Positions 1 to 64,000 of a stretch of 64,000 nt of DNA are shown here, piece after piece (positions within the stretch are counted from its first letter, which is position 1; each line of letters starts with the position of its first letter). Source of the DNA: Gammaproteobacteria bacterium (lineage in GTDB: Bacteria; Pseudomonadota; Gammaproteobacteria; UBA6429; Thiohalophilaceae). The notes under the pieces were generated by a model. It ran no database searches, was not told the origin of the DNA, and saw only the letters and a list, made by a program, of their open reading frames with translations. The stretch lies in contig JACQBC010000011.1 in NCBI GenBank assembly GCA_016194635.1, positions 62,001 to 126,000 of the forward strand, given 5' to 3'. Both the position numbers and the translations under genes were made by a program.

Positions 1-1
1 T

Positions 2-1423
2 GAACTGCGTATCGAACCTGGTACGCGCTTAAAACTCTTGGAAACGTATCATACCGCGTTTGAGAACTTATTATTTACTTACGATGAACTACACCTACGA
101 TCCTTGCCATTGAGTTTTACCGAGAGACGCAAATTATCCGATGATATTATGTGGGTGTATTTGGAGTTGGCCAATGGCTATAAGTCAATAGTAAAGGGCG
201 CTTATGACGCGGTTGATCAAAACAGCCACCGATCAGAGATCCACCTCGCCATATACCGCGCCATCGAGTTAATTGCCAACGCGCTATTGCATACCTTTCG
301 TGAACATCGCCCAGCACCGCCGTTGGCGATTCTCGAAATACATCAATTGTACCATTTGGCGGAGCGGTACCAGATACAAAACCACAGTATCGCATCGGTG
401 AAAGGAATAGCCCAATCGGCGACCATACAACGCATCTATAAACAGATCATGTTGATCATTGCCGCTGATCCGTATGGCTACGACGGCAAACAATTATACG
501 AATTATTCATGTTATTAGAGGAATATACCGATTCCTGCCAGTTACTCACCGGCTTGCCGGAGCAGGACAAGTCGCTGTGTTTTTCACTGGATTTCAGCGA
601 AGACCATGGACCACAGGTGTGTCAACACCAACCACGGCAGGGCGGCCAGGCGACACAACGCGTCCTGAATATCAAACCCGCCATACTGCGTATTATTGAC
701 CAGGTGAATAAAGGAAAAAATGTAGCGGTTGACTCCGGTCGCGCGCGCGAGTTGCGATTATTACGGCTTTTCATCCACAGTTTACAGCACGGGGGTATAG
801 AGCGCGTGACGCGCAAACACTGCCAAGAACAAGCACGTGTTGCCTATGGGTTAGAAGCATCGTGTTATTACTTGCAAAATCGAGATCGGTTTATTGACAC
901 CTCGGTGGAGTCTAGTAATGGTATCGAAGTCCGTGATATTGCAGCTTTTGAGGCCGAACACGAGCTGTCCATGTGGCGTGTAGGCAATACCACACCGACC
1001 GGCCGGTTATTTGTCGCGGCGGAGACCGACCAAGCGAAAATCGCAGTGGGGGAAATTATTTCGGTGGTAGAGCAGTTGTCCGAGCAGCAACAACCGCTGG
1101 TTAACACGGGAATTATCCGCTGGTTGCGTTATGAGGATTCCAAGGCGTACATCGGTGTGCAAGTGTTGAATAACCTACCCATCGCGGTGACTTGTCAATT
1201 AGAAGGTGGACAGGTACACGATCCCACAATCTATAACGCCTTATATTTCCCCAGTGACAAAGACCATAACCAACCGGCAAGTTTATTATTCGAGTTTAAC
1301 GTGTTTCGATTGGCGCAACAATTTCGCGTCCAGGTGGCCGGGCAACACTACCGCGTTGTGGCGGTGAAGATCATCATGGAAACGCCGGTGCATATCCAGT
1401 TTGGATTTAAGGTAATCCAATAA
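2..1423 (+). CDS. PilZ-like c-di-GMP effector candidate, 5' end cut by window edge
   Basis: The reading frame is open to the first base of the window, so the true start lies upstream; the TTG at 38 is probably only an internal codon. The visible 470 or so residues align over their whole length with the protein at 22078-23841: both have a helical region with a LPLS..RRK pattern near the left end and a C-terminal beta-rich part. In that part GEIISV and GIIRWL here match GEFVAL and GEIRWM there. The paralogue carries a PilZ-like NVSKGGY signature that is less clear here. By family it would be a cytoplasmic c-di-GMP-responsive regulator, which is inference. It is convergent with the roadblock/GTPase operon. 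Confidence 0.6.
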   Translation, partial: ELRIEPGTRLKLLETYHTAFENLLFTYDELHLRSLPLSFTERRKLSDDIMWVYLELANGYKSIVKGAYDAVDQNSHRSEIHLAIYRAIELIANALLHTFREHRPAPPLAILEIHQLYHLAERYQIQNHSIASVKGIAQSATIQRIYKQIMLIIAADPYGYDGKQLYELFMLLEEYTDSCQLLTGLPEQDKSLCFSLDFSEDHGPQVCQHQPRQGGQATQRVLNIKPAILRIIDQVNKGKNVAVDSGRARELRLLRLFIHSLQHGGIERVTRKHCQEQARVAYGLEASCYYLQNRDRFIDTSVESSNGIEVRDIAAFEAEHELSMWRVGNTTPTGRLFVAAETDQAKIAVGEIISVVEQLSEQQQPLVNTGIIRWLRYEDSKAYIGVQVLNNLPIAVTCQLEGGQVHDPTIYNALYFPSDKDHNQPASLLFEFNVFRLAQQFRVQVAGQHYRVVAVKIIMETPVHIQFGFKVIQ

Positions 1424-1463
1424 GTATCGAACAGCCCAAATCATCGTTAGTGAAAAATCTCCA

Positions 1464-1477
1464 GCGGGTTATCCCGC
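1464..1477 (-). terminator. Possible terminator hairpin between convergent genes
   Basis: A perfect 5-bp stem with a TTAT loop (gcgggttatcccgc) lies between the PilZ-like gene and the end of the minus-strand operon. On the minus strand it is followed six bases later by a TTTTT run. The stem is short and the T-run displaced, so this is a weak candidate. Confidence 0.3.
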
Positions 1478-1563
1478 CTTGCTTCCACGGCAAAACACCA
1501 GGATGAGGGGGTGTATATTCGTGTTTGCCAAGTGCAAATATTTCAGTCCATCAGGGTTTGTAG

Positions 1564-1989
1564 TTACGGACTGGCGGCGGCAATTTCTTTGAGGCGGCTG
1601 CGCAAACTGGCCCAGCCCATGCCCAGATTGATTTTTTTACCGGCGATAAGTACCGCCAGCAGATTCGGTTTGGCGGGAACCACCGTCATGAAATGAAACG
1701 TGCTGTGGGTGGTGAATTGAATTTCTTGGATCAGGCGCGACGGTGCCTCGCCGCGTAACTCGGCGATCATCTTTTCGGCGGTTTGCACCGCCTTGCCGCG
1801 AAACATGTCTACCGCGCTGGCGGCCACAACGTCGAGGTAGGTTTGGGTGACATAGGCGACATTATTCGCAACCCCAAGCAATAAACCCGAGTCTTGGTCA
1901 ATGACTGCCGCGGCGTGGGCATAGTCCACTGCTGCCACGATATCGCTGCAGATGTCATTTAAATTTGGCATGGAGGTTCGGCCAGTCAC
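1564..1989 (-). CDS. Roadblock/LC7-domain protein (MglB-like), distal gene of GTPase operon
   Basis: This small alpha/beta protein of about 141 residues has the pattern of the roadblock/LC7 fold: AAAVIDQDSGLLLGV, then a long helix, then THSTFHFMTVVP strands and a final helix. Roadblock proteins such as MglB dimerise and act as GTPase-activating or scaffold partners of Ras-like GTPases. It is the last gene of a minus-strand set with a GTPase and a second roadblock protein. The start is either the GTG at 1989, which has GGA upstream, or the ATG at 1971, which has no clear ribosome binding site. Its precise role is inferred from fold and context. Confidence 0.6.
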   Translation of the reverse strand: MTGRTSMPNLNDICSDIVAAVDYAHAAAVIDQDSGLLLGVANNVAYVTQTYLDVVAASAVDMFRGKAVQTAEKMIAELRGEAPSRLIQEIQFTTHSTFHFMTVVPAKPNLLAVLIAGKKINLGMGWASLRSRLKEIAAASP

Positions 1990-2043
1990 AAAATTGTTCC
2001 GTGACAGTATGGGCCATTCAGAATGAATTGCAATATCTTCGGA

Positions 2044-2493
2044 TTAGGGCGTGAGGGCCTCCACCAACGCGTTGATCTGGTGTACCGCTTGACGTGCGTG
2101 CGCCAACGCCATGCCCAGATTTGCAGCCGCGGGGGTGAATACCGTTAACAATAAATGCGGGCCGGCGTGCAGGATAAATATTTTTCCTTGCTTGCTTTCT
2201 ATTAGGACATTTTCCGCAGTGCCTTTGCCGGCTTCTTTGGACAGGTTATCACTCAAGGCCAATAAGGCGCTGCTCATGGCGGCGAAACGGTGTTCGTCCA
2301 TGGGGTTCGCCGCGACCTGAGATTTTGCAATACCGTCCGCGCTGCTGATCAGCGCGGCGTTGATATTGTCGGTGGCTTGTAATAGGGATTTTAAAATGAT
2401 CTGCAGTTGTTGATTAAATTGTGTTGAAGCGTCGATGACTTTGTTGGGGCTTTTATTTTGCAGGGTTTCGATTATATCTTTAATGATTTGCAT
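2044..2493 (-). CDS. Second roadblock/LC7-like protein of GTPase operon
   Basis: A 149-residue protein with a helical N terminus of about 40 residues followed by a roadblock-like core: INAALISSADGIAKS, a helix, GKIFILHAGPHLLLTVFTP strands and a last helix rich in Ala. The sequence differs clearly from the roadblock protein downstream, so the pair may form a heterodimer on the neighbouring GTPase. It lies 11 bases after the GTPase gene and 54 before the next gene, consistent with one transcript. The fold call rests on secondary-structure pattern and operon context, not on an invariant motif. Confidence 0.6.
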   Translation of the reverse strand: MQIIKDIIETLQNKSPNKVIDASTQFNQQLQIILKSLLQATDNINAALISSADGIAKSQVAANPMDEHRFAAMSSALLALSDNLSKEAGKGTAENVLIESKQGKIFILHAGPHLLLTVFTPAAANLGMALAHARQAVHQINALVEALTP

Positions 2494-2504
2494 GGTGGAG
2501 GCCT

Positions 2505-3023
2505 CTATTGATTGAGTACGGCGAGCAGGGCGTGCACCAGAATTTTAACATCGTCGGCACTGCGCGCATCGATATCGAAGACTGGAAATATTTGGTTACG
2601 TTGATACAGATGGTCCTGAAATGTTGTGATGTCGTTATTGTCCTGTAGATCCGATTTGGTCAATCCAATCACCACTGCGGTTTGGGTTATAAATTCGCTA
2701 AACGCGTTGAGATAAAAATCCAATTGCTGCAAGGGGTTTGGATGGTCACGGTTGATCAATAGAATCAAACCAATACCGTCGCGAGCCAAGATTTCCCACA
2801 TAAAATTAAAACGTTCCTGTCCTGGCGTGCCGTAGAGGTGGACACGAGTACCATCTTCCAGGGTGATATAACTGTAATCCATCGCCACGGTGGTGGTAGC
2901 TTTGATGGCGCGCGTATCATCGCTGCAGGGGACATCGGTGGCAACGGGCGGAGTCTCGCTGATCGCCCCAATCGCGGTGGTTTTACCCGCGCCCACCGGG
3001 CCTGTAAAAATGATTTTGTACAT
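2505..3023 (-). CDS. Small Ras-like GTPase, MglA/COG2229 type
   Basis: A 172-residue single-domain GTPase. The P-loop GPVGAGKTT is at residues 8-16. The G3 region reads YGTPGQERF, where Ras has DTAGQE; loss of the Asp is also seen in MglA-type GTPases (TVPGQ). G4 is TKSD instead of NKxD, and DARSADD could serve as G5. Such GTPases act as nucleotide switches; in Myxococcus MglA with MglB sets cell polarity and the active pole of type IV pili. Here the gene sits between two roadblock genes and an unknown gene, divergent from a type IV pilus chemosensory cluster. A link to pilus polarity is inference. Confidence 0.8.
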   Translation of the reverse strand: MYKIIFTGPVGAGKTTAIGAISETPPVATDVPCSDDTRAIKATTTVAMDYSYITLEDGTRVHLYGTPGQERFNFMWEILARDGIGLILLINRDHPNPLQQLDFYLNAFSEFITQTAVVIGLTKSDLQDNNDITTFQDHLYQRNQIFPVFDIDARSADDVKILVHALLAVLNQ

Positions 3024-3032
3024 GGCCAGGGC

Positions 3033-4034
3033 TTAAAAGATCTTCTTGATACTGAGCCGTTTGGCAATCTTGGCAAACAGACTTTGTTTTTCGGGGTTGG
3101 ACGGCGCGGCGGTGTTCGACGGTGCGGCGGCGGTGGGGCGTTTAAACTCAATCAGATCTACCGCGTAGGCGGCATTATAAAAATTGATCACATCGCTAAG
3201 CGGCAGCGCGGTGACGGTGGACAACTGGCGCAAGGTCATGGCCTGTTTGGCCAGTACGGCGGCGAGTTTGAGGTGTTCGGCGATAAAGGTATGGCGGGTG
3301 AAATTAGGCCAGGCGCGTAACTTGACCGGTATATCGACGGCGTGGCCCGGCAGGATCTTGCCTTGTGAACACCCAATTCCCGCCAGCCAGAGCAGGTTGT
3401 GTAACGATTGGATGGCCATTTCGGTGCTGTGTACCGCAAAACTGTGCGGATTTAACGGGTCAATAAAAATTTCATGAATAGGGGTGCGCACCAATTGCTG
3501 CAGCTGCAGATCGGTGGCGGTTGTGGCTAGGCAGCGGTTAATCCCGTCGATGAAGACGTCCGGGATGCCCTGGGTTAACAAATGCACGATGCGTTGTTTA
3601 GCCTTGGTCTCGTAGAGCAAATTGAAAATACTGCCTTTGAGTTCCTCAACCCGACTAGGGGGCTCGTTCTGCTGGCGGGACAGCTGTTGTGCCTGCAGCT
3701 GGGTTTGTAGTTTGTCATACAAGCGGCGCAATACCTGCTTAAGACTGCCCAAGTCCATAGGACGTTGTAGACCGATACTATTTTTTGCCATGGCCGGGCG
3801 GGAAGAAATAACCAATTTTACTTGCCCGGGCCGGCTTTGCCGCAGTGCTTGCTTACTGGCATCACTGTCCGCGTCTAACACGATCAGGTGGGCATTCGAC
3901 AGGGGTTGGTCGGAGCTAAGCTGGTAGTGAATGCCCTCCATCGACAGTAACTTGAGCGCCGTGGTAAGGATAATCAAATCCTGACCACTGATCCCCGCTG
4001 GGGTAACTTGAATCGGTATGGGTAGGGCTGTCAT
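3033..4034 (-). CDS. Unrecognised protein: receiver-like N terminus, helical C terminus
   Basis: I do not recognise this 333-residue protein. The first 110 residues have the rhythm of a response-regulator receiver: a strand ending VLDAD at about residue 52, a strand VKLVISSR, and a QRPMDLGSLKQVLRRLY segment resembling the KP...L..L end of receivers. The phosphorylation pattern is not convincing. Residues 130-290 are mainly helical, with a possible winged-helix part (LRQLSTVTALPLSDVINFYNAAYAVDLIE), and the tail is basic. It is the first gene of the GTPase/roadblock operon, nine bases before the GTPase, so it may be the component that receives a signal for that module. Confidence 0.55.
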   Translation of the reverse strand: MTALPIPIQVTPAGISGQDLIILTTALKLLSMEGIHYQLSSDQPLSNAHLIVLDADSDASKQALRQSRPGQVKLVISSRPAMAKNSIGLQRPMDLGSLKQVLRRLYDKLQTQLQAQQLSRQQNEPPSRVEELKGSIFNLLYETKAKQRIVHLLTQGIPDVFIDGINRCLATTATDLQLQQLVRTPIHEIFIDPLNPHSFAVHSTEMAIQSLHNLLWLAGIGCSQGKILPGHAVDIPVKLRAWPNFTRHTFIAEHLKLAAVLAKQAMTLRQLSTVTALPLSDVINFYNAAYAVDLIEFKRPTAAAPSNTAAPSNPEKQSLFAKIAKRLSIKKIF

Positions 4035-4344
4035 GCGTTGTAAATTACCACGAGACTGGCGGAGGAAACGGAACTGAGAGTATCGGTACGAATACCTTGT
4101 GGTTACATGCGTAGAATGTGATCAACCTGACAAATTTAGTTTAGCTTGTCGAAATTGTTCCAACTAGGCTAGGGTATGCCATCTTGCACAATTATTAACC
4201 ATAATATTGATACAGTTTTAGCGCGGCAACCCGCGTAAATTATGCTAGTAGAATTCACCTCGATGTCTCGAAAACCGACTAAAATCTTTGAATCGGCTCA
4301 CATTATTTTTCTAAGGCAATTAGTTTGGGCAGGAAAGGGCCGAT
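4035..4344. other. Divergent intergenic region between GTPase operon and Chp cluster
   Basis: No gene is visible in these 310 bases, which must hold the promoters of both operons. There are TTGATA and TATGCT hexamers at 4207 and 4241, but their spacing does not fit a sigma-70 promoter. I found no sigma-54 element and no clear operator. A ribosome binding site AGGAAAGG precedes the ATG at 4345. Confidence 0.5.
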
Positions 4345-5331
4345 ATGTTGCCTAAAGGTAACCTTCCCACCCTTAATTTTGGGAGTAAATTGATCGCAAT
4401 GCCAACACAACAACACTATCGGGTCCGGCTGGAAAATGTACCGGAAACCGAACAACTGATCACAAGATTAATTTTTTCTATCACGCAGCGTTGCCAGGGG
4501 TCGCGCTACGTCTTCTCCATGGCGGAGCCGAACAATCACCGCCCGGAGGATATTGTGATCTACCAGCGCCCACCGTTAACTGATACCGGCATGCGTAGCC
4601 GCGCCATTGAGCTGGTGGATACGCCCCTCCCCGACAAACAGGGGCGTTATCATATTGTGCGGCCGTTGATAGCCAGTCGCGTATTAGCGGTGTTAGAGCG
4701 TTATGTGGAAGACACGGGAATTGCGCAACGCCGGAGGCAGGTCAAGCCGGAGCCAACACCCGCCGCGACCGCCAGGGATACGGAACCTGCCCGCTGCTTT
4801 GAATTTAGCATTTCAGAAGAAGAGGCGTCGCAATTGGCAATCGTGGCAGACGAGGTGCTGGAAAACCCCGCCAACCAAGATGTCCATTCCAATCTGCTTA
4901 ATTTCCCCTTGCCCGAGACCGCTAAACCCGTTGGCCCGGGTTATAAACCGCGGGTGTTGGTGGTTGATGACAGTGCCTCGGTACGCAAACAAATTGAGCT
5001 GGAGCTGGCGTTATTTGAGGCGGACATGAATTTTGCCGACAGCGCCGGGCAAGCCCATCAATTACTCGAAAAATACCGGTTCGATGTGGCTTTTTTAGAC
5101 GTGGTATTACCCGATGGCGATGGTTTTAAAATTTGCAAACATATAAAACAAACGCAACCCAATATACACGTGATTATGCTCACCGGTAAGGCCCGGCCCG
5201 GTGACAAAATAAAAGGCACGATGTCCGGTTGTGATGCTTATCTTGTCAAGCCGGTGGGCCGAGTGACGTTTCAAACCACGGTATCAAGTTATTTAAAACT
5301 GAAGATCCAAGATGTGGTAATAAACGCGTAA
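4345..5331 (+). CDS. pilG: PilG-like response regulator with extra N-terminal domain
   Basis: The C-terminal 125 residues form a full receiver: VLVVDDSASVRK, acceptor Asp in FLDVVLPDGDG (residue 252), Thr in IMLTG and Lys in YLVKP. This is what PilG consists of in Pseudomonas, about 135 residues. Here some 190 residues precede it. Residues 25-125 look like a degenerate receiver (EDIVIYQRP, AIELVDTP, IVRPLIASRVLAVLERY), followed by an acidic linker. PilG receives phosphate from ChpA and promotes pilus extension. The ATG at 4345 follows AGGAAAGG; the ATG at 4399 is an alternative. It is the first gene of the Chp cluster. Confidence 0.75.
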   Translation: MLPKGNLPTLNFGSKLIAMPTQQHYRVRLENVPETEQLITRLIFSITQRCQGSRYVFSMAEPNNHRPEDIVIYQRPPLTDTGMRSRAIELVDTPLPDKQGRYHIVRPLIASRVLAVLERYVEDTGIAQRRRQVKPEPTPAATARDTEPARCFEFSISEEEASQLAIVADEVLENPANQDVHSNLLNFPLPETAKPVGPGYKPRVLVVDDSASVRKQIELELALFEADMNFADSAGQAHQLLEKYRFDVAFLDVVLPDGDGFKICKHIKQTQPNIHVIMLTGKARPGDKIKGTMSGCDAYLVKPVGRVTFQTTVSSYLKLKIQDVVINA

Positions 5332-5357
5332 CCTGTTATGTTGTTAGGAGATGAAAT

Positions 5358-5726
5358 ATGGCGATCAATAAAGTATTAGTAGTGGATGATTCCGCTGCGG
5401 AACTGAGCAATATCAAAAAGATCATTCACAACATCGGTTGTAGTGTGATCAGTGCGTCCAATGGCAAACAGGCACTGGAACTGGCCAAGAACGAGAAGCC
5501 TGATATCATTTTTATGGATATCTTGATGCCGGAGATGGATGGTTACGAGGCCACCCGCAAATTGAGCAATGACCCCGCCACGCGTAACATTCCGATTATT
5601 TTCATTTCCAGCAAGGGTCAAAAAGCCGATAAACTCTGGGGCCAGATGCAAGGCGCCAAGGGCTATATCACCAAGCCCTTTACCGCCGAACAGATCATCG
5701 ATCAAATTCGTGTTTTTAATAGTTAA
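5358..5726 (+). CDS. pilH: PilH-like single-domain response regulator
   Basis: A 122-residue stand-alone receiver. The acidic pair is in VLVVDDSAAE, the acceptor Asp is residue 54 (FMDILMPEMDG), with Ser in FISSKGQ and Lys in YITKPF. The text around the acceptor and GQKADKLWGQMQGAKGY is typical of PilH, the second regulator of the Chp system, which opposes or drains the PilG branch. A good ribosome binding site (TTAGGAG) precedes the ATG. It lies 26 bases after pilG and 20 before the CheW-like gene, as expected for one transcript. Confidence 0.85.
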   Translation: MAINKVLVVDDSAAELSNIKKIIHNIGCSVISASNGKQALELAKNEKPDIIFMDILMPEMDGYEATRKLSNDPATRNIPIIFISSKGQKADKLWGQMQGAKGYITKPFTAEQIIDQIRVFNS

Positions 5727-5746
5727 AGCAAGGTTTACTTCCCGCC

Positions 5747-6313
5747 ATGTCGGAGTCACGTACAAGCCCTACACCTAGCGCCACAGGGGATCAACTCTGC
5801 GCAGGCGCGAAACAGGCCGCAAAGATCGCTCCTAGCGCGTCAGTCGTTGATGAGACGCGTTTTGGTTATCGAATCGGTAGGTTTCAATTTGTGTTAGAGA
5901 AAACCGAAACGATGGAAATTCTGGTGCAGCCCGCGATTTATAAAATTCCCAATGGGCCGTATTGGTTACATGGGGTAATCAATCAACGCAGTAATATCCT
6001 GCCCGTGGTGGATCTATCCAAATATATAGGGGTGTCCATGACCTCAGCCAAGGGTGAGTATGTGTTGGTGGCCGGTAAGGGTAACACCGCGCTGGCGTTA
6101 TTAGTGGACGAAATCCCCAAGACCTTAACCCAAGCAGAACCGCAATCCCGGATCGGCGCGGTTAATGCCAATGTATTTGAATTTGTAAATCCCGGACTAC
6201 GTACCGAGCAGGGGGACTGGCTTGAATTCGATGTCAAAGCGCTCACTCGACATCTAAAGCAACACGATAATAACAGGGAATATAAACCCGCAATCTCAAC
6301 CAAGGGAAAATAG
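5747..6313 (+). CDS. pilI: PilI, CheW-like adaptor of the Chp system
   Basis: A 188-residue CheW-domain protein. The domain spans roughly residues 40-175 (GYRIGRFQFVLEKTETMEIL, then LHGVINQRSNILPVVDLSKY), where INxRG-type adaptors contact receptors and CheA. It has an N-terminal extension of about 40 residues with low complexity. In Chp systems PilI couples the receptor PilJ to the kinase ChpA at the cytoplasmic face of the membrane. The gene lies between pilH and pilJ, three bases from the latter, which supports the assignment. Confidence 0.85.
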   Translation: MSESRTSPTPSATGDQLCAGAKQAAKIAPSASVVDETRFGYRIGRFQFVLEKTETMEILVQPAIYKIPNGPYWLHGVINQRSNILPVVDLSKYIGVSMTSAKGEYVLVAGKGNTALALLVDEIPKTLTQAEPQSRIGAVNANVFEFVNPGLRTEQGDWLEFDVKALTRHLKQHDNNREYKPAISTKGK

Positions 6314-6316
6314 TCT

Positions 6317-8191
6317 ATGCTGCGCAAAATTAAAATTGGACCACGTCTGGTACTGCTGATTGGCATTCAAACCGTGGTATTGATTATTTTTGGCGTAACG
6401 GCCTTGTTGGGTCTGGATTTTGCCGCCAACACCTCCAGCGTTTTAAATAAAAACGTCATCGAACAAGTCAAGTTAAATCAACTCAACGAAGTGGTGCGCA
6501 GCGACCTGCTGGAAACCGCGAACAAAATCAGCAGCGGTAAACTTGGGTTGGAATCCGGACGTGAAACGTTAATCGCGGGGCGCTCATTGTTTTCCAATAA
6601 CTGGAACGAATACAAGCAGGATCGTAGTAAGGAAGACGCGGATGAGATCCAAGCCTCGCTCGGCGATGAATATAAATCAGTAATCACCGCGTTCGAAAAA
6701 TTAGACAGCCTGATCGCGAACCACGAACAACAACAATTATCCAGTTACATCGATAAAGAATTGCCCAAGCTGGTCAGCCCCTTTCTCACCGAGTTGAACG
6801 ACCGGGTTAATGAACAGCAAATGGTGTCGGAGGAGTTATTTAGCACTGCGATTGAACAAAGCCGAACCGATCTGAACAGGAGTATCATCGCCATGCTCGG
6901 CGGTTTGGGGATTGCAAGCCTACTGGGATATTTTATCTATCGCTCCATCGTCAAACCAATTCGATTAATATCAACCACGGTCGCCAAGGTCAGTAGCGGG
7001 GATTATCTGGTGAGGACCAATATGTTCGGCAAAGACGAATTAAGCCAGCTGGGGTCTGCGTTTGACAACTTGTTGCAGGACAAGGTCGCCACCTTGGTTC
7101 AGGCGCAAAGCGAAAATGAAAAATTAAACGATTCGGTTATTGCACTGCTACACGCGGTGTCTAAATTAAGTCAACGTGATTTAACCGTTAAAATACCGGT
7201 CACTGAAGATGTCACTGGACCGGTGGCGGATGCCTTGAATCAGCTCACCAGCGAGACCTCCAGGGTGTTGCAAGGGGTGCGACGAATCTCCGAGGAAGTG
7301 GCGCGCGCCTCCACTCTGGTTAAGTCCCAATCGGATACCGTGATCAAAGTAGCCCACGATGAGCAGCGCGATGTATTGGAGACCATCAATGCCTTATCCG
7401 AGGCGGTGGATGCCATGACCCATATCGCCGAACTGGCCAAGTCGGGCAATCAGGCCGCGGAAAACGCCATCCAGTCCACCCACACGGCGCTGGAAACCGT
7501 GGACGGAACGGTCAAAAGTATTAATCACATTCGCGATACCATCCATGAAACGGAAAAACGCATCAAGCGCCTGGGTGAGCGTTCGCAAGAAATCAGCCGC
7601 GCGGTTAACCTGATCAATAGTATTTCCGAGCGCACCCATATTCTGGCGTTGAACGCCAGTATGCACGCCGCCTCGGCGGGAGAGGCGGGTAAAGGATTTG
7701 CTGTGGTCGCTGAAGAGGTGCAACGCCTGGCGGAAAACGCCCGCGACGCCACCCATCAGATCGCCACCTTGGTGCATAACATTCAAGTGGAAACCACCGA
7801 TACCGTTACCACGATGAACAATGTTATCAGCCAAGTCGTGGAAGGTACCCGGATGGCCGAGCAAGCGGGAGAACAAATGCGCAATACCAAGTTAACCACG
7901 GAGAACCTGGTTTCGTCGGTGCGCGAGATCGCCCAAAGCTCCGCCAAAGAGGCGCAGCGTAGCAGTGAACTGCGTCTACGCGCGCAGCTTATCCATGAAA
8001 GCGCCACTAAAACCAGTGAGCAACTGGATCAACAATCGGTCATCACCACACGGCTGGTGGAATACGCCAAGGGCTTGCTCAAGGCGGTACAGGTTTTCCA
8101 ATTACCCGGCTACAGCACGGAGAAAAAAACCAAGCTGATGCAAAACGCCGAGGTATTATCCAGCGAATTTGAGCAACGCAAGGTGTCCTAA
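6317..8191 (+). CDS. pilJ: PilJ-like methyl-accepting chemoreceptor
   Basis: A 624-residue transmembrane chemoreceptor. TM1 covers about residues 12-34, then a helical periplasmic region of about 155 residues, TM2 near 190-212, a HAMP-like stretch with [20 protein letters not shown], and a long cytoplasmic coiled coil. The signalling tip reads [19 protein letters not shown] followed by [17 protein letters not shown], very close to PilJ of Pseudomonas. The receptor senses a surface or pilus-linked cue and controls ChpA. No CheR/PilK or CheB gene lies beside it in the window. Confidence 0.88.
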
Positions 8192-8203
8192 GCGGTACAA
8201 TCT

Positions 8204-11200
8204 ATGAGCACGTTACTAGAATTGCGAGTTGCTCTGCAAACGGAGTTGCGTGCCATGGCGGAGGAGATGACCTCCGTCCGTGATGGCTCCACCGCGGGGA
8301 CGGCATCCTATCCGCAGCGGTTGAAAAAATATTTAAAACACATAACCCGCAGTGCCCTGGCCGCAGGACGTTGTGACCTGGAGCAAGTACAAGAACTATG
8401 CTTGCGTATGCACGACGCGGTAAAGTTATTGAGCGCCGCCCCTGAGGGTGTTGTCATCCAACAGCGCGACACGCTGCAGCAATGGCCAACCTTGCTGTTA
8501 AATTATCTTGATGATCAATTGCAAGCGCAGCTACTTGATCGGCTTGATGCGCTGACGCATGCGCTTGAACTAAACTTGGCGGCCGGGCGGACGAACAGTT
8601 CTCAATCGCGAACAATACGTAATGACCCGGTCAGCACGGTTGTAAATCAAATCGTAGTGCCACCGCTAACGGCTGAATTTATCAGTGCTATCGAGATGCT
8701 GACCGGTCCTGCTGCGACCCAGGGCGTTGATCTAACCGCGGGGGTATTACAACACCAATGTGCAGAGCAATTGGAACGCTACGAAACCGCCAAGGGCGGG
8801 CCTGGTCTGGAGGCCGGGGTGTTACGTCAATGCGCAGAACGGTTGGAACTGGTCAGTATGTCGTGCCTCTCGCACGGGATGATTGGCTTGATGGATATCA
8901 TCCAGCTGTTCCTCGACGGCCTGCGGGTTCGTGCCAAGAATGACGTTGCGCTGAGCCAAACCGAGTGGCGCTGCTTGGCGTTGTTCCGCGGTGCGGTTAG
9001 CGATTATATCCGCTCCCCGCGTAATCCGCTGATCATCGATAACATTATCACGGCGTTGAATAAATTACCCTGGGGTGCGCGCCTGGCGGACAAGGAACTG
9101 CTGATCTTGCGCAATTTGTTGTGTAGCGTCGCGGACCAGCCAACCGCTGCCACGTCAATGCAGAATACAAGTCTAAACCCAGCGCAACCCGCGCCGCCGC
9201 CGCGGGTACCGCCGGAGTATCATGAATTGATCAAACTGATCGCCACTGAGTTTAACAATTCGCTGGGACAATTAACCGAGCTTAGCTTAAATCTCTATAA
9301 TCCTCTTCAGCCCGAAACTCAACGCCGGGAAGGTCTAACGGAATTGGCCAAATTATTGGATCGGTATGCCGCCGTTGCGGATTCGGTGGGCCTATATGGA
9401 TTACAGAAGTTTTTAACCTATCTAAAACAGGTTTTTGAAAATAATCAGGTCATCAAGCCAACACGCTCGGCCCAGTTATGGATCGCGGAATGGCCGGCCC
9501 ATGTTTTGAATTATCTTCACAACCCGTTTGTTAACCATACCGATCTGGTGGCGCATTGTTATAACGGCCAGGAATTCTTGGGATTGAAAGAGGAACACTT
9601 AGTCGCATTAGCCCACGACCTCCAGGCGCCGGAGATTAACCTCGACGAGGTAGTTCCGCAACCGCGCCCAACCAGCGCCGACTTGCCGCAGGTGTCGCTG
9701 GCCGTGCCGGCCGATGTGCATCCACAGTTACTGGACAGCCTATTGCATGAACTGCCGCAACATACCGCGGAATTTTCGCGCGCGATTGGCCGTATCATCA
9801 GTGGGCAAGGCACGTTGCGCGACGTGGAAATCGCACAACGCGTGGCGCACACCCTGAAGGGTTCCGCCAACACCGCGGGTATTGCCGGCATCGCCAATTT
9901 AACCCATCACATCGAAGATATCTTGACGGCTTTTTGTAAACATAAACAACTCCCCGCCAATCCCTTGGCCGGTACCTTGCAAGACGCCGCTGATGTATTG
10001 GAGATGATGGCGGAGGAATTGCTCGGAACCGGTAGCGTTGCGCCGCAACAGTCGCTACGCGTATTACAACAGGTGTTGGATTGGGCCAATCAGATCGACC
10101 TCAACGGCCTACCCAGCACCAGCCAAACCGTGCAGGACGCCGAGCCTTTATCCTCCGATATGGCCATTGATGTCCAGGATAACCAGGATAGCGCGTCGGC
10201 GCAGACGGCCTTGAGGGTATCGCTTCCGACCATCGATGAGATCCTGCGGCAAGTCGGTGAGTCCATGATCCTCACCAGTCAATTGCAAGAAAGTCTACGG
10301 CAGGTATTGTTGCAGAATAAATCCCTCTATGAACAAAACGCACGCTTCTCACAATTGGCATTTGAACTTGAACAGGTGGTGGATATCCGCGGCCTACCGC
10401 AGCACCTTAGCGGCGATGCCACAACCGAGTTTGATGCTTTAGAGTTGGACCAGTACAATGAATTGCATACTCTTACTCGGCGTTTAACCGAAACGGCCAG
10501 CGATACTCGCCAAATTACCCAAACCCTCGAAGATGGGTTACGCCATATCGAAGGCTTAGTCCATCACCAGGGACGTACCCAAAAAGATACCCACGAAGTC
10601 ACCATGAAAACCCGGATGTTGCCGGTGCGGACGGTATTGGCGCGGTTGCAACGCAGTTCGCGGCAGGTATGCCGCGCCACCGGCAAACAAGCCGAGTTGA
10701 TTGTCAGCGGCGAATCCACCTTGATGGATACGGATATCTTGAACGGTATCACCGATCCCTTAATGCATATTCTGCGTAACGCGGTTGACCATGGCATCGA
10801 AAACCCACCAATTCGCTTGGCGCTTGGCAAGCCCGCGCTAGGCCGAATCGAGTTGAGTTTTGCTCGTCAGGGTGAATATATTCTGATCCGTTGTCAGGAC
10901 GATGGGGGTGGTTTGGATTATGCCGCGATCCGTCGTGTCGCTATCAACAAGCAACTTATTAGCGCTACTGCCTCTGTTTCAAATGAGGAATTAGCGCGGC
11001 TGATCTTTATCCCCGGTTTTACCACCCGCGCGGAGACCACCCAAGTGTCAGGGCGCGGCATCGGCATGGATGTCGCGTTTACTCAGGTCGCGACGATGAA
11101 AGGCCATATTCGCGTTGAATCAACGCGGACCACCGGGACCCTGATTGAAATCCGTTTACCAATCACCCTCATCACCCTGCACGGGGTCATGGTGCAGGCG

Positions 11201-12022
11201 CGCGACCAAGTACTCGCGCTGTCCAACCATGGGATTGAGCGGATCCTGCACGCTGAGATGGGCATGGTGAGTGTGCTTGAAGGTCAACTGCGTTATACCA
11301 GTGGCGAAATGATCTACCCGGCTTATTATCTAGAAGACCTGCTGGCGATGCCGCGCCAGGATTTGTCCACGGAAAAGAACCGGCGGCCGGCTTTGTTGGT
11401 GAAAACCGAAGATAATACACTCTGCGTGGTCTTGGTCGAGGCCGTGCTGAATACGCAGGATTTAATTATCAAGCAACTGGGTCAGTACATAGCACCGATC
11501 CCGGGATTAGAGGGTGTGACCATATTGGGCGACGGACGCGTCGCGCCGGTGATTAGCTTATCCGGTTTATTAAATATCCGCTTCAGCAAGCTGCTGCGGC
11601 CCTTGATTGAGCCGGCCGACACTGGCGGTGTTCATGCGGGGTCGGCCTTGGTGATGGTGGTGGATGATTCCGTCAGTGTTCGCCGCAGCCTGAGTGAATT
11701 CATGCAAGACGCGGGCTACCAGGTGATTACCGCGCGTGATGGAATCGAGGCCATCGAAATGTTGTCGGCGCATTCACCGGACGTATTGCTCATCGATATG
11801 GAAATGCCGCGTATGAACGGCCTGGAATTGACCACCTATGTGCGCGCCACTAAAACATTGCGTAATCTCCCCATTGTCATGATCACCTCGCGTGGCAGCG
11901 ATAAACACCGCCGTGAGGCCAGCAAGGCGGGTGTTAATGCCTACCTGGTCAAGCCCTATTCCGAGAATGACGTGATCGGAAGTGTGGAGGCGCAATTAAT
12001 GAAAAAATACGCTACGAATTAG
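8204..12022 (+). CDS. chpA: ChpA-like hybrid histidine kinase (CheA-CheW-receiver)
   Basis: A 1272-residue CheA hybrid, about half the length of Pseudomonas ChpA. The N-terminal 500 residues are helical with Hpt-like segments that lack a clear His. One canonical Hpt has its acceptor His at about residue 549 (VAHTLKGSANTAGI). Dimerisation and ATPase domains follow: N box HILRNAVDHGIE near 855, G1 DDGGGLD near 900, G2 GRGIGMD near 951. Then come a CheW-like domain (990-1130) and a receiver with acceptor Asp near 1198 (LLIDMEMPRMNG). It would phosphorylate the PilG and PilH receivers. The gene ends the chemosensory cluster. Confidence 0.88.
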   Translation: MSTLLELRVALQTELRAMAEEMTSVRDGSTAGTASYPQRLKKYLKHITRSALAAGRCDLEQVQELCLRMHDAVKLLSAAPEGVVIQQRDTLQQWPTLLLNYLDDQLQAQLLDRLDALTHALELNLAAGRTNSSQSRTIRNDPVSTVVNQIVVPPLTAEFISAIEMLTGPAATQGVDLTAGVLQHQCAEQLERYETAKGGPGLEAGVLRQCAERLELVSMSCLSHGMIGLMDIIQLFLDGLRVRAKNDVALSQTEWRCLALFRGAVSDYIRSPRNPLIIDNIITALNKLPWGARLADKELLILRNLLCSVADQPTAATSMQNTSLNPAQPAPPPRVPPEYHELIKLIATEFNNSLGQLTELSLNLYNPLQPETQRREGLTELAKLLDRYAAVADSVGLYGLQKFLTYLKQVFENNQVIKPTRSAQLWIAEWPAHVLNYLHNPFVNHTDLVAHCYNGQEFLGLKEEHLVALAHDLQAPEINLDEVVPQPRPTSADLPQVSLAVPADVHPQLLDSLLHELPQHTAEFSRAIGRIISGQGTLRDVEIAQRVAHTLKGSANTAGIAGIANLTHHIEDILTAFCKHKQLPANPLAGTLQDAADVLEMMAEELLGTGSVAPQQSLRVLQQVLDWANQIDLNGLPSTSQTVQDAEPLSSDMAIDVQDNQDSASAQTALRVSLPTIDEILRQVGESMILTSQLQESLRQVLLQNKSLYEQNARFSQLAFELEQVVDIRGLPQHLSGDATTEFDALELDQYNELHTLTRRLTETASDTRQITQTLEDGLRHIEGLVHHQGRTQKDTHEVTMKTRMLPVRTVLARLQRSSRQVCRATGKQAELIVSGESTLMDTDILNGITDPLMHILRNAVDHGIENPPIRLALGKPALGRIELSFARQGEYILIRCQDDGGGLDYAAIRRVAINKQLISATASVSNEELARLIFIPGFTTRAETTQVSGRGIGMDVAFTQVATMKGHIRVESTRTTGTLIEIRLPITLITLHGVMVQARDQVLALSNHGIERILHAEMGMVSVLEGQLRYTSGEMIYPAYYLEDLLAMPRQDLSTEKNRRPALLVKTEDNTLCVVLVEAVLNTQDLIIKQLGQYIAPIPGLEGVTILGDGRVAPVISLSGLLNIRFSKLLRPLIEPADTGGVHAGSALVMVVDDSVSVRRSLSEFMQDAGYQVITARDGIEAIEMLSAHSPDVLLIDMEMPRMNGLELTTYVRATKTLRNLPIVMITSRGSDKHRREASKAGVNAYLVKPYSENDVIGSVEAQLMKKYATN

Positions 12023-12052
12023 CCGTTGATGTTAATCATTTGGAGAGTATGC

Positions 12053-12871
12053 ATGAGCAATGTAGTCAACACTGCCAAAATTTTATGGATTAGCGGGATG
12101 GCAATGTTAATGATGAATACCGCAACCATCGCCGCGGAACACTATACCTTTGGGATCGTGCCCCAGGCCTCAGGCAGTAAACTCGCCCAGCAATGGGTGC
12201 CGGTGTTGGCCTATTTGCAGGAAAAAACCGGCTATAAATTGGAATTTGCCACCGCGCGTAATATTCCCAGTTATGAACAGCGCTTGTTGGATGGCAAATA
12301 CGATTTGGCGTATATGAACCCTTACCACTACACCAAATACAGCGCGACGAGTGGCTACCGCGCCTTTGCCAAGGCCAAGGATGCGCGCCTACAAGGTATT
12401 TTGGTGGTACGCAAGGACAGCAGTTATCGCGAACTAAAAGATTTGGCCAAACAGGAAATCGCTTTTCCATCCAACGCCTTTGCCGCCAATCAGATCCCGC
12501 GTTCGTATTTTAATAATAACAAAATCGAATTCACGCCACGGTATGTTTCATCCCACGATTCGGTTTACCGCAATGTGGCCAAGGGCCGCTTCGCCGCCGG
12601 GGGCGGGGTGATGCGTACCTTTAATAACACTGCGGCGGAATTTCGGGATAATTTGCGGGTCTTGTGGACCTCGGACAGTTTCAGTCCGCATGCGTTCGCC
12701 GCGCTTCCACGCGTACCCGCTGACGTGGTGAAACGCATACAAAAGGCCATGCTGGACATGGCCGCCGACCCGCGCGGCCGCGTCTTATTGGAGGGCATCA
12801 GCTTCAAGGCGATCGAAGCGGCCCAAGACAGTGAATATAATGATCTACGCGCCTTGCACGTGGTGGAATAA
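12053..12871 (+). CDS. Orphan PhnD-like periplasmic binding protein
   Basis: A 272-residue secreted protein of the phosphate/phosphonate ABC binding family. It starts with a signal peptide (about residues 1-27, ending TIAA), then GIVPQASGSKLAQQWVPVL, YDLAYMNPYHY and the closing helix typical of the family. The ATG at 12053 has a TTGGAGAG ribosome binding site; an earlier in-frame start at 12026 lacks one. No permease or ATPase genes are nearby. The gene begins 30 bases after chpA, so it may be co-transcribed and could act as a sensor input, as some stand-alone PhnD-like proteins do. That role is inference. Confidence 0.75.
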   Translation: MSNVVNTAKILWISGMAMLMMNTATIAAEHYTFGIVPQASGSKLAQQWVPVLAYLQEKTGYKLEFATARNIPSYEQRLLDGKYDLAYMNPYHYTKYSATSGYRAFAKAKDARLQGILVVRKDSSYRELKDLAKQEIAFPSNAFAANQIPRSYFNNNKIEFTPRYVSSHDSVYRNVAKGRFAAGGGVMRTFNNTAAEFRDNLRVLWTSDSFSPHAFAALPRVPADVVKRIQKAMLDMAADPRGRVLLEGISFKAIEAAQDSEYNDLRALHVVE

Positions 12872-12880
12872 AAATTTTGA

Positions 12881-13561
12881 TCAACGGCTATGGTAGATCA
12901 CGATATCCATGCCATTTAGATCCACCATGCCGTCCTCGGCCATTTGACGCAGGATCCGTCCCACCGTTTCGCGTGAGCACCCGGCCATGCGGGCGATCTC
13001 CTGGCGCGACACATGGATCTGGGTACCTTCGGGGTGTGACATCGCCCCCGGTTCACGGCATAAGTCCAAGATAATTCGCGCCACCCGGCCGCTGACGTCC
13101 ATGTGCACCAGCTGAGTAATACGGCGTGTGGTTTTAAGCAGGCGTTGCGCCAATTGCAAGCCGATCGCGCTTAAGATGTCGGCGTGAAATTCCTTGAGAT
13201 CGTGTTTAAACAAGTAATCCAGGTGTTCATACTTAATTTCCGCGACTTCACAGGGAGTGCGGGCGCGCACCGAGGCGATACGGTGTTTGATACGATAAAA
13301 CAGGCCAATTTCGCCTATAAAATCCCCTGGGTTCAAATAGGTCAATACGACTTCGTTATGGTCTTCGTCCATGACCGTGATCTTGACCGATCCCTTAATC
13401 AAGCAAAACAAGGAATCGGCGGTTTCGCCGGTATTGACAATAACGCCTTTTTTAGGAAATTGACGGATGTAGCAATGGCGGAGCAATTCATCGATAGCCA
13501 GATAGTTGATTGTCTTGGCGGTATGCGGTTCTAAAAAATGATTGTCATCAATTAAGGGCAT
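12881..13561 (-). CDS. Vfr/Clp-like Crp-family transcription factor
   Basis: A 226-residue Crp-type regulator close to Vfr and Clp. The cyclic-nucleotide fold covers residues 25-130 and the helix-turn-helix 170-215 (SRQEIARMAGCSRETVGRIL), with the Arg-Glu-Arg set that reads TGTGA. In the phosphate-binding cassette GEIGLFYRIKHRIASVRAR aligns without gaps to Crp. Arg82 is kept, but Ser83, which holds cAMP phosphate, is Ile95. Vfr controls pili and virulence genes with cAMP; Clp answers c-di-GMP. The gene is convergent with the PhnD-like gene and near the Chp cluster. The ligand is uncertain. Confidence 0.8.
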   Translation of the reverse strand: MPLIDDNHFLEPHTAKTINYLAIDELLRHCYIRQFPKKGVIVNTGETADSLFCLIKGSVKITVMDEDHNEVVLTYLNPGDFIGEIGLFYRIKHRIASVRARTPCEVAEIKYEHLDYLFKHDLKEFHADILSAIGLQLAQRLLKTTRRITQLVHMDVSGRVARIILDLCREPGAMSHPEGTQIHVSRQEIARMAGCSRETVGRILRQMAEDGMVDLNGMDIVIYHSR

Positions 13562-13598
13562 GGGAATACTTGTCGCCTACAATTAACTATATATTTTA

Positions 13599-13618
13599 TG
13601 TGATCTCTTGGTGTGATC
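13599..13618 (-). promoter_or_regulatory. Two TGTGATC half-sites upstream of the Vfr-like gene
   Basis: TGTGATC occurs at 13599-13605 and again at 13612-13618, as direct repeats 13 bases apart, 38-57 bases upstream of the Vfr-like start codon. An AT-rich stretch usable as a -10 lies between them and the gene. TGTGA is the half-site read by this helix-turn-helix type, so autoregulation is plausible, but the repeats are direct rather than inverted. Confidence 0.35.
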
Positions 13619-13669
13619 CCAGTGACGAAACACATTTTCACCAGGTTTATAACAAGCCTGGCCATAGCG

Positions 13670-14398
13670 TCATTGGATCATTTCAACCAGGGTACTCAAG
13701 GTGTGCATATTGAGAATTTTGATATGTTTACGATCCGCAAGCAGCAGTTGTTGTTGTTCAAACTGCGTGAATAGCCGGCTAACGGTTTCCACCGCCAAGC
13801 CCAGCAGGTTGGCGATGTCACTGCGTGACATGCTTAGATTGAATTCTTGCGCGGAATAACCGCGTTGGTGAAACCGATCCGACAAGGTGAGTAACAAGCT
13901 GGCCAACCGGGCTTCGGCGGAAAGTTTACTGCATACCGCGACCTTCTCGTGTTCGGCCTGAATTTCGCGACTCATCAGTTCCAAAACATGGTGTTGTAGA
14001 CCTGGAATAGTGCGGCTGAGCGATTCCAGTTGCGTAAAGGGTATTTCACAGACACTGCTGGTTTCCAGGGCAATGGCGGAATTGGTATAGTGGTTACCGT
14101 TGATGGCGCTAAGTCCCAATAAGTCCCCGGGCAATTTGAATCCAATCACGTGTTCCATGCCGCTGCTGTGTTGCAGCAAGGTCTTGGCGGAACCCGAGCG
14201 CAGTGCGTATAACAGCGTGAAGGGTTCGCCCGCGCGGTACAGGTAGTCGCCCTTAGGGATGGACCGCCGCCGTTTAATAAGGTGATCCAACTGGTCCAGA
14301 TCGGTTTTGCCCAAGCCCACCGGCAAACAGAGTTTATAGAGGCCACACTGTTGGCACAGGTTGCGCACACTGGCAAGTTCAACGACGGGACTGACCAT
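13670..14398 (-). CDS. fnr: FNR/Anr-type oxygen-sensing regulator
   Basis: A 242-residue FNR orthologue if translated from the ATG at 14398; a GTG at 14452 would add 18 residues without family support. The iron-sulphur ligands are present: CQQCGLYKLC near the N terminus (Cys15, Cys18, Cys24) and Cys117 in SSVCEIPF. These hold an oxygen-labile 4Fe-4S cluster that allows dimerisation without oxygen. The recognition helix has VETVSR, the E..SR set that reads TTGAT half-sites. The protein controls anaerobic respiration and fermentation genes. It stands upstream of the Vfr-like gene on the same strand, 108 bases away. Confidence 0.9.
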   Translation of the reverse strand: MVSPVVELASVRNLCQQCGLYKLCLPVGLGKTDLDQLDHLIKRRRSIPKGDYLYRAGEPFTLLYALRSGSAKTLLQHSSGMEHVIGFKLPGDLLGLSAINGNHYTNSAIALETSSVCEIPFTQLESLSRTIPGLQHHVLELMSREIQAEHEKVAVCSKLSAEARLASLLLTLSDRFHQRGYSAQEFNLSMSRSDIANLLGLAVETVSRLFTQFEQQQLLLADRKHIKILNMHTLSTLVEMIQ

Positions 14399-14514
14399 GG
14401 CAAATTCGCGGTGGGACCGGGGTCGGTTGGGAGGGTTACTGTAACCAATCACCTGCGAGAAAGAAACCTATATATTGTGGTTATTTAAGCCCGCAACCAG
14501 AAGGGTCACGCGGT

Positions 14515-14520
14515 ATAATA
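14515..14520 (+). promoter_or_regulatory. Perfect -10 element ahead of hisB
   Basis: TATAAT lies 65 bases upstream of the hisB start. No good -35 hexamer is found 16-18 bases before it. A tentative promoter for the hisBHAF block. Confidence 0.35.
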
Positions 14521-14585
14521 GCGGGGCTTATCTGGGCTATACCCCTGTCCTGCCCGGGGCGGGCATTAAACACAGAGGAATGACC

Positions 14586-15179
14586 ATGGCAGAACGCCGC
14601 GCCAGCGTTGAACGCATTACCCTAGAAACCAAGATCCGTTTGAGCGTCGACCTTGACGGGCGGGGTCAGGGCCAGTTTCATACGGGGATACCTTTTTTGG
14701 AACACATGCTCGACCAAGTGGCGCGCCACGGCATGATCGATATCGACGTCACTGCCCAGGGGGATCTGCATATTGACGCCCACCACACCGTCGAAGACGT
14801 AGGTATTGTCTTGGGTCAAGCGCTAGCCCAGTCCCTGGGGGACAAAAAGGGGATCCGGCGCTACGGCCACGCCTATGTTCCGCTTGACGAGGCCCTGTCG
14901 CGGGTGGTTATTGATTTTTCAGGCCGCCCTGGTTTGAGCTACCACGCCGAGTATCCACGCGGTCGCGTGGGGGAGTTCGACGTGGATTTGATCCATGAGT
15001 TTTTTCAGGGATTTGTTAACCATGCCCAAGCCAGCTTGCACATCGACGCCTTGCGCGGCAAAAATGCCCACCATATCGCGGAGACCATCTTTAAGGCGTT
15101 TGGCCGGGCGCTACGCATGGCAGTGGAACTCGACCCGCGCATGGCGGGTGTTACGCCTTCGACCAAGGGGACCTTGTAG
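14586..15179 (+). CDS. hisB: Imidazoleglycerol-phosphate dehydratase
   Basis: HisB removes water from imidazoleglycerol phosphate, the sixth or seventh step of histidine synthesis, in the cytoplasm. The 197-residue monofunctional form has the manganese-binding His motifs [23 protein letters not shown] and NAHHIAE. The start at 14586 is chosen because AGAGGA ends six bases earlier; an in-frame ATG at 14580 touches that site, and longer versions exceed the family length. It heads hisB-hisH-hisA-hisF, with 192 bases before hisH in which I see no gene. Confidence 0.95.
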
Positions 15180-15371
15180 TACGGTCTACACCATTGGTGG
15201 CGGCCGCGAGTCCATGCCGGGCTAGATGTGAAAGATAATCCTGCACGGGGTCCGAGGTGGCAGACGCGTACGGATCTGCAACAACGCTGCAGGCGGTTGC
15301 CAAAGCCGGTTTGAAGGATAACGTTCGCTAATTTCGCGACACTTATTGGGTACACATACGGGATCGTCGGC

Positions 15372-16022
15372 ATGATACACGTGGCGGTAATTGATTATGG
15401 CATGGGGAATTTGCATTCCGTGGCCAAGGCCTTGCAACACGCCCCGGTCGCGACGCGTATCGAGGTAACCCACGATCATCGGGTTATCCGCCAAGCCGAT
15501 CACGTCGTGTTACCCGGAGTGGGCGCGATTCGCGATTGCATGGGAGAAATTCGTCGTTTGGGTATAGACAAGATCGTGGCCGAGGTCGTCGACCAAGGGA
15601 CACCGTTACTGGCCGTTTGCGTGGGATTACAGGCATTAATGCGCTTTAGCGAGGAAAACCAGGGCGTCGCTGGGCTTAATCTGTTGCCAGGCGACGTAAA
15701 ATTTTTTGGTGCAACACTTTCTGGTGCTGGCAACGGTGAGCGCTTGAAGGTGCCGCACATGGGCTGGAATCAAGTGGCCCAGGTCGCTGATCATCCTTTA
15801 TGGCGTGGGATTGTGCCCAACAGCCGGTTTTATTTCGTACACAGTTATTATGTTCAGGCCGACAGTCCGGATTTGGTTGCCGGGCGTTGTGTTTACGGGA
15901 TACCGTTTGCGGCGGCACTGGCGCGGGCTAATATTTTTGCCGTGCAGTTTCACCCGGAAAAAAGCCAGCGCGCGGGACTCACCCTGTACGAAAACTTTTT
16001 AGCTTGGGACGGTAGGGTTTGA
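15372..16022 (+). CDS. hisH: Imidazole glycerol phosphate synthase, glutaminase subunit
   Basis: HisH hydrolyses glutamine and passes ammonia to HisF to make imidazoleglycerol phosphate and AICAR. The 216-residue class I amidotransferase shows the nucleophile Cys in [11 protein letters not shown], the oxyanion region [13 protein letters not shown] and the catalytic His and Glu in FHPEKS. It sits 12 bases before hisA, and the partner hisF is two genes downstream. The start has no strong ribosome binding site, but the N terminus ([16 protein letters not shown]) matches the family. Confidence 0.95.
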
Positions 16023-16034
16023 TTCGAGCGCATT

Positions 16035-16778
16035 ATGCAACTAATTCCCGCGATTGATTTAAAAGACGGCCGTTGCGTACGTCTACGACAAGGTAGGATG
16101 GAGGATAGCACCGAATTCTCCAACGACCCGGTGGCCATGGCGCGGCAATGGGTGGACGCCGGGGCGCGGCGTTTACACCTGGTCGACCTCAACGGTGCGT
16201 TTGCGGGCACGCCGGTTAATCATGCGGTGATTAAGGCGATCGTAAACGCCTGCCCGAATATTCCTATACAAGTCGGCGGCGGTCTGCGTGATGCGGCTAG
16301 CGTGGCGCGCTATCTCGATATGGGCGTGCGCTACACCATCATCGGCACCAAGGCCGTGCAAGACCCCGACTTCGTGCGCGGTTTGTGCGAGCAATTCACC
16401 GGCCAGATTATTGTTGGCATCGACGCCAAAGACGGCAAGGTCGCCGTCGACGGTTGGGCCACGCTCGCGGCGATCACCGCGATTGAACTGGCGAAAAAAT
16501 TTGAGCACGACGGCGTTGAAGCGATTATCTACACGGATATAAACCGCGACGGCATGTTGCACGGTGTCAATATTGAGTCCACGGTCAACCTGGCGCGCGC
16601 CGTGAATATCCCGATCATCGCCTCCGGCGGTATCACCAATTTAGAGGATATTCGTGCGTTATGCGCCGTGGCCCATGAGGGTATCGCCGCGGCCATCACT
16701 GGACGGGCGATTTACGAAGGCACGCTGGATTTTGCCCAAGCCCAGCAATTGACGGATCAGCTGCAGGCGGGAAACTAA
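16035..16778 (+). CDS. hisA: ProFAR isomerase (HisA)
   Basis: A 247-residue TIM barrel that isomerises ProFAR to PRFAR. The catalytic Asp pair is visible as [17 protein letters not shown] at the N terminus and [14 protein letters not shown] in the middle. The phosphate-binding segments VGGGLRD and ASGGITN are intact. It lies between hisH and hisF; a single base separates its stop codon from hisF, so translation is likely coupled. Confidence 0.95.
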
Positions 16779-16779
16779 C

Positions 16780-17553
16780 GTGTCGCTGGCCAAACGTATT
16801 ATTCCCTGTTTAGACGTCGACAACGGTCGTGTGGTGAAGGGGGTCAAGTTTGTTGCCATCCGCGATGCCGGTGATCCAGTGGAGATCGCGCGCCGCTACG
16901 ATGAACAAGGCGCCGATGAGCTAACCTTTCTAGACATCACCGCCAGCTCCGATAATCGTCAAACCCTCGTACAGGTTGTGGAGCAGGTCGCCGGCCAGGT
17001 ATTTATTCCGCTGACCGTAGGGGGCGGGATCCGCAATACCGATGATATCCGCCGCCTGCTCAACGCTGGCGCGGATAAAGTGTCAATAAATACGGCCGCG
17101 GTGTCTAATCCCGATTTCGTGCAACAGGCGGCGGAAAAATTCGGCTCACAATGTATTGTGGTGGCCATCGACACCAAAAAAGTCAGTCCAGCCGGACAAG
17201 CTGGTCGCTGGGAAATCTTCACCCACGGCGGGCGTAAAGCCACGGGCTTGGACGCCGTGGAATGGGCCAGGCGGATGGTGAGTTTTGGCGCCGGTGAAAT
17301 TTTGTTAACCAGCATGGATCGCGACGGCACCAAGAGCGGGTTTGATCTGGGTGTAACCCGGGCGATCGCGGAGGCGGTGAGTGTGCCGGTGATAGCGTCG
17401 GGCGGGGTCGGGACCTTGGATCATTTGGTCGAAGGAATCCTCCAGGGGCATGCGGATGCGGTGTTGGCGGCGAGCATTTTTCACTTTGGAGAATTTACCA
17501 TTGAGCAGGCGAAACAGCGGATGCAGCAGGCGGGGATTGAGGTGCGGTTATAA
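16780..17553 (+). CDS. hisF: Imidazole glycerol phosphate synthase, cyclase subunit
   Basis: HisF is the TIM-barrel partner of HisH and closes the imidazole ring using ammonia channelled through its barrel. The 257-residue protein has the catalytic Asp residues in [15 protein letters not shown] and VVAIDTKKV, and phosphate sites VGGGIRN and ASGGVG. The start codon is GTG, directly after hisA. The hisBHAF run ends here, before a large inverted repeat that separates it from hisI and hisE. Confidence 0.95.
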
Positions 17554-17577
17554 GTCTTAGGGTACGACGACAGTAGG

Positions 17578-17701
17578 GCGGGACCGGTTACGGGGGGCGT
17601 GTGGGGTTGTGACTCGCTGTGAATACATCCCTGTACGCTCGACGGCCGCATCCCTGCGGCCGACGGTCACAACCCCACACGCCCCCCGCAACCAGTCCCG
17701 C
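17578..17701. repeat. 124-base inverted-repeat element between hisF and hisI
   Basis: Two 36-base arms, 17578-17613 and 17666-17701, are inverted copies with two mismatches. The 52-base centre holds two smaller hairpins built alike: TACA-TCCC-TGTA and GGCCGCA-TCCC-TGCGGCC. The whole can fold into one long cruciform or RNA stem. It is non-coding and resembles the intergenic palindromic repeats common in gammaproteobacteria. It may stop or process the his transcript. No second copy is present in the window. Confidence 0.85.
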
Positions 17702-17818
17702 GAGATTGCGTGTCAATGCTCAATAGAATAAATACCTAGGTTTGACATACAACAGAGTGTAATGTTGGGGGATGTATTTGTAACTCGGCCTTATCATGGT
17801 ATTGAGGTAAATATTTCT

Positions 17819-18211
17819 ATGACAGATTCGGTTACATGGCTAGATGCGATCAAATGGACGGCCGAGGGTTTGGTGCCGGTGATTGCGCAAGAGGCGGGCA
17901 GCGGCAAGGTGCTGATGTTCGCTTGGATGAATCGCGAATCATTGGCGCTGACGGTGCAAACCGGTAAGGCGGTGTACTGGTCGCGTTCGCGGCAAAAATT
18001 ATGGCGCAAGGGCGAGGAATCCGGCCACGAACAACGGGTGCAAGACATTCGTTTGGATTGTGACAACGATGTGGTCTTATTACAGGTGGAGCAACGTGGC
18101 GGCATTGCCTGCCATACCGGGCGTAAAAGCTGTTTCTTCCAGCAATTACAAGCCGACCAATGGGTGAGTGTCGAACCGGTGCTCAAAGATCCTCAGGATA
18201 TTTACCACTAG
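17819..18211 (+). CDS. hisI: Phosphoribosyl-AMP cyclohydrolase
   Basis: HisI opens the purine ring of phosphoribosyl-AMP, the third step of histidine synthesis. This is the stand-alone 130-residue form. Metal-binding residues lie in [15 protein letters not shown] and [11 protein letters not shown], and [16 protein letters not shown] is the family core. The ATG at 17819 is preceded by GAGGTAA; the longer frame from 17762 has no support. hisE follows 11 bases later, so the two form a pair that together replace the fused HisIE of enteric bacteria. Confidence 0.93.
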
Positions 18212-18222
18212 GAACTAAAAAT

Positions 18223-18549
18223 ATGCCAACCTCGTCTGATATTTTAGAAGCCCTGGCCACCGTACTGGAACAGCGCAAGGGGGCTGATCCGGCGAACTCT
18301 TATGTCGCCAAGCTGTATCATCAGGGTTTGGACACCCTGTTGAAAAAGATCGGTGAGGAGGCCACGGAAACCGTGATCGCCGCCAAGGGCGGGGATCAGG
18401 CCCAACTTGTCCACGAAATGGCGGATCTGTGGTTCCACTGCTTGGTCTTGCTGGCGCAGCAGGGGCTTAAGCCAGGATTAATCTTGACGGAATTGGCGCA
18501 ACGCTTTGGGGAATCGGGTATCCACGAGAAAGCCCGGCGGGGCAGTTAA
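18223..18549 (+). CDS. hisE: Phosphoribosyl-ATP pyrophosphohydrolase
   Basis: HisE removes pyrophosphate from phosphoribosyl-ATP, the second step of the pathway. The 108-residue all-alpha protein has the MazG-like acidic core KKIGEEATETVIAAKGGD and EMADLWFHCLVLLAQ, which binds magnesium. The start at 18223 follows AGGA. It directly follows hisI and is 49 bases before tatA. This hisIE-tatABC arrangement is usual in Pseudomonas-like gammaproteobacteria. Confidence 0.93.
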   Translation: MPTSSDILEALATVLEQRKGADPANSYVAKLYHQGLDTLLKKIGEEATETVIAAKGGDQAQLVHEMADLWFHCLVLLAQQGLKPGLILTELAQRFGESGIHEKARRGS

Positions 18550-18598
18550 GCGCGGGGTTTTGGGGTAGAATAGGGATACTTCACGAGAGGAGAACGTC

Positions 18599-18877
18599 AT
18601 GATCTGGGGCGCAATCACACCCGTCACGTTAATTTTGATATTGATTATCGTTATTTTATTGTTCGGTACCAGTCGGCTTAAATCGATCGGCTCGGATCTG
18701 GGTGACGCGTTAAAAAATTTCCGCAAATCCATGCGCGAGGGTGAGTCTGAATCTAAAGAGCCGCCCAATACCACCCAACCCCCATCACAGCTCGGTGAGA
18801 ATTCATCGAAACCGGCGGGTAATGTGTACCAGGGTGAGGTTGTTAATAAAGAAAAAGATAAGGATAAGCAAGCCTAG
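18599..18877 (+). CDS. tatA: Sec-independent translocase subunit TatA
   Basis: TatA oligomers form the pore through which folded proteins cross the inner membrane. The 92-residue protein has one N-terminal transmembrane helix (about residues 8-20), the FG hinge in [19 protein letters not shown], an amphipathic helix, and a long charged tail. GAGAGGAG precedes the ATG. It starts tatABC, whose likely clients here include redox proteins carried by the same respiratory network. Confidence 0.93.
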
Positions 18878-18909
18878 TCTTACGGTGTTGATCCTTAAGG
18901 CGCTGCTTT

Positions 18910-19425
18910 ATGTTTGATATTGGCTTCTGGGAATTGGTCGTGGTCGGAGTGGTTGCCTTGATCGTTTTAGGGCCGGAAAAACTGCCGGTGGTAGCACGCA
19001 AGGCCGGCTTATGGATTGGTCGGATCCGGCGTTTTGTCAACGAAGCCAAACAAGACATTGACCGTGAGTTACGCTTAAAAGACGTGCGTGATGCGATCGA
19101 ACGCAATGCCGGCTTGGACGAGATCAAGCGTATCATCGACACCGGGCGATATCATATCGAAGATGAAATTGCCAAAACCGAATCGGCGCTAAAGGCGCAG
19201 GTGGATTTAAAAACCTTGGATTCGCCCCCACCCAGCCCCGGCGAAGAAAACCAGCACTACGCGCACAAGGAACACCTTGTTGATCCGCTCGATGCGAATC
19301 AGCCTCCCGTGCAACATGAAAACACCGCCGGTGTAACGCTAAATCCAGTCATGTCCCCGCCAGCCGCGGCCAGTGTTGTAACCACGACAATTGATCCGCA
19401 TGGCAAGCAACCATCCGAACACTAA
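18910..19425 (+). CDS. tatB: Tat receptor subunit TatB
   Basis: TatB with TatC forms the receptor for twin-arginine signal peptides. The 171-residue protein begins MFDIGFWELVVVGVVALIV, followed by GPEKLPVVARKAG, the TatB version of the hinge, then a long amphipathic helix and a variable Pro-rich tail. Its last 26 bases overlap the start of tatC in another frame, indicating coupled translation. Confidence 0.93.
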   Translation: MFDIGFWELVVVGVVALIVLGPEKLPVVARKAGLWIGRIRRFVNEAKQDIDRELRLKDVRDAIERNAGLDEIKRIIDTGRYHIEDEIAKTESALKAQVDLKTLDSPPPSPGEENQHYAHKEHLVDPLDANQPPVQHENTAGVTLNPVMSPPAAASVVTTTIDPHGKQPSEH

Positions 19426-20257
19426 TCCCGCCGACGGCGAAATGTCCTTTTTTTCGCACTTGGGCGAATTGCGTGATCGTCTGATTCGCAGTGTGGTGGT
19501 GGTGGTGATTATATTTTGTGTATTGTTTTATTTTAAAGATAAAATTTACACCTTGATCGCCATGCCGATGCTGGAACAACTGGCGGGTGTGAAGATGTTG
19601 GCGACACGGCCGGCATCGTCATTTTTTATTCCGATGAAATTGGCCTTGGTCAGTTCGGTATTTATCGCCATCCCGTATTTGTTGTATCAAATCTGGGCCT
19701 TTGTCGCCCCGGGGTTGTACCAACGCGAAAAACGTTTAGCGTTACCGCTGTTGTTCTCTAGCACGGTATTATTTTATGCCGGCATGGCCTTCGCCTATTT
19801 CGTGGTTTTCCCGCTGATATTTAGGTTTTTCGCGACCGCCGCCCCGGCGGGAGTGGAGGTGCGGCCTGATATTACCGAGTATTTGGATTTGGTGCTGGGG
19901 TTGTTTTTGGCGTTTGGCGCGGTGTTTGAAGTGCCGGTGGCCACGGTGTTGTGCGTCGCGATTGGCATCGTCACGCCGGATCAGTTAACCGGAATACGGC
20001 GTTATATGATCGTGGTGGCGTTTATCGTGGGTATGTTGCTAACCCCACCGGATGTAGTGTCGCAATTTTTATTGGCCGTTCCAATGTGGTTGCTCTATGA
20101 GGTCGGTATCATCATGTCGCGCATCGTGTATAAACGCCGCCAGGCGGCGGCGGAAACCGAGACGGACTTAAACCCTGATCATGAATTTGAAAAAGCGATC
20201 GCGGACGAAGCGGCCTTGCTTAAAAAAATCAACCCCCCGCCTAACAAGTCAACCTGA
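19400..20257 (+). CDS. tatC: Tat translocase core subunit TatC
   Basis: TatC is the multispanning core that binds the twin-arginine motif. The 285-residue protein shows FFSHLGELRDRLIRSVV at its cytoplasmic N terminus, six hydrophobic segments, the periplasmic FVAPGLYQREKR loop and the FEVPVATV region with the conserved Glu. The ATG at 19400 is preferred to a TTG at 19391. The stop codon overlaps the start of the next gene by one base. Confidence 0.93.
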   Translation: MASNHPNTNPADGEMSFFSHLGELRDRLIRSVVVVVIIFCVLFYFKDKIYTLIAMPMLEQLAGVKMLATRPASSFFIPMKLALVSSVFIAIPYLLYQIWAFVAPGLYQREKRLALPLLFSSTVLFYAGMAFAYFVVFPLIFRFFATAAPAGVEVRPDITEYLDLVLGLFLAFGAVFEVPVATVLCVAIGIVTPDQLTGIRRYMIVVAFIVGMLLTPPDVVSQFLLAVPMWLLYEVGIIMSRIVYKRRQAAAETETDLNPDHEFEKAIADEAALLKKINPPPNKST

Positions 20258-20652
20258 TGCCCGCCGGAATTAAGCTCATTTCCACGATCAATGTCACGCT
20301 GCTGGTACTGTATCCGCTGTTATGGGCGGTCTTGGGCGCGGAGCTGCGGATTAACCACCCCCTGGCGATCTACGTGGCGTGGCTAACCTTCGCCGGGTTA
20401 TTTGCCGTGCAGGCCATTGTGTGGTGGCGCGCACGGCGTTTGCTGGGATTTGGGCGGGTGTTATTGTATGGGTTGGCGATCTTACAGGGCTTGCAGGTTA
20501 TGTTGACGATTAAAGCGGTATTCAGTTACGCAGGGGCAGGTTTAGTGACCAGCGCGTTGTTAGCGGTGTTTTATCTCATCGGTCTGCGCGGTTATCTGGC
20601 AAGCCCCGCCGCTGCGGTGTATTTTAGCGGTAATCACGCACCTCATTCGTAA
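20257..20652 (+). CDS. Small membrane protein of unknown function
   Basis: I do not recognise this 131-residue protein. It has about four hydrophobic helices (near residues 8-26, 38-58, 66-86 and 92-110) separated by short basic loops such as WWRARRLLG, so it is an inner-membrane protein. Its start overlaps the tatC stop (TGATG), suggesting co-translation with the Tat genes. The 3' end overlaps lexA, which is convergent, by ten bases. A function in Tat export cannot be claimed from this. Confidence 0.65.
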   Translation: MPAGIKLISTINVTLLVLYPLLWAVLGAELRINHPLAIYVAWLTFAGLFAVQAIVWWRARRLLGFGRVLLYGLAILQGLQVMLTIKAVFSYAGAGLVTSALLAVFYLIGLRGYLASPAAAVYFSGNHAPHS

Positions 20653-21248
20653 CGGCGTAATTGGCCAATCACTACTCCCTGAATTTGAATCCGCTGCGCC
20701 GCGTAAACAAACGGCGACAATGTGGGGTTGTGCGGAATTAACGTGATCTTGTCCGGGCCAAGCCGTTTAAAACGTTTTAGAGTAGCTTCATCATTGTCGA
20801 TAATAGCAACCACAATATCACCGTCGTGCGCCAAAGATTGACGTTTGACGATCACGATGTCTCCATCGAGAATCCCCGCATCGATCATCGAGTCGCCTTT
20901 TACCTCTAAGGCATAACGATCTTCTTGAAACCAGTCCCCCAACGTGACGTCATCACGTTGGGGAATGGCCTCGATCGGGTGGCCTGCGGCGATTCGACCC
21001 ACCAAGGGGAGGGTCGAGGGCAGTGGGGTATCGGTAGGTCGAATGCCGCGCCAGCCGCGCTCGGTATGGTGCAGGTGTCCCTTACTCACCAGGGCCTGCA
21101 CATAACGGTGTACCGTGCCTTTGGAGTTCATGCCAAGTCCCCGGCCAATTTCCAGGAGGGTGGGGGCATGGCCGTGACGCAGCATGAAGCTCCGGATAAA
21201 ACTCAGTATTTTCAGCTCGGTAGGGGTCAATCCGTTAATGTTCTCCAT
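20643..21248 (-). CDS. lexA: LexA repressor with atypical DNA-binding helix
   Basis: A 201-residue SOS repressor with intact self-cleavage: site Ala88-Gly89 in RIAAGHP, nucleophile Ser120 in KGDSMIDAG and general base Lys158 in ATLKRF. RecA filaments trigger cleavage and induce DNA-repair genes. The winged helix differs from E. coli: LLEIGRGLGMNSKGTVHRYV in place of the SPNAAEEHLK recognition helix. The ATG at 21248 is chosen by family length; a longer frame would run through the palindrome at 21251-21269, which is probably its operator. Confidence 0.9.
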   Translation of the reverse strand: MENINGLTPTELKILSFIRSFMLRHGHAPTLLEIGRGLGMNSKGTVHRYVQALVSKGHLHHTERGWRGIRPTDTPLPSTLPLVGRIAAGHPIEAIPQRDDVTLGDWFQEDRYALEVKGDSMIDAGILDGDIVIVKRQSLAHDGDIVVAIIDNDEATLKRFKRLGPDKITLIPHNPTLSPFVYAAQRIQIQGVVIGQLRRYE

Positions 21249-21250
21249 AC

Positions 21251-21269
21251 GTTCTCTAGCATAGAGAAC
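21251..21269. promoter_or_regulatory. Probable LexA operator, perfect palindrome
   Basis: GTTCTCTAGCATAGAGAAC is a perfect 8-bp inverted repeat around GCA, three bases upstream of the lexA start codon. A further TAGAGAAC copy follows at 21273-21280. It does not match the CTGT-N8-ACAG box of E. coli LexA. Autoregulation and the altered recognition helix make it the likely operator. Confidence 0.6.
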
Positions 21270-21335
21270 ATTTAGAGAACTGGCAAGGGGGAAACGCAAA
21301 AAATAATCCTAAGCTTAAGTGAATGTAGATTCCAA

Positions 21336-21351
21336 GCCGGCTATAGCCGGC
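21336..21351. repeat. 16-base perfect palindrome
   Basis: GCCGGCTATAGCCGGC lies 30 bases upstream of a small open frame and about 90 bases from lexA. It could be an operator or the stem of a short hairpin. Its role is unknown. Confidence 0.5.
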
Positions 21352-21381
21352 GATTTAAATCATCTGCCATCGGAGGTCAAC

Positions 21382-21513
21382 ATGAAATTAAGAGGGTTCG
21401 TGGTGCTACTGGTGAGCTTCAACATTTTTGCGGCTGAATCGGTCGTTAAGCAGAAGACACCCCACACCACCACAGTGCTGAGTGTAATAAACAAGCCAGT
21501 CACCGCGTATTGA
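21382..21513 (+). CDS. Possible 43-residue secreted peptide
   Basis: This short frame has a strong ribosome binding site (CGGAGG, five bases before the ATG). Its product begins MKLRGFVVLLVSFNIFAAES, the shape of a signal peptide, followed by about 25 polar residues. I recognise no family. It follows the perfect palindrome at 21336. A hairpin at 21529-21550 (8-bp stem, loop ATGCGC) lies just downstream and could end the transcript, though without a T-run. A real small gene is plausible but unproven. Confidence 0.35.
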   Translation: MKLRGFVVLLVSFNIFAAESVVKQKTPHTTTVLSVINKPVTAY

Positions 21514-21847
21514 AAAGGGTGGCACGCGCTACATTCATGCGCGAATGTAGGGACCACCGCTCGCTGGATAAAAAAACCGGAGCAGCGGGACTATACCCGG
21601 GATTGCCATACATCCGCCGATACTCAACAGCTTGAAGGCGATCAGCGCCGGCATTTTATGACGGATTGCATGCGTTCTAAACAAAAATAACCCCGGCTTG
21701 CGCCAGCCGACTCTTACAGAAAGATCGGGGATCCCCGGCATCTTTAAATCAGTAGAATTATTAGCCTCAAGCCGGTGTTTATCTGAATGACAGTGTGTGG
21801 TCGCGGCGATAGTGTTGACTACCTACCACTGGCAAGAGGCTAAGGTT
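21514..21847. other. Intergenic region with hairpins, no gene recognised
   Basis: These 334 bases hold the 8-bp hairpin at 21529-21550 and several GC-rich patches (CCCCGG, GGGGATCCCCGG) around 21694-21740 that could pair. A minus-strand frame here has no ribosome binding site or family and is not called. Nothing else is recognisable. Confidence 0.5.
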
Positions 21848-22066
21848 ATGCAAACACGTAATCGTTTTGGTGAAGGTGGTTCGGTACCGTTTCGGACCGG
21901 ACGGTTTTATAGCGTGGATGGAGATTGGTGGTTTGCGATTCGTCGTGGTCCTGATCAGGGCCCCTACCTTAGCAAGCCTGCAGCTAAAAAGGCGCTGATT
22001 GAATTTTTAAACGACCAGTTCACGTTTGAGAAGATCTTCAATCAGGACAAGTTAAAGCTTGCCTAA
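21848..22066 (+). CDS. Small protein with DUF6316-like pattern
   Basis: A 72-residue cytoplasmic protein starting at an ATG preceded by AAGAGGCTAAGG. The core SVPFRTGRFYSVDGDWWFAIR and DQGPYLSKPAAKKALIEFL resembles short proteins annotated DUF6316 in Pseudomonas-like bacteria, in which an R.DRF...G.WYF..R pattern precedes GP..S...A...L. I am not certain of the family number. Its function is unknown. It is convergent with the PilZ-like gene, which ends 11 bases away. Confidence 0.6.
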   Translation: MQTRNRFGEGGSVPFRTGRFYSVDGDWWFAIRRGPDQGPYLSKPAAKKALIEFLNDQFTFEKIFNQDKLKLA

Positions 22067-22077
22067 CCCGATCACTC

Positions 22078-23841
22078 TCAAAGGCTGCTCCACACCTGGG
22101 CAAACTTATCCGGCACCGCTGCGGTTGCTAGCCCAGGTAGAGCAGGGGGAGGTGCCTCATTTTGTAGGCGAATCTGATAAGCAAACCCCTGTAAGGTATC
22201 GACGCTGGTGGCAGAATCGAATACGAAGTGATGGTTATGCCCGTTGTAGTTGATCGCCACGTTGAGCCCTTGCATACGTATGGGCAGTAGCGGCATGAAG
22301 AGGGTTAACTGTGCGCTGCCGCTCTCACCCAGCAAGCAACGTATGGGTTCGAGCTGTTGTTGCGGGGACGAAATGTTTAATTGCGCGGGGTAAACCTGTT
22401 GGCATAAACGTTTTATCCCGGCGCGAATAGGCCCCACGCTGGGGCAGACCATCCAACGTATTTCTCCCAGCTGCCAGGTAGCGTTTTTACCGCGTAAGGC
22501 GACAAACTCACCCGCCTGGATATTCTGGATACCTTCTTGCGGAATCGCGATGCAATAACCGCCTTTACTGACGTTAATAATTTTTACTTGCATATAACTA
22601 TAGGCTTTCATGGAAATACTTTCGGTCCACGAAGGCGGGGGCGGTTCGGGTTCAAAATACGCTGTATTCCACACGTCCTGGACACCTTCGCGATCGGTGG
22701 CGAAGCCCATTGAATTAAAATCACTGGGTGTATCCAGGGTGGTCGTTTTTGCCACCGTCAAGCGTTGTTGAATTTTATTTTTAGTGATCGATGGGGTGGT
22801 CGGCACCACGCTACCGGTTTTAGGTTTGTCGCGGCCTTCGTTGAGGAGGTAATGAATCGCGCTGGTACCAACGGCCAGTTCGACCTGACCGTTGATCGCC
22901 CGCCGTTCCCCGTCCCGCGCCGGTGGGCGCGCCCAGGTGTTGAGTAACACCAGCAGGGTGCGGCGGTTGGCGCTCGGATCTTGCCAGAAACCGCCGCCGC
23001 TGATTTGGGTCGCGTATTGGGTGATTTGTCGTTGGATAAAGGCTGTTAACGGTGTTACATCAAAATAACGTATCTGGGGTTGGGCGGTGGTGGCGGGGTT
23101 GGTTCCGGTAAACAAACCCGGCGCCAGATCCAGATCGGTTAAAAAGGCGTAGACATGGGTCAAGGTTCCAGGTTGATCGGGACCCAGCGTGGTATGCGCC
23201 GCAAACTGATTCAGTGTATTTAAAATCGACTGCAATTCTTTGAGCTTGAATAAATTGGGCGCGAGCATGCTCACCAGTAATAATTTTTTATACTCGTCGA
23301 GTAAGGAAGTTTTGACGCTGGGCTGGACCAGGCAGGCGACTTTGCTGTCGAGCAGTTCATGTTTTTCAATTAATTGGTACAGCATGTAGAGTTGTTGCCA
23401 GCCGCCGCGCGGTAAGGGTAAATATAAGAGTCTGTAGTTACACAACATTAAACTGTGATAATACAAAATGCGATGCACGGCGGTGGTTACGAGCTTTTTC
23501 CAGCCGAATAGTACCAGTTCAACGCTGGAGGTGATCACGCGCTGGTTGCCGGCGATGGCGAGGTCTAATAATTGTGAATACAAACTAGCGACTTTGCGCC
23601 GTTTGGGTGACAAGGGTAAGGGCTTGCCCGCGTAGTGTTTGTGTAGTTCGGTTAGCACCAAGCGCAGAGGTGGCGCGATCCCTTCCATAAAATGGAATAG
23701 GTTCTTAACCGGGATATCTTCCATGGCATTGACCGTGCGCAGGGCTTGAAACAGTTGTCGCGCGGTTTCACCGGTACTGCCCAGAGGAAGATTATGCAAC
23801 CATTTGTCAATGCTGGCAGGGTGGGTGTCAAATTTTTCCAT
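22078..23841 (-). CDS. PilZ-like protein, paralogue of the first gene in the window
   Basis: A 587-residue cytoplasmic protein. Residues 1-400 are mostly helical, without motifs I recognise. From about 425 a PilZ-like beta barrel appears, with KIINVSKGGYCIAIP (the NxSxxG part of the c-di-GMP motif), GEFVALRG and GEIRWMVCPSVGP. The expected RxxxR partner is not obvious, so ligand binding is uncertain. A final segment of 60 residues is beta-rich. It aligns along its length with the truncated gene at 2-1423. It lies on the same strand as the HD-GYP gene, 356 bases downstream of it. Confidence 0.65.
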   Translation of the reverse strand: MEKFDTHPASIDKWLHNLPLGSTGETARQLFQALRTVNAMEDIPVKNLFHFMEGIAPPLRLVLTELHKHYAGKPLPLSPKRRKVASLYSQLLDLAIAGNQRVITSSVELVLFGWKKLVTTAVHRILYYHSLMLCNYRLLYLPLPRGGWQQLYMLYQLIEKHELLDSKVACLVQPSVKTSLLDEYKKLLLVSMLAPNLFKLKELQSILNTLNQFAAHTTLGPDQPGTLTHVYAFLTDLDLAPGLFTGTNPATTAQPQIRYFDVTPLTAFIQRQITQYATQISGGGFWQDPSANRRTLLVLLNTWARPPARDGERRAINGQVELAVGTSAIHYLLNEGRDKPKTGSVVPTTPSITKNKIQQRLTVAKTTTLDTPSDFNSMGFATDREGVQDVWNTAYFEPEPPPPSWTESISMKAYSYMQVKIINVSKGGYCIAIPQEGIQNIQAGEFVALRGKNATWQLGEIRWMVCPSVGPIRAGIKRLCQQVYPAQLNISSPQQQLEPIRCLLGESGSAQLTLFMPLLPIRMQGLNVAINYNGHNHHFVFDSATSVDTLQGFAYQIRLQNEAPPPALPGLATAAVPDKFAQVWSSL

Positions 23842-24197
23842 GGGGTGCCAGGGTTAGGTGGTTGTTGGAGTAATGATTAATGCAAATTAGTTGCCAATCA
23901 CTAAAAACGGAGGCGTCGAGCGACATTGACGGGTAGGAGGTGGGACCGGGAATCGATGGCCGTGCCATGGTGTGATTGACCAGAATTGTGATGTAGCTCG
24001 CAGTTTAGCCTAGTCGTGATAACAAGGCTAATCAATAGCGAGCGCCTTGGTATTTTGTCACAAGTTGTTACAGCCTGTGGGTAAAACACGGTAGTTTCAT
24101 GCTCGATTTTAGATCGAGCTATGCGTATCACGGTCGCTCGGCCGGAAGTGTTACGAGGTAAGGAAGGGTGTCCCTAGCCAGAATCAACCGACGTTTG
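23842..24197. other. Intergenic region, no gene recognised
   Basis: 356 bases between two minus-strand genes. A perfect 7-bp inverted repeat GCTCGAT/ATCGAGC (24101-24119, loop TTTAG) lies downstream of the HD-GYP gene; it has no following T-run and is only a weak terminator candidate. No convincing reading frame or RNA gene was seen. Confidence 0.5.
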
Positions 24198-25349
24198 TCA
24201 GGCGCGTAACAAGCGTGAGGGTTCGAGCGGGACGTGTACTTCATCCGCGTCATCCGTATAACGCTGTTTGGTGTCAATAAACGCGCGTTCGCAACGTAAA
24301 AATGCCTGCACAATGGCGGGGTCGAAATGTTTGCCGGCACCCTCCAGAATAATTTGACGGCTCTGCGCGTGGGAGAAGGCGGCTTTATAACAACGCACCG
24401 AGGTCAGGGCATCGTAGACATCCGCCAGTGCCAGGATCCGTGCGGCTAAAGGTATTTTTTCCCCACACAAGCCATGCGGATAACCACTTCCATCCCATTT
24501 CTCATGATGACACTCCGCGATCTCTATACCCATCTGGATGAAGCCATTGCCGGGATGTTTCTCCGCCACGGCGCGCAGGGTGTTGGCCCCAATAATCGTG
24601 TGCTGACGCATCACGACCCACTCCTGGGTATCCAGTTTGCCCGGCTTGAGCAATACATTATCGGGAATACCGACTTTGCCGATATCGTGCAAGGGGCTGG
24701 CGGCATAGATGCAGTTAATAAATTCTTGATCGATGTCAGCGGCGTACTGTTTGTAGCCCGCCAGGTCTTCGGCAAGTAATTTGCAAAACACTCGCAGACG
24801 CTCTAAATGCGCGCCGGTTTCTGGGTCTTTGGATTCCGCTAATTTGGAGGTGGCAAAGATCGCTCCCAGGTGGGCCGAGACAATTTCGTTCACCTGTGCC
24901 TGGATTTTTGCTTGCAGGCGCGAATTGAACAACTCAAGTTCGTGGCGATAATGACTTTCACTGTCGTGTAAGCGTTTTTTATCCAGGCTGCTGTTTACCC
25001 TGGCGCGCAATAACACCGCGTTGATGGGTTTTGTTAGGTAATCATCGGCGCCGCTGGCAATACAGTGGGCGATGGTCGTCTGATCATCGGCGTTGGAAAT
25101 AATAATGACCGGGGTGTGGCGCAAATGGACGTCGGTCTTGAGCTGCTGCAGTAGTTCATAACCTTGTCGTTCGGGCAGCAGGATATCCAACAACACCAGG
25201 TCGATGTCGTGTTGTTGCATCAAAGCCAGGGCGCTGGGGCCGGACGCGGCACGTATGACACGGTAGCCATCGCGCTGTAAGCACTGGTTAATGATCTCAA
25301 CGTTGAGCGGGTTGTTATCTACCACCAGGATCCGCGTCAGAGTAGACAT
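24198..25349 (-). CDS. Response regulator with HD-GYP c-di-GMP phosphodiesterase domain
   Basis: A 383-residue two-domain regulator. The receiver (1-120) has ILVVDNN, acceptor Asp55 in LVLLDILLPE and Lys107 in YLTKP. A coiled linker leads to an HD-GYP domain (about 165-350) with PLHDIGKVGIPD (His221, Asp222), HTIIGA, ECHHEKWDGSGYPHG and ADVYDALTS, so all metal ligands are present. HD-GYP enzymes hydrolyse c-di-GMP to GMP. Phosphorylation would set its activity; no partner kinase is adjacent. It is divergent from mnmG. Confidence 0.88.
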   Translation of the reverse strand: MSTLTRILVVDNNPLNVEIINQCLQRDGYRVIRAASGPSALALMQQHDIDLVLLDILLPERQGYELLQQLKTDVHLRHTPVIIISNADDQTTIAHCIASGADDYLTKPINAVLLRARVNSSLDKKRLHDSESHYRHELELFNSRLQAKIQAQVNEIVSAHLGAIFATSKLAESKDPETGAHLERLRVFCKLLAEDLAGYKQYAADIDQEFINCIYAASPLHDIGKVGIPDNVLLKPGKLDTQEWVVMRQHTIIGANTLRAVAEKHPGNGFIQMGIEIAECHHEKWDGSGYPHGLCGEKIPLAARILALADVYDALTSVRCYKAAFSHAQSRQIILEGAGKHFDPAIVQAFLRCERAFIDTKQRYTDDADEVHVPLEPSRLLRA

Positions 25350-25661
25350 GGGCTTCCCGTGTGAGGTTGGGGTGAGCAGGTGAGGGGTATCATGTGCATT
25401 GTAAGGTTATCGTTAGGGCAGGCTCGGACTTTAAACCGCGAAATAGCGCTGTCTAAAATAGATATCTTATTGTTTTAAAAAGTGAAAACAATCAGCACGG
25501 GGACGCTTGGGTCAAGTCGGGGTTTAATTGTGTGATCGCGCTCTTGAAACTGGCTGCGGTTTTGTTACCGAGAGGCTGGACAGAATACGCCAGACCATGG
25601 CCGCGGTCCTCGCCCCGACGTACAATACCGCTTCCGAAACATCCACCCAGGGTATAAGGCA
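25350..25661. other. Divergent promoter region of HD-GYP gene and mnmG
   Basis: 312 bases without a gene. It contains a perfect 8-bp inverted repeat ATTGTTTT/AAAACAAT at 25469-25492 with an 8-base spacer, a possible operator. I could not place -10 and -35 elements with confidence for either gene. Confidence 0.45.
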
Positions 25662-27557
<1,896 letters not shown>

Positions 27558-27569
27558 GTTGACCGCTGG

Positions 27570-28445
27570 TTAGGGTTTTCGTCCAGATAAGATCACATAA
27601 CCAATATAATCTTGATGGCGCGAGAAATGTCGCCAAATTTGCATCATGCGTTTTAGGTTGGCCCAGCGCGCTAACGCCCGCGCCAGAATTTTTAAGCTAT
27701 TGAATCCTTCGTCGCGTAAAAACCCTGCAATACGCAACATGCGAAACGGTTGTTGGATAAGTTCGGTGTGGTTAAAGCCGTTGGCCTTAAATAAATCCAA
27801 CCAGCCGGCGCTGCTGTGAAACTTGAGCGTGTGGCAGCCGCAGATCCGGTAGGTGCTGTCGCGGAGCGCGGGCAAGGGTATTACGCGCCAGTTAAATTCC
27901 ACTGCGGCGAATTGACCGGAGGGCTTTAAAACGCGCCTGACCTCGGTTAGCGCCGCGGGTTGATCGACAAACATTAATACCGCTTGGCAAATGATAAAAT
28001 CAAATTCATTGTCCACAAACGGCAGGTCATTGATATCGGCGTAGTGGCATAACACGTTATTCTCCAAGTGCGCTGATCTGATCACGTTACGCGCGCGTTC
28101 CACCATGGACGTGGAAATATCCACTGCGGTTACATTGCACCCATAGGTGCGCGCGATATAGCAGGCATTAACCCCCGTGCCACAACCGATTTCCAACAGC
28201 CGCGCGGTAGGCGGAATAACCAGCGCCGCGAGCATCTGGTCGCGGCCGGTTTTGCCGCCTGGATTGATGATCTGTTTACCCAGGTGGGCCATAAAATCGT
28301 AGGCGTTGAGTTCCGCTATCTGGCCGGCGGTCAGTTTTGTACGCGAGAGTTGTTGCGCGCAGCCAGTATCCATGGTGGCGGACTTGTTTACCCTGGCGGG
28401 TATAGCCGGCGCAGTGCGGGTGGGCGGATAAACTGTTTCCTGCAT
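27570..28445 (-). CDS. Class I SAM-dependent methyltransferase
   Basis: A methyltransferase of about 291 residues. Motif I is LLEIGCGTGVNACYIA, followed by VTAVDIS, the acidic DINDLPFVDNEFDFIIC and a post-II loop LKPSGQFAAVEFNW. This is the general class I fold; the substrate cannot be told. The C-terminal 100 residues (GWLDLFKANGFNHTEL and following) resemble UbiE/Methyltransf_11 members acting on small molecules. The start is uncertain: ATGs at 28484, 28445 and 28373 are in frame, and 28445 has a weak ACGGA site. It is convergent with mnmG. Confidence 0.7.
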   Translation of the reverse strand: MQETVYPPTRTAPAIPARVNKSATMDTGCAQQLSRTKLTAGQIAELNAYDFMAHLGKQIINPGGKTGRDQMLAALVIPPTARLLEIGCGTGVNACYIARTYGCNVTAVDISTSMVERARNVIRSAHLENNVLCHYADINDLPFVDNEFDFIICQAVLMFVDQPAALTEVRRVLKPSGQFAAVEFNWRVIPLPALRDSTYRICGCHTLKFHSSAGWLDLFKANGFNHTELIQQPFRMLRIAGFLRDEGFNSLKILARALARWANLKRMMQIWRHFSRHQDYIGYVILSGRKP

Positions 28446-28542
28446 AATCCGTTGTAGACTCTTCCTGTAGCCGATAGCAAGCATGATTTGCTAGCGGGGG
28501 CGGAATGGGAAGTGCCGAAAACAGGATTTAATGCTGGGCCGA

Positions 28543-29151
28543 TCACATTTTCGTATCGCAGAGGGCCTCAAAGGAGTTTTTAAGATCCGCGGGCTGGTCG
28601 ATATCGATCAACACCTGTGCCGTGCTGACCTCAATGCGCTGCAGTTGATCGGCGTGACGTAGCACGATGGCACGGGCACCGTTATCCCCTTGCAATTGCA
28701 ATAACTCCGCGCGCCATTGCGCTGAAAAACCAACCGGGTGTCCGCGTTGACCACAATAATGCGGTGCGGCGATCGCCGCGCCATCGCGCAAGCACTGTAC
28801 CACTTGGCGGATAATATCCACCGGAATAAACGGCATGTCGGCCAAGGCGATTACCCAGCCAGCCGCCTCTGGACAGGCGCGCAGCCCACACACCAGACTG
28901 CTGTTTATGCCCAAATGGTGGTGGGGATTGGTAATAATGCTTATGGAAGTAGAGGCCAGTTGTTGCTGCAGGGCGTGATCATCCGGACGCACCACCGCGA
29001 TACTTTCGGGCAGGGCGTGTAATAAATTGCGTGCCGCCTGCAGCGCCATAGGGGTGGCGTTCAACACCGGCTGGAGTAATTTATTACTACCAAAACGCCG
29101 GCTGCTACCGGCGGCAAGCAGAATTCCCACGATTGGAGGATCGGATACCAT
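28543..29151 (-). CDS. MocA-like nucleotidyltransferase (molybdenum cofactor)
   Basis: A 202-residue nucleotidyltransferase. LLAAGSSRRFGSNKLL at the N terminus binds the nucleotide, ALADMPF holds the metal-binding Asp, and GQRGHPVGFS with GDNGARAIV are typical of MocA, which joins CMP to molybdopterin for xanthine-dehydrogenase-type enzymes. MobA or an unrelated sugar transferase is less likely. The start at 29151 lies one base after the stop of the GGDEF/EAL gene (TGACATG), so translation is coupled to it. No molybdoenzyme gene is in the window. Confidence 0.7.
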   Translation of the reverse strand: MVSDPPIVGILLAAGSSRRFGSNKLLQPVLNATPMALQAARNLLHALPESIAVVRPDDHALQQQLASTSISIITNPHHHLGINSSLVCGLRACPEAAGWVIALADMPFIPVDIIRQVVQCLRDGAAIAAPHYCGQRGHPVGFSAQWRAELLQLQGDNGARAIVLRHADQLQRIEVSTAQVLIDIDQPADLKNSFEALCDTKM

Positions 29152-29152
29152 G

Positions 29153-32038
29153 TCAGGCCAATAATGAGTGGCGGATGGGATGTTCGTGCCCCACATTAAT
29201 GAGTAGGTTGTGGAGCGGTTTACCCAGGTAGTGACCCTGCGCATAGTCGACACCGATTTCACGCAAGACCTCCAAGGTGTGGTGGTCCTCGACAAATTCG
29301 GCGATGGTGGTTTTGCCCAGGGCATGGGCGATTTGGTTGATCGATTGCACCATGGTTTGATCCACCTTGGCCTGGGTAATGCCCTGTACGAAGGAGCCGT
29401 CGATCTTCAGGGTATCCACCGGCAGGTGCTTCAGATAAGTGAAGGAGCAAAAACCGGTACCAAAGTCATCCAATGCCAACAAACACCCCAGGTCCTTGAG
29501 GCGGCCGATGAATTTGCGCGCCGACTGTAAATTGGCGATGGCGGCGGTTTCGGTAACCTCGAAGGTGAGCGCCGAGGGGTTGAGGTTGGTCTCGCGTAAA
29601 ATGCCTTGAATAATATCGAGTAATTCTAAATTATCAAAGCTACGGCCGGAGAGGTTGATCGCAAAGCGGGTGGTGAGGTTGGCTTGGTGCAATTCGGCCA
29701 GGGATTGCATTGCGCGGGTTACCGTCCAACGATCCAAGCGATGCACCAAACCAAACCGCTCCGCCGCCGGGATAAACCCCCCGGGCATGATCGATTTACC
29801 ATCGGTGGTGGGTAGGCGTAGTAAAACCTCGTACCCGTAGATACTGTGGTCGTGCACGGCAAAGATCGGCTGATACATCAGCTCAAAGCGATCATTATCG
29901 ATCGCATCGCGCACCCGCGCGATCCAACCGATGTCTTCGGTCATCGCGCTTTGCTCATTATCCTCCGCGCTATACAGGTGCGCGCAGTTACGTCCTTGTA
30001 ACTTGGCGACATTACAGGCCAGGTCGGCCTGGGCTAGGGCGGTTTCCGCCGAGGTGGTTTGACTATCGATCATGGTTGCGCCGATGCTGCAGGTCACAAT
30101 AAAGGTTTGACTGGCCTCCAGAAAACGATAACGCTCAAACACCTTGCGGATATTTTCCAGGGCCGTCATGACATGGTTGCGGTCGATGTTGTATAACAAC
30201 ACGGTGAATTCATCACCGCCGAAACGCGCCACCAGATCGCCTTCACGGATATTATTAATCAGCAGTTCGGTGCATTCAATCAACAGCCGATCACCGGCGG
30301 CGTGACCAACGGTGTCGTTGACGTACTTAAACTGATCCAGATCCAGGTAAACCAAGGCGCACTCGTCGGCGCTGCGTACCACCCGGGCAATAACCCGATC
30401 CAGTTCACGCTGGAAATAACTGCGGTTATACAACCCGGTGAGGGTATCGTGCTGGGCTTGGTAGGTCAGCTCCAACTCAAATTTTTTCTGGTCGGTAATA
30501 TCGCGCGCGGTACCGCTGATGCTGACGACCTCGCCGTCTTCAGCTATCAACGGCCGGGCGTTAAAACTCAAATACCGCTCGTTACCCTGGCTGTCCAAGT
30601 GAATGGTCTCGTATTGTACCAACTCCTTGCCGGAAAGCAGGCGCGCGAACGCGGCACCATCGCGTTCCGCCGATTCGGGGGCTTGAAACTCGACGAAGTG
30701 GCGGTGCAACATCTCCTCGGGGTTATAACCGTAGATGGAAATCACCGCTTTGTTCAAATAGGTCCATTGCCCTAGCGGGTTGATACTCCACACCAGGTCG
30801 TGAGCGGTTTCCACCAGGTTACGGTAACGTGATTCGGCTTCCAGCAACAAGCGTTCGGCTGCTTTACGCTCGGAGATGTCCGCCACCAGCAAACTGTAAA
30901 ACAGCTGTCCATTACGTTGTATCTGACTAATACGAATGGACATCGGTATCGACGCGCCGTTGCGGTGGCGTCCATAGGATTCGTGGGCCACGGGCGTGTT
31001 AACCTCATTGCGGTGATCATCGTGGCTATCGAGATCCAGGCTGGGTAATAACCAACGCAGGGGTTTAGCGCGAATTTCCTGCGCAGAAAAGCCAAACAAC
31101 TTTTCCGCGGCGGGATTAAACAAGTCAATCTGGTGTTGGGCATCCACTACGATGATCCCCTCGGCGGCATGATCGACAATCGCGCTGACATGCGATTCCT
31201 GATCAACCAAGCGGCGAAACAACCGGCCCAACATTTGCACCAGATAACCGATTTCGTCGAGCGAGTGCGGGCGTAGTTGTTGCGCCAATTGCAGGTAGCT
31301 CGAAGCACCACTGCCGTGGATCACTTGTTGCACCGGCAAAAGTGCTTGGTGCAAGCTACGGATCGCCACGGTAGTAATGCATATTTCCAGCAACACGGTT
31401 AATGTCCAGGCCACGATCAGTTCATTATTGAGCACACCGGTGCGCCACCAATGGTATTTGATTAACATTGCAGTGGTAAGAATCGGTAGATAGGCGCCGA
31501 TCAACCACATCTTGGTTTTCAAGCTCACTTGGATGTGCGGTATACCCATGCTCTGGTTGAGCTGACCGAGGTTCGACAAGCACAATAAATACCCCGGCAT
31601 GCCCACCAGTACCGCGATGGTCAATTGCAACAACATAAAATTCCACAGCGCGGGAGTGAGGGTCCAGGCGCGAGTGGGTTCGCTATAAAGCTGCAGGGTA
31701 GAGATCAGCAACACATAAACCAGATAAAACGACCAATAACGGGTTGTAAAGCTTTGCAGTCGCTGCTGGAGCCCATCGGGCAGGGGATTCCCAAAACCGT
31801 GGGTGTGGTGCCACAGTTGTAAGGGGAGACTAAAGCGATAGAAACTGGCTGCCACGCCCGCGCCCAACAGTAAGTGCGCGCCTACTACTAATATTCCCAG
31901 TGGACTGTGTAGGAGTCGCGCGACATCGACCATATGAAACAGGTCCGCAATCGCATAACCCACCACCGGTGTTAGCGCAAAACTCAGCGCGGTAATGACC
32001 GCGAGACGGCGTTGCAGACGCAAGAAACATTGATCCAT
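29153..32038 (-). CDS. Membrane PAS-PAS-GGDEF-EAL c-di-GMP protein
   Basis: A 961-residue bifunctional candidate. The N terminus has about six membrane helices (residues 15-230), then a HAMP-like helix, two PAS domains (around 280-400 and 410-520), a GGDEF domain with intact RFGGDEF (near 615) and an EAL domain. The EAL signature reads YEVLLRL, a common functional variant; NLSGRSF, ETAAI, DDFGTG, LKIDGSFV and the late Glu in AEFVED are present. Both synthesis and hydrolysis of c-di-GMP are possible. The membrane part resembles no sensor I can name. Its stop is coupled to the MocA-like gene. Confidence 0.88.
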   Translation of the reverse strand: MDQCFLRLQRRLAVITALSFALTPVVGYAIADLFHMVDVARLLHSPLGILVVGAHLLLGAGVAASFYRFSLPLQLWHHTHGFGNPLPDGLQQRLQSFTTRYWSFYLVYVLLISTLQLYSEPTRAWTLTPALWNFMLLQLTIAVLVGMPGYLLCLSNLGQLNQSMGIPHIQVSLKTKMWLIGAYLPILTTAMLIKYHWWRTGVLNNELIVAWTLTVLLEICITTVAIRSLHQALLPVQQVIHGSGASSYLQLAQQLRPHSLDEIGYLVQMLGRLFRRLVDQESHVSAIVDHAAEGIIVVDAQHQIDLFNPAAEKLFGFSAQEIRAKPLRWLLPSLDLDSHDDHRNEVNTPVAHESYGRHRNGASIPMSIRISQIQRNGQLFYSLLVADISERKAAERLLLEAESRYRNLVETAHDLVWSINPLGQWTYLNKAVISIYGYNPEEMLHRHFVEFQAPESAERDGAAFARLLSGKELVQYETIHLDSQGNERYLSFNARPLIAEDGEVVSISGTARDITDQKKFELELTYQAQHDTLTGLYNRSYFQRELDRVIARVVRSADECALVYLDLDQFKYVNDTVGHAAGDRLLIECTELLINNIREGDLVARFGGDEFTVLLYNIDRNHVMTALENIRKVFERYRFLEASQTFIVTCSIGATMIDSQTTSAETALAQADLACNVAKLQGRNCAHLYSAEDNEQSAMTEDIGWIARVRDAIDNDRFELMYQPIFAVHDHSIYGYEVLLRLPTTDGKSIMPGGFIPAAERFGLVHRLDRWTVTRAMQSLAELHQANLTTRFAINLSGRSFDNLELLDIIQGILRETNLNPSALTFEVTETAAIANLQSARKFIGRLKDLGCLLALDDFGTGFCSFTYLKHLPVDTLKIDGSFVQGITQAKVDQTMVQSINQIAHALGKTTIAEFVEDHHTLEVLREIGVDYAQGHYLGKPLHNLLINVGHEHPIRHSLLA

Positions 32039-32358
32039 TTCGTTTGTTTATTCGTTATGTTGTTAGTGTTAGGAAGGCGGAACAGAGGTGTTATTGATCC
32101 GATACACCGGCCGCGAATGCCATCGATAATGGCAGAAGCAGGTAGGGCTTTCCACGCACGGGCCTAAAATAAAACAAATATATTTTTAAATGAAGTTATT
32201 GTTGTTTTCTCAGGCGGGGCTTTAACTCATGTAGGGCAAGGGGCTGATTGTAAGATTATTTTTGATAAGCACAATAAATTCGTGGAAAAATTTTAGCCGT
32301 TTACCAGGGCTTGACAAGCGCGGATAAATCACGCTGGATGAATTTTGCTGGGGTGCGC
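32039..32358. other. Intergenic region upstream of the GGDEF/EAL gene
   Basis: 320 bases, AT-rich around 32165-32210, between the cytochrome c'-like gene and the GGDEF/EAL gene, both on the minus strand. It should hold the latter's promoter. No RNA gene, repeat or convincing terminator was recognised. Confidence 0.45.
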
Positions 32359-32793
32359 TTATTCCACGCAGTAACTGCGGTGGCACGCGACACATTGCGC
32401 GGTAATGTTTGCCAGTGCGCGGACCGCGGGTTTGACATCTCCCTGCAGCGCGCTGTCTTGTGCGATCTTGGCGAATTCACTGGCGGCTTGATGCATCTGG
32501 GTGGCGGCGACCTGCATGTCTTTGGGCATGTAGGCCGCCATGCGGCTGGCGTCGTGCGCAATCCGCGACGACATTCCCAAACGTTGTTCGGCGAGTGTCG
32601 CGGCTGTGTCGAATTGCGCCGCGCCCAGGGCCAGTTGGATTTCTTGCATCGCCAGTAGATGGTCGCGCATGTTGGCAAGCAGCTGTTCCTGCATCATGCC
32701 CGGCAGTTTCACTACCTTGCGCGAGGGTTTATCGGCCGCGTTGGCGTAACTGAACAAGGCGTTGAATAACAACAGTGAGGCAAGGTAACGCAT
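32359..32793 (-). CDS. Periplasmic cytochrome c'-like protein
   Basis: A 144-residue protein with a signal peptide (1-19, ending YANA) and a single haem motif CVACHRSY at the very C terminus. A C-terminal CxxCH on a four-helix bundle is the hallmark of cytochrome c' and related proteins, which bind nitric oxide or transfer electrons. The helices are rich in Met, Ala and Gln. The Met or Leu distal ligand cannot be identified. It follows msrB by ten bases, forming a small set with it and a Crp/Fnr gene, suggesting a stress role. Haem would be attached by the Ccm system encoded further on. Confidence 0.75.
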   Translation of the reverse strand: MRYLASLLLFNALFSYANAADKPSRKVVKLPGMMQEQLLANMRDHLLAMQEIQLALGAAQFDTAATLAEQRLGMSSRIAHDASRMAAYMPKDMQVAATQMHQAASEFAKIAQDSALQGDVKPAVRALANITAQCVACHRSYCVE

Positions 32794-32803
32794 AGAACTC
32801 CGG

Positions 32804-33199
32804 TTAAGTTTTTTTTAAATCCAAGGCGGCGGAATTAATACAATAGCGCAACCCGGTGGGCTGCGGTCCGTCCGTAAACACATGGCCTAAATGGGCGCCA
32901 CATTTCTTGCAATGCACTTCGACACGGCGCATGCCGTGGCTGGAGTCTTCGTGGGTGGCGATCGCATCAACCCCCAGGGGTTTGAAAAAACTCGGCCAGC
33001 CGGTGCCGGAGTCAAATTTAGTCGCGGAGCTAAACAGCGGCTCACCGCAACACACACAGACGTATTTACCTTGCTCGTGGCAGTCCCAGTATTTACCGCT
33101 GAAGGCCGGCTCGGTTGCGTGTTGGCGGGTGACGCGAAATTGCTCCTCGGTGAGTTGTTGTTGCCATTCGCTATCGGGTTTGGTGATTTTATCGTTCAT
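32804..33199 (-). CDS. msrB: Peptide methionine-R-sulfoxide reductase MsrB
   Basis: MsrB reduces the R form of methionine sulfoxide in proteins. The 131-residue enzyme has both zinc-binding pairs (CVCCGEPLF and CKKCGAHLG), the [11 protein letters not shown] core, HVFTDGP and the catalytic Cys in [10 protein letters not shown]. There is no signal peptide, so it acts in the cytoplasm. It lies between a Crp/Fnr regulator and a cytochrome c'-like gene, all on the minus strand with short gaps, which suggests one redox-stress unit. Confidence 0.95.
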
Positions 33200-33221
33200 C
33201 GCTGCACCTCTGTTTGGATCA

Positions 33222-33944
33222 TTACACCGGTTGCGGGTGATCGTCGGCTGTGGATTGTAACTGGTTAATCATATGATACAGTTGTTGTTCGCTGTGGATT
33301 TGGATGTATTGGTTTTGCATGGTCAGCAATCCCTGACGCTTGAGTTCATTGAGCACCGCGTTCACCGATTGACGGGTGGTGCCGATCATATCGGCGATTT
33401 CCTGGTGGGTCAGCGGAATGTCGATTACACTGACGTCATCGCACTGGGTTTTTCCATAACGGGCGCGCAACCGCACCAACAATTTGACCACCCGGGTGGT
33501 AACGTCATCGTTGGTGAGATTTACCAACATACTGGTCAAACCGCGCATCCGACAACTCAGCAGTTCGATCAATAATGTGGCGGATGTGGGTTCGGCCTCA
33601 ATCAAACTCATAAAAGCGCGTTGCGGAATCGCCAGTACGGTGGTTTTGGCGCAGGCCTCGGCATACACCTCGCGCCGCGCGGCACGGGTAACCTCCGCTA
33701 GGCCGAACACCTCACCTGGAAAACAGAACCACAAGATGACCGCCCGTCCCAAGCCTGAGAGCGCATAAATTTTGGTACGGCCGTCCAGCAGAATATAGAC
33801 ATGATCGGCGGGTGCCCCGGCGGGAAAGATCACCTGGCCCTTGTTATAACTGTGGCGCTGGCCGGTTTCGCTGCACACTGCACGCGCGGATCCGGAAAGC
33901 CGCCCCCAAAAATCAGACGGTGGAATAAACCAAGGGGTTTGCAT
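33222..33944 (-). CDS. Crp/Fnr-family regulator without iron-sulphur motif
   Basis: A 240-residue regulator with a cyclic-nucleotide-like sensor fold (about 20-140) and a winged helix (175-225, [21 protein letters not shown]). It lacks the FNR cysteine set, and its recognition helix TTRQSVN differs from both Crp (RETVGR) and FNR (VETVSR), so its binding site is not predictable. The phosphate cassette for cAMP is not evident either ([18 protein letters not shown]). It is the first gene of a set with msrB and the cytochrome c'-like gene, and divergent from the Cache-DASS-PHP operon. Confidence 0.8.
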
Positions 33945-34166
33945 CGTTGCCTCGCGGGTGGGGCGCAGTATCGCCTGCGGTGAATTATATCGCCAGAGGC
34001 GAGATAACGGTCAATTAAACTGCCAACCGAGGACAACACTAATCACAGTTTTCCAGTGAAGTTCCTGCCCGACTCGGTAATGGCCTTCATAAGATTATGT
34101 GCATAGGCTTAGCGGTGCATTAACGCAGGTTAATCCCGGACCTTGTCAGGCGGCCGATAGCCTTTT

Positions 34167-34183
34167 TACGAAGATTTTTCGTA
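34167..34183 (+). promoter_or_regulatory. Inverted repeat TACGAA-N5-TTCGTA at a possible -10
   Basis: A perfect 6-bp inverted repeat overlaps TATAGT at 34182-34187, a possible -10 element 195 bases upstream of the Cache-like gene. No -35 hexamer fits, so an activator may be needed. The binding protein is unknown; the adjacent Crp/Fnr regulator is one candidate. Confidence 0.4.
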
Positions 34184-34195
34184 TAGTGGGGGTGT

Positions 34196-34303
34196 GGGCA
34201 AGAATCTGGATTAGACTTGCTCCAAGTAAAGGGCACGCCTGTCCGCCTCTCATCCCTCTACCTGCTGTTGTAGGGAGAAGCGAGGCCCAGGTTGACCAAC
34301 CTG
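34196..34303 (+). promoter_or_regulatory. Structured 5' leader with three hairpins
   Basis: Stems seen: GGGCAAG/CTTGCTC (34196-34222, with one G-T pair); a long imperfect hairpin from GCCTC at 34245 to GAGGC at 34286; and CAGGTT-GACC-AACCTG at 34288-34303. They precede the Cache-like gene by 80 bases. The arrangement could be a riboswitch or attenuator, but matches no class I know. Confidence 0.35.
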
Positions 34304-34382
34304 AATTTTGGAACAAGGCACTGGGCACACGGAAACGCAAAATTAATACTACACAAACATACTGATGGTGGAGGAGCAACGC

Positions 34383-34949
34383 ATGCAGCAACAAAGCAAG
34401 AACTGGGCTGGGCAAGGGTGTGCCGCGGTACTGATGGGATGGATGTCGTTTGCGCAAGCCGGGGATATCACCCCGGTCATGCAAAAGAAAATTGATGCCT
34501 ACAAGACCAAGGCCATCGAGTGGGCGGCAACTCCCGCGCTGGTACAAGCGGTTCAGGCGGCCAACACCGCGGGCCCCGTCACGGGCTTGGGTAACGCCAA
34601 GTGGCGCGAGCTTAAAGAAACCGATCCCCTGGTAACCGGTTTTATCACCAACCCCACCGGTCAGTTGGTCACGCAATGGTTAAATGCCGATGCGAAGAGC
34701 ATCAACAAAATCGTGGTGTCCGGCAATAAAAGCCAGCGGGTGGCGTTTACCTCGATGCCGGCGGTTTACATCGGCAAGGGCAAACCCAATTTTGATGAAG
34801 CCTTTGACGGCAAGCTCTGGCAACAGCCTGAATCCAAACCCGACCCCAGTACCAATATCGACACGGTGCAAATCGCGGCACCGATCAAAAGCGGTGACAG
34901 CGTCATCGGTGTGCTGCTCATCAGCCTCAGTACCGACGGCCTAAAATAG
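34383..34949 (+). CDS. Periplasmic Cache/PAS-like sensor protein
   Basis: A 188-residue secreted protein. The signal peptide covers about residues 1-26, ending FAQA. After a helix, residues 65-185 have the order LVTGFITNPTGQLVTQW, KINKIVV, VAFTSMPAVYIGKG and SGDSVIGVLLISLS, the pattern of a single Cache or extracytoplasmic PAS domain, which usually binds small organic acids. It has no membrane anchor or output domain, so it may bind substrate for the transporter that follows. GGAGGAG precedes the ATG at 34383. It is 57 bases from the transporter gene. Confidence 0.6.
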   Translation: MQQQSKNWAGQGCAAVLMGWMSFAQAGDITPVMQKKIDAYKTKAIEWAATPALVQAVQAANTAGPVTGLGNAKWRELKETDPLVTGFITNPTGQLVTQWLNADAKSINKIVVSGNKSQRVAFTSMPAVYIGKGKPNFDEAFDGKLWQQPESKPDPSTNIDTVQIAAPIKSGDSVIGVLLISLSTDGLK

Positions 34950-35006
34950 CCGCACATCTAAAAATCTATTGCAGCCCTAATCAACAACAAACGGAGAACT
35001 ACAACC

Positions 35007-36536
35007 ATGGTTGATCAAACTGTCGCAGCCAGTACAACGTTTTTCGGGCGCTTTGCCGCCAATATTCGTGATTCAGGTCGAACCCCACGCAAGACGGTGA
35101 TTGGTTTTGCGCTCGCTTGGGCGGTGTTTTTCTATATTTTGTACCTCATGCCACTACCGGCGGGTATGACAGCGCCTGGTAAAGCCACTCTGGCGGTGAT
35201 GGTGTGGGCCTGCATCATGTGGATCTTCGAGGCCGTACCCGTCGGAATCTCCGGCATGTTGATCCCGGCCTTGTTGGTGTTGACCCACGGGGTGGATAAA
35301 TTTCCAATTGCCACCAAGGGTTTTGGTACGCCGGTGGTGTTTCTGTGTCTGGCCGCGTTTATCTTCGCCGCGATCATGCAAGCGGCGGGTTTGGATCGGC
35401 GCATCGCCTTGTCATTGTTACATAAGATGAAGGTCAAGACCGTCAACGGGGTGATCTGGGCGATGTTCGCGGTCAACATGGTGTTGTCGTTGATCATTCC
35501 CGCTGCCAACGCACGAGCGGCAACCTTGTTGCCGGTGATTAACGGTATTACGAAATTATTCGGCGATACGCCGGAAGAACGCAACGGTAAAAAAGCCATC
35601 GTGATCCAAACCCTGGTGTACGGCTCGATGATCAGCGGCATGTGTATTATCACGGCGCATTTGCCCAATTTTGTGTTGGTACAGTTGTTTGAAACCGAGT
35701 TGGCGGTGCATATCTCGTACATTGATTGGTTCAAATTGCAGTGGCCTTATCTAGGGATGTTTGTCATTACCCAGTGGTGGGTGCAACATTATTTTAAGAC
35801 CCGCAAGGTCAGCGTGCACGGCGGATTTGAAACCGTGCAGCGTCAATATAATGAATTACCCAAGACCAGCCAGAGCGAGTGGATGATTTTATTGGTGTTC
35901 GCTATCGTGGCGCTGTTGTGGGTTACCGAAAACGGTGTTGGCGCATGGAAGGGTCACGGGATTAAATCTCACAATGCCGCGATGCTGGGATTGGCGATCA
36001 TTTTTATTCCTGGATTATTCGGTTTTAAATGGAAGGAATTGCAGGATCGGACCATCTGGGGCACCTTTTTGTTGTTGGGCGGCGCCCTGTCGATGTCGGA
36101 TGCCATGTCGAGTTCGGGACTGGCTAAATATCTCTCCGATGTCATTCACCCGATCGCCGCCGGCCATGGCTGGTGGTTGACCCTGCTGATCTTGATGGTG
36201 GGTACACACATTATTCGCCTGGGGATGTTATCCAACGTGGCGGCCATCACCATGCTCGCGCCGATCCTATTGGCGCTCGCCCCCAAGCTCGGTCTGCATC
36301 CGGTGGCCTTTACGATGTTGGTGTCCGATACCGATTCATTTGCCTATCTGCTGCCCACCCAGATCACGGCGGCGGTGATCGCGTACAGCAGCGGTACCTT
36401 TAGCATGGTGGATTATGCGCGGGTTGGCTGGGTATCGGTGTTGATCGCGATTGCCTACGGTATTTGTATCATGGCGCCGTGGTATGCGTTTATGGGTATT
36501 CCGTTGTGGAATCCAACTGCACCCATGCCCTTCTGA
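35007..36536 (+). CDS. SLC13/DASS-family anion transporter
   Basis: A 509-residue inner-membrane protein with about twelve hydrophobic segments, of the divalent-anion:sodium symporter family (dicarboxylates, sulfate, sulfonates). The second substrate and sodium motif is clear (MLSNVAAITMLAPI); the first, normally SNT, reads AANARAATLLPVI, so the substrate site is altered. TEW-like residues of citrate or succinate carriers are not obvious. It sits between a Cache-like periplasmic protein and a cytoplasmic PHP hydrolase, so it probably imports the compound that hydrolase acts on. Confidence 0.8.
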   Translation: MVDQTVAASTTFFGRFAANIRDSGRTPRKTVIGFALAWAVFFYILYLMPLPAGMTAPGKATLAVMVWACIMWIFEAVPVGISGMLIPALLVLTHGVDKFPIATKGFGTPVVFLCLAAFIFAAIMQAAGLDRRIALSLLHKMKVKTVNGVIWAMFAVNMVLSLIIPAANARAATLLPVINGITKLFGDTPEERNGKKAIVIQTLVYGSMISGMCIITAHLPNFVLVQLFETELAVHISYIDWFKLQWPYLGMFVITQWWVQHYFKTRKVSVHGGFETVQRQYNELPKTSQSEWMILLVFAIVALLWVTENGVGAWKGHGIKSHNAAMLGLAIIFIPGLFGFKWKELQDRTIWGTFLLLGGALSMSDAMSSSGLAKYLSDVIHPIAAGHGWWLTLLILMVGTHIIRLGMLSNVAAITMLAPILLALAPKLGLHPVAFTMLVSDTDSFAYLLPTQITAAVIAYSSGTFSMVDYARVGWVSVLIAIAYGICIMAPWYAFMGIPLWNPTAPMPF

Positions 36537-36565
36537 TTTAGTAACAACAAAAAAAGGTAGTCGCA

Positions 36566-38950
36566 ATGAAAAAAATGTCTGACACCGAGCTTAAAGCCAA
36601 GCTCGGTGATTACACCGCCCCCCTGGGGTTGTATCAACATAGCAAAGACTTGCCTTTTTTAGGCAAGGTGAACTGTAACGTGGAGTCGATCGTCGCGGGA
36701 TCGTGGCAAGAGATCGTGATCGACTATGAATTGGGCGCGGCCGGTATGGCCGACGGTTCCTGGTTCAAGGCCACGTTCCGGTTTTATTCGGACTGGGCCT
36801 TGTTTCAAACCACCGACCCGGCCGGGGCCAACTATGTCAGCGCCGAATATCACGCCGGCCCGTTGCAACCTGGTCAGTCGCCCGCGACCGTGCAATATTT
36901 AAAAGTCCGGTTTGATCAAAAAGGCCACGAGCGTCCGTTTCAAAAAGCGATCATCGTCGATACCTTCGACGGTTTTTTGAAGGCCGGTGATCACATTATT
37001 ATTCGCCTAGGTGATCGGCGTTTTGGCGGCGCCGGCACCCGCGTGCAAACCTTCGTGGAAGAGAACTTCCGCTTTCGCTGTTACGTCGACCCGCTGGGAA
37101 CCTCGCGCTTTGCGGCGGTGAATCCCGATTTAATCGTGCAAATCGTTCCCGGCGCCCCCGCCCAGCTGCAGTTCGCGGCATCCCGTATTGTCAAACAAGG
37201 TGAGAAATTTCCGCTGCGGATCCGCGCCGAGGATCAATGGGGCAATACCTGCTGGGACCGCGCCGATACGATTACTATCAACGCCAGCTTGAACGGCAAG
37301 CCCTGTTACCAGAAAACCACCACGCTCGCCGCCAAGGGGTGGTCGGTGGTAATGTTGGAGGATTTACCCACGACTACGGCCGGGGAGCTGGCGATCAGCG
37401 CGAGCTTACCGCAACACCCCTGGGTCAAGCCCCAGAGCTTTTATGTCACCATCGACAAATCCCTGGATGTGCCGCGGATCTTTTATTGCGATTTACACGT
37501 GCATTCCGAGGACACCATCGGCACCAATTCGACCACCTACAATTTAACCTATGGGCGCGACGTCACCGGCCTGGACGTATTGGCGTTCGCGCACAACGAT
37601 TTCAACATCACCACCGAGCGCTGGCAGCAAACCGTGAAGTTGATCAGACAAATCACCCAAGACGGCAGTTTCGTGGCCTATCCCGGTACCGAGTGGTGCG
37701 GTTCGAGTTGCGCCGGCGGTGATCATAACGTGGTGTTCTTGCACGATAACGAACCCGAGTTTCCATTTTTAAAAAGCGGCGAACACGTGCGTTCGGTGGA
37801 ATGGAACGAAGACATGAAATCCGGATCGGTGTCGCCGGGGGCCTGGCCCTTGGAAGAACTCTGGGCGGCCTACGCCAACGATCCCGAGGGGCATTTGTTG
37901 ATTCCGCACGTCGGTGGACGGCGTTGTATCTTGGATTGGCATTACCCCAAGCTGGAGCGTTTGATCGAAATCGGCTCCTCCTGGGGACATTTCGGCTGGC
38001 TGTATCAAGAGGCCATGGAGCGCGGTTACAAGATCGGCGCGTCGATGGCGGGTGACGAACACCGTGGCCGTTGCGGCGGCGGTGTGCCTGGGACAGCGGT
38101 ATTCGGTACCAAGGGTGGGATCTCCGGTGTGATCGCGCCATCATTAACCCGTAAGGCGATTGCCAAGGCCCTGCGTGAACGCCACACCTTTGCTTCCACC
38201 GGTGAGCGCACGTTTGGCGTGGTGCGTTGCGGCAAGCAACTCATGGGTGACGAATTTGAACATCAAGGTCCGGCACGGCTGGATTACCGTTTCCTCGGCG
38301 AGGCGGGCTGGGATGAGATCGTCGCGTTTGATCACACCGGCGAAATCTGGCGGCGTGATCTGCAACAAGAACTAGGCTACTCCGAGCGTAAAATCCGTTT
38401 ACGCTGGGGCGGGGCGCGCGTCAAAGACCGTTACCGATGGGCGGTGTGGAAGGGCACGATCACCATCAGCAATGCGGTGATCAATAATTTCACCGGCCGG
38501 GGATTCGAGCATATGGAAGAAACCTGCTGGCGGCAAAGCGCCACGCAGATCGGTTTTAAGAGTGATACCTACGGTGATATCGATACCATCGAGATCGATG
38601 TATCGCAGCTCAAGACCGCGACGATCCGCGTCGAGGGCACGATCGACGGCTACGTCAAGGTGGGTGACCCACTCAAGGGTAATCCGTTTGTGCATTGCCC
38701 GCGGTTCGAATGGGAAATTAGCGGTGCCGAGCTACTCGCCGGCGCTAAGCTAAAATACGATCTCCCCGGTGTCGAGATGTTTCTGGCGCTGGAACGCATG
38801 AGCGAAACACCCGCACCGCGCGAGGTCACCGGACAGATCGAGATCAGCCCAAAAAACGGCCCGCACGGTCATCGCCCAGTGTATGTGTTCGCGCGCCAGA
38901 TCGACGACGCCAAGATTTGGACCTCGGGTTTATTTATTACCTTCAAGTGA
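36566..38950 (+). CDS. Large PHP-type metallohydrolase with beta-sandwich domains
   Basis: A 794-residue protein without signal peptide, so cytoplasmic. Residues 1-300 are beta-rich, with an Ig-like stretch at about 190-300 (SRIVKQGEKFPLRIRAEDQWGN). A PHP-like catalytic domain follows: FYCDLHVHSED near 310, LAFAHNDFN near 340, YPGTEWCGSS near 375, GGDHNVVFL, LLIPHVGGRR near 450 and SMAGDEHRGR near 495. These give the expected His, Asp and Glu metal ligands. The C terminus is again beta-rich. It resembles DUF3604-type proteins. The substrate is unknown. It is the last gene after the transporter. Confidence 0.7.
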   Translation: MKKMSDTELKAKLGDYTAPLGLYQHSKDLPFLGKVNCNVESIVAGSWQEIVIDYELGAAGMADGSWFKATFRFYSDWALFQTTDPAGANYVSAEYHAGPLQPGQSPATVQYLKVRFDQKGHERPFQKAIIVDTFDGFLKAGDHIIIRLGDRRFGGAGTRVQTFVEENFRFRCYVDPLGTSRFAAVNPDLIVQIVPGAPAQLQFAASRIVKQGEKFPLRIRAEDQWGNTCWDRADTITINASLNGKPCYQKTTTLAAKGWSVVMLEDLPTTTAGELAISASLPQHPWVKPQSFYVTIDKSLDVPRIFYCDLHVHSEDTIGTNSTTYNLTYGRDVTGLDVLAFAHNDFNITTERWQQTVKLIRQITQDGSFVAYPGTEWCGSSCAGGDHNVVFLHDNEPEFPFLKSGEHVRSVEWNEDMKSGSVSPGAWPLEELWAAYANDPEGHLLIPHVGGRRCILDWHYPKLERLIEIGSSWGHFGWLYQEAMERGYKIGASMAGDEHRGRCGGGVPGTAVFGTKGGISGVIAPSLTRKAIAKALRERHTFASTGERTFGVVRCGKQLMGDEFEHQGPARLDYRFLGEAGWDEIVAFDHTGEIWRRDLQQELGYSERKIRLRWGGARVKDRYRWAVWKGTITISNAVINNFTGRGFEHMEETCWRQSATQIGFKSDTYGDIDTIEIDVSQLKTATIRVEGTIDGYVKVGDPLKGNPFVHCPRFEWEISGAELLAGAKLKYDLPGVEMFLALERMSETPAPREVTGQIEISPKNGPHGHRPVYVFARQIDDAKIWTSGLFITFK

Positions 38951-38960
38951 ACCTCCCCTC

Positions 38961-38993
38961 ACACTACCCTCTCCCATCGGGAGAGGGTAGTGT
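38961..38993. terminator. 15-bp perfect hairpin between convergent genes
   Basis: Arms 38961-38975 and 38979-38993 are perfectly complementary around an ATC loop. It lies ten bases after the PHP gene and just beyond the end of metE. There is no T-run on either side, so it may protect 3' ends or act with Rho. Confidence 0.6.
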
Positions 38994-39017
38994 CACTAAT
39001 ACCAAGGCAAGGGAATA

Positions 39018-41318
39018 TCATCCACTGGCATGTTGCGTTAGGTTAGCGCGCATTTCCTTGGCGGCGGCGACCATGTTGCGCAGGGCGCTGTCGACTTCTT
39101 CCCAGCGACGGGTTTTTAAGCCGCAATCCGGATTAACCCAGAGCCGTTGCACGGGGATATAGGCCGTGGCTTTTTCCAACAGGGTTTTTATTTCGCTCTG
39201 GGTGGGTTGGCGCGGGGAGTGAATATCGTAGGTACCGGGGCCGATCGCATTCGGGTAGGCGAAGGCTTTGAACGCGTTGAGCAACTCCATGTGCGAGCGC
39301 GAGGTTTCAATCGTGATCACGTCGGCGTCCAGCGCGGCGATCCACTCAATAATGTCATTAAACTCGGCATAACACATATGGGTGTGGATTTGGGTTTTAT
39401 CCTCGACCGTGGCCGCGCTAAGACGAAAACATTGGGTGGCCCAGCGCAAGTAGTCCTGCCAGGCGGATCGGCGCAGCGGTAACCCTTCGCGCAACGCCGG
39501 TTCATCAATTTGAATGATTTTAATCCCTGCGGCTTCCAAGTCGCGGACTTCATCGCGCAAGGCCAGTGCAATCTGCTGGCAGGTGGTTTGCCGTGGCTGA
39601 TCGTCGCGCACAAACGACCACTGCAGGATCGTCACCGGGCCGGTCAGCATGCCTTTCATCGGTTTGGTGGTCAAGGACTGGGCGTAACGGCTCCACTCGA
39701 CCGTCATGGGTTTAGGGCGGGACACATCCCCGTACAGGATCGGCGGTTTAACACAGCGCGAACCGTAACTTTGCACCCAACCGTTGCTGGTAAAGGCAAA
39801 CCCCGCCAGTTGTTCACCGAAATATTCTACCATATCGGTCCGTTCGGCCTCGCCGTGGACCAAGACGTCGAGACCAAAGTCGTGTTGTTTCATGACGCTG
39901 TGTTGAATGTGTTGCTTGATAACGGCTTCGTAGTCCTGTTGAGAAATCCGCTGCTGTCTGAATTGGCTGCGGGCGTGACGCACTTCGTCGGTTTGCGGGA
40001 AGGACCCTATCGTGGTCGTAGGTAGTAACGGTAAGCCCAACAGCTGTTGTTGCAGCGCGGCGCGTTGGGTGTAACCGCTATGGCGCGTGGCCATGGCCTC
40101 GGTGATCGTGTTCAGCCGCGTCTGTACAGAAGGGTGGTGGATGCGCGCCGCCGTGCGCCGCGCCGTGATGACCCGTTGGTTGTGCGCCAAGGCGGGGGCA
40201 ACACTCGCTTCACCCTGGTCGAGGGCCTGTTTTAATAGGTTTAATTCCGCCAGTTTTTGCACGGCGAAGGCCAGCCAGGAGAGGAGTTCGGGGTCGAGCG
40301 CGGTTTCATTATCGCGGTTCACCGGGCAGTGTAACAAGGAGCACGACGGGGCTAACCACAACCGCTCACCGAAGCGCTCTTGTAAGGGTTTTAGTTGTTG
40401 CAGCAGGGAGTGCAGATCACCGGTCCAGACATTGCGACCATCAATAATCCCGGCGGACAATACCTTATAGATGGGCAGCTGATCGGCGACCGTGCGTAAC
40501 TGTTGCGGCGCGCGCGCCAGATCGATATGTAACCCGTCCACCGGCAGGTGTACCGCCAGATGAAGATTATCACCCAACTCGCCAAAATAACTGGCTAATA
40601 ATATGCGCGCGCCGACGTTGGATAAACGCGTATACACCGTAGCAAACGCGCGTTGCCAGGCCAGGGGGAGATCCAGCACCAGGATCGGTTCGTCGATCTG
40701 TACCCATTGAACCCCTTGTTGTTTGAGCCGGTGCAGAATTTCGCTGTAAATGGGAATTAGCCGATCCACCAGCTCAAGTTTTTCAAACGCCGTGGTGCTG
40801 CACTTTCCCAGCCATAAATAGCTCAACGGTCCCAACAGCACGGGTTTGATCGCATAACCCAGGGTCTGCGCTTCCCGCGTCTGATCAAATAGACGGCTAT
40901 CGGCGATACGAAACTCTTGGTCGGGGGCGAATTCCGGCACGATGTAGTGGTAATTGGTATCAAACCATTTGGTCATTTCACAGGCGCGGCTATCGGTGCC
41001 TTGCGGCGCCCGTCCGCGCGCCATGCGAAAATAAGTGTCGAGATCGACCGGGGCTTGATCATCCTGTGCAAAACGCGGTGGGATCACCCCGAGCATGACG
41101 CTGGTATCCAGCACGTGGTCATACCAGGAGAAGTCCCCCACCGGTAACAACTCCACCCCCGCCTGGGCCTGTTGTGCCCAGTGTTGCTGACGCAGATTTT
41201 CGCCTTGTTGCAGCAAGGCAGCCTGGTCGATCTCACCGCGCCAGTAAGACTCCAAGGCCCATTTGAGCTCACGTTGCTGACCAATACGGGGAAAACCAAG
41301 GTTATGTACAATGCTCAT
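39018..41318 (-). CDS. metE: Cobalamin-independent methionine synthase
   Basis: MetE transfers a methyl group from methyl-tetrahydropteroyl-triglutamate to homocysteine without B12. The 766-residue protein begins [13 protein letters not shown], and the zinc ligands are present in [17 protein letters not shown] and NPDCGLKTR. The start at 41318 has GGAG six bases upstream; an earlier ATG is not needed. It is divergent from metR, its usual activator, across 114 bases. A cobalamin riboswitch lies on the other side of metR, not in front of metE. Confidence 0.97.
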
Positions 41319-41420
41319 AGCGGACTCCATCAATGATTTCTAAAGATAACAGGTAGGCGGTTGCACAGAGTTTGACCGAGCTTTATAGTTGATACAATCT
41401 CATTTATTTCACGGTAACGA

Positions 41421-41433
41421 TGAAAAAATTTCA
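41421..41433. promoter_or_regulatory. MetR box overlapping the metR start codon
   Basis: TGAAAAAATTTCA matches the MetR consensus TGAA-N5-TTCA exactly. Its last base is the A of the metR ATG. A weaker copy, TGATACAATCTCA, is at 41390-41402. These would serve metE activation and metR autorepression. Confidence 0.65.
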
Positions 41434-42359
41434 TGAGTATTGAGCTCAAACACCTACGTACCCTCGTGGCGCTGCGCGATCAGGGCAACTTGGCCAAGGC
41501 CGCCCAGTGGCTACACCTGACCCAGTCGGCCTTATCCCATCAAGTGAAGGAATTGGAACAACGTCTGGGGATCGAGTTGTTTCATCGTGCCGGCCGGCGC
41601 TTGCATCTGAGTCAAGCAGGGCAGCAACTACTCAGCTTGGCGGAACGGGTCTTGCCCCAAGTGGATGGAGTATTGCTGGACTTAAAACGCCTGGCGCACG
41701 GCGACCACGGGCGCTTACATCTGGCGATTGAGTGCCATAGCTGTGTGGAATGGTTGATGCCGACCCTCGATGCCTACCGCCAGTCTTGGCCAGGGGTACA
41801 GCTGGATCTCACCATGGCGCATAGTTTTAACCCGATCAGTGCGTTGTTATCCGGCGAAGTGGATATGGTGATCACCTCGGATACCACGGCGCAGGCGGCC
41901 CTGCAATTCTTTCCCTTATTTGATTATCAATCCTTGTTGTTCATGGCCGAGTCGCATCCCCTCGCCAAGCGGGTATTCATAAAACCCACCGATCTGTCCA
42001 GCGAAACCCTCATCACCTATCCGGTTGAACAGCAACGGCTGGATATTTACCGCTATTTTTTAATCCCCGCCGGCATTAAACCCGCCAAACTCCGCCAGGT
42101 GGAGCTTACGCTCATGATCTTACAGCTGGTGGCCAGCGGCCGTGGGGTGGCCAGCTTGCCGAATTGGGTGACGCAGGAAACCCTGCTGCAGGCGGGACAA
42201 CTGGTGGGTAAACCGTTGGGACGGCGTGGGGTGTGGGCGCGGTTATATTGTGGGGTGCGCCAACCCGAAGCCAAGATCCCGTATTTAAGCGCGTTCGTCG
42301 CCGTGGCGCGCGCGGTCTGCGCGCAACATCTAACGGGTATCAAGCTGCTCGCAGATTGA
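41433..42359 (+). CDS. metR: LysR-type regulator MetR
   Basis: A 308-residue LysR-family protein with an N-terminal winged helix (LVALRDQGNLAKAAQWLHL, then TQSALSHQVKELEQRLG) and a C-terminal effector domain that binds homocysteine in MetR. Orthology is supported by divergence from metE and by an exact MetR box in the shared region. MetR activates metE and other methionine genes and represses itself. The box overlaps the start codon, so repression could block initiation directly. Confidence 0.93.
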   Translation: MSIELKHLRTLVALRDQGNLAKAAQWLHLTQSALSHQVKELEQRLGIELFHRAGRRLHLSQAGQQLLSLAERVLPQVDGVLLDLKRLAHGDHGRLHLAIECHSCVEWLMPTLDAYRQSWPGVQLDLTMAHSFNPISALLSGEVDMVITSDTTAQAALQFFPLFDYQSLLFMAESHPLAKRVFIKPTDLSSETLITYPVEQQRLDIYRYFLIPAGIKPAKLRQVELTLMILQLVASGRGVASLPNWVTQETLLQAGQLVGKPLGRRGVWARLYCGVRQPEAKIPYLSAFVAVARAVCAQHLTGIKLLAD

Positions 42360-42389
42360 TCTTGCCAAACCGACAGAATCGCACTATCT

Positions 42390-42592
42390 TGTGTATAAGC
42401 TCTGGTACAACCCCAAGATGTTGGGGTACGCAAGAGGGAATCCGGTGAGAATCCGGAACTGACGCGCAGCGGTATTGGGGAACGAAAACGGCATGGGCGG
42501 TAACGCCTAGGCACTGTTCGATACGAATGGGAAGCCGCCGTTGTAGTAACGAGTAACACCGCCCCTGAGTCCGAAGACCTGCCAGGCAAACC
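42390..42592 (+). promoter_or_regulatory. Cobalamin riboswitch upstream of nrdA
   Basis: The core has GGGAATCCGGTGAGAATCCG (from 42436), followed by AACTGACGCGCAGCGGTA. The B12 box GAGTCCGAAGACCTGCC is at 42567-42583. All are characteristic of adenosylcobalamin riboswitches. It points to nrdA, 134 bases on, with a hairpin and T-run between them. Bound B12 should reduce nrdAB expression. Exact ends are estimates. Confidence 0.92.
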
Positions 42593-42640
42593 GCATTGCA
42601 AGCGCAATGCCCCGTGCCTTCGCGCTATAGGTTATGGGAT

Positions 42641-42673
42641 AAAAGGCTGCGGCTGTCCCCGCAGGGCTTTTTC
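42641..42673 (+). terminator. Probable expression-platform terminator of the riboswitch
   Basis: TGCGG/CCGCA pairs in the centre, with an outer AAAG/CTTT stem and an internal loop, followed by TTTTT. Position between the B12 box and nrdA fits an intrinsic terminator controlled by the riboswitch. Earlier pairing partners for the antiterminator were not worked out. Confidence 0.55.
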
Positions 42674-42725
42674 CCGTTGCTATTCCGTGCCGGTGCATGA
42701 TTGATTTAAACCTTCAGGAGCCGTC

Positions 42726-45563
42726 ATGGAGAATCACTATCACGCTACAGTGGCTACGGCCCGCCTTGCTTCGTTTGAAACGTTAAATCCCCAGACGCCT
42801 GCAACACCCTTAACCCCCGCCCACACGGAGTACTCGGTGATTCGCCGCAATGGCAAGGTGACACCGTTTGACGCCAGCAAGATCATGGTGGCGCTGACCA
42901 AGGCCTTTCTCGCCGTGGAAGGAGGGCACGCCGCGCAGAGTCGACGTGTGCACGACTGCGTAACGGCATTGGTAGCCCAGGTCATGGAGGCGTTGGTGCG
43001 GCATCGCCCGGCGGGTGGGCATATTCATATCGAAGATATTCAGGACCATGTTGAGCTGGCCTTGATGCGCGCCGGAGAACACAAAGTAGCGCGTGCCTAC
43101 GTGTTGTACCGCGACGAACGCGCCCGGCAACGTGCGAGCCAGGCGGCGCCTGAAGCTCCGCCACAGCTGTTGCAGATTACTCTGGCCGATGGTCAACGCA
43201 TCGCCTTGGATGAGGCACAGCTGCAGCAGCGGGTTGCCGAGGCCTGCGAGGGTTTGGCCGATGTGCACGCAGAGCTGATAGTGCAAAAGGCCAGGCCGCA
43301 GTTTTATGATGGCATGCAAGCGCGCGAATTAGTACAGGCGTTGGTGTTGGCCGCGCGGATGTTGATTGAAACCGAACCCAACTACAGTTTTGTCACCGCA
43401 CGTCTATTGCTGGATAACTTACGTCACGAGGCGTTGGGTTTTGTCCATGGCACGCCGACCTTAACCACTCAACCGCGCTCGCAGCAAGAGTACCCCGAAT
43501 ATTTCGCGGCCTATGTTCATAAAGGCGTGCAGTTGCAACTGCTGGACCCCAGGTTAACAGAATTCGATCTCGCGCGGCTCGCTGCTGCGTTAGTGGCGCA
43601 GCGCGATCAGCAATTCACCTATTTGGGCTTGCAAACCTTATACGATCGTTATTTTCTGCACCAGGGGGAAATCCGCTTCGAGTTGCCGCAGGCGTTTTTC
43701 ATGCGGGTTGCGATGGGGCTGGCGATCCATGAAATTGATCGTGATGCGCGTGCGATTGAGTTTTACAACCTACTTTCGCGCTTTGATTTCATGAGCTCCA
43801 CCCCGACCTTGTTTAACGCCGGGACCTTGCGCCCGCAACTCTCCAGTTGTTATCTCACCACGGTGCGCGATGATTTGGACAGTATTTATTCTTGTATCAA
43901 GGATAACGCCTTGTTGTCTAAATTCGCCGGAGGCTTGGGCAATGATTGGACGCCGGTGCGCGCATTGGGCGCGCATATCAAGGGCACCAATGGCAAGTCG
44001 CAAGGGGTCGTGCCGTTTTTGAAAGTTGTCAATGACACCGCCGTGGCGGTGAATCAAGGCGGTAAACGCAAGGGCGCGGTCTGCGCGTACTTGGAAACCT
44101 GGCATCTGGACATTGAAGAGTTTCTAGAGTTGCGTAAGAACACCGGCGACGAGCGTCGCCGCACCCACGACATGAACACCGCCAACTGGATCCCGGATTT
44201 ATTTATGCAGCGGGTGCGGGCCGACGCCGGCTGGACCCTGTTTTCACCGCAAGAAGTTCCCGAATTACACGATCGGGTGGGTAAGGCATTTGCACAAAGT
44301 TATCTTGCCTACGAACACTTGGCCGAACAAGGCAGGATCAAAAATTTTAAACGTCTCCCGGCCTTGCAGCTGTGGCGCAAGATGTTAAGTATGTTGTTTG
44401 AAACCGGCCATCCCTGGATGGCGTTCAAGGATCCCTGCAACCTACGCTCGCCGCAACAACACGTGGGGGTGGTGCATTCCTCGAATTTATGCACCGAGAT
44501 CACCTTAAATACCTCGGAGCAGGAAATCGCCGTGTGTAATCTGGGCAGTATCAACCTGGCCAACCACGTTGATGCCCACGGCTTGAACCAAGAAAAATTG
44601 CAAGCCAGTGTGTGTACCGCCATGCGTATGTTGGATAACGTGATCGACATTAATTTTTATTCCGTGCCACAAGCACGCCACAGCAACCTGCGGCATCGCC
44701 CGGTGGGTTTGGGGCTGATGGGGTTTCAGGACGCGTTATATCAGCTACAACTGCCGTATGAATCCGAGCAAGCGGTGGAATTCGCGGATTATTCGATGGA
44801 GGCGATCAGTTATTTTGCCTTGCAAGCCTCCTGCGATCTGGCGCAAGAACGCGGCCGTTACAGCAGTTTCTCCGGTTCGTTATGGAGCCAGGGGATCTTA
44901 CCCTTGGATTCGTTGGCATTGTTGGAGCAGGAACGCGGTGAGCCTATAGAAGTGGACCGGCAAGCCTCGGGAGATTTTAACTGGGCGGAATTGCGCGAAC
45001 GTATAAAAACCCATGGACTGCGCAATTCCAATTGCATGGCAATTGCGCCGACCGCGACGATCTCCAATATTTGCGGTGTGGCGCAGAGTATTGAACCCAC
45101 CTACCAAAACCTGTTCGTGAAATCCAATCTGTCGGGCGAGTTTACGGTGATCAACCCCTACCTCGTTAGCGCGTTGAAGTCGCGCGGCCTGTGGGATGAA
45201 GTAATAATAAATGATCTGAAATATTTTGACGGCTCGGTGCAGTCGATCGACCGCTGCCCGGCGGAGGTGAAACAGTTGTTCAAGTGCGCGTTTGAGGTCG
45301 ATCCGGCTTGGTTGATCAAGGCCGCCGCGCGCCGTCAAAAATGGTTGGACCAGGCGCAAAGCCTGAATCTCTACATCAACCAGCCCTCCGGCAAAAAACT
45401 CGATGCCCTCTATCAATTGGCCTGGCAGTCGGGTTTGAAAACCACCTATTACCTGCGCAGTAAATCCGCGACCCATGCTGAAAAATCCACGGTTACTGAC
45501 ACTGCGCTCAACGCGGTGCCGCTGTGCAGCATTGATAACCCTGAATGTGAGGTTTGCCAATGA
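42726..45563 (+). CDS. nrdA: Class Ia ribonucleotide reductase large subunit
   Basis: NrdA reduces ribonucleoside diphosphates to deoxy forms. The 945-residue protein has two N-terminal ATP-cone regions (about 35-130 and 145-235), as in Pseudomonas NrdA. Active-site residues: SSCYLTTV, NLCTE with the thiyl Cys near 589, AVCNLGSINL, the radical-path Tyr pair in KTTYYLRS, and the C-terminal shuttle Cys in PECEVCQ. AGGAG precedes the ATG. A cobalamin riboswitch lies upstream, implying a B12-dependent class II enzyme elsewhere in the genome, which is inference. Confidence 0.96.
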   Translation: MENHYHATVATARLASFETLNPQTPATPLTPAHTEYSVIRRNGKVTPFDASKIMVALTKAFLAVEGGHAAQSRRVHDCVTALVAQVMEALVRHRPAGGHIHIEDIQDHVELALMRAGEHKVARAYVLYRDERARQRASQAAPEAPPQLLQITLADGQRIALDEAQLQQRVAEACEGLADVHAELIVQKARPQFYDGMQARELVQALVLAARMLIETEPNYSFVTARLLLDNLRHEALGFVHGTPTLTTQPRSQQEYPEYFAAYVHKGVQLQLLDPRLTEFDLARLAAALVAQRDQQFTYLGLQTLYDRYFLHQGEIRFELPQAFFMRVAMGLAIHEIDRDARAIEFYNLLSRFDFMSSTPTLFNAGTLRPQLSSCYLTTVRDDLDSIYSCIKDNALLSKFAGGLGNDWTPVRALGAHIKGTNGKSQGVVPFLKVVNDTAVAVNQGGKRKGAVCAYLETWHLDIEEFLELRKNTGDERRRTHDMNTANWIPDLFMQRVRADAGWTLFSPQEVPELHDRVGKAFAQSYLAYEHLAEQGRIKNFKRLPALQLWRKMLSMLFETGHPWMAFKDPCNLRSPQQHVGVVHSSNLCTEITLNTSEQEIAVCNLGSINLANHVDAHGLNQEKLQASVCTAMRMLDNVIDINFYSVPQARHSNLRHRPVGLGLMGFQDALYQLQLPYESEQAVEFADYSMEAISYFALQASCDLAQERGRYSSFSGSLWSQGILPLDSLALLEQERGEPIEVDRQASGDFNWAELRERIKTHGLRNSNCMAIAPTATISNICGVAQSIEPTYQNLFVKSNLSGEFTVINPYLVSALKSRGLWDEVIINDLKYFDGSVQSIDRCPAEVKQLFKCAFEVDPAWLIKAAARRQKWLDQAQSLNLYINQPSGKKLDALYQLAWQSGLKTTYYLRSKSATHAEKSTVTDTALNAVPLCSIDNPECEVCQ

Positions 45564-45713
45564 AGTATGCTCAGCGGGTGCAGGATTCTCATTGAGGAAG
45601 AGGCATACCATCTGATCCACGCTTCCCGCAAAGAGCAATCCGTTCTCCCTCGGGGGGTGAAGGAACCGCACAAGAAAGTTTTTCGACAATGAATTCTTTA
45701 GGAGTCATAAATT

Positions 45714-46838
45714 ATGTTAGAGAATAATCAAATCAGCGGCGTGGTCAACCCAACATACCCTACAAGCTATAACCACGCGATCGCCGCCGCGAGCGGATTG
45801 GAGACGCTGGCCCTAGGTGCGGCACGGATCCGCGTCGATGATAAACGGATCATCAACTGTCGCGCGGATTTAAACCAATTGGTACCGTTTAAATATCAAT
45901 GGGCTTGGCAAAAATATCTGGATGCCTGTGCCAATCATTGGATGCCCAACGAGGTCAATATGTCGGCGGATATCGCCACCTGGAAGGATCCACAGGGTTT
46001 GAGCGATGATGAGCGTTTAATCATTAAACGCGCCCTGGGGTTTTTCGCCAGCGCCGATTCTCTGGTCGCCAACAATTTAGTACTGGCGGTCTACCGTCAT
46101 ATCACCAACCCGGAATGCCGGCAATATTTGCTGCGCCAGGCGTTTGAAGAGGCGCTGCATACCCATTCGTATCAATATATTATCGAATCCCTCGGTCTGG
46201 ACGAGGCCGAGATCTTCAATATGTACCGCGAAGTCGCCGCGGTTCACAACAAGGCGGCCTGGTCCCTACCCTACACACAAAGCCTGGCCGATCCGAATTT
46301 TCATACCGGCGATACGGCGAGTGATCAGCGATTGTTGCGCGACTTGGTGGCGTTTTACGTGGTGTTCGAGGGGATCTTTTTTTATGTTGGTTTCGTACAG
46401 CTATTAGCGTTCGGCCGCCGCAATAAGATGACGGGGACCGCCGAGCAGATCCAATATATCCTGCGCGATGAGTCCATGCATATGAATTTCGGTATCGATG
46501 TCATCAACCAGATAAAACTGGAAAATCCGTTGTTATGGAGCAAGGACTTTCAGCAAGAGCTGCGTGACATGATCCACGCCGCGACCCAATTGGAAACGCG
46601 TTATGCGTTTGATACCATGCCGCGCGGTGTGTTGGGGCTCAATGCGGGCTTGTTCACTGACTACATGCAGTACATCGCCAATCGCCGTTGCCAGCAAATC
46701 GGTTTACAAGACCTTTATCCGGGCGCGGGTAACCCCTTTCCTTGGATGAGCGAGGTGATTGATCTGAAGAAAGAAAAAAACTTTTTTGAGACCCGGGTGA
46801 TCGAGTACCAGACCGGTGGGACCCTGAGCTGGGATTAA
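45714..46838 (+). CDS. nrdB: Class Ia ribonucleotide reductase radical subunit
   Basis: NrdB holds the di-iron tyrosyl radical that starts NrdA catalysis. The 374-residue protein is very like Pseudomonas NrdB. Visible residues include [12 protein letters not shown] (metal Glu and His and the radical Tyr in E..H...Y spacing), the helix [10 protein letters not shown] with a metal Glu, and RDESMHMNF with Glu and His. The C-terminal tail TGGTLSWD docks to NrdA. It lies 150 bases after nrdA in a gap with no recognisable gene, and AGGAG precedes the ATG. Confidence 0.96.
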
Positions 46839-46862
46839 TTAAAACCGTATTTTAGACTTGAC

Positions 46863-46871
46863 TTATACACA
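46863..46871 (+). promoter_or_regulatory. DnaA-box match TTATACACA
   Basis: Fits the TTATNCACA consensus, 24 bases after nrdB. Interest lies in the second, perfect match at 47049. The 219-base gap holding both has no gene I can support. Confidence 0.35.
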
Positions 46872-47048
46872 CCGCCATGAAATCAATAAGATACACGGTA
46901 GAAATTTAATAGCAGCTACAAAAAAAGTTATTTACGTGCTAACTTACTGATTGCAAACAAGATACTGATGTCATGGCCTCATCATAATCGTGGTTGGTAT
47001 GAAGGTAAGTAATTACTTCGCTCGGGCAGCGTGGGACTGTCCACACAG

Positions 47049-47057
47049 TTATCCACA
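47049..47057 (+). promoter_or_regulatory. Perfect DnaA box TTATCCACA
   Basis: An exact strong DnaA box, preceded by the similar TGTCCACA at 47038. It abuts the stop codon of the DUF2782 gene. In E. coli DnaA boxes lie upstream of nrdAB; here they are downstream, so their role is unclear. Confidence 0.5.
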
Positions 47058-47525
47058 TTACCACTCCATTAGAATCCACTGATTCACCGGTGGATTTTCC
47101 AAGTCGTTATACCGGGTATCGAGGGTACCGTCACCGTCAGTATCCACCATATAGTAGGGCTTGCCATGTTTGGGGATTATCTTTGCGTAACGCAACTTAC
47201 CTCCAACGCGGTATTCCTCCACGGTGGCGTCCTCACGGTGAATGATGTTGACCTCGGGTTTAGGCGGCTCACGGCTGTCAGACTCTTTGGGAAGATCCGG
47301 GGGCACCACCACATCGGGTTCGGGGGCGATTTTATCGGTATTAGGGGCCTCAAGACTTGGTGGTGGCGGGGGAGGAGGCGGTGGCTGCGCGGCCATGATC
47401 GGGGTGGTAAATAGCGCTGTCGCCAGCCACAGCGCGGGACTACAGATAAGAAAGGATTTCGACTTCTTCGGCGGAGGGTTCAAAGCCGCGGGTTTCGTAA
47501 TGTTCAAAAATAGCATCGAGGACAT
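47058..47525 (-). CDS. DUF2782-type secreted protein
   Basis: A protein of up to 155 residues. After an N-terminal hydrophobic stretch (about 27-45, ending IMAA) that looks like a signal peptide, there are nine consecutive Pro residues, an acidic linker and a conserved C-terminal domain (YRVGGKLRYAKIIPKHGKPY, then DGTLDTRYND). This resembles DUF2782, found next to polA in Pseudomonas-like bacteria. The start is uncertain: the frame overlaps the LOG gene by 86 bases, and no later ATG precedes the hydrophobic part. Its function is unknown. The Pro run would need elongation factor P. Confidence 0.65.
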   Translation of the reverse strand: MSSMLFLNITKPAALNPPPKKSKSFLICSPALWLATALFTTPIMAAQPPPPPPPPPSLEAPNTDKIAPEPDVVVPPDLPKESDSREPPKPEVNIIHREDATVEEYRVGGKLRYAKIIPKHGKPYYMVDTDGDGTLDTRYNDLENPPVNQWILMEW

Positions 47526-48162
47526 CCTTGGGAGTTTCGCCTATTTTAATCAGGTTAAGATCATCGGGGTCAATCATTTTTTCGTGTACCAAGGTGCTGC
47601 CAAACCACTCGAGTAAACCCGCCCAGAAGGATTTACCAACCATTACAATTGGGATCCGCCGGGTTTTACCGGTTTGGATCAGGGTCAGGATTTCCGCCAG
47701 TTCATCCAGGGTGCCGAACCCGCCGGGTAGCACCACATAGGCCGAGGCATATTTGACGAACATCACTTTACGCGAAAAAAAATGCCGGAAACTCAACGAG
47801 ACGTCTTGATAGGGGTTCCCGCTTTGTTCGTGAGGCAGTTGAATATTAAGCCCAATACTGGGTGAGCGTCCCCCAAACGCCCCCTTATTGGCGGCTTCCA
47901 TAATGCCAGGACCGCCGCCGCTGACCACCGAAAAACCCGTATCAGAAAGGGTACGGGCGATATCCACGGCTAATTTGTAGTTCGGGTGGTCCGGCGGGGT
48001 ACGGGCCGATCCAAAAATACTGACTGACGGCCGGATGCGCGCCAAGCGTTCAAATCCCTCGACGAATTCCGCCATGATCTGAAAAATTTTCCATGATTCG
48101 CGCGATAACGCGCTGTCATCAATGGGGGTGAGGCGTGTGGAGTTATGACTGAACCGGCTCAT
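47440..48162 (-). CDS. LOG-family nucleotide phosphoribohydrolase
   Basis: A 240-residue member of the LOG (TIGR00730) family, which cleaves nucleoside monophosphates to base and ribose phosphate. The signatures GGGPGIMEAANKGA and PGGFGTLDE, with the catalytic Arg and Glu, are present, along with SIFGSARTP near the N terminus. The start at 48162 (MSRFSHNS) is preferred to an earlier ATG at 48219 that adds 19 poorly conserved residues. Divergent from polA; overlaps the DUF2782 gene at its 3' end. Confidence 0.85.
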   Translation of the reverse strand: MSRFSHNSTRLTPIDDSALSRESWKIFQIMAEFVEGFERLARIRPSVSIFGSARTPPDHPNYKLAVDIARTLSDTGFSVVSGGGPGIMEAANKGAFGGRSPSIGLNIQLPHEQSGNPYQDVSLSFRHFFSRKVMFVKYASAYVVLPGGFGTLDELAEILTLIQTGKTRRIPIVMVGKSFWAGLLEWFGSTLVHEKMIDPDDLNLIKIGETPKDVLDAIFEHYETRGFEPSAEEVEILSYL

Positions 48163-48275
48163 GGATAGATTCTTAGAATTAAAAGGTGCGGCAGTGTATC
48201 GCGCAACGCTGTAAAACACCAGGTATCAACCCCTGAGCACACTCCTTGTGCTGGGCCTATGGTAGGCTTATCGGC

Positions 48276-51002
48276 ATGTCAGACGCTGCAAAACAACCCA
48301 CACTGATCTTAGTCGACGGCTCGTCGTATTTGTTTCGCGCCTACCACGCGTTGCCCGCGTTAACCAATTCAAAAGGCGAGCCCACCGGTGCGGTCTATGG
48401 CGTGATCAACATGTTGCGTAAGTTGCGCGCGCGTTACCCGCAATCGCAGCTGGCCGTGGTATTTGACGCCAAAGGCAAAACCTTTCGTAATGACTTGTAT
48501 ACCCCCTATAAGGCGCATCGTCCACCGATGCCAGAAGAGTTGCGACAGCAGATCGAACCCATCCATGCGATCATTCGTGCCATGGGTTTACCGTTGCTAT
48601 CGGTCAGCGGAGTTGAAGCCGATGATGTGATCGGCACCTTGGCGACCCAGGCCAGTGCCCTGCAGATAGACACATTAATCTCAACCAGCGATAAAGACCT
48701 GGCGCAGCTGGTCGGTCCACATGTGACTTTAGTTAATACTATGACGGATACCCTGCTTGATCGGCAGGGTGTCATTGATAAATTCGGTATTCCGCCGGAG
48801 CGCATGGTGGATTTTCTAACCCTCACCGGTGACAGCGCGGATAATATTCCCGGGGTGAGCGGTGTTGGCGAAAAAACAGCGGTCAAGTGGTTGCAACAAT
48901 ATCAATCCTTAGACGGGGTTGTGGCGCATGCCAACGAGATGAAAGGCAAGATCGGCGAAAAGTTACGCGCCAGCTTGGGGGAATTGCCATTGTACCAAGC
49001 CCTGGTGACGATTAAATGCGACGTACCGTTGCCCGTGACAGCACAATCGTTACAGCCCACGGCACCGGATACCGCAAGCTTACGCGCCTGGTTTCAGCGA
49101 TTGGAATTCAAGAGCTGGACAGCGGAGTTATCCAACCCGGCAAGCAACCCAGTCCCCACGGTCAGTGCGCCCGCGAGCCCACCGGTTAAAGCGGTTAACG
49201 CCGACTACCGTACGGTTTTAACCCATGAAGAATTAGACCAGTGGATAACGTTAGTCAATCAGGCGGCATTGATCGCGTTTGATACCGAAACCACAGGATT
49301 GGACTATATGCAGGCAGAACTGGTGGGGTTGTCGTTGTGTGTGCAGGCGGGTACGGCGGCATATATTCCGGTGGGGCACACCTACCCAGGTGCCCCCACG
49401 CAACTGGCGCGTGAGGAGGTATTAAGAAAATTAAAACCGATTTTAGAAGATCCTACACGCCCGAAGCTCGGGCAAAACCTCAAATACGACGCGCATATCA
49501 TGACGGGGTACGGTATTCACATGCAGGGGATGGTGCACGATACCATGTTGCAGTCCTATGTCTTGGACAGTAATGCGCGGCACGATATGGACACGATGGC
49601 ATTGCGTCATTTGGATCACCACACTATCCACTACGAAGAGGTGACGGGCAAAGGCGCCAAACAAATCGGTTTTAACCAAGTTGCGATTCAACCAGCCACG
49701 GCCTATGCCGCCGAAGATGCCGACATCACCTTGCGCTTGCACGAGGGCTTATGGCCGCAATTACAGGCCAGCCCATCTCTCAAGCGCGTTTATGAAACCA
49801 TCGAGATGCCCTTGGTGCCGGTGTTAGTGAATATTGAACAACGTGGCGTGTTGATCGATCGAGACATGTTGCGGCAACAAAGTGCGCGGCTACAGCAACA
49901 AATGCTTGAACTTGAGCAACGTGCCTACAGTGAAGCCGGTCAAACGTTTAACTTGAGTTCACCCAAACAGATCCAGGCGATTTTATTTGAAAAAATGCAA
50001 TTACCGGTGTTAGAAAAAACCCCCACCGGACAAGCCTCGACCGCCGAATCGGTTTTACAAGAATTGGCTTATAGTTACACATTACCAAAATTAATCCTTG
50101 AGTATCGCACCCTCAGCAAACTCAAATCTACTTATACGGATACATTACCGGAGATGATCAATCCGCGCACGGGCCGGGTGCATACCTCTTATCATCAAGC
50201 GGTGGCGGCGACGGGGCGCCTGTCCTCGACCGATCCCAATTTGCAAAATATTCCGGTTCGTACCGAAGAGGGGCGGTTGATCCGCCAGGCATTTATTGCG
50301 CCTCCAGGGTATCGTTTATTAGCGGCGGATTATTCGCAAATTGAGTTACGCATTATGGCGCATTTGTCCGGCGATCGGGGTTTGCTCGAGGCCTTTGCCC
50401 AGGGGCAAGATATCCATCGCGCCACTGCGGCCGAGGTATTTGCGATTACGCCTGAGCAGGTTAGCGATGAACAACGCCGCTCCGCGAAAGCGATTAATTT
50501 CGGCTTAATTTACGGCATGTCGGCCTTTGGCCTGGCGCGGCAATTGAATGTTGAGCGCGGCCTCGCGCAAAATTATATTGACCAATATTTTTCGCGTTAT
50601 CCCGGCGTTAAGGCGTATATGGACAAAACACGGATCACGGCGCGCGAGCGCGGTTATGTGGAGACTGTGTTTGGCCGGCGTTTATACCTGCCGGAAATCA
50701 ATGCTGCAAATCATCAGCGGCGGCAATACGCCGAACGCACCGCAATCAATGCTCCGATGCAAGGTACCGCGGCCGATATTATCAAACGCGCGATGATCGA
50801 CGTGCATAACAGTATTCACGCCATGGGCTTGGAGGTGTATATGATCATGCAGGTGCATGATGAACTGGTGTTTGAAGTTCCTAATAATACTGAAGATAAA
50901 ATTAGTACGATCATTCGTGACGCCATGAGCCAAGCGGCTAACTTACACATACCATTAGTCGTGGATATCGGTATTGGTAACAATTGGGAAACCGCACACT
51001 GA
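48276..51002 (+). CDS. polA: DNA polymerase I
   Basis: A 908-residue polymerase for primer removal and repair. The 5' nuclease domain begins LVDGSSYLFRAYHALPAL. The proofreading domain is intact (AFDTETTGLD, GQNLKYDAH, AAEDADITLRL). Polymerase motifs A (LLAADYSQIELRIMAHLSGD), B (RRSAKAINFGLIYG) and C (QVHDELVFEV) are complete. The ATG at 48276 is chosen over an upstream frame without family support. engB follows on the opposite strand after a 255-base gap holding a probable small RNA. Confidence 0.97.
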   Translation: MSDAAKQPTLILVDGSSYLFRAYHALPALTNSKGEPTGAVYGVINMLRKLRARYPQSQLAVVFDAKGKTFRNDLYTPYKAHRPPMPEELRQQIEPIHAIIRAMGLPLLSVSGVEADDVIGTLATQASALQIDTLISTSDKDLAQLVGPHVTLVNTMTDTLLDRQGVIDKFGIPPERMVDFLTLTGDSADNIPGVSGVGEKTAVKWLQQYQSLDGVVAHANEMKGKIGEKLRASLGELPLYQALVTIKCDVPLPVTAQSLQPTAPDTASLRAWFQRLEFKSWTAELSNPASNPVPTVSAPASPPVKAVNADYRTVLTHEELDQWITLVNQAALIAFDTETTGLDYMQAELVGLSLCVQAGTAAYIPVGHTYPGAPTQLAREEVLRKLKPILEDPTRPKLGQNLKYDAHIMTGYGIHMQGMVHDTMLQSYVLDSNARHDMDTMALRHLDHHTIHYEEVTGKGAKQIGFNQVAIQPATAYAAEDADITLRLHEGLWPQLQASPSLKRVYETIEMPLVPVLVNIEQRGVLIDRDMLRQQSARLQQQMLELEQRAYSEAGQTFNLSSPKQIQAILFEKMQLPVLEKTPTGQASTAESVLQELAYSYTLPKLILEYRTLSKLKSTYTDTLPEMINPRTGRVHTSYHQAVAATGRLSSTDPNLQNIPVRTEEGRLIRQAFIAPPGYRLLAADYSQIELRIMAHLSGDRGLLEAFAQGQDIHRATAAEVFAITPEQVSDEQRRSAKAINFGLIYGMSAFGLARQLNVERGLAQNYIDQYFSRYPGVKAYMDKTRITARERGYVETVFGRRLYLPEINAANHQRRQYAERTAINAPMQGTAADIIKRAMIDVHNSIHAMGLEVYMIMQVHDELVFEVPNNTEDKISTIIRDAMSQAANLHIPLVVDIGIGNNWETAH

Positions 51003-51099
51003 TGAGTGCCATTGGGCACAATAAAAAAATAGTTTCATAATTTTAGAAAATCGGTTATTGTATTCACACGGTACTTAAGTAGTGATGATTGTGCTCGCT

Positions 51100-51256
51100 G
51101 TACTAGCGATGGAACTTTTCGATGCACCGCACGTCGAATGTTTCAGTGGTAAATTTCCCGCGCAATCCCTCCCTAGCGGGAAGTTTACACGCCCGAACCC
51201 CAAAGTCGGGTGTTTTATACCCCAGGTATTCTTCCCCCAGTACCTGGGGTTTTTCT
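51100..51256 (+). ncRNA. Candidate small RNA at the spf (polA-engB) locus
   Basis: Three consecutive hairpins: 13-bp stem with one G-T pair at 51149-51188, 8-bp stem at 51189-51213, and a strong terminator at 51219-51250 with T-rich tail. In E. coli this position holds Spot 42, and Pseudomonas also has a small RNA here. Sequence is not clearly homologous except for the CCCCAG..CTGGGG terminator. The 5' end and promoter are not defined. Open frames across it have no ribosome binding site. Confidence 0.55.
51219..51256 (+). terminator. Strong intrinsic terminator
   Basis: ACCCCAGGTA and TACCTGGGGT form a perfect 10-bp stem with a 12-base loop, followed by TTTTCTTTT. It would end polA read-through or the candidate small RNA. 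Confidence 0.85.
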
Positions 51257-51257
51257 T

Positions 51258-51902
51258 TTATAGGCCTTGATGATTTAATCCTAGCCAGCCCACCACCGTT
51301 GCACGAGCCTGTTCAATCCATAATGGTTCGTGAATCGAAAATAGTTGTACGGTAACCTGCCGCAGTCCGATTAAGGATTGGTTTATTCCCGCCAGTGTAG
51401 TCTGCGCCTCAGCCCGACGGAGTTTGTCGGCCTTGGAGAGCAAGATCAGCAGAGGCATGGATTGCGCTTGGCACCAACTCAACATCTGCTGGTCAAACGC
51501 AGTCAACGGATGACGGCTATCCATGACCAACACCAACCCGCGTAAGGCACGACGCTGGTTGAGAAAGTTATCTAGGGTTTTAGACCATTGCGCTTTGAGA
51601 CTGGCGGAGACTTTGGCATAACCATATCCCGGTAGGTCGACTAAGCGGCGTTGCTCGTCAAGGGCAAAAAACACCAGGGCCTGGGTGCGCCCTGGGGTTT
51701 TACTGGTACGCGCCAAGGCCTTTTGACCAACCAAGGCGTTAAGTGCGCTGGATTTTCCAGCATTCGACCGCCCGGCAAACGCCACTTCCAAACCAAGATC
51801 GGGTGGAACATGGTCAAGATCAGGCGACAGCAATAAAAACTGCGCACGGTTCAACGGGTTATCACGCGGGGAGGGTGCAGGAGGTTTTGCTTGACCGTTC
51901 AT
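51258..51902 (-). CDS. engB: Ribosome-assembly GTPase EngB (YihA/YsxC)
   Basis: A 214-residue GTPase needed for large-subunit assembly. Motifs in order: G1 GRSNAGKSSALN, G2 TSKTPGRTQ, G3 DLPGYGYAK, G4 LSKADKL. The start at 51902 (MNGQAKPP) removes 30 residues of unsupported frame. Placement after polA with the small-RNA interval between is the common gammaproteobacterial order. Divergent from the cytochrome genes. Confidence 0.94.
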   Translation of the reverse strand: MNGQAKPPAPSPRDNPLNRAQFLLLSPDLDHVPPDLGLEVAFAGRSNAGKSSALNALVGQKALARTSKTPGRTQALVFFALDEQRRLVDLPGYGYAKVSASLKAQWSKTLDNFLNQRRALRGLVLVMDSRHPLTAFDQQMLSWCQAQSMPLLILLSKADKLRRAEAQTTLAGINQSLIGLRQVTVQLFSIHEPLWIEQARATVVGWLGLNHQGL

Positions 51903-52031
51903 GTCACAGTTGGTATACAAGTGCCCCAATTTTGGGGGGTTCTGTCGGACAGGGTGGTGGGTTTTACCGCACTGACCGGAGTATAGAACCAATTACCTAA
52001 CCTGTTTTTGATGTTCAACGAGGAGTGCACC

Positions 52032-52349
52032 ATGAAGAAGATTTTTGTAACGGCCGCGACGATGGCGATGTTATCAGGTTCTGCCTTGGCGGCGGGTAAG
52101 AGCGGCGACAAAGTATACCAAGAAGTTTGTTCGGTATGTCATATGAACGCGATTGCGGGTGCCCCCAAATTCGGGGATAAAGCCGCGTGGAAAGACCGTG
52201 TCGCTGAGGGCAAGGAAAAGCTCTATGAGCACGCTCTCAAGGGTTACCAAGGGAAGGCGGGGTTTATGCCGGCAAAAGGCGGCCGTGCGGATTTAAGCGA
52301 TGATGAAGTCAAGGCCGGGGTGGATTTTATGGTATCAAAGGTAAAATAG
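52032..52349 (+). CDS. Cytochrome c5-type monohaem protein
   Basis: A 105-residue periplasmic electron carrier. Signal peptide 1-20 (ending ALAA), haem motif CSVCHMN, GAPKFGDKAAW as in cytochrome c5, and the Met ligand in GFMPAKGG. GAGGAG precedes the ATG at 52032. Its stop codon abuts the cytochrome c4 start, so the two are co-translated. Both are likely donors to a terminal oxidase or a denitrification enzyme. Confidence 0.9.
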   Translation: MKKIFVTAATMAMLSGSALAAGKSGDKVYQEVCSVCHMNAIAGAPKFGDKAAWKDRVAEGKEKLYEHALKGYQGKAGFMPAKGGRADLSDDEVKAGVDFMVSKVK

Positions 52350-52961
52350 ATGATCTCACGTAGCATGGTAGTGTTATGGGTGCTGTCCGTGGCGGCTAAC
52401 GCCGGTGCTGTAGGCAATGCTGCTACGGGCAAGATCAAGGCACAGGCTTGCGCGGCTTGCCATGGCGTGGATGGAAATGCATCGGCAACCTTTCCAAAAC
52501 TGGCCGGCCAACATAGTAGTTATATCGCGCTGCAATTACATAATTTTAAGCTGGGGATACGCAAAGATCCCATCATGACCCAGCAGGTGGCCAATCTCAA
52601 AGACCAAGACATTGAAGATCTCGCCGCGTATTTTTCCTCAAACAAAGTCAGCTTGGGCGGCGTGGAGAAGGATAAAAAGAATTTAGGCGAGCGGGTCTAT
52701 CGAGGCGGAATTGAACAAAAAGCGGTTCCCGCTTGCATGGGATGCCACGGGCCCACGGGGGTAGGGAATGCTCCCGCGAAATTTCCATCCTTGAGCGGGC
52801 AAAACCCTGCTTATGTCGAAAAGACCATGAAGGATTTTCGTGTCAGCATACGGGGTGGGGAAGACAAGGATAACAACGGCAAGATCATGCGCGATATTGC
52901 CTCACGGATGAGCGATGAAGAAATTGCCGCGGTGGCCTCGTACGTATCTGGACTGCATTAA
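52350..52961 (+). CDS. Dihaem cytochrome c4
   Basis: A 203-residue periplasmic dihaem protein, two similar halves. Signal peptide 1-20 or so; haem motifs CAACHGVDGN and CMGCHGPTGVG; Met ligands probably in DPIMTQQVANL and GKIMRDIASRM. It starts directly after the cytochrome c5 stop. In Pseudomonas the same pair follows engB and leads to dsbA; here the ccm operon, on the other strand, lies in between. Confidence 0.93.
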   Translation: MISRSMVVLWVLSVAANAGAVGNAATGKIKAQACAACHGVDGNASATFPKLAGQHSSYIALQLHNFKLGIRKDPIMTQQVANLKDQDIEDLAAYFSSNKVSLGGVEKDKKNLGERVYRGGIEQKAVPACMGCHGPTGVGNAPAKFPSLSGQNPAYVEKTMKDFRVSIRGGEDKDNNGKIMRDIASRMSDEEIAAVASYVSGLH

Positions 52962-52989
52962 TTTTAGCGATTTTTAACTTGTGATGAGT

Positions 52990-53017
52990 CAAACAGCGGC
53001 TTTCGGGCCGCTGTTTG
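52990..53017 (+). terminator. 11-bp hairpin after the cytochrome genes
   Basis: CAAACAGCGGC and GCCGCTGTTTG pair perfectly around a short loop, 29 bases after cytochrome c4 and 37 before the end of ccmI. No T-run follows directly. Likely a shared end for convergent transcripts. Confidence 0.55.
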
Positions 53018-53053
53018 GTTAACGGGGAAATCTTTTTCTTTGTTCAAATAAGC

Positions 53054-54781
53054 TCAGGGTACCTTTTGGTTGATGGTGATAGCCAAGGGCTTGGATTTTT
53101 TATGCGGGTCAAGGGGACCGATTTCGCCAAACAGGTCACCGGATTGGGCGGTAACTGCACCACTGCGTGAAACCCGCGCCACGATTTTTACCTGGTTAAA
53201 CTGCGACAGGCGTAACTGTGGGCTCATGGCGGTACTATCGTCCAAGGTCAGGCTCAAGGGCAGATCTGCAACGGTTTTGCGAACCACCGCCAACGGCATT
53301 GGCGGGCCATTGGCGGCGCGGGCAAAGATAAACAGGGTTTCACCGGCTTGAACTTGTTTCGCCAGGGCGGGCGCAAGGCTAACGCGCACCTGCAATTGGG
53401 CGGAACCCGCCGCGCCCGTAGGCGCAGCTGGCTGCTCTGCCGACAGTGGCGGGGCAGCCGCCATCGCTGCCGACCCTGGGTGGGGGGCGGAGGCGCCTTC
53501 GGCGGTCACAATTTTGTTGATGGTGAATTTAACATTAGTGGCATGGCTGGGGTTGATCGGGCCGGTTTCCCCATAGAGATCGCCGGGCTGGGCCATGACC
53601 TCGCCGGTGAGGGAGATGCGCGCCACCACGTTCACCAGATTAAATTGTGATAGCCGCAGGTCCGCTGTCATCGCATTACTGTCATCCAAGGTCATGACCA
53701 GGGGTAGGTCACTGACACTACGGCGTAACACTGCCAGGGGCATGCTAGGTCCGTTCACGGCTTTGGCAAAGATGAACACGCTGTCGGTAGGTTTGGCCTT
53801 TTTCTGTAACGACGGCGATAATTCCACTGTTACGTCAAGACGCGCCTTGCCCGCGGGAGGGGAGGTATTCGCCGAGCTGACCGCGCCTCCTGACTGGGGC
53901 GGCTGCAGCGGCACAGGTTGACCCGCTCCGGACGTCGGCAGGATACCTTGGGATTTCTTGCTTTCAGCTTGGGCGATCAGGGCGGAGAGGTTGGCCTGCT
54001 GCGGGGCGTTTTCATCCATGTTCATCCGTGCCCGTTGCCACAAGGAAATAGCGTAATCGTATTGGCCGCGCTCCATTTGTACCAGGCCGGAAAATACCAA
54101 GGCACGGGGATTATTGGGTTCCAATTCCAGGGCCCGTGCGGCTAAAGTCGCGGGTTGCCCTTCAAACGATCCTTGTTGCGACAGAGCGATGACCTGGGCC
54201 TGCTGCAGTAGTAGATTGACCGATTCACCTCCCAAGGCAGAGGCTCGAGCATAGGCTTGTTCAGCCGCATCGGGACGGCCCATCTGGACATAGGTTTGCC
54301 CCAGGGATTCCCATAGGGCGGGATTATTGATGTCCTTGCGTAATTTTTTCTCAAGCGGACCCACCTGCAGTTGGGCGGATTGCGCCACCGGCGTGTTGTT
54401 GCCGATGTCGACGTCTTGAAAGATGATCTGCGAGTTGAGATACCAAAACACACCCAACGATAAGCCCGCTATGATCAGCACTGTTGCCCCGGCCAGCGTG
54501 TAAAGGTGTTTACGCGGCGTGGTGATGGTAATGGCCGCGGCTTGCACGACTTTAATGTCCTGCAACAAAGACGCGGCAAGTTCTTGTTTGGCCTCCTCGA
54601 ACTGGGCCGGGAGCAGGGTTCCGGCCTGGAGATCACGTTTGAGCTCTTCCAAACGGTCGCGGTGAATCGCCAAGTTTAAAGAGCGGGCCGAGCGGCTGGC
54701 TTTGTGTTTAAGTTCCAGTAAGTGGTATAAGGGCCAACCGATGGCCAGTACCATTAACACTAATATAACTATCCAAAACAT
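53054..54781 (-). CDS. ccmI: Cytochrome c maturation protein CcmI with duplicated C-terminal domain
   Basis: CcmI (CycH) presents apocytochrome c to the haem ligation complex. The 575-residue protein has two N-terminal membrane helices (3-20 and about 97-117) flanking a basic coiled segment, periplasmic TPR repeats (145-290), and then two copies of a beta domain at 311-425 and 459-575. The copies share FIFA.A.NGP.MPLAV, LTLDDS.AM, LRLSQFN and GDL.GE.GP, with a Pro/Ala linker. One copy is usual. Last gene of the ccm operon, 7 bases after ccmH. Confidence 0.9.
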   Translation of the reverse strand: MFWIVILVLMVLAIGWPLYHLLELKHKASRSARSLNLAIHRDRLEELKRDLQAGTLLPAQFEEAKQELAASLLQDIKVVQAAAITITTPRKHLYTLAGATVLIIAGLSLGVFWYLNSQIIFQDVDIGNNTPVAQSAQLQVGPLEKKLRKDINNPALWESLGQTYVQMGRPDAAEQAYARASALGGESVNLLLQQAQVIALSQQGSFEGQPATLAARALELEPNNPRALVFSGLVQMERGQYDYAISLWQRARMNMDENAPQQANLSALIAQAESKKSQGILPTSGAGQPVPLQPPQSGGAVSSANTSPPAGKARLDVTVELSPSLQKKAKPTDSVFIFAKAVNGPSMPLAVLRRSVSDLPLVMTLDDSNAMTADLRLSQFNLVNVVARISLTGEVMAQPGDLYGETGPINPSHATNVKFTINKIVTAEGASAPHPGSAAMAAAPPLSAEQPAAPTGAAGSAQLQVRVSLAPALAKQVQAGETLFIFARAANGPPMPLAVVRKTVADLPLSLTLDDSTAMSPQLRLSQFNQVKIVARVSRSGAVTAQSGDLFGEIGPLDPHKKSKPLAITINQKVP

Positions 54782-54788
54782 CGGGGAT

Positions 54789-55268
54789 CTACTTTGTTGA
54801 TGAAGAAGCGGGGGTGTTCAATTCCTTGGCCAGGGCTTGTTTTTCAGCATCGCTGAAGGTTGCGGTGACTTTGGCGCGGCGACGGATCAAAACGATGAGT
54901 CCGCTCAGGGCGGCAATCAGCGCCACAAAGGGAGCGACCCACAACACATAGGTGGCGGGTTCAAAACGCGGCTTATACAAGACAAACTCGCCGTAGCGAT
55001 TCACCAAGTGCTGAATGATCTGTTCGTCGCTTTTGCCCTGTTGCATCAATTCCAGAATTTGACGGCGTAAGTCCCGTGCCAACGAGGCGTGAGAATCGGC
55101 CAGGTTTTGGTTTTGGCAGACTGTGCAACGTAAATCTTGGATCAAGGCCCTGAAGTGAAGTTTTTGTTCGGGGCTGGAGAATTCGTCGGGTTGAACATCC
55201 TGGACCTCAACGATAGCGTGTGCCAAGCCCAACGGCAGAAGTAATAACACTGGCCATAGGTAACGCAT
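54789..55268 (-). CDS. ccmH: Cytochrome c maturation protein CcmH
   Basis: A 159-residue thiol protein that reduces or holds apocytochrome cysteines. Signal peptide 1-18, the CxxC motif in LRCTVCQNQNLADS, a three-helix bundle with YGEFVLYKP, one membrane helix (about 107-125) and a short tail. The start at 55268 overlaps the ccmG stop (TAATG). Fits the short CcmH form paired with a separate CcmI. Confidence 0.93.
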   Translation of the reverse strand: MRYLWPVLLLLPLGLAHAIVEVQDVQPDEFSSPEQKLHFRALIQDLRCTVCQNQNLADSHASLARDLRRQILELMQQGKSDEQIIQHLVNRYGEFVLYKPRFEPATYVLWVAPFVALIAALSGLIVLIRRRAKVTATFSDAEKQALAKELNTPASSSTK

Positions 55269-55798
55269 TAACCTGGCTCCTGGTTGAGTTTGGCGATCAG
55301 CGGGGCGATGGATTTGGCCCACACCTCCGGAGTGATGGCGCCGGGTTGTTTGTAGCGGATGATGCCTTTTTTATCCACTAAAAAGGATTCAGGGGTGGCG
55401 ACCACTCCCCAGTCAATGCCTACCCGGCCGGTGAAATCATGGCCGTTCATCACATAGGGATTCCCCAATTGGTTCAAATAAGTTTGGGCGTCTTCACGGG
55501 TGTCTTTGTAGTTGATGCCATAAATGGGCACACCCTCTTTGGCCAGGGACAGTAACAATTGATGTTCATCCCGGCAGGTGATGCACCACGAGGCCCAAGC
55601 GTTCACCAGCGTGACCTTCCCGAGCAACATCTGTTTGCTGAATTGCGCTTGCGGGTCGTTCAGCCGGGGAAGGGAAAATTCCGGCGCCGGCTTCCCGATC
55701 AACGGCGAAGGGATCTCGCGTGGATCCAGGTATAGGCCTTTGTACAACACAGCCACCAACAAACCAAAGATAACGAGGGGTATAACACTTCGGGCCAT
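55268..55798 (-). CDS. ccmG: Thiol:disulfide interchange protein CcmG (DsbE)
   Basis: A membrane-anchored periplasmic thioredoxin that keeps apocytochrome c reduced. N-terminal anchor (about 4-22), the WCITC active site in NAWASWCITCRDEH, and GVVATPESFLVDKKG with the cis-Pro. 176 residues, normal for the family. Nine bases after ccmF and overlapping ccmH. Confidence 0.94.
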   Translation of the reverse strand: MARSVIPLVIFGLLVAVLYKGLYLDPREIPSPLIGKPAPEFSLPRLNDPQAQFSKQMLLGKVTLVNAWASWCITCRDEHQLLLSLAKEGVPIYGINYKDTREDAQTYLNQLGNPYVMNGHDFTGRVGIDWGVVATPESFLVDKKGIIRYKQPGAITPEVWAKSIAPLIAKLNQEPG

Positions 55799-55807
55799 GA
55801 GTTTAGG

Positions 55808-57832
55808 TTACCCTTTGGCTGCTGAGGTGGCGAGCAATTCATCCAAGAGCTGCTGTGCCACCACGGTATCTTGCAGCACTTGTTTTTGCCGTTGCCGATA
55901 GCGCCGATCCGACGCCGCGAGAAATCCGCCGATGGCCATTAATAGCGGCGCCAGCCAGATCCAACGTTGAAAGGGTTTGTAATAAATCCGCATCAGCCAG
56001 GCGCCATCGCCGGCGGAGCCGACCGGTTCACCCAAGGAAATGTATAGATCGCGCAATAAACTATCGTCGATGGCCGCCTCGGTCATCGGCATGGTTTGCA
56101 CCATATAAACGCGTTTTTCCGGATAGAGGGTAGTAATGTATTTATCCCCTTGGCTGACGCTTATTGTGCCGCGTTGGGCCATGTAATTCGGACCGCGTTG
56201 TTGCGCGACACCCTCAAAACGGAAATTATAACCGCCAATTTGCACCTGTTGACCAGGGGTCACCCGCATGTCGTCGTCGGTCTGGTAGGTATTGAGCACG
56301 GTCACGCCCGTAACAAAGACCGCAATACCAAAATGCCCCAATAACATGCCGTAATAACTCACCGGCAGGGCTTTGAGCGATTCCAGCGATAACTTACGGT
56401 GGCGAAATTTCTCCCGCACGCTGACGATCAGCCCGCTAAAAACCCAGATGCCGAGCATGATGCCCATGGCGGTCATGGCAAGACGGCCGTGCTTCGAGGG
56501 GGGTAACAACAGCAGGGCCAATACAAAACCCGCGGTGCTGACCCCCAGCGGTACGCGTAAGGTTTTAACCGTTTCCCACAGATTCTGCCCCTTCCAGCGC
56601 ACCAGCGGACCCAGCACAATAAGTAAAACCAGGGGGGTCATGAGCAGCATGAAGACCAGATTAAAATACGGCGGGCCGACAGAGATTTTTTCCCCGGTCA
56701 AGGCATCCAGGATCAGCGGGTATAACGTGCCGAGCAAAATGAAAAACGCGGTCACCACCAATAAGACGTTATTCATTAACATCAGGCTTTCACGTGAGAA
56801 CAGTTCAAAGTGGCCAATGGAGCGGATCTGGCCGCCGCGCCAGGCATACAAGGAAAGCGAACCGCCGATCACCACGCCTAAGAAAATTAAAATAAATAAC
56901 CCGCGTTCTGGATCCGTCGCAAAGGCATGGACCGAGGTTAATACTCCGGAACGTACCAAGAAGGTTCCAAGCAAGCTCAAGGAGAATGCAATGATGGCCA
57001 GCAATACCGTCCAGGCCTTAAAGGTGTCGCGTTTTTCAGTCACCGCAAGGGAGTGAATCAACGCCGTGCCCACCAGCCAGGGCATGAACGAGGCGTTTTC
57101 CACCGGATCCCAGAACCACCAGCCGCCCCATCCCAGTTCGTTATAAGCCCACCAACTGCCCAGGCCGATGCCGATGGTGAGAAACATCCATGCCACGGTG
57201 GTCCAGGGCCGTGACCAGCGCGCCCAAGTGGCATCCAGCCGGCCACTGATCAAGGCGGCTAAGGCAAAAGCAAAGGCCACCGAGAAGCCCACATAGCCGG
57301 TGTATAACATGGGCGGATGGATGGCCAAACCGGGGTCTTGCAACAATGGATTGAGTTCACGCCCTTGGAGCGGGGCGGGGAAGATCTCTTGAAACGGATT
57401 GGAGGTGAACAACAAGAAACAGGTAAAGCCGATGCTGATCATGCCCATAACGCTTAACACACGGGCGATATATTCTTCGGGCAGGCCGCGTGAGAAAAGT
57501 GTGATGGCCAAGGTCCAAACGGATAAAATGAATAACCAGAGTAATAACGATCCCTCGTGCGCTCCCCACACCGCGCTGAATTTGTAAATCCAGGGCATCT
57601 GGGTATTGGAATTTTGCGCGACGTACACCAAGCCGAAGTTATCGGTGAGAAAGGCGTAGGCCAGTGCCGCAAAGGCAATGGCCACCAACACAAATTGGGT
57701 TTGGCCGGCGGGACGGGCCAAGGCCATCCAGGCGCGATTACCGGTAAACGAACCGGCCATGGGTAAACTGGCTTGTAATAGCGCCACACCTAGGGTTAGC
57801 ACCAGGGCAAAATGGCCGATATCCGTAATCAT
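55808..57832 (-). CDS. ccmF: Haem lyase subunit CcmF
   Basis: CcmF joins haem to apocytochrome c in the inner membrane. The 674-residue protein has about 15 membrane helices and the tryptophan-rich signature WAYNELGWGGWWFWDPVEN, with conserved His residues in GAHEGSLLLW and elsewhere. A periplasmic domain precedes the last helix. The start overlaps the ccmE stop (ATGA). Full length. Confidence 0.95.
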   Translation of the reverse strand: MITDIGHFALVLTLGVALLQASLPMAGSFTGNRAWMALARPAGQTQFVLVAIAFAALAYAFLTDNFGLVYVAQNSNTQMPWIYKFSAVWGAHEGSLLLWLFILSVWTLAITLFSRGLPEEYIARVLSVMGMISIGFTCFLLFTSNPFQEIFPAPLQGRELNPLLQDPGLAIHPPMLYTGYVGFSVAFAFALAALISGRLDATWARWSRPWTTVAWMFLTIGIGLGSWWAYNELGWGGWWFWDPVENASFMPWLVGTALIHSLAVTEKRDTFKAWTVLLAIIAFSLSLLGTFLVRSGVLTSVHAFATDPERGLFILIFLGVVIGGSLSLYAWRGGQIRSIGHFELFSRESLMLMNNVLLVVTAFFILLGTLYPLILDALTGEKISVGPPYFNLVFMLLMTPLVLLIVLGPLVRWKGQNLWETVKTLRVPLGVSTAGFVLALLLLPPSKHGRLAMTAMGIMLGIWVFSGLIVSVREKFRHRKLSLESLKALPVSYYGMLLGHFGIAVFVTGVTVLNTYQTDDDMRVTPGQQVQIGGYNFRFEGVAQQRGPNYMAQRGTISVSQGDKYITTLYPEKRVYMVQTMPMTEAAIDDSLLRDLYISLGEPVGSAGDGAWLMRIYYKPFQRWIWLAPLLMAIGGFLAASDRRYRQRQKQVLQDTVVAQQLLDELLATSAAKG

Positions 57833-58296
57833 AATTTGTTTTTCTCCTTTACCATTTCATGTTGCGGCATGGCCCCGGATTTTTTCAGCGAAGCGGCAAC
57901 TTCCGGCGGCATGTAATTTTCATCGTGTTTGGCCAACACATCCTTGGCGGTGAAGACGCCGTTCGGACCGACCCTACCGTTGGCAATGATACCCTGTCCT
58001 TCACGAAACAGATCCGGCAGGATACCTCTGTACAACACGATCATTTCCTGTTTCAAATCGGTGATGGTAAAGCGCACCGTAACCCCGTCCGGATCACGGT
58101 GCAAGGAACCTTGTTTGACCAAGCCACCGGTACGAAAACTGCGCGTGCTCGGCGCCTTACCTTCGTGGACGTCGGTGGGGGTGTAGTAATACATCAAATT
58201 TTGACGGAAGGCCATCAGGGCCAGGGTCACGGCAACCCCTACACCAATGACCAAGGCGCTGACCAAGAGTAAACGACGACGACGTACGGCATTCAT
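57829..58296 (-). CDS. ccmE: Haem chaperone CcmE
   Basis: CcmE binds haem covalently in the periplasm and hands it to CcmF. The 155-residue protein has an N-terminal anchor (about 9-29), an OB-like beta barrel, and the haem-binding VLAKHDENYMP, with His124 and Tyr128. Its ATG overlaps the ccmD stop (ATGA), and its stop overlaps ccmF. Confidence 0.95.
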   Translation of the reverse strand: MNAVRRRRLLLVSALVIGVGVAVTLALMAFRQNLMYYYTPTDVHEGKAPSTRSFRTGGLVKQGSLHRDPDGVTVRFTITDLKQEMIVLYRGILPDLFREGQGIIANGRVGPNGVFTAKDVLAKHDENYMPPEVAASLKKSGAMPQHEMVKEKNKL

Positions 58297-58466
58297 GAGG
58301 CACCTCGATGTTCACGCCGCTTTTGCTGCGCGATATTGCGCAGCAGGCGGTGTTCTTTACGATACGACAGTATACCAATGCTGATCAGTACCACTGCCGT
58401 GACCACGTAACACCACCATATGAACGGCGTCCATTTGCCAAAATCCATCCACTCAGGCAGCGTCAT
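58293..58466 (-). CDS. ccmD: Haem exporter accessory protein CcmD
   Basis: A 57-residue protein read directly from the sequence. It begins MTLPEWMDFGKWTPFIWWCY, has one membrane helix (about 13-35) and ends with a basic tail (YRKEHRLLRNIAQQKRREHR). Size, topology and location between ccmC and ccmE identify CcmD, which releases haem-loaded CcmE from CcmABC. The start overlaps ccmC by 14 bases and the stop overlaps ccmE. Confidence 0.9.
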   Translation of the reverse strand: MTLPEWMDFGKWTPFIWWCYVVTAVVLISIGILSYRKEHRLLRNIAQQKRREHRGAS

Positions 58467-59208
58467 GTTGTGTGACCATTTCCTTGACCCAGCTGTTATT
58501 ACGCTCGCTCTCCAATAACAAACAGCGGGTGTTTTTAAACATCAATTGCGCATAAAAAAATGCAAACGCCAGCATCATCAAGTACAAAGGGTAACGCATG
58601 CTGGGGTAAATCGTCGCGGCAAATTGCATCCCTCTTGTGGTAGAACCCTGATGCAATGAAGTCCACCATTCCACCGAGTAGTGAATGATCGGTATATTCA
58701 CCACCCCCACCAACGCCAGTACCGCTGCGGCGCGCGCCGCACGGCGGCGATCCTCAAACGCGGCATTCAAGGCCATATACCCTAAGTACAAAAAGAACAG
58801 AATGAGTTCCGACATGAGGCGCGGATCAGTCCACTCCCAGTAGGTATCCCCCCACATGGTACGACCCCATAACGAGCCGGTGATCAAGGCGATAAAGGTA
58901 TACGAAGCGCCGATCGGCGCGGAGGCGGCGGCCACCAGATCGGCCAGTTTAATACGCCAAATCAATGTTACTGCCCCGGCCGCGGCGATAACCATATAGA
59001 TCGACATGGAAAACATCGCTGCCGGGACATGTATGTACATAATCCGCGAGGTGTCTGCCTGTTGGTAATCCGACGGCGCGTAAAACAATCCCCAGATCGT
59101 GCCCACTACAAAGCTAATCAAGGTTGCCACGGCGAGCCACGGTAATAGGCGACTGGACAGGCGATAGAAATACGGGGGTGAACCGAGTTTATGAAACCAA
59201 ACCCACAT
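58453..59208 (-). CDS. ccmC: Haem handling protein CcmC
   Basis: CcmC loads haem onto CcmE. The 251-residue protein has six membrane helices and the WWD-type signature WGRTMWGDTYWEWTDPR, with conserved His in YIHVPAAMFSM and PIIHYSVEWW. It is two bases after ccmB. Length and motif match the family. Confidence 0.95.
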   Translation of the reverse strand: MWVWFHKLGSPPYFYRLSSRLLPWLAVATLISFVVGTIWGLFYAPSDYQQADTSRIMYIHVPAAMFSMSIYMVIAAAGAVTLIWRIKLADLVAAASAPIGASYTFIALITGSLWGRTMWGDTYWEWTDPRLMSELILFFLYLGYMALNAAFEDRRRAARAAAVLALVGVVNIPIIHYSVEWWTSLHQGSTTRGMQFAATIYPSMRYPLYLMMLAFAFFYAQLMFKNTRCLLLESERNNSWVKEMVTQHDAA

Positions 59209-59210
59209 GC

Positions 59211-59879
59211 TTACTCCAAGCTAATACGTAGCGCACCTGCAACGGCTAACGGTGCCAAGGTTAAGGCTAACACGAGAATAGCACCCATAAAGAGTACCGG
59301 TCCACGGATCGATAATCCCAGGCTTGCATCCCAGACGGAACCCGCGCCAAAAATGAGCACTGGTATGTATAAAGGTAACACTAATAGGGATAAGAGCACA
59401 CCACCCCGGCGTAAACTTACCGTTAGGGCGACCCCAATCGCACCGATCAGGCTAAGCACCGGGGTCCCTAGCAGCAGGGTTACAACCAAAGCGCTGATCC
59501 CCTCGGCCGGCAGATTAAACATCAGGCCCAAAAGAGGGGCCATCACCACCAGGGGAATGCCACTGATTAACCAATGGGCCAGGATTTTCGTCAAGGCCAG
59601 TAGGGGTAAAGGCCAGGGGGAAAGCAAAATTTGCTCCAGACTACCGTCTTCCATGTCGGCGCGAAACATGCTGTCCAAGGATAACATCGAGGCCAGTAGC
59701 GCCGCGACCCAGATCACCGCAGCCCCCATCATCGGCAGAAATGGAGTCTCGGGTTTAAGGCCCATGGGAAACAGGCTCACCACGATCAAGAAAAAAATCA
59801 ATGGGTTTATGAGTTCGCTGGGCTGGCGAAACGCCAACAACAAATCGCGTTTAAGTAAAGTGAATAAGGCGTGGCGCAT
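59211..59879 (-). CDS. ccmB: Haem exporter permease CcmB
   Basis: A 222-residue inner-membrane protein with six hydrophobic helices, part of the CcmABCD complex that frees holo-CcmE with ATP energy. It begins MRHALFTLLKRDLLLAFRQP and has FRADMEDGSLEQILLSPWPL, typical of CcmB. It overlaps the ccmA stop by one base. Confidence 0.95.
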   Translation of the reverse strand: MRHALFTLLKRDLLLAFRQPSELINPLIFFLIVVSLFPMGLKPETPFLPMMGAAVIWVAALLASMLSLDSMFRADMEDGSLEQILLSPWPLPLLALTKILAHWLISGIPLVVMAPLLGLMFNLPAEGISALVVTLLLGTPVLSLIGAIGVALTVSLRRGGVLLSLLVLPLYIPVLIFGAGSVWDASLGLSIRGPVLFMGAILVLALTLAPLAVAGALRISLE

Positions 59880-60511
59880 TACTGGAGCGCCAACCGCTGG
59901 ATAGTGACCGCCTGCAGATTAACACTTTGATGCGAAGTCAGGATGACCAGCCCCCCCGTTTGTAGGTGTTGTACCAACAGGGCATTGAGCCTGTCCGTGC
60001 CGGCACGATCCAAGGCGGTGTACGGTTCGTCCAGAATCCATAGCGGGGTCTTAGTCAAGAGGAGCCGCGCCAGGGCCACGCGCCGCCGCTGACCCGCCGA
60101 CAGGGCGCGGCAGGGGGTGGTTTCAAACCCGTATAGGCCGATGTTATCCAGGGCTGACATCAAGGCGGGGGGGTGGGGTTGTTGCCCCAGCATCCCTTGC
60201 GCAAATGCCAGGTTTTCCAGGGGGCTGAGGTCTAATTTAAAACCCGGCAAGTGGCCGACATAACTGAGTTGGGTGTGATACCCCATGCTATCGGCGTTGA
60301 TCGGTTGCTGACACCAGAAAATATTACCGGCACTGGGCTCAAATAAGCCGCACAGGCTGCGTAACAAGGTGGTTTTACCGCTGCCGTTCGCTCCCTCAAT
60401 TTGCAGCAACTGCCCACTGCTGATGTGAAATGACAAATCCGTGAACAGAGTGCGGTTACCACGTTCACAACGGAGCTGCGAGGCATGCAAGGAATTTGAT
60501 TCGGTGGTCAT
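59879..60511 (-). CDS. ccmA: Haem exporter ATPase CcmA
   Basis: A 210-residue ABC ATPase. Walker A GANGSGKTTLLRSL, the signature LSAGQRRRVALARLLL, Walker B LWILDEPYTALD and the switch His in ILTSHQ. It powers release of haem-bound CcmE. The start at 60511 is preferred to one at 60532. First gene of the ccm operon, divergent from dsbA. Confidence 0.95.
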   Translation of the reverse strand: MTTESNSLHASQLRCERGNRTLFTDLSFHISSGQLLQIEGANGSGKTTLLRSLCGLFEPSAGNIFWCQQPINADSMGYHTQLSYVGHLPGFKLDLSPLENLAFAQGMLGQQPHPPALMSALDNIGLYGFETTPCRALSAGQRRRVALARLLLTKTPLWILDEPYTALDRAGTDRLNALLVQHLQTGGLVILTSHQSVNLQAVTIQRLALQ

Positions 60512-60718
60512 GGCGGCGCGTATTGTAGCCAAGCCTGGCGGGTTACCACAAACCGCCCGGTGTAGGTACAGATAAATTCGCTGCTATTGCCCTCACCCCA
60601 GGAAGCCCCTACGCTGTGATTCCGGTAGGCTCATCGCCTGAGTCTTGCGGTGCTCACCGGGGTGGAAACTTCCTATGATCATTGCATCTAAGCTAATAAC
60701 TGCATTAGGCTGAAATAT

Positions 60719-60744
60719 CACAACTCGAATACCCACAACTCGAA
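60719..60744 (+). repeat. Two direct CACAACTCGAA repeats ahead of dsbA
   Basis: The 11-base sequence occurs at 60719-60729 and 60734-60744, 15 bases apart, just before the dsbA ribosome binding site (GAAGGAAA). Could be a regulatory site or a chance slip duplication. Confidence 0.5.
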
Positions 60745-60755
60745 GGAAACTTACC

Positions 60756-61382
60756 ATGCGTGTACGATTTTTATCAGTTGCGTTACTGACGTGTTTTATG
60801 GCGGCTCCCAGCTTGCAGGCCGCCGATGAAGGCATAGAATATTTCCGCTTGGGCACACCGGTTCCCACCGCCCATAAAAACAAAGTCGAGGTCCTGGAAG
60901 CCTTTTCCTACGGTTGCCCGCATTGTGCTCACTTTGAGCCCATAGTGTCCGCTTGGAAAAAGAATCTACCGACGAATACTGAATTTGTGCGTTTCCACGT
61001 GATCTTTGAGGGCAATCCTGGCTGGGAACTGCTCGCACGTACCTATTACGCCGCCGAAGTAATGGGGGTGGTGGAAAAAATTCACAAACCGCTGTTCGCT
61101 GCTATCCACGAACAGAATCGCGATGTCAGCAGCGAGCAGAAAATCGCGGAGATTGTTGCGGAGCAGGGGGTCGACAAAAAGCAATTCCTCGATACCCTGC
61201 ATTCTTTTGCGGTGGATACTAAAATGCGCCGAGCGCGTGACCTCACCCAGCGTTATGGAATAGACGGCGTGCCCACCATGATTGTCAATGGAAAATTCCG
61301 TACCTCGGCCCGTTATGCCGGTGGCGAAGAGGCTATGTTAAAGCTTGTTGACGACCTGGTCTTACAGGAATTAAAGAAGTAA
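60756..61382 (+). CDS. dsbA: Periplasmic disulfide oxidase DsbA
   Basis: DsbA introduces disulfide bonds into exported proteins. The 208-residue protein has a signal peptide (1-22, ending LQAA), the CPHC active site at Cys54-Cys57 in YGCPHCAHF, and cis-Pro in GVPTMIVNGKF. A ribosome binding site GAAGGAAA precedes the ATG. It is divergent from the ccm operon, whose apocytochrome substrates it would also oxidise. Confidence 0.95.
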   Translation: MRVRFLSVALLTCFMAAPSLQAADEGIEYFRLGTPVPTAHKNKVEVLEAFSYGCPHCAHFEPIVSAWKKNLPTNTEFVRFHVIFEGNPGWELLARTYYAAEVMGVVEKIHKPLFAAIHEQNRDVSSEQKIAEIVAEQGVDKKQFLDTLHSFAVDTKMRRARDLTQRYGIDGVPTMIVNGKFRTSARYAGGEEAMLKLVDDLVLQELKK

Positions 61383-61520
61383 TGGATGCTTTTCGCCCGC
61401 AGAGGGCATTTGCCTTTCCCGGTTCGGTTACCTATCTTCAATCCTACGCAGTGAAGGTAAAGCCACGGGTGTCGCGCGCCGATAGCTGTCACACCATAAC
61501 ACGCGTCAAGGAGCCCGACC

Positions 61521-63155
61521 ATGAAAGCCGCTGAACTGTTCGTCCGGTGTCTGGAAAACGAAGCCGTGGAATATATCTTTGGTATCCCCGGCGAAGAAAA
61601 CCTTGACATGATGGATGCCCTACTGGACTCCAAAATTAAATTCGTGACGGTACGTCATGAACAAGGGGCCGCCTTCATGGCCGATGTGTATGGGCGGCTC
61701 ACCAGCAAGGCCGGGGTATGTTTATCAACCCTGGGGCCGGGGGCTACCAATTTGATTACCGGAGTGGCCGATGCCAATATGGATCACGCCCCGCTGGTGG
61801 CCATCGCCGGCCAGGCCAGCACCCAACGTCTACACAAAGAGTCGCACCAGGTGCTGGATTTGGAGGAAATGTTCCGTCCTATCACCAAGTATTCTTCACG
61901 TCTATTGACGCCCAATATCATCGCCGAGGTGGTGCGCAAGGCTTTCAAGGTATCGCAGACCGAGAAATTCGGCGCCGCCTTTATCGAATTTCCAGAAAAT
62001 ATTGCCGAGATGCACGTGGAGGATCAAACGCCTCTGCCGGCACGGTTTCCACACTCTCCCGAACCTCCAGGCGAACGTATCGATAAAGCCGCCGAGGCCA
62101 TCTCCAGCGCCAAAAACCCCATTATTCTGGCGGGGAATGGGGTTATCCGGAATAAAGCCTGGAAACAATTGGCTGAGTTTTCGCAGGAGCTGCGTATCCC
62201 GGTGGCCAATACCTTTATGGCCAAGGGAGTTATTCCCTTTAAACATCCCATGGCCCTGGGCAGCGCCGGCTTACAGGCCAAGGATTATGTGAGTTGCGGT
62301 TTTAGCCGGGCCGATGTGATTATCTGTGTCGGCTACGATTTGGTGGAATACCACCCGTATTTGTGGCACCCCACCAAGGACCGCATCATCATCCATATCG
62401 ACAGCGCACCGGCCGAAGTGGACGCGCATTACAACGTCAATATCGGGGTTATCGGCGACATCAAGCATTCTTTATTGCGGATCATGAAGGTAGCCAGTCC
62501 ACATACGGGTACGGCAATGCGGGCCTTGCGCGCGGCCTTGATCGAGGACATGAACCAGCACAAAGATGACAATTCCGTACCGGTCAAGCCGCAGAAGATC
62601 ATTTGGGATCTGCGCACCGCGATGGATCTGGAGGGGATCGCAATCTGCGATGTGGGCGCGCATAAGATGTGGATGTCGCGTATGTTCCGCTGCGAGTACC
62701 CCAACACCTGTATTATCTCCAACGGGTTTGCCAGCATGGGCATCGCCCTGCCCGGCGCGATTGCCGCCAAGCTGGCCTTCCCGGAACGGCAGGTGGTGGC
62801 GGTGACCGGTGACGCCGGATTTTTAATGAACGTGCAAGAAATCGAAACCGCGATGCGGATGAAAACCGCGTTTGTGATCTTGATTTGGAATGATTGCGGT
62901 TACGGCTTGATCGAATGGAAACAAATGAATTATTTTGGGCGTAAATCCAACGTCGATTTTACCAACCCGGATTTTGTTAAACTGGCCGAGTCGTTCGGGG
63001 CTAAGGGCTACCGGATCAGCCGCGGAGAGGATTTATTGCCTACGCTGAAACAAGCCCTGGCCGACAAGACGGTGAGTATTATTGATTGCCCAGTAGATTA
63101 CAGTGAAAACTTAAAACTCACCTCAAAACTGGGCGAGATGGTGTGCCCGATCTGA
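61521..63155 (+). CDS. AlsS-like acetolactate synthase, stand-alone catalytic subunit
   Basis: A 544-residue thiamine-diphosphate enzyme. The activating Glu is in VTVRHEQGAAFMADVYGR, and the cofactor motif runs GDAGF to N in ILIWNDCGYG. THQ-like KESHQVLDL and RPITKYS resemble catabolic AlsS, which makes acetolactate from two pyruvates without FAD or a small subunit. No ilvN-like gene or acetolactate decarboxylase is nearby, so an anabolic role cannot be excluded. AAGGAG precedes the ATG. It lies between dsbA and an EEP-family gene. Confidence 0.8.
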   Translation: MKAAELFVRCLENEAVEYIFGIPGEENLDMMDALLDSKIKFVTVRHEQGAAFMADVYGRLTSKAGVCLSTLGPGATNLITGVADANMDHAPLVAIAGQASTQRLHKESHQVLDLEEMFRPITKYSSRLLTPNIIAEVVRKAFKVSQTEKFGAAFIEFPENIAEMHVEDQTPLPARFPHSPEPPGERIDKAAEAISSAKNPIILAGNGVIRNKAWKQLAEFSQELRIPVANTFMAKGVIPFKHPMALGSAGLQAKDYVSCGFSRADVIICVGYDLVEYHPYLWHPTKDRIIIHIDSAPAEVDAHYNVNIGVIGDIKHSLLRIMKVASPHTGTAMRALRAALIEDMNQHKDDNSVPVKPQKIIWDLRTAMDLEGIAICDVGAHKMWMSRMFRCEYPNTCIISNGFASMGIALPGAIAAKLAFPERQVVAVTGDAGFLMNVQEIETAMRMKTAFVILIWNDCGYGLIEWKQMNYFGRKSNVDFTNPDFVKLAESFGAKGYRISRGEDLLPTLKQALADKTVSIIDCPVDYSENLKLTSKLGEMVCPI

Positions 63156-63199
63156 TTGTAGGTCCGGCCTTCATCCAGAATCTAGCATTGTGTTTAATT

Positions 63200-63976
63200 A
63201 TGAGCGGTCAACGATTACGGATCATGAGTTATAACGTGCAGGTGGGGATTAGCACCCGTTTCGCGCATCAATACATTACTAACAGCTGGAAACATGTTTT
63301 ACCGCATAATCAGCGCCTGTCGAATTTAGACAAGGTGGCGCAATTGATGAGCGGTTGTGATGTGGTGGGGTTGCAAGAAGTCGACGCCGGGTCAATGCGC
63401 AGTAATTACATTAATCTGGTGGAGTATCTGGCGCTTAAGGCCGGCTACCCTTATTGGTATCATCAGGTTAACCGTAATTTGGGGCGTATCGCGCAGCACA
63501 GCAACGGCCTATTGAGCCGTTTTCATCCCTCCCGGGTTGAGGACCTGTGTTTACCGGCGCTGATCCCCGGTCGTAACGCGATTGTGGCGCATTACGGCCA
63601 AGATCAACACAGCTTGGCGATTGTGATCGTACATTTGTCATTGAGCACGCGCGCGCGTTTACGCCAACTGGAATACATCAGTGAGCGGATCACAGGGCTG
63701 CGCCACGTGATCTTGATGGGGGATTTAAACTGCAAACCCGACAGTAAAGAAATGAATGTATTATTCCGCCGCACCCGCCTGCACGAACCCATCGAAGCGA
63801 CCATGACCTTCCCCAGTTGGCGGCCACAACACAATATTGACCATATCTTGGTCACCCCGGAGTTTAAAATCCATAAAGTCATGGCACTCGACCACGCCTA
63901 CTCGGACCACCTGCCCCTGTTGATGGAGATTGCCCTACCCGAAGGTATGGAGTTGACGCGCGCGGCGGCGGCTTAA
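63200..63976 (+). CDS. Endonuclease/exonuclease/phosphatase-family protein
   Basis: A 258-residue member of the DNase I-like EEP superfamily, probably cytoplasmic. Catalytic motifs: RIMSYNVQVG, GLQEVDAGS (metal Glu), VIVHLSLS (His), LMGDLNCKP (Asp and Asn) and YSDHLPLLM (Asp-His). The natural substrate could be DNA, RNA or a lipid head group. The start at 63200 fits the domain; a GTG at 63143 overlaps the acetolactate synthase gene. A similar gene follows dsbA in Pseudomonas. Confidence 0.85.
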   Translation: MSGQRLRIMSYNVQVGISTRFAHQYITNSWKHVLPHNQRLSNLDKVAQLMSGCDVVGLQEVDAGSMRSNYINLVEYLALKAGYPYWYHQVNRNLGRIAQHSNGLLSRFHPSRVEDLCLPALIPGRNAIVAHYGQDQHSLAIVIVHLSLSTRARLRQLEYISERITGLRHVILMGDLNCKPDSKEMNVLFRRTRLHEPIEATMTFPSWRPQHNIDHILVTPEFKIHKVMALDHAYSDHLPLLMEIALPEGMELTRAAAA

Positions 63977-64000
63977 ATCCGACTGTGGCCAACAGCACAA

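Follow-up and report, generated by a model that had tools for sequence, protein, structure and literature searches.

What does a short operon for a carrier and a large putative hydrolase take up and cut, and do its genes form one fixed pathway? The question was raised by three head-to-tail plus-strand open reading frames in a 64,000-nucleotide stretch (here the window; positions 62,001–126,000 of contig JACQBC010000011.1, assembly GCA_016194635.1) of a gammaproteobacterium of the Thiohalophilaceae. An earlier sequence-only reading had proposed that a periplasmic binding-like protein captures an organic anion, a transporter imports it and a PHP-type enzyme hydrolyses it. Our best explanation, held with middling confidence, is that the locus is a module that imports and hydrolyses one small anion, most likely of the organosulfur class (a sulfonate, a sulfo-carboxylate or similar); the module itself, that is the pairing of hydrolase and importer, is well supported.

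Genes and genome

The three genes proved real and had been described correctly (Table 1). They are separated by gaps of 57 bp (Cache/transporter) and 29 bp (transporter/hydrolase); the first may begin at 34365 or at 34383, and the latter start was preferred because it is preceded by GGAGGAG. The genome comprises 3.7 Mb in 37 contigs and carries DsrA and SoxB genes above the curated cut-offs, and was therefore taken as that of a sulfur oxidiser by gene content.

Table 1. Positions of the module's features in the window
Feature	Position	Strand	Evidence
Crp/Fnr-type regulator, 240 aa, divergent	33222–33944	-	Pfam cNMP_binding 3.2e-18, HTH_Crp_2 1.4e-18
Degenerate copy of the conserved operator	34142–34161 (core TGTCAGGCGGCCGATA, 34144–34159)		Score 7.7
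Periplasmic single-Cache protein, accessory	34383–34949	+	Predicted fold; homologue in 19/73 loci
DASS/SLC13-family anion transporter, type 1	35007–36536	+	PAANARAA / SNV motifs; TIGR00785
Putative PHP/DUF3604-type metallohydrolase, 794 aa	36566–38950	+	Pfam DUF3604; AlphaFold model; fold match
N-terminal beta-sandwich (Ig/FnIII-like) of hydrolase, residues 31–300	36656–37465	+	VIA-align matches covering 31–300
PHP core of hydrolase, residues 303–547	37472–38206	+	Structure matches and residue conservation

Family and fold of the hydrolase

The hydrolase exceeded the family threshold of Pfam DUF3604 (PF12228; 30.1 bits, cut-off 20.4). The Pfam PHP profile PF02811 was absent among the Pfam matches of the protein, and a search of its own genome with this profile returned two other loci, the hydrolase not among them. 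Neither the protein nor its alignment gave anything meaningful when used to search the sequences of solved structures. An AlphaFold model was built from 59 sequences and reached a mean pLDDT of 75.9, with several loops of the active site falling below 50 (residues 379–385, 408–427, 449–453 and 497–516); the strong conservation of these sequences (mean column identity 83%) argues that the gene is not a chance reading frame. Foldseek alone placed beta-sandwich proteins first and had no PHP structures among its best 50 matches, and the PHP match was obtained afterwards with a second structure aligner (VIA-align). By this route, residues 303–547 of the predicted model were matched to TM0559 (2anu; Z 16.4, rmsd 3.0, 196 residues), and the core also to BVU_3505 (3e38; Z 14.7) and PsfC (7rty; Z 12.6), while residues 31–300 matched Ig-like beta domains. 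Structure prediction, a check proposed with the sequence-only reading, thus yielded a PHP-fold core. The architecture, called unusual in the sequence-only reading, does stand out among PHP enzymes, yet it is the DUF3604 family's own.

Residues were assigned to metal-binding motifs by what we take to be the PHP motif scheme, in which the second motif is usually TDH. The claim that all PHP metal motifs are present stood for the window's protein, its second motif being HND, and had to be narrowed for the wider family: across 79 aligned sequences of 26% to 85% identity, D309, H311, N344, D345, E376, D386, H448, D497 and H499 were invariant (79/79), H313 was replaced by Q in seven distant sequences, and H343 and H387 varied. 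No signal peptide or membrane helix was apparent, and the protein is predicted to be located in the cytoplasm. Judged by its model, the hydrolase is putatively a PHP-fold metal-dependent enzyme of the DUF3604 type.

Distribution and exchange of the importer

Homologues 66–85% identical were found at 73 proteobacterial loci of a GTDB-based collection, among them Thiobacillus thioparus, Thiobacillus denitrificans, Sulfuritalea, Thiohalocapsa, Acidiferrobacterales and Rhodomicrobium, several of which are sulfur oxidisers; the rest belong to many other Beta- and Gammaproteobacteria. Many sulfur oxidisers and, beyond them, some soil bacteria have the hydrolase. Importers were typed at 65 of these loci, eight being omitted for containing fewer than 600 residues of the hydrolase. 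An importer was present at 61: DASS type 1 at 30, TctABC at 19, DASS type 2 (about 28% identical to type 1) at eight and an SsuA/TauA-like ABC system at four, the binding protein of the ABC-type loci being closest to SsuA-type sulfonate binders at a score below the cut-off. It lay upstream on the hydrolase's strand in 58/65 loci, usually 14–216 bp away; the gap was 1.2–1.5 kb in five loci, filled by a CHR-type transporter in L044 and L088 (Pfam), and at three loci (L068, L082, L096) the importer stood across the regulator. Three of the four loci without an importer were at contig ends with less than 700 bp upstream, and the fourth (L071) truly lacked one and had a TauE gene downstream.

Parsimony on the hydrolase tree required at least nine switches among the four importer types (Methylosinus row omitted as a long branch, importer-less rows uncounted, support from SH-aLRT only). 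That importers have been swapped between non-homologous types while hydrolase and control element stayed constant is well supported, and a pathway tied to one transporter had to be given up. The pairing itself recurred widely in the neighbourhood survey, all three genes together being found at 18 other typed loci, and the DASS1 subtype (E ≤ 1e-80) occurred in six of 144 related genomes, each time sharing its contig with the hydrolase gene. These counts bear out the import-and-hydrolysis part of the proposed route; a lack of co-occurrence in other genomes, named in the sequence-only reading as grounds for refutation, was not what the survey showed.

The window's transporter met TIGR00785 with 205.5 bits (cut-off 198.6) and Na_sulph_symp at 1.8e-67, and by these profiles classes as a divergent DASS/SLC13 member. 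Neither of the two SNT motifs of DASS/SLC13 was found in it: as the sequence-only reading had noticed, the first is changed to AAN (PAANARAA), and the second reads SNV, so Na+ coupling is doubtful. Other DASS1 transporters have AAN or AAV as the first motif.

Cache protein and a further neighbour

Pfam gave no Cache match for the first protein of the operon, and its assignment as Cache-like was borne out by its predicted fold (mean pLDDT 77.5), which matched the single Cache/PDC sensor domains of CitA (2j80; Z 13.1, rmsd 2.7, 125 residues) and DcuS (3by8; Z 12.9). It has a signal peptide-like start, and a C-terminal membrane helix was not apparent. Its likeness to sensors of citrate and dicarboxylates makes it plausible that the ligand carries a carboxylate group. 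Homologues were found by tblastn in 19/73 hydrolase loci (near 18/65 of the typed ones), and relatives of 33–37% identity in eight of the 144 genomes, three of them with the hydrolase (G000, G035, G084). The trio as a fixed unit was rejected on these counts, most loci lacking the Cache gene and its relatives elsewhere being untied to the hydrolase; the protein is an accessory and no core part of the pathway, contrary to what had been proposed.

Another neighbour, c3, is a soluble binding-protein-like gene product of about 300 residues (SBP_bac_11 5.9e-15; signal peptide not apparent) encoded near 38/65 loci. At E < 1e-30, a threshold picked after the table was seen, c3 was present in 17/20 hydrolase-positive and 0/124 hydrolase-negative genomes; weaker relatives occur in other genomes, and the window's own genome is without it. 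The hydrolase-positive set comprised the 20 close matches among the 21 found in the 144 genomes, G132 (30% identical) being excluded.

Regulator and operator

A homologue of the Crp-type regulator, with an RQ-type recognition helix and a conserved WFCF stretch, was encoded near 48/65 typed hydrolase genes, and the divergent promoter carries a CRP-like palindrome, TGTCG-N6-CGACA. A matrix trained on 15 exact sites of this form gave a significant site in 44/47 divergent promoters (29/32 outside the training set), and in 0/47 coding controls of the same length. The site was found with every importer type (DASS1 19/21, TctABC 14/15, DASS2 4/4, ABC 2/2, none 1/1, others 4/4), the promoters of L067, L070 and L087 failing the scan; it also precedes the stand-alone c3 gene in L127 and, more weakly, in L125. 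The window's operator is degenerate and weaker than in most relatives; its score was reached by 0/100 mononucleotide and 1/60 dinucleotide shuffles of its own intergenic region, and the window's highest-scoring operator-like site (638) falls within an ORF. A scan of 14 genomes returned 20 distinct sites, of which eight belong to hydrolase loci; the 12 others are near background, a reversed control pattern having given eight matches. The window's own genome also has a perfect palindrome, at L155, in front of an ankyrin-repeat gene.

Deeper relatives

A phylum-wide search at 1e-20 added at least four of 398 genomes, a number that understates distant relatives, at most two candidates per genome having been scored. 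Their loci, 51–62% identical in the hydrolase, all had an importer (TctABC with Crp and c3 in one, DASS1 with a GntR regulator in one, ABC with GntR in two). Plasmid records held 61 more relatives, mostly from Rhizobium (19), Klebsiella (15) and Azospirillum (9), with a main group of 51–55% identity over nearly the whole length and a lower group of 26–29% in Sulfitobacter, Agrobacterium, Natrinema and others. Among main-group plasmid loci with annotation (about 52–55%), an ABC importer was adjacent in 9/13 and a divergent GntR regulator present in 11/13. The single GntR regulator examined carries a UTRA ligand domain, and the four Azospirillum loci were without a sulfonate-type importer beside the hydrolase gene. 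Six annotated distant loci had TctABC in three cases and a GntR-ABC set in one. Relatives of 51–62% identity thus mostly retain the importer pairing, often with a GntR regulator.

Sulfur context

SoxB was above the cut-off in 18/20 hydrolase-positive and 55/124 hydrolase-negative genomes. When 104 genomes, one per family, were compared, it was present in 5/6 positive versus 34/98 negative genomes (p 0.027) and DsrA in 6/6 versus 31/98 (p 0.0015), and within the window's own family the hydrolase had no link with SoxB (13/14 versus 21/26, p 0.30) or DsrA (9/14 versus 22/26, p 0.97). Across families, then, the link to sulfur oxidisers is real and modest; inside the window's family it gives no signal.

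Clear sulfur genes lay within 9 kb of the hydrolase in 5/13 annotated main-group plasmid loci (soxC; SfnB, SfnG and MsuE; SsuD, a sulfonate binder, MsuE and SfnG; TauE; MsuE and an LLM enzyme), or in 7/13 on a looser reading that adds NtaA/DmoA-type genes and a rhodanese with cysteine dioxygenase; the sulfur categories were set after the neighbours had been seen, and several of these loci are closely related among themselves. As a control, four 50-kb stretches from four of these replicons contained 0/170 features of these categories. At six of the 13 loci (Klebsiella, Pantoea and two of Azospirillum) no sulfur gene was among the neighbours. Three of the six distant loci had sulfur genes (phosphosulfolactate synthase, TauE and a sulfate exporter). 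Thiocyanate was considered as a general substrate and rejected, as true ScnC was found in 2/20 hydrolase-positive and 3/124 negative genomes and an operator-like site was missing at the scn locus of G010. One operator-like site, in G094, precedes an ABC transporter adjoining thiocyanate hydrolase genes (TIGR03887, 384.8 bits).

Proposed mechanism and alternatives

Since the hydrolase and the regulator-operator pair are near-constant across importer types, one common ligand is suggested. The data show the genes, the fold class, the conserved pairing and operator and the replacement of the importer; from these we infer an inward direction of transport, hydrolytic activity and one common substrate that contains sulfur, as follows. 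A small organic anion would be carried across the inner membrane by the importer recruited in the lineage concerned, in the window the DASS/SLC13 carrier; the Cache protein may assist this carrier or sense the anion in the periplasm. The cytoplasmic PHP/DUF3604 metalloenzyme would then hydrolyse the anion, and a sulfur oxyanion or reduced sulfur would be freed, to be burnt by sulfur oxidisers and assimilated by heterotrophs; the divergent Crp-type regulator would control its own gene and the operon from one CooA-like palindrome. A sulfo-carboxylate would plausibly suit all the importers.

Known PHP enzymes mostly cut phosphate esters, and the hydrolase might likewise be a phosphoesterase acting on an organic phosphate or a phosphonate-like anion brought in by the importer. 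Its core resembles PsfC, presumably a phosphatase of fosfomycin biosynthesis, and a PhnD-like binding protein (Phosphonate-bd 7.2e-27) is encoded near 9/65 loci; PhnD-type binders, however, carry many anions, and no phosphate or phosphonate catabolic gene was noticed among the annotated neighbours, where sulfur genes recur. The gene context points towards sulfur more than towards organic phosphate, and we consider a phosphoesterase unlikely. Cleavage of a C-N or ester bond (carbamate, amide) as by CehA, with the importer supplying a carboxylate and the sulfur link incidental, would fit the amidase or amidohydrolase genes near several relatives (L109, L110, L113) and the DASS, TctABC and Cache folds, which are typical of carboxylates (CitA, DcuS). 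The hydrolase matches NCBIfam CehA_McbA_metalo (NF038032) weakly (1.5e-6), but its 27.9 bits are far below the family cut-off of 80, as are the 19–27.4 bits of its relatives, and gene content marks most of the carriers as sulfur oxidisers, so this too seems improbable. A non-nutritional module, in which the hydrolase would serve to detoxify or recycle an anion and each lineage would take up something different through its transporters, would suit the non-homologous importers and the CHR-family (chromate/sulfate-type) transporters that separate the DASS gene from the hydrolase gene at L044 and L088, but is very unlikely given the near-constant hydrolase and regulator-operator pair, which argue for one ligand, and given that TctABC and ABC importers, both dependent on binding proteins, are uptake systems by family.

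Organosulfur use is otherwise mostly oxidative. Extending the organosulfur reading, we put forward as a tentative and rather doubtful proposal that the PHP/DUF3604 enzyme may release sulfur hydrolytically from a small organosulfur anion in an unrecognised branch of sulfur metabolism, which would feed lithotrophy in Thiobacillus, Sulfuritalea and purple sulfur bacteria and assimilation in Rhizobium and on enterobacterial plasmids, with at least four independent importer recruitments under one CooA-like operator. If this were true, it would give a function open to testing to a widespread gene now labelled hypothetical or DUF3604, allow a common ligand to be deduced for three importer families, and mean that organosulfur use also has a hydrolytic point of entry. 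Importer swapping constrains the ligand, which has to be accepted by the binding sites of DASS, TctC and SsuA-type proteins, and a screen of two purified binding proteins could therefore name it.

Comparison with known systems

All parts of the module belong to known families; no description of the module was found in the open-licence PubMed Central literature, where DUF3604 appeared in one unrelated paper. The best-matching stretch to DUF3604 (PF12228) covers only profile positions 376–425 of 591; relatives of the hydrolase in public records bear the DUF3604 name, and the first motif, HxH in the window's protein, is HxQ in distant relatives. TM0559, BVU_3505 and PsfC share the core fold at 15–17% identity over the aligned part, and differ from the hydrolase in its second motif, HND. 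The CehA/McbA carbaryl hydrolase family (NF038032) is matched weakly over residues 308–603; unlike it, the window's hydrolase has long N- and C-terminal beta-rich parts and an anion importer as partner.

The module operator TGTCGGCTGGCCGACA fits the published CooA consensus of the coo operons, TGTCGGCNNGCCGACA (PMC545781). The CooA regulon serves CO oxidation, whereas here the operator precedes an importer-hydrolase operon, and the regulator matches M. tuberculosis CRP (2e-20) and NtcA (5e-19) better than CooA (8e-12). No obvious CMH-like stretch, taken here as the motif of the heme Cys/His ligands of CooA, stood in its consensus. The ssu/tau/sfn organosulfur scavenging islands likewise place an SsuA/TauA-type ABC importer beside a cytoplasmic enzyme, and some relatives of the hydrolase sit inside such islands; there, however, the enzyme is a monooxygenase or dioxygenase, whereas the module has a putative metallohydrolase and an importer that has been exchanged for DASS or TctABC.

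Genes accompanying the hydrolase

The c3 protein, a relative of oxyanion-binding proteins that looks cytoplasmic from its sequence (motif SDGNHHMAL), was found at locus L036 and 32 further loci. Among 144 related genomes it co-occurred with the hydrolase, being present in 17/20 hydrolase-positive versus 0/124 negative genomes (E < 1e-30, a threshold picked after the table had been seen). At L141 its gene adjoins that of a MOT1-type molybdate transporter. In L044 and L088 an inserted CHR-family (chromate-type) transporter gene separates the hydrolase from the DASS gene. Some loci carry PhnD-like periplasmic binding proteins in tandem 3' of the hydrolase, as many as three at L073.

GntR-ABC-hydrolase operons, annotated as hypothetical protein, were located on plasmids of Klebsiella pneumoniae (L104, L150; insertion sequences close by) and Pantoea (L105, L148).

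An operator-like palindrome was seen 5' of an ABC transporter in G094, a genome that also carries the hydrolase operon; this transporter adjoins thiocyanate hydrolase, cobalt-uptake and LysR genes. The perfect operator-like palindrome 5' of an ankyrin-repeat gene in the window's own genome may be a chance occurrence.

Coordinates of the features
Feature	Position
Hydrolase	window 36566-38950 (+)
c3	L036:12418-13389
CHR-family transporter	L044:8690-9907; L088:8729-9964
PhnD-like proteins	L073:07-09 cluster; L044:12693-13637
Palindrome, ABC transporter	L179 (G094:C16:290000-305000), site 8914
Palindrome, ankyrin-repeat gene	L155, site 1501 (G000:C2:116810-116825)

Metal site

The second PHP motif of the hydrolase reads (H)ND instead of the usual form throughout the family, and HxH becomes HxQ in distant relatives; these substitutions suggest an altered metal site.
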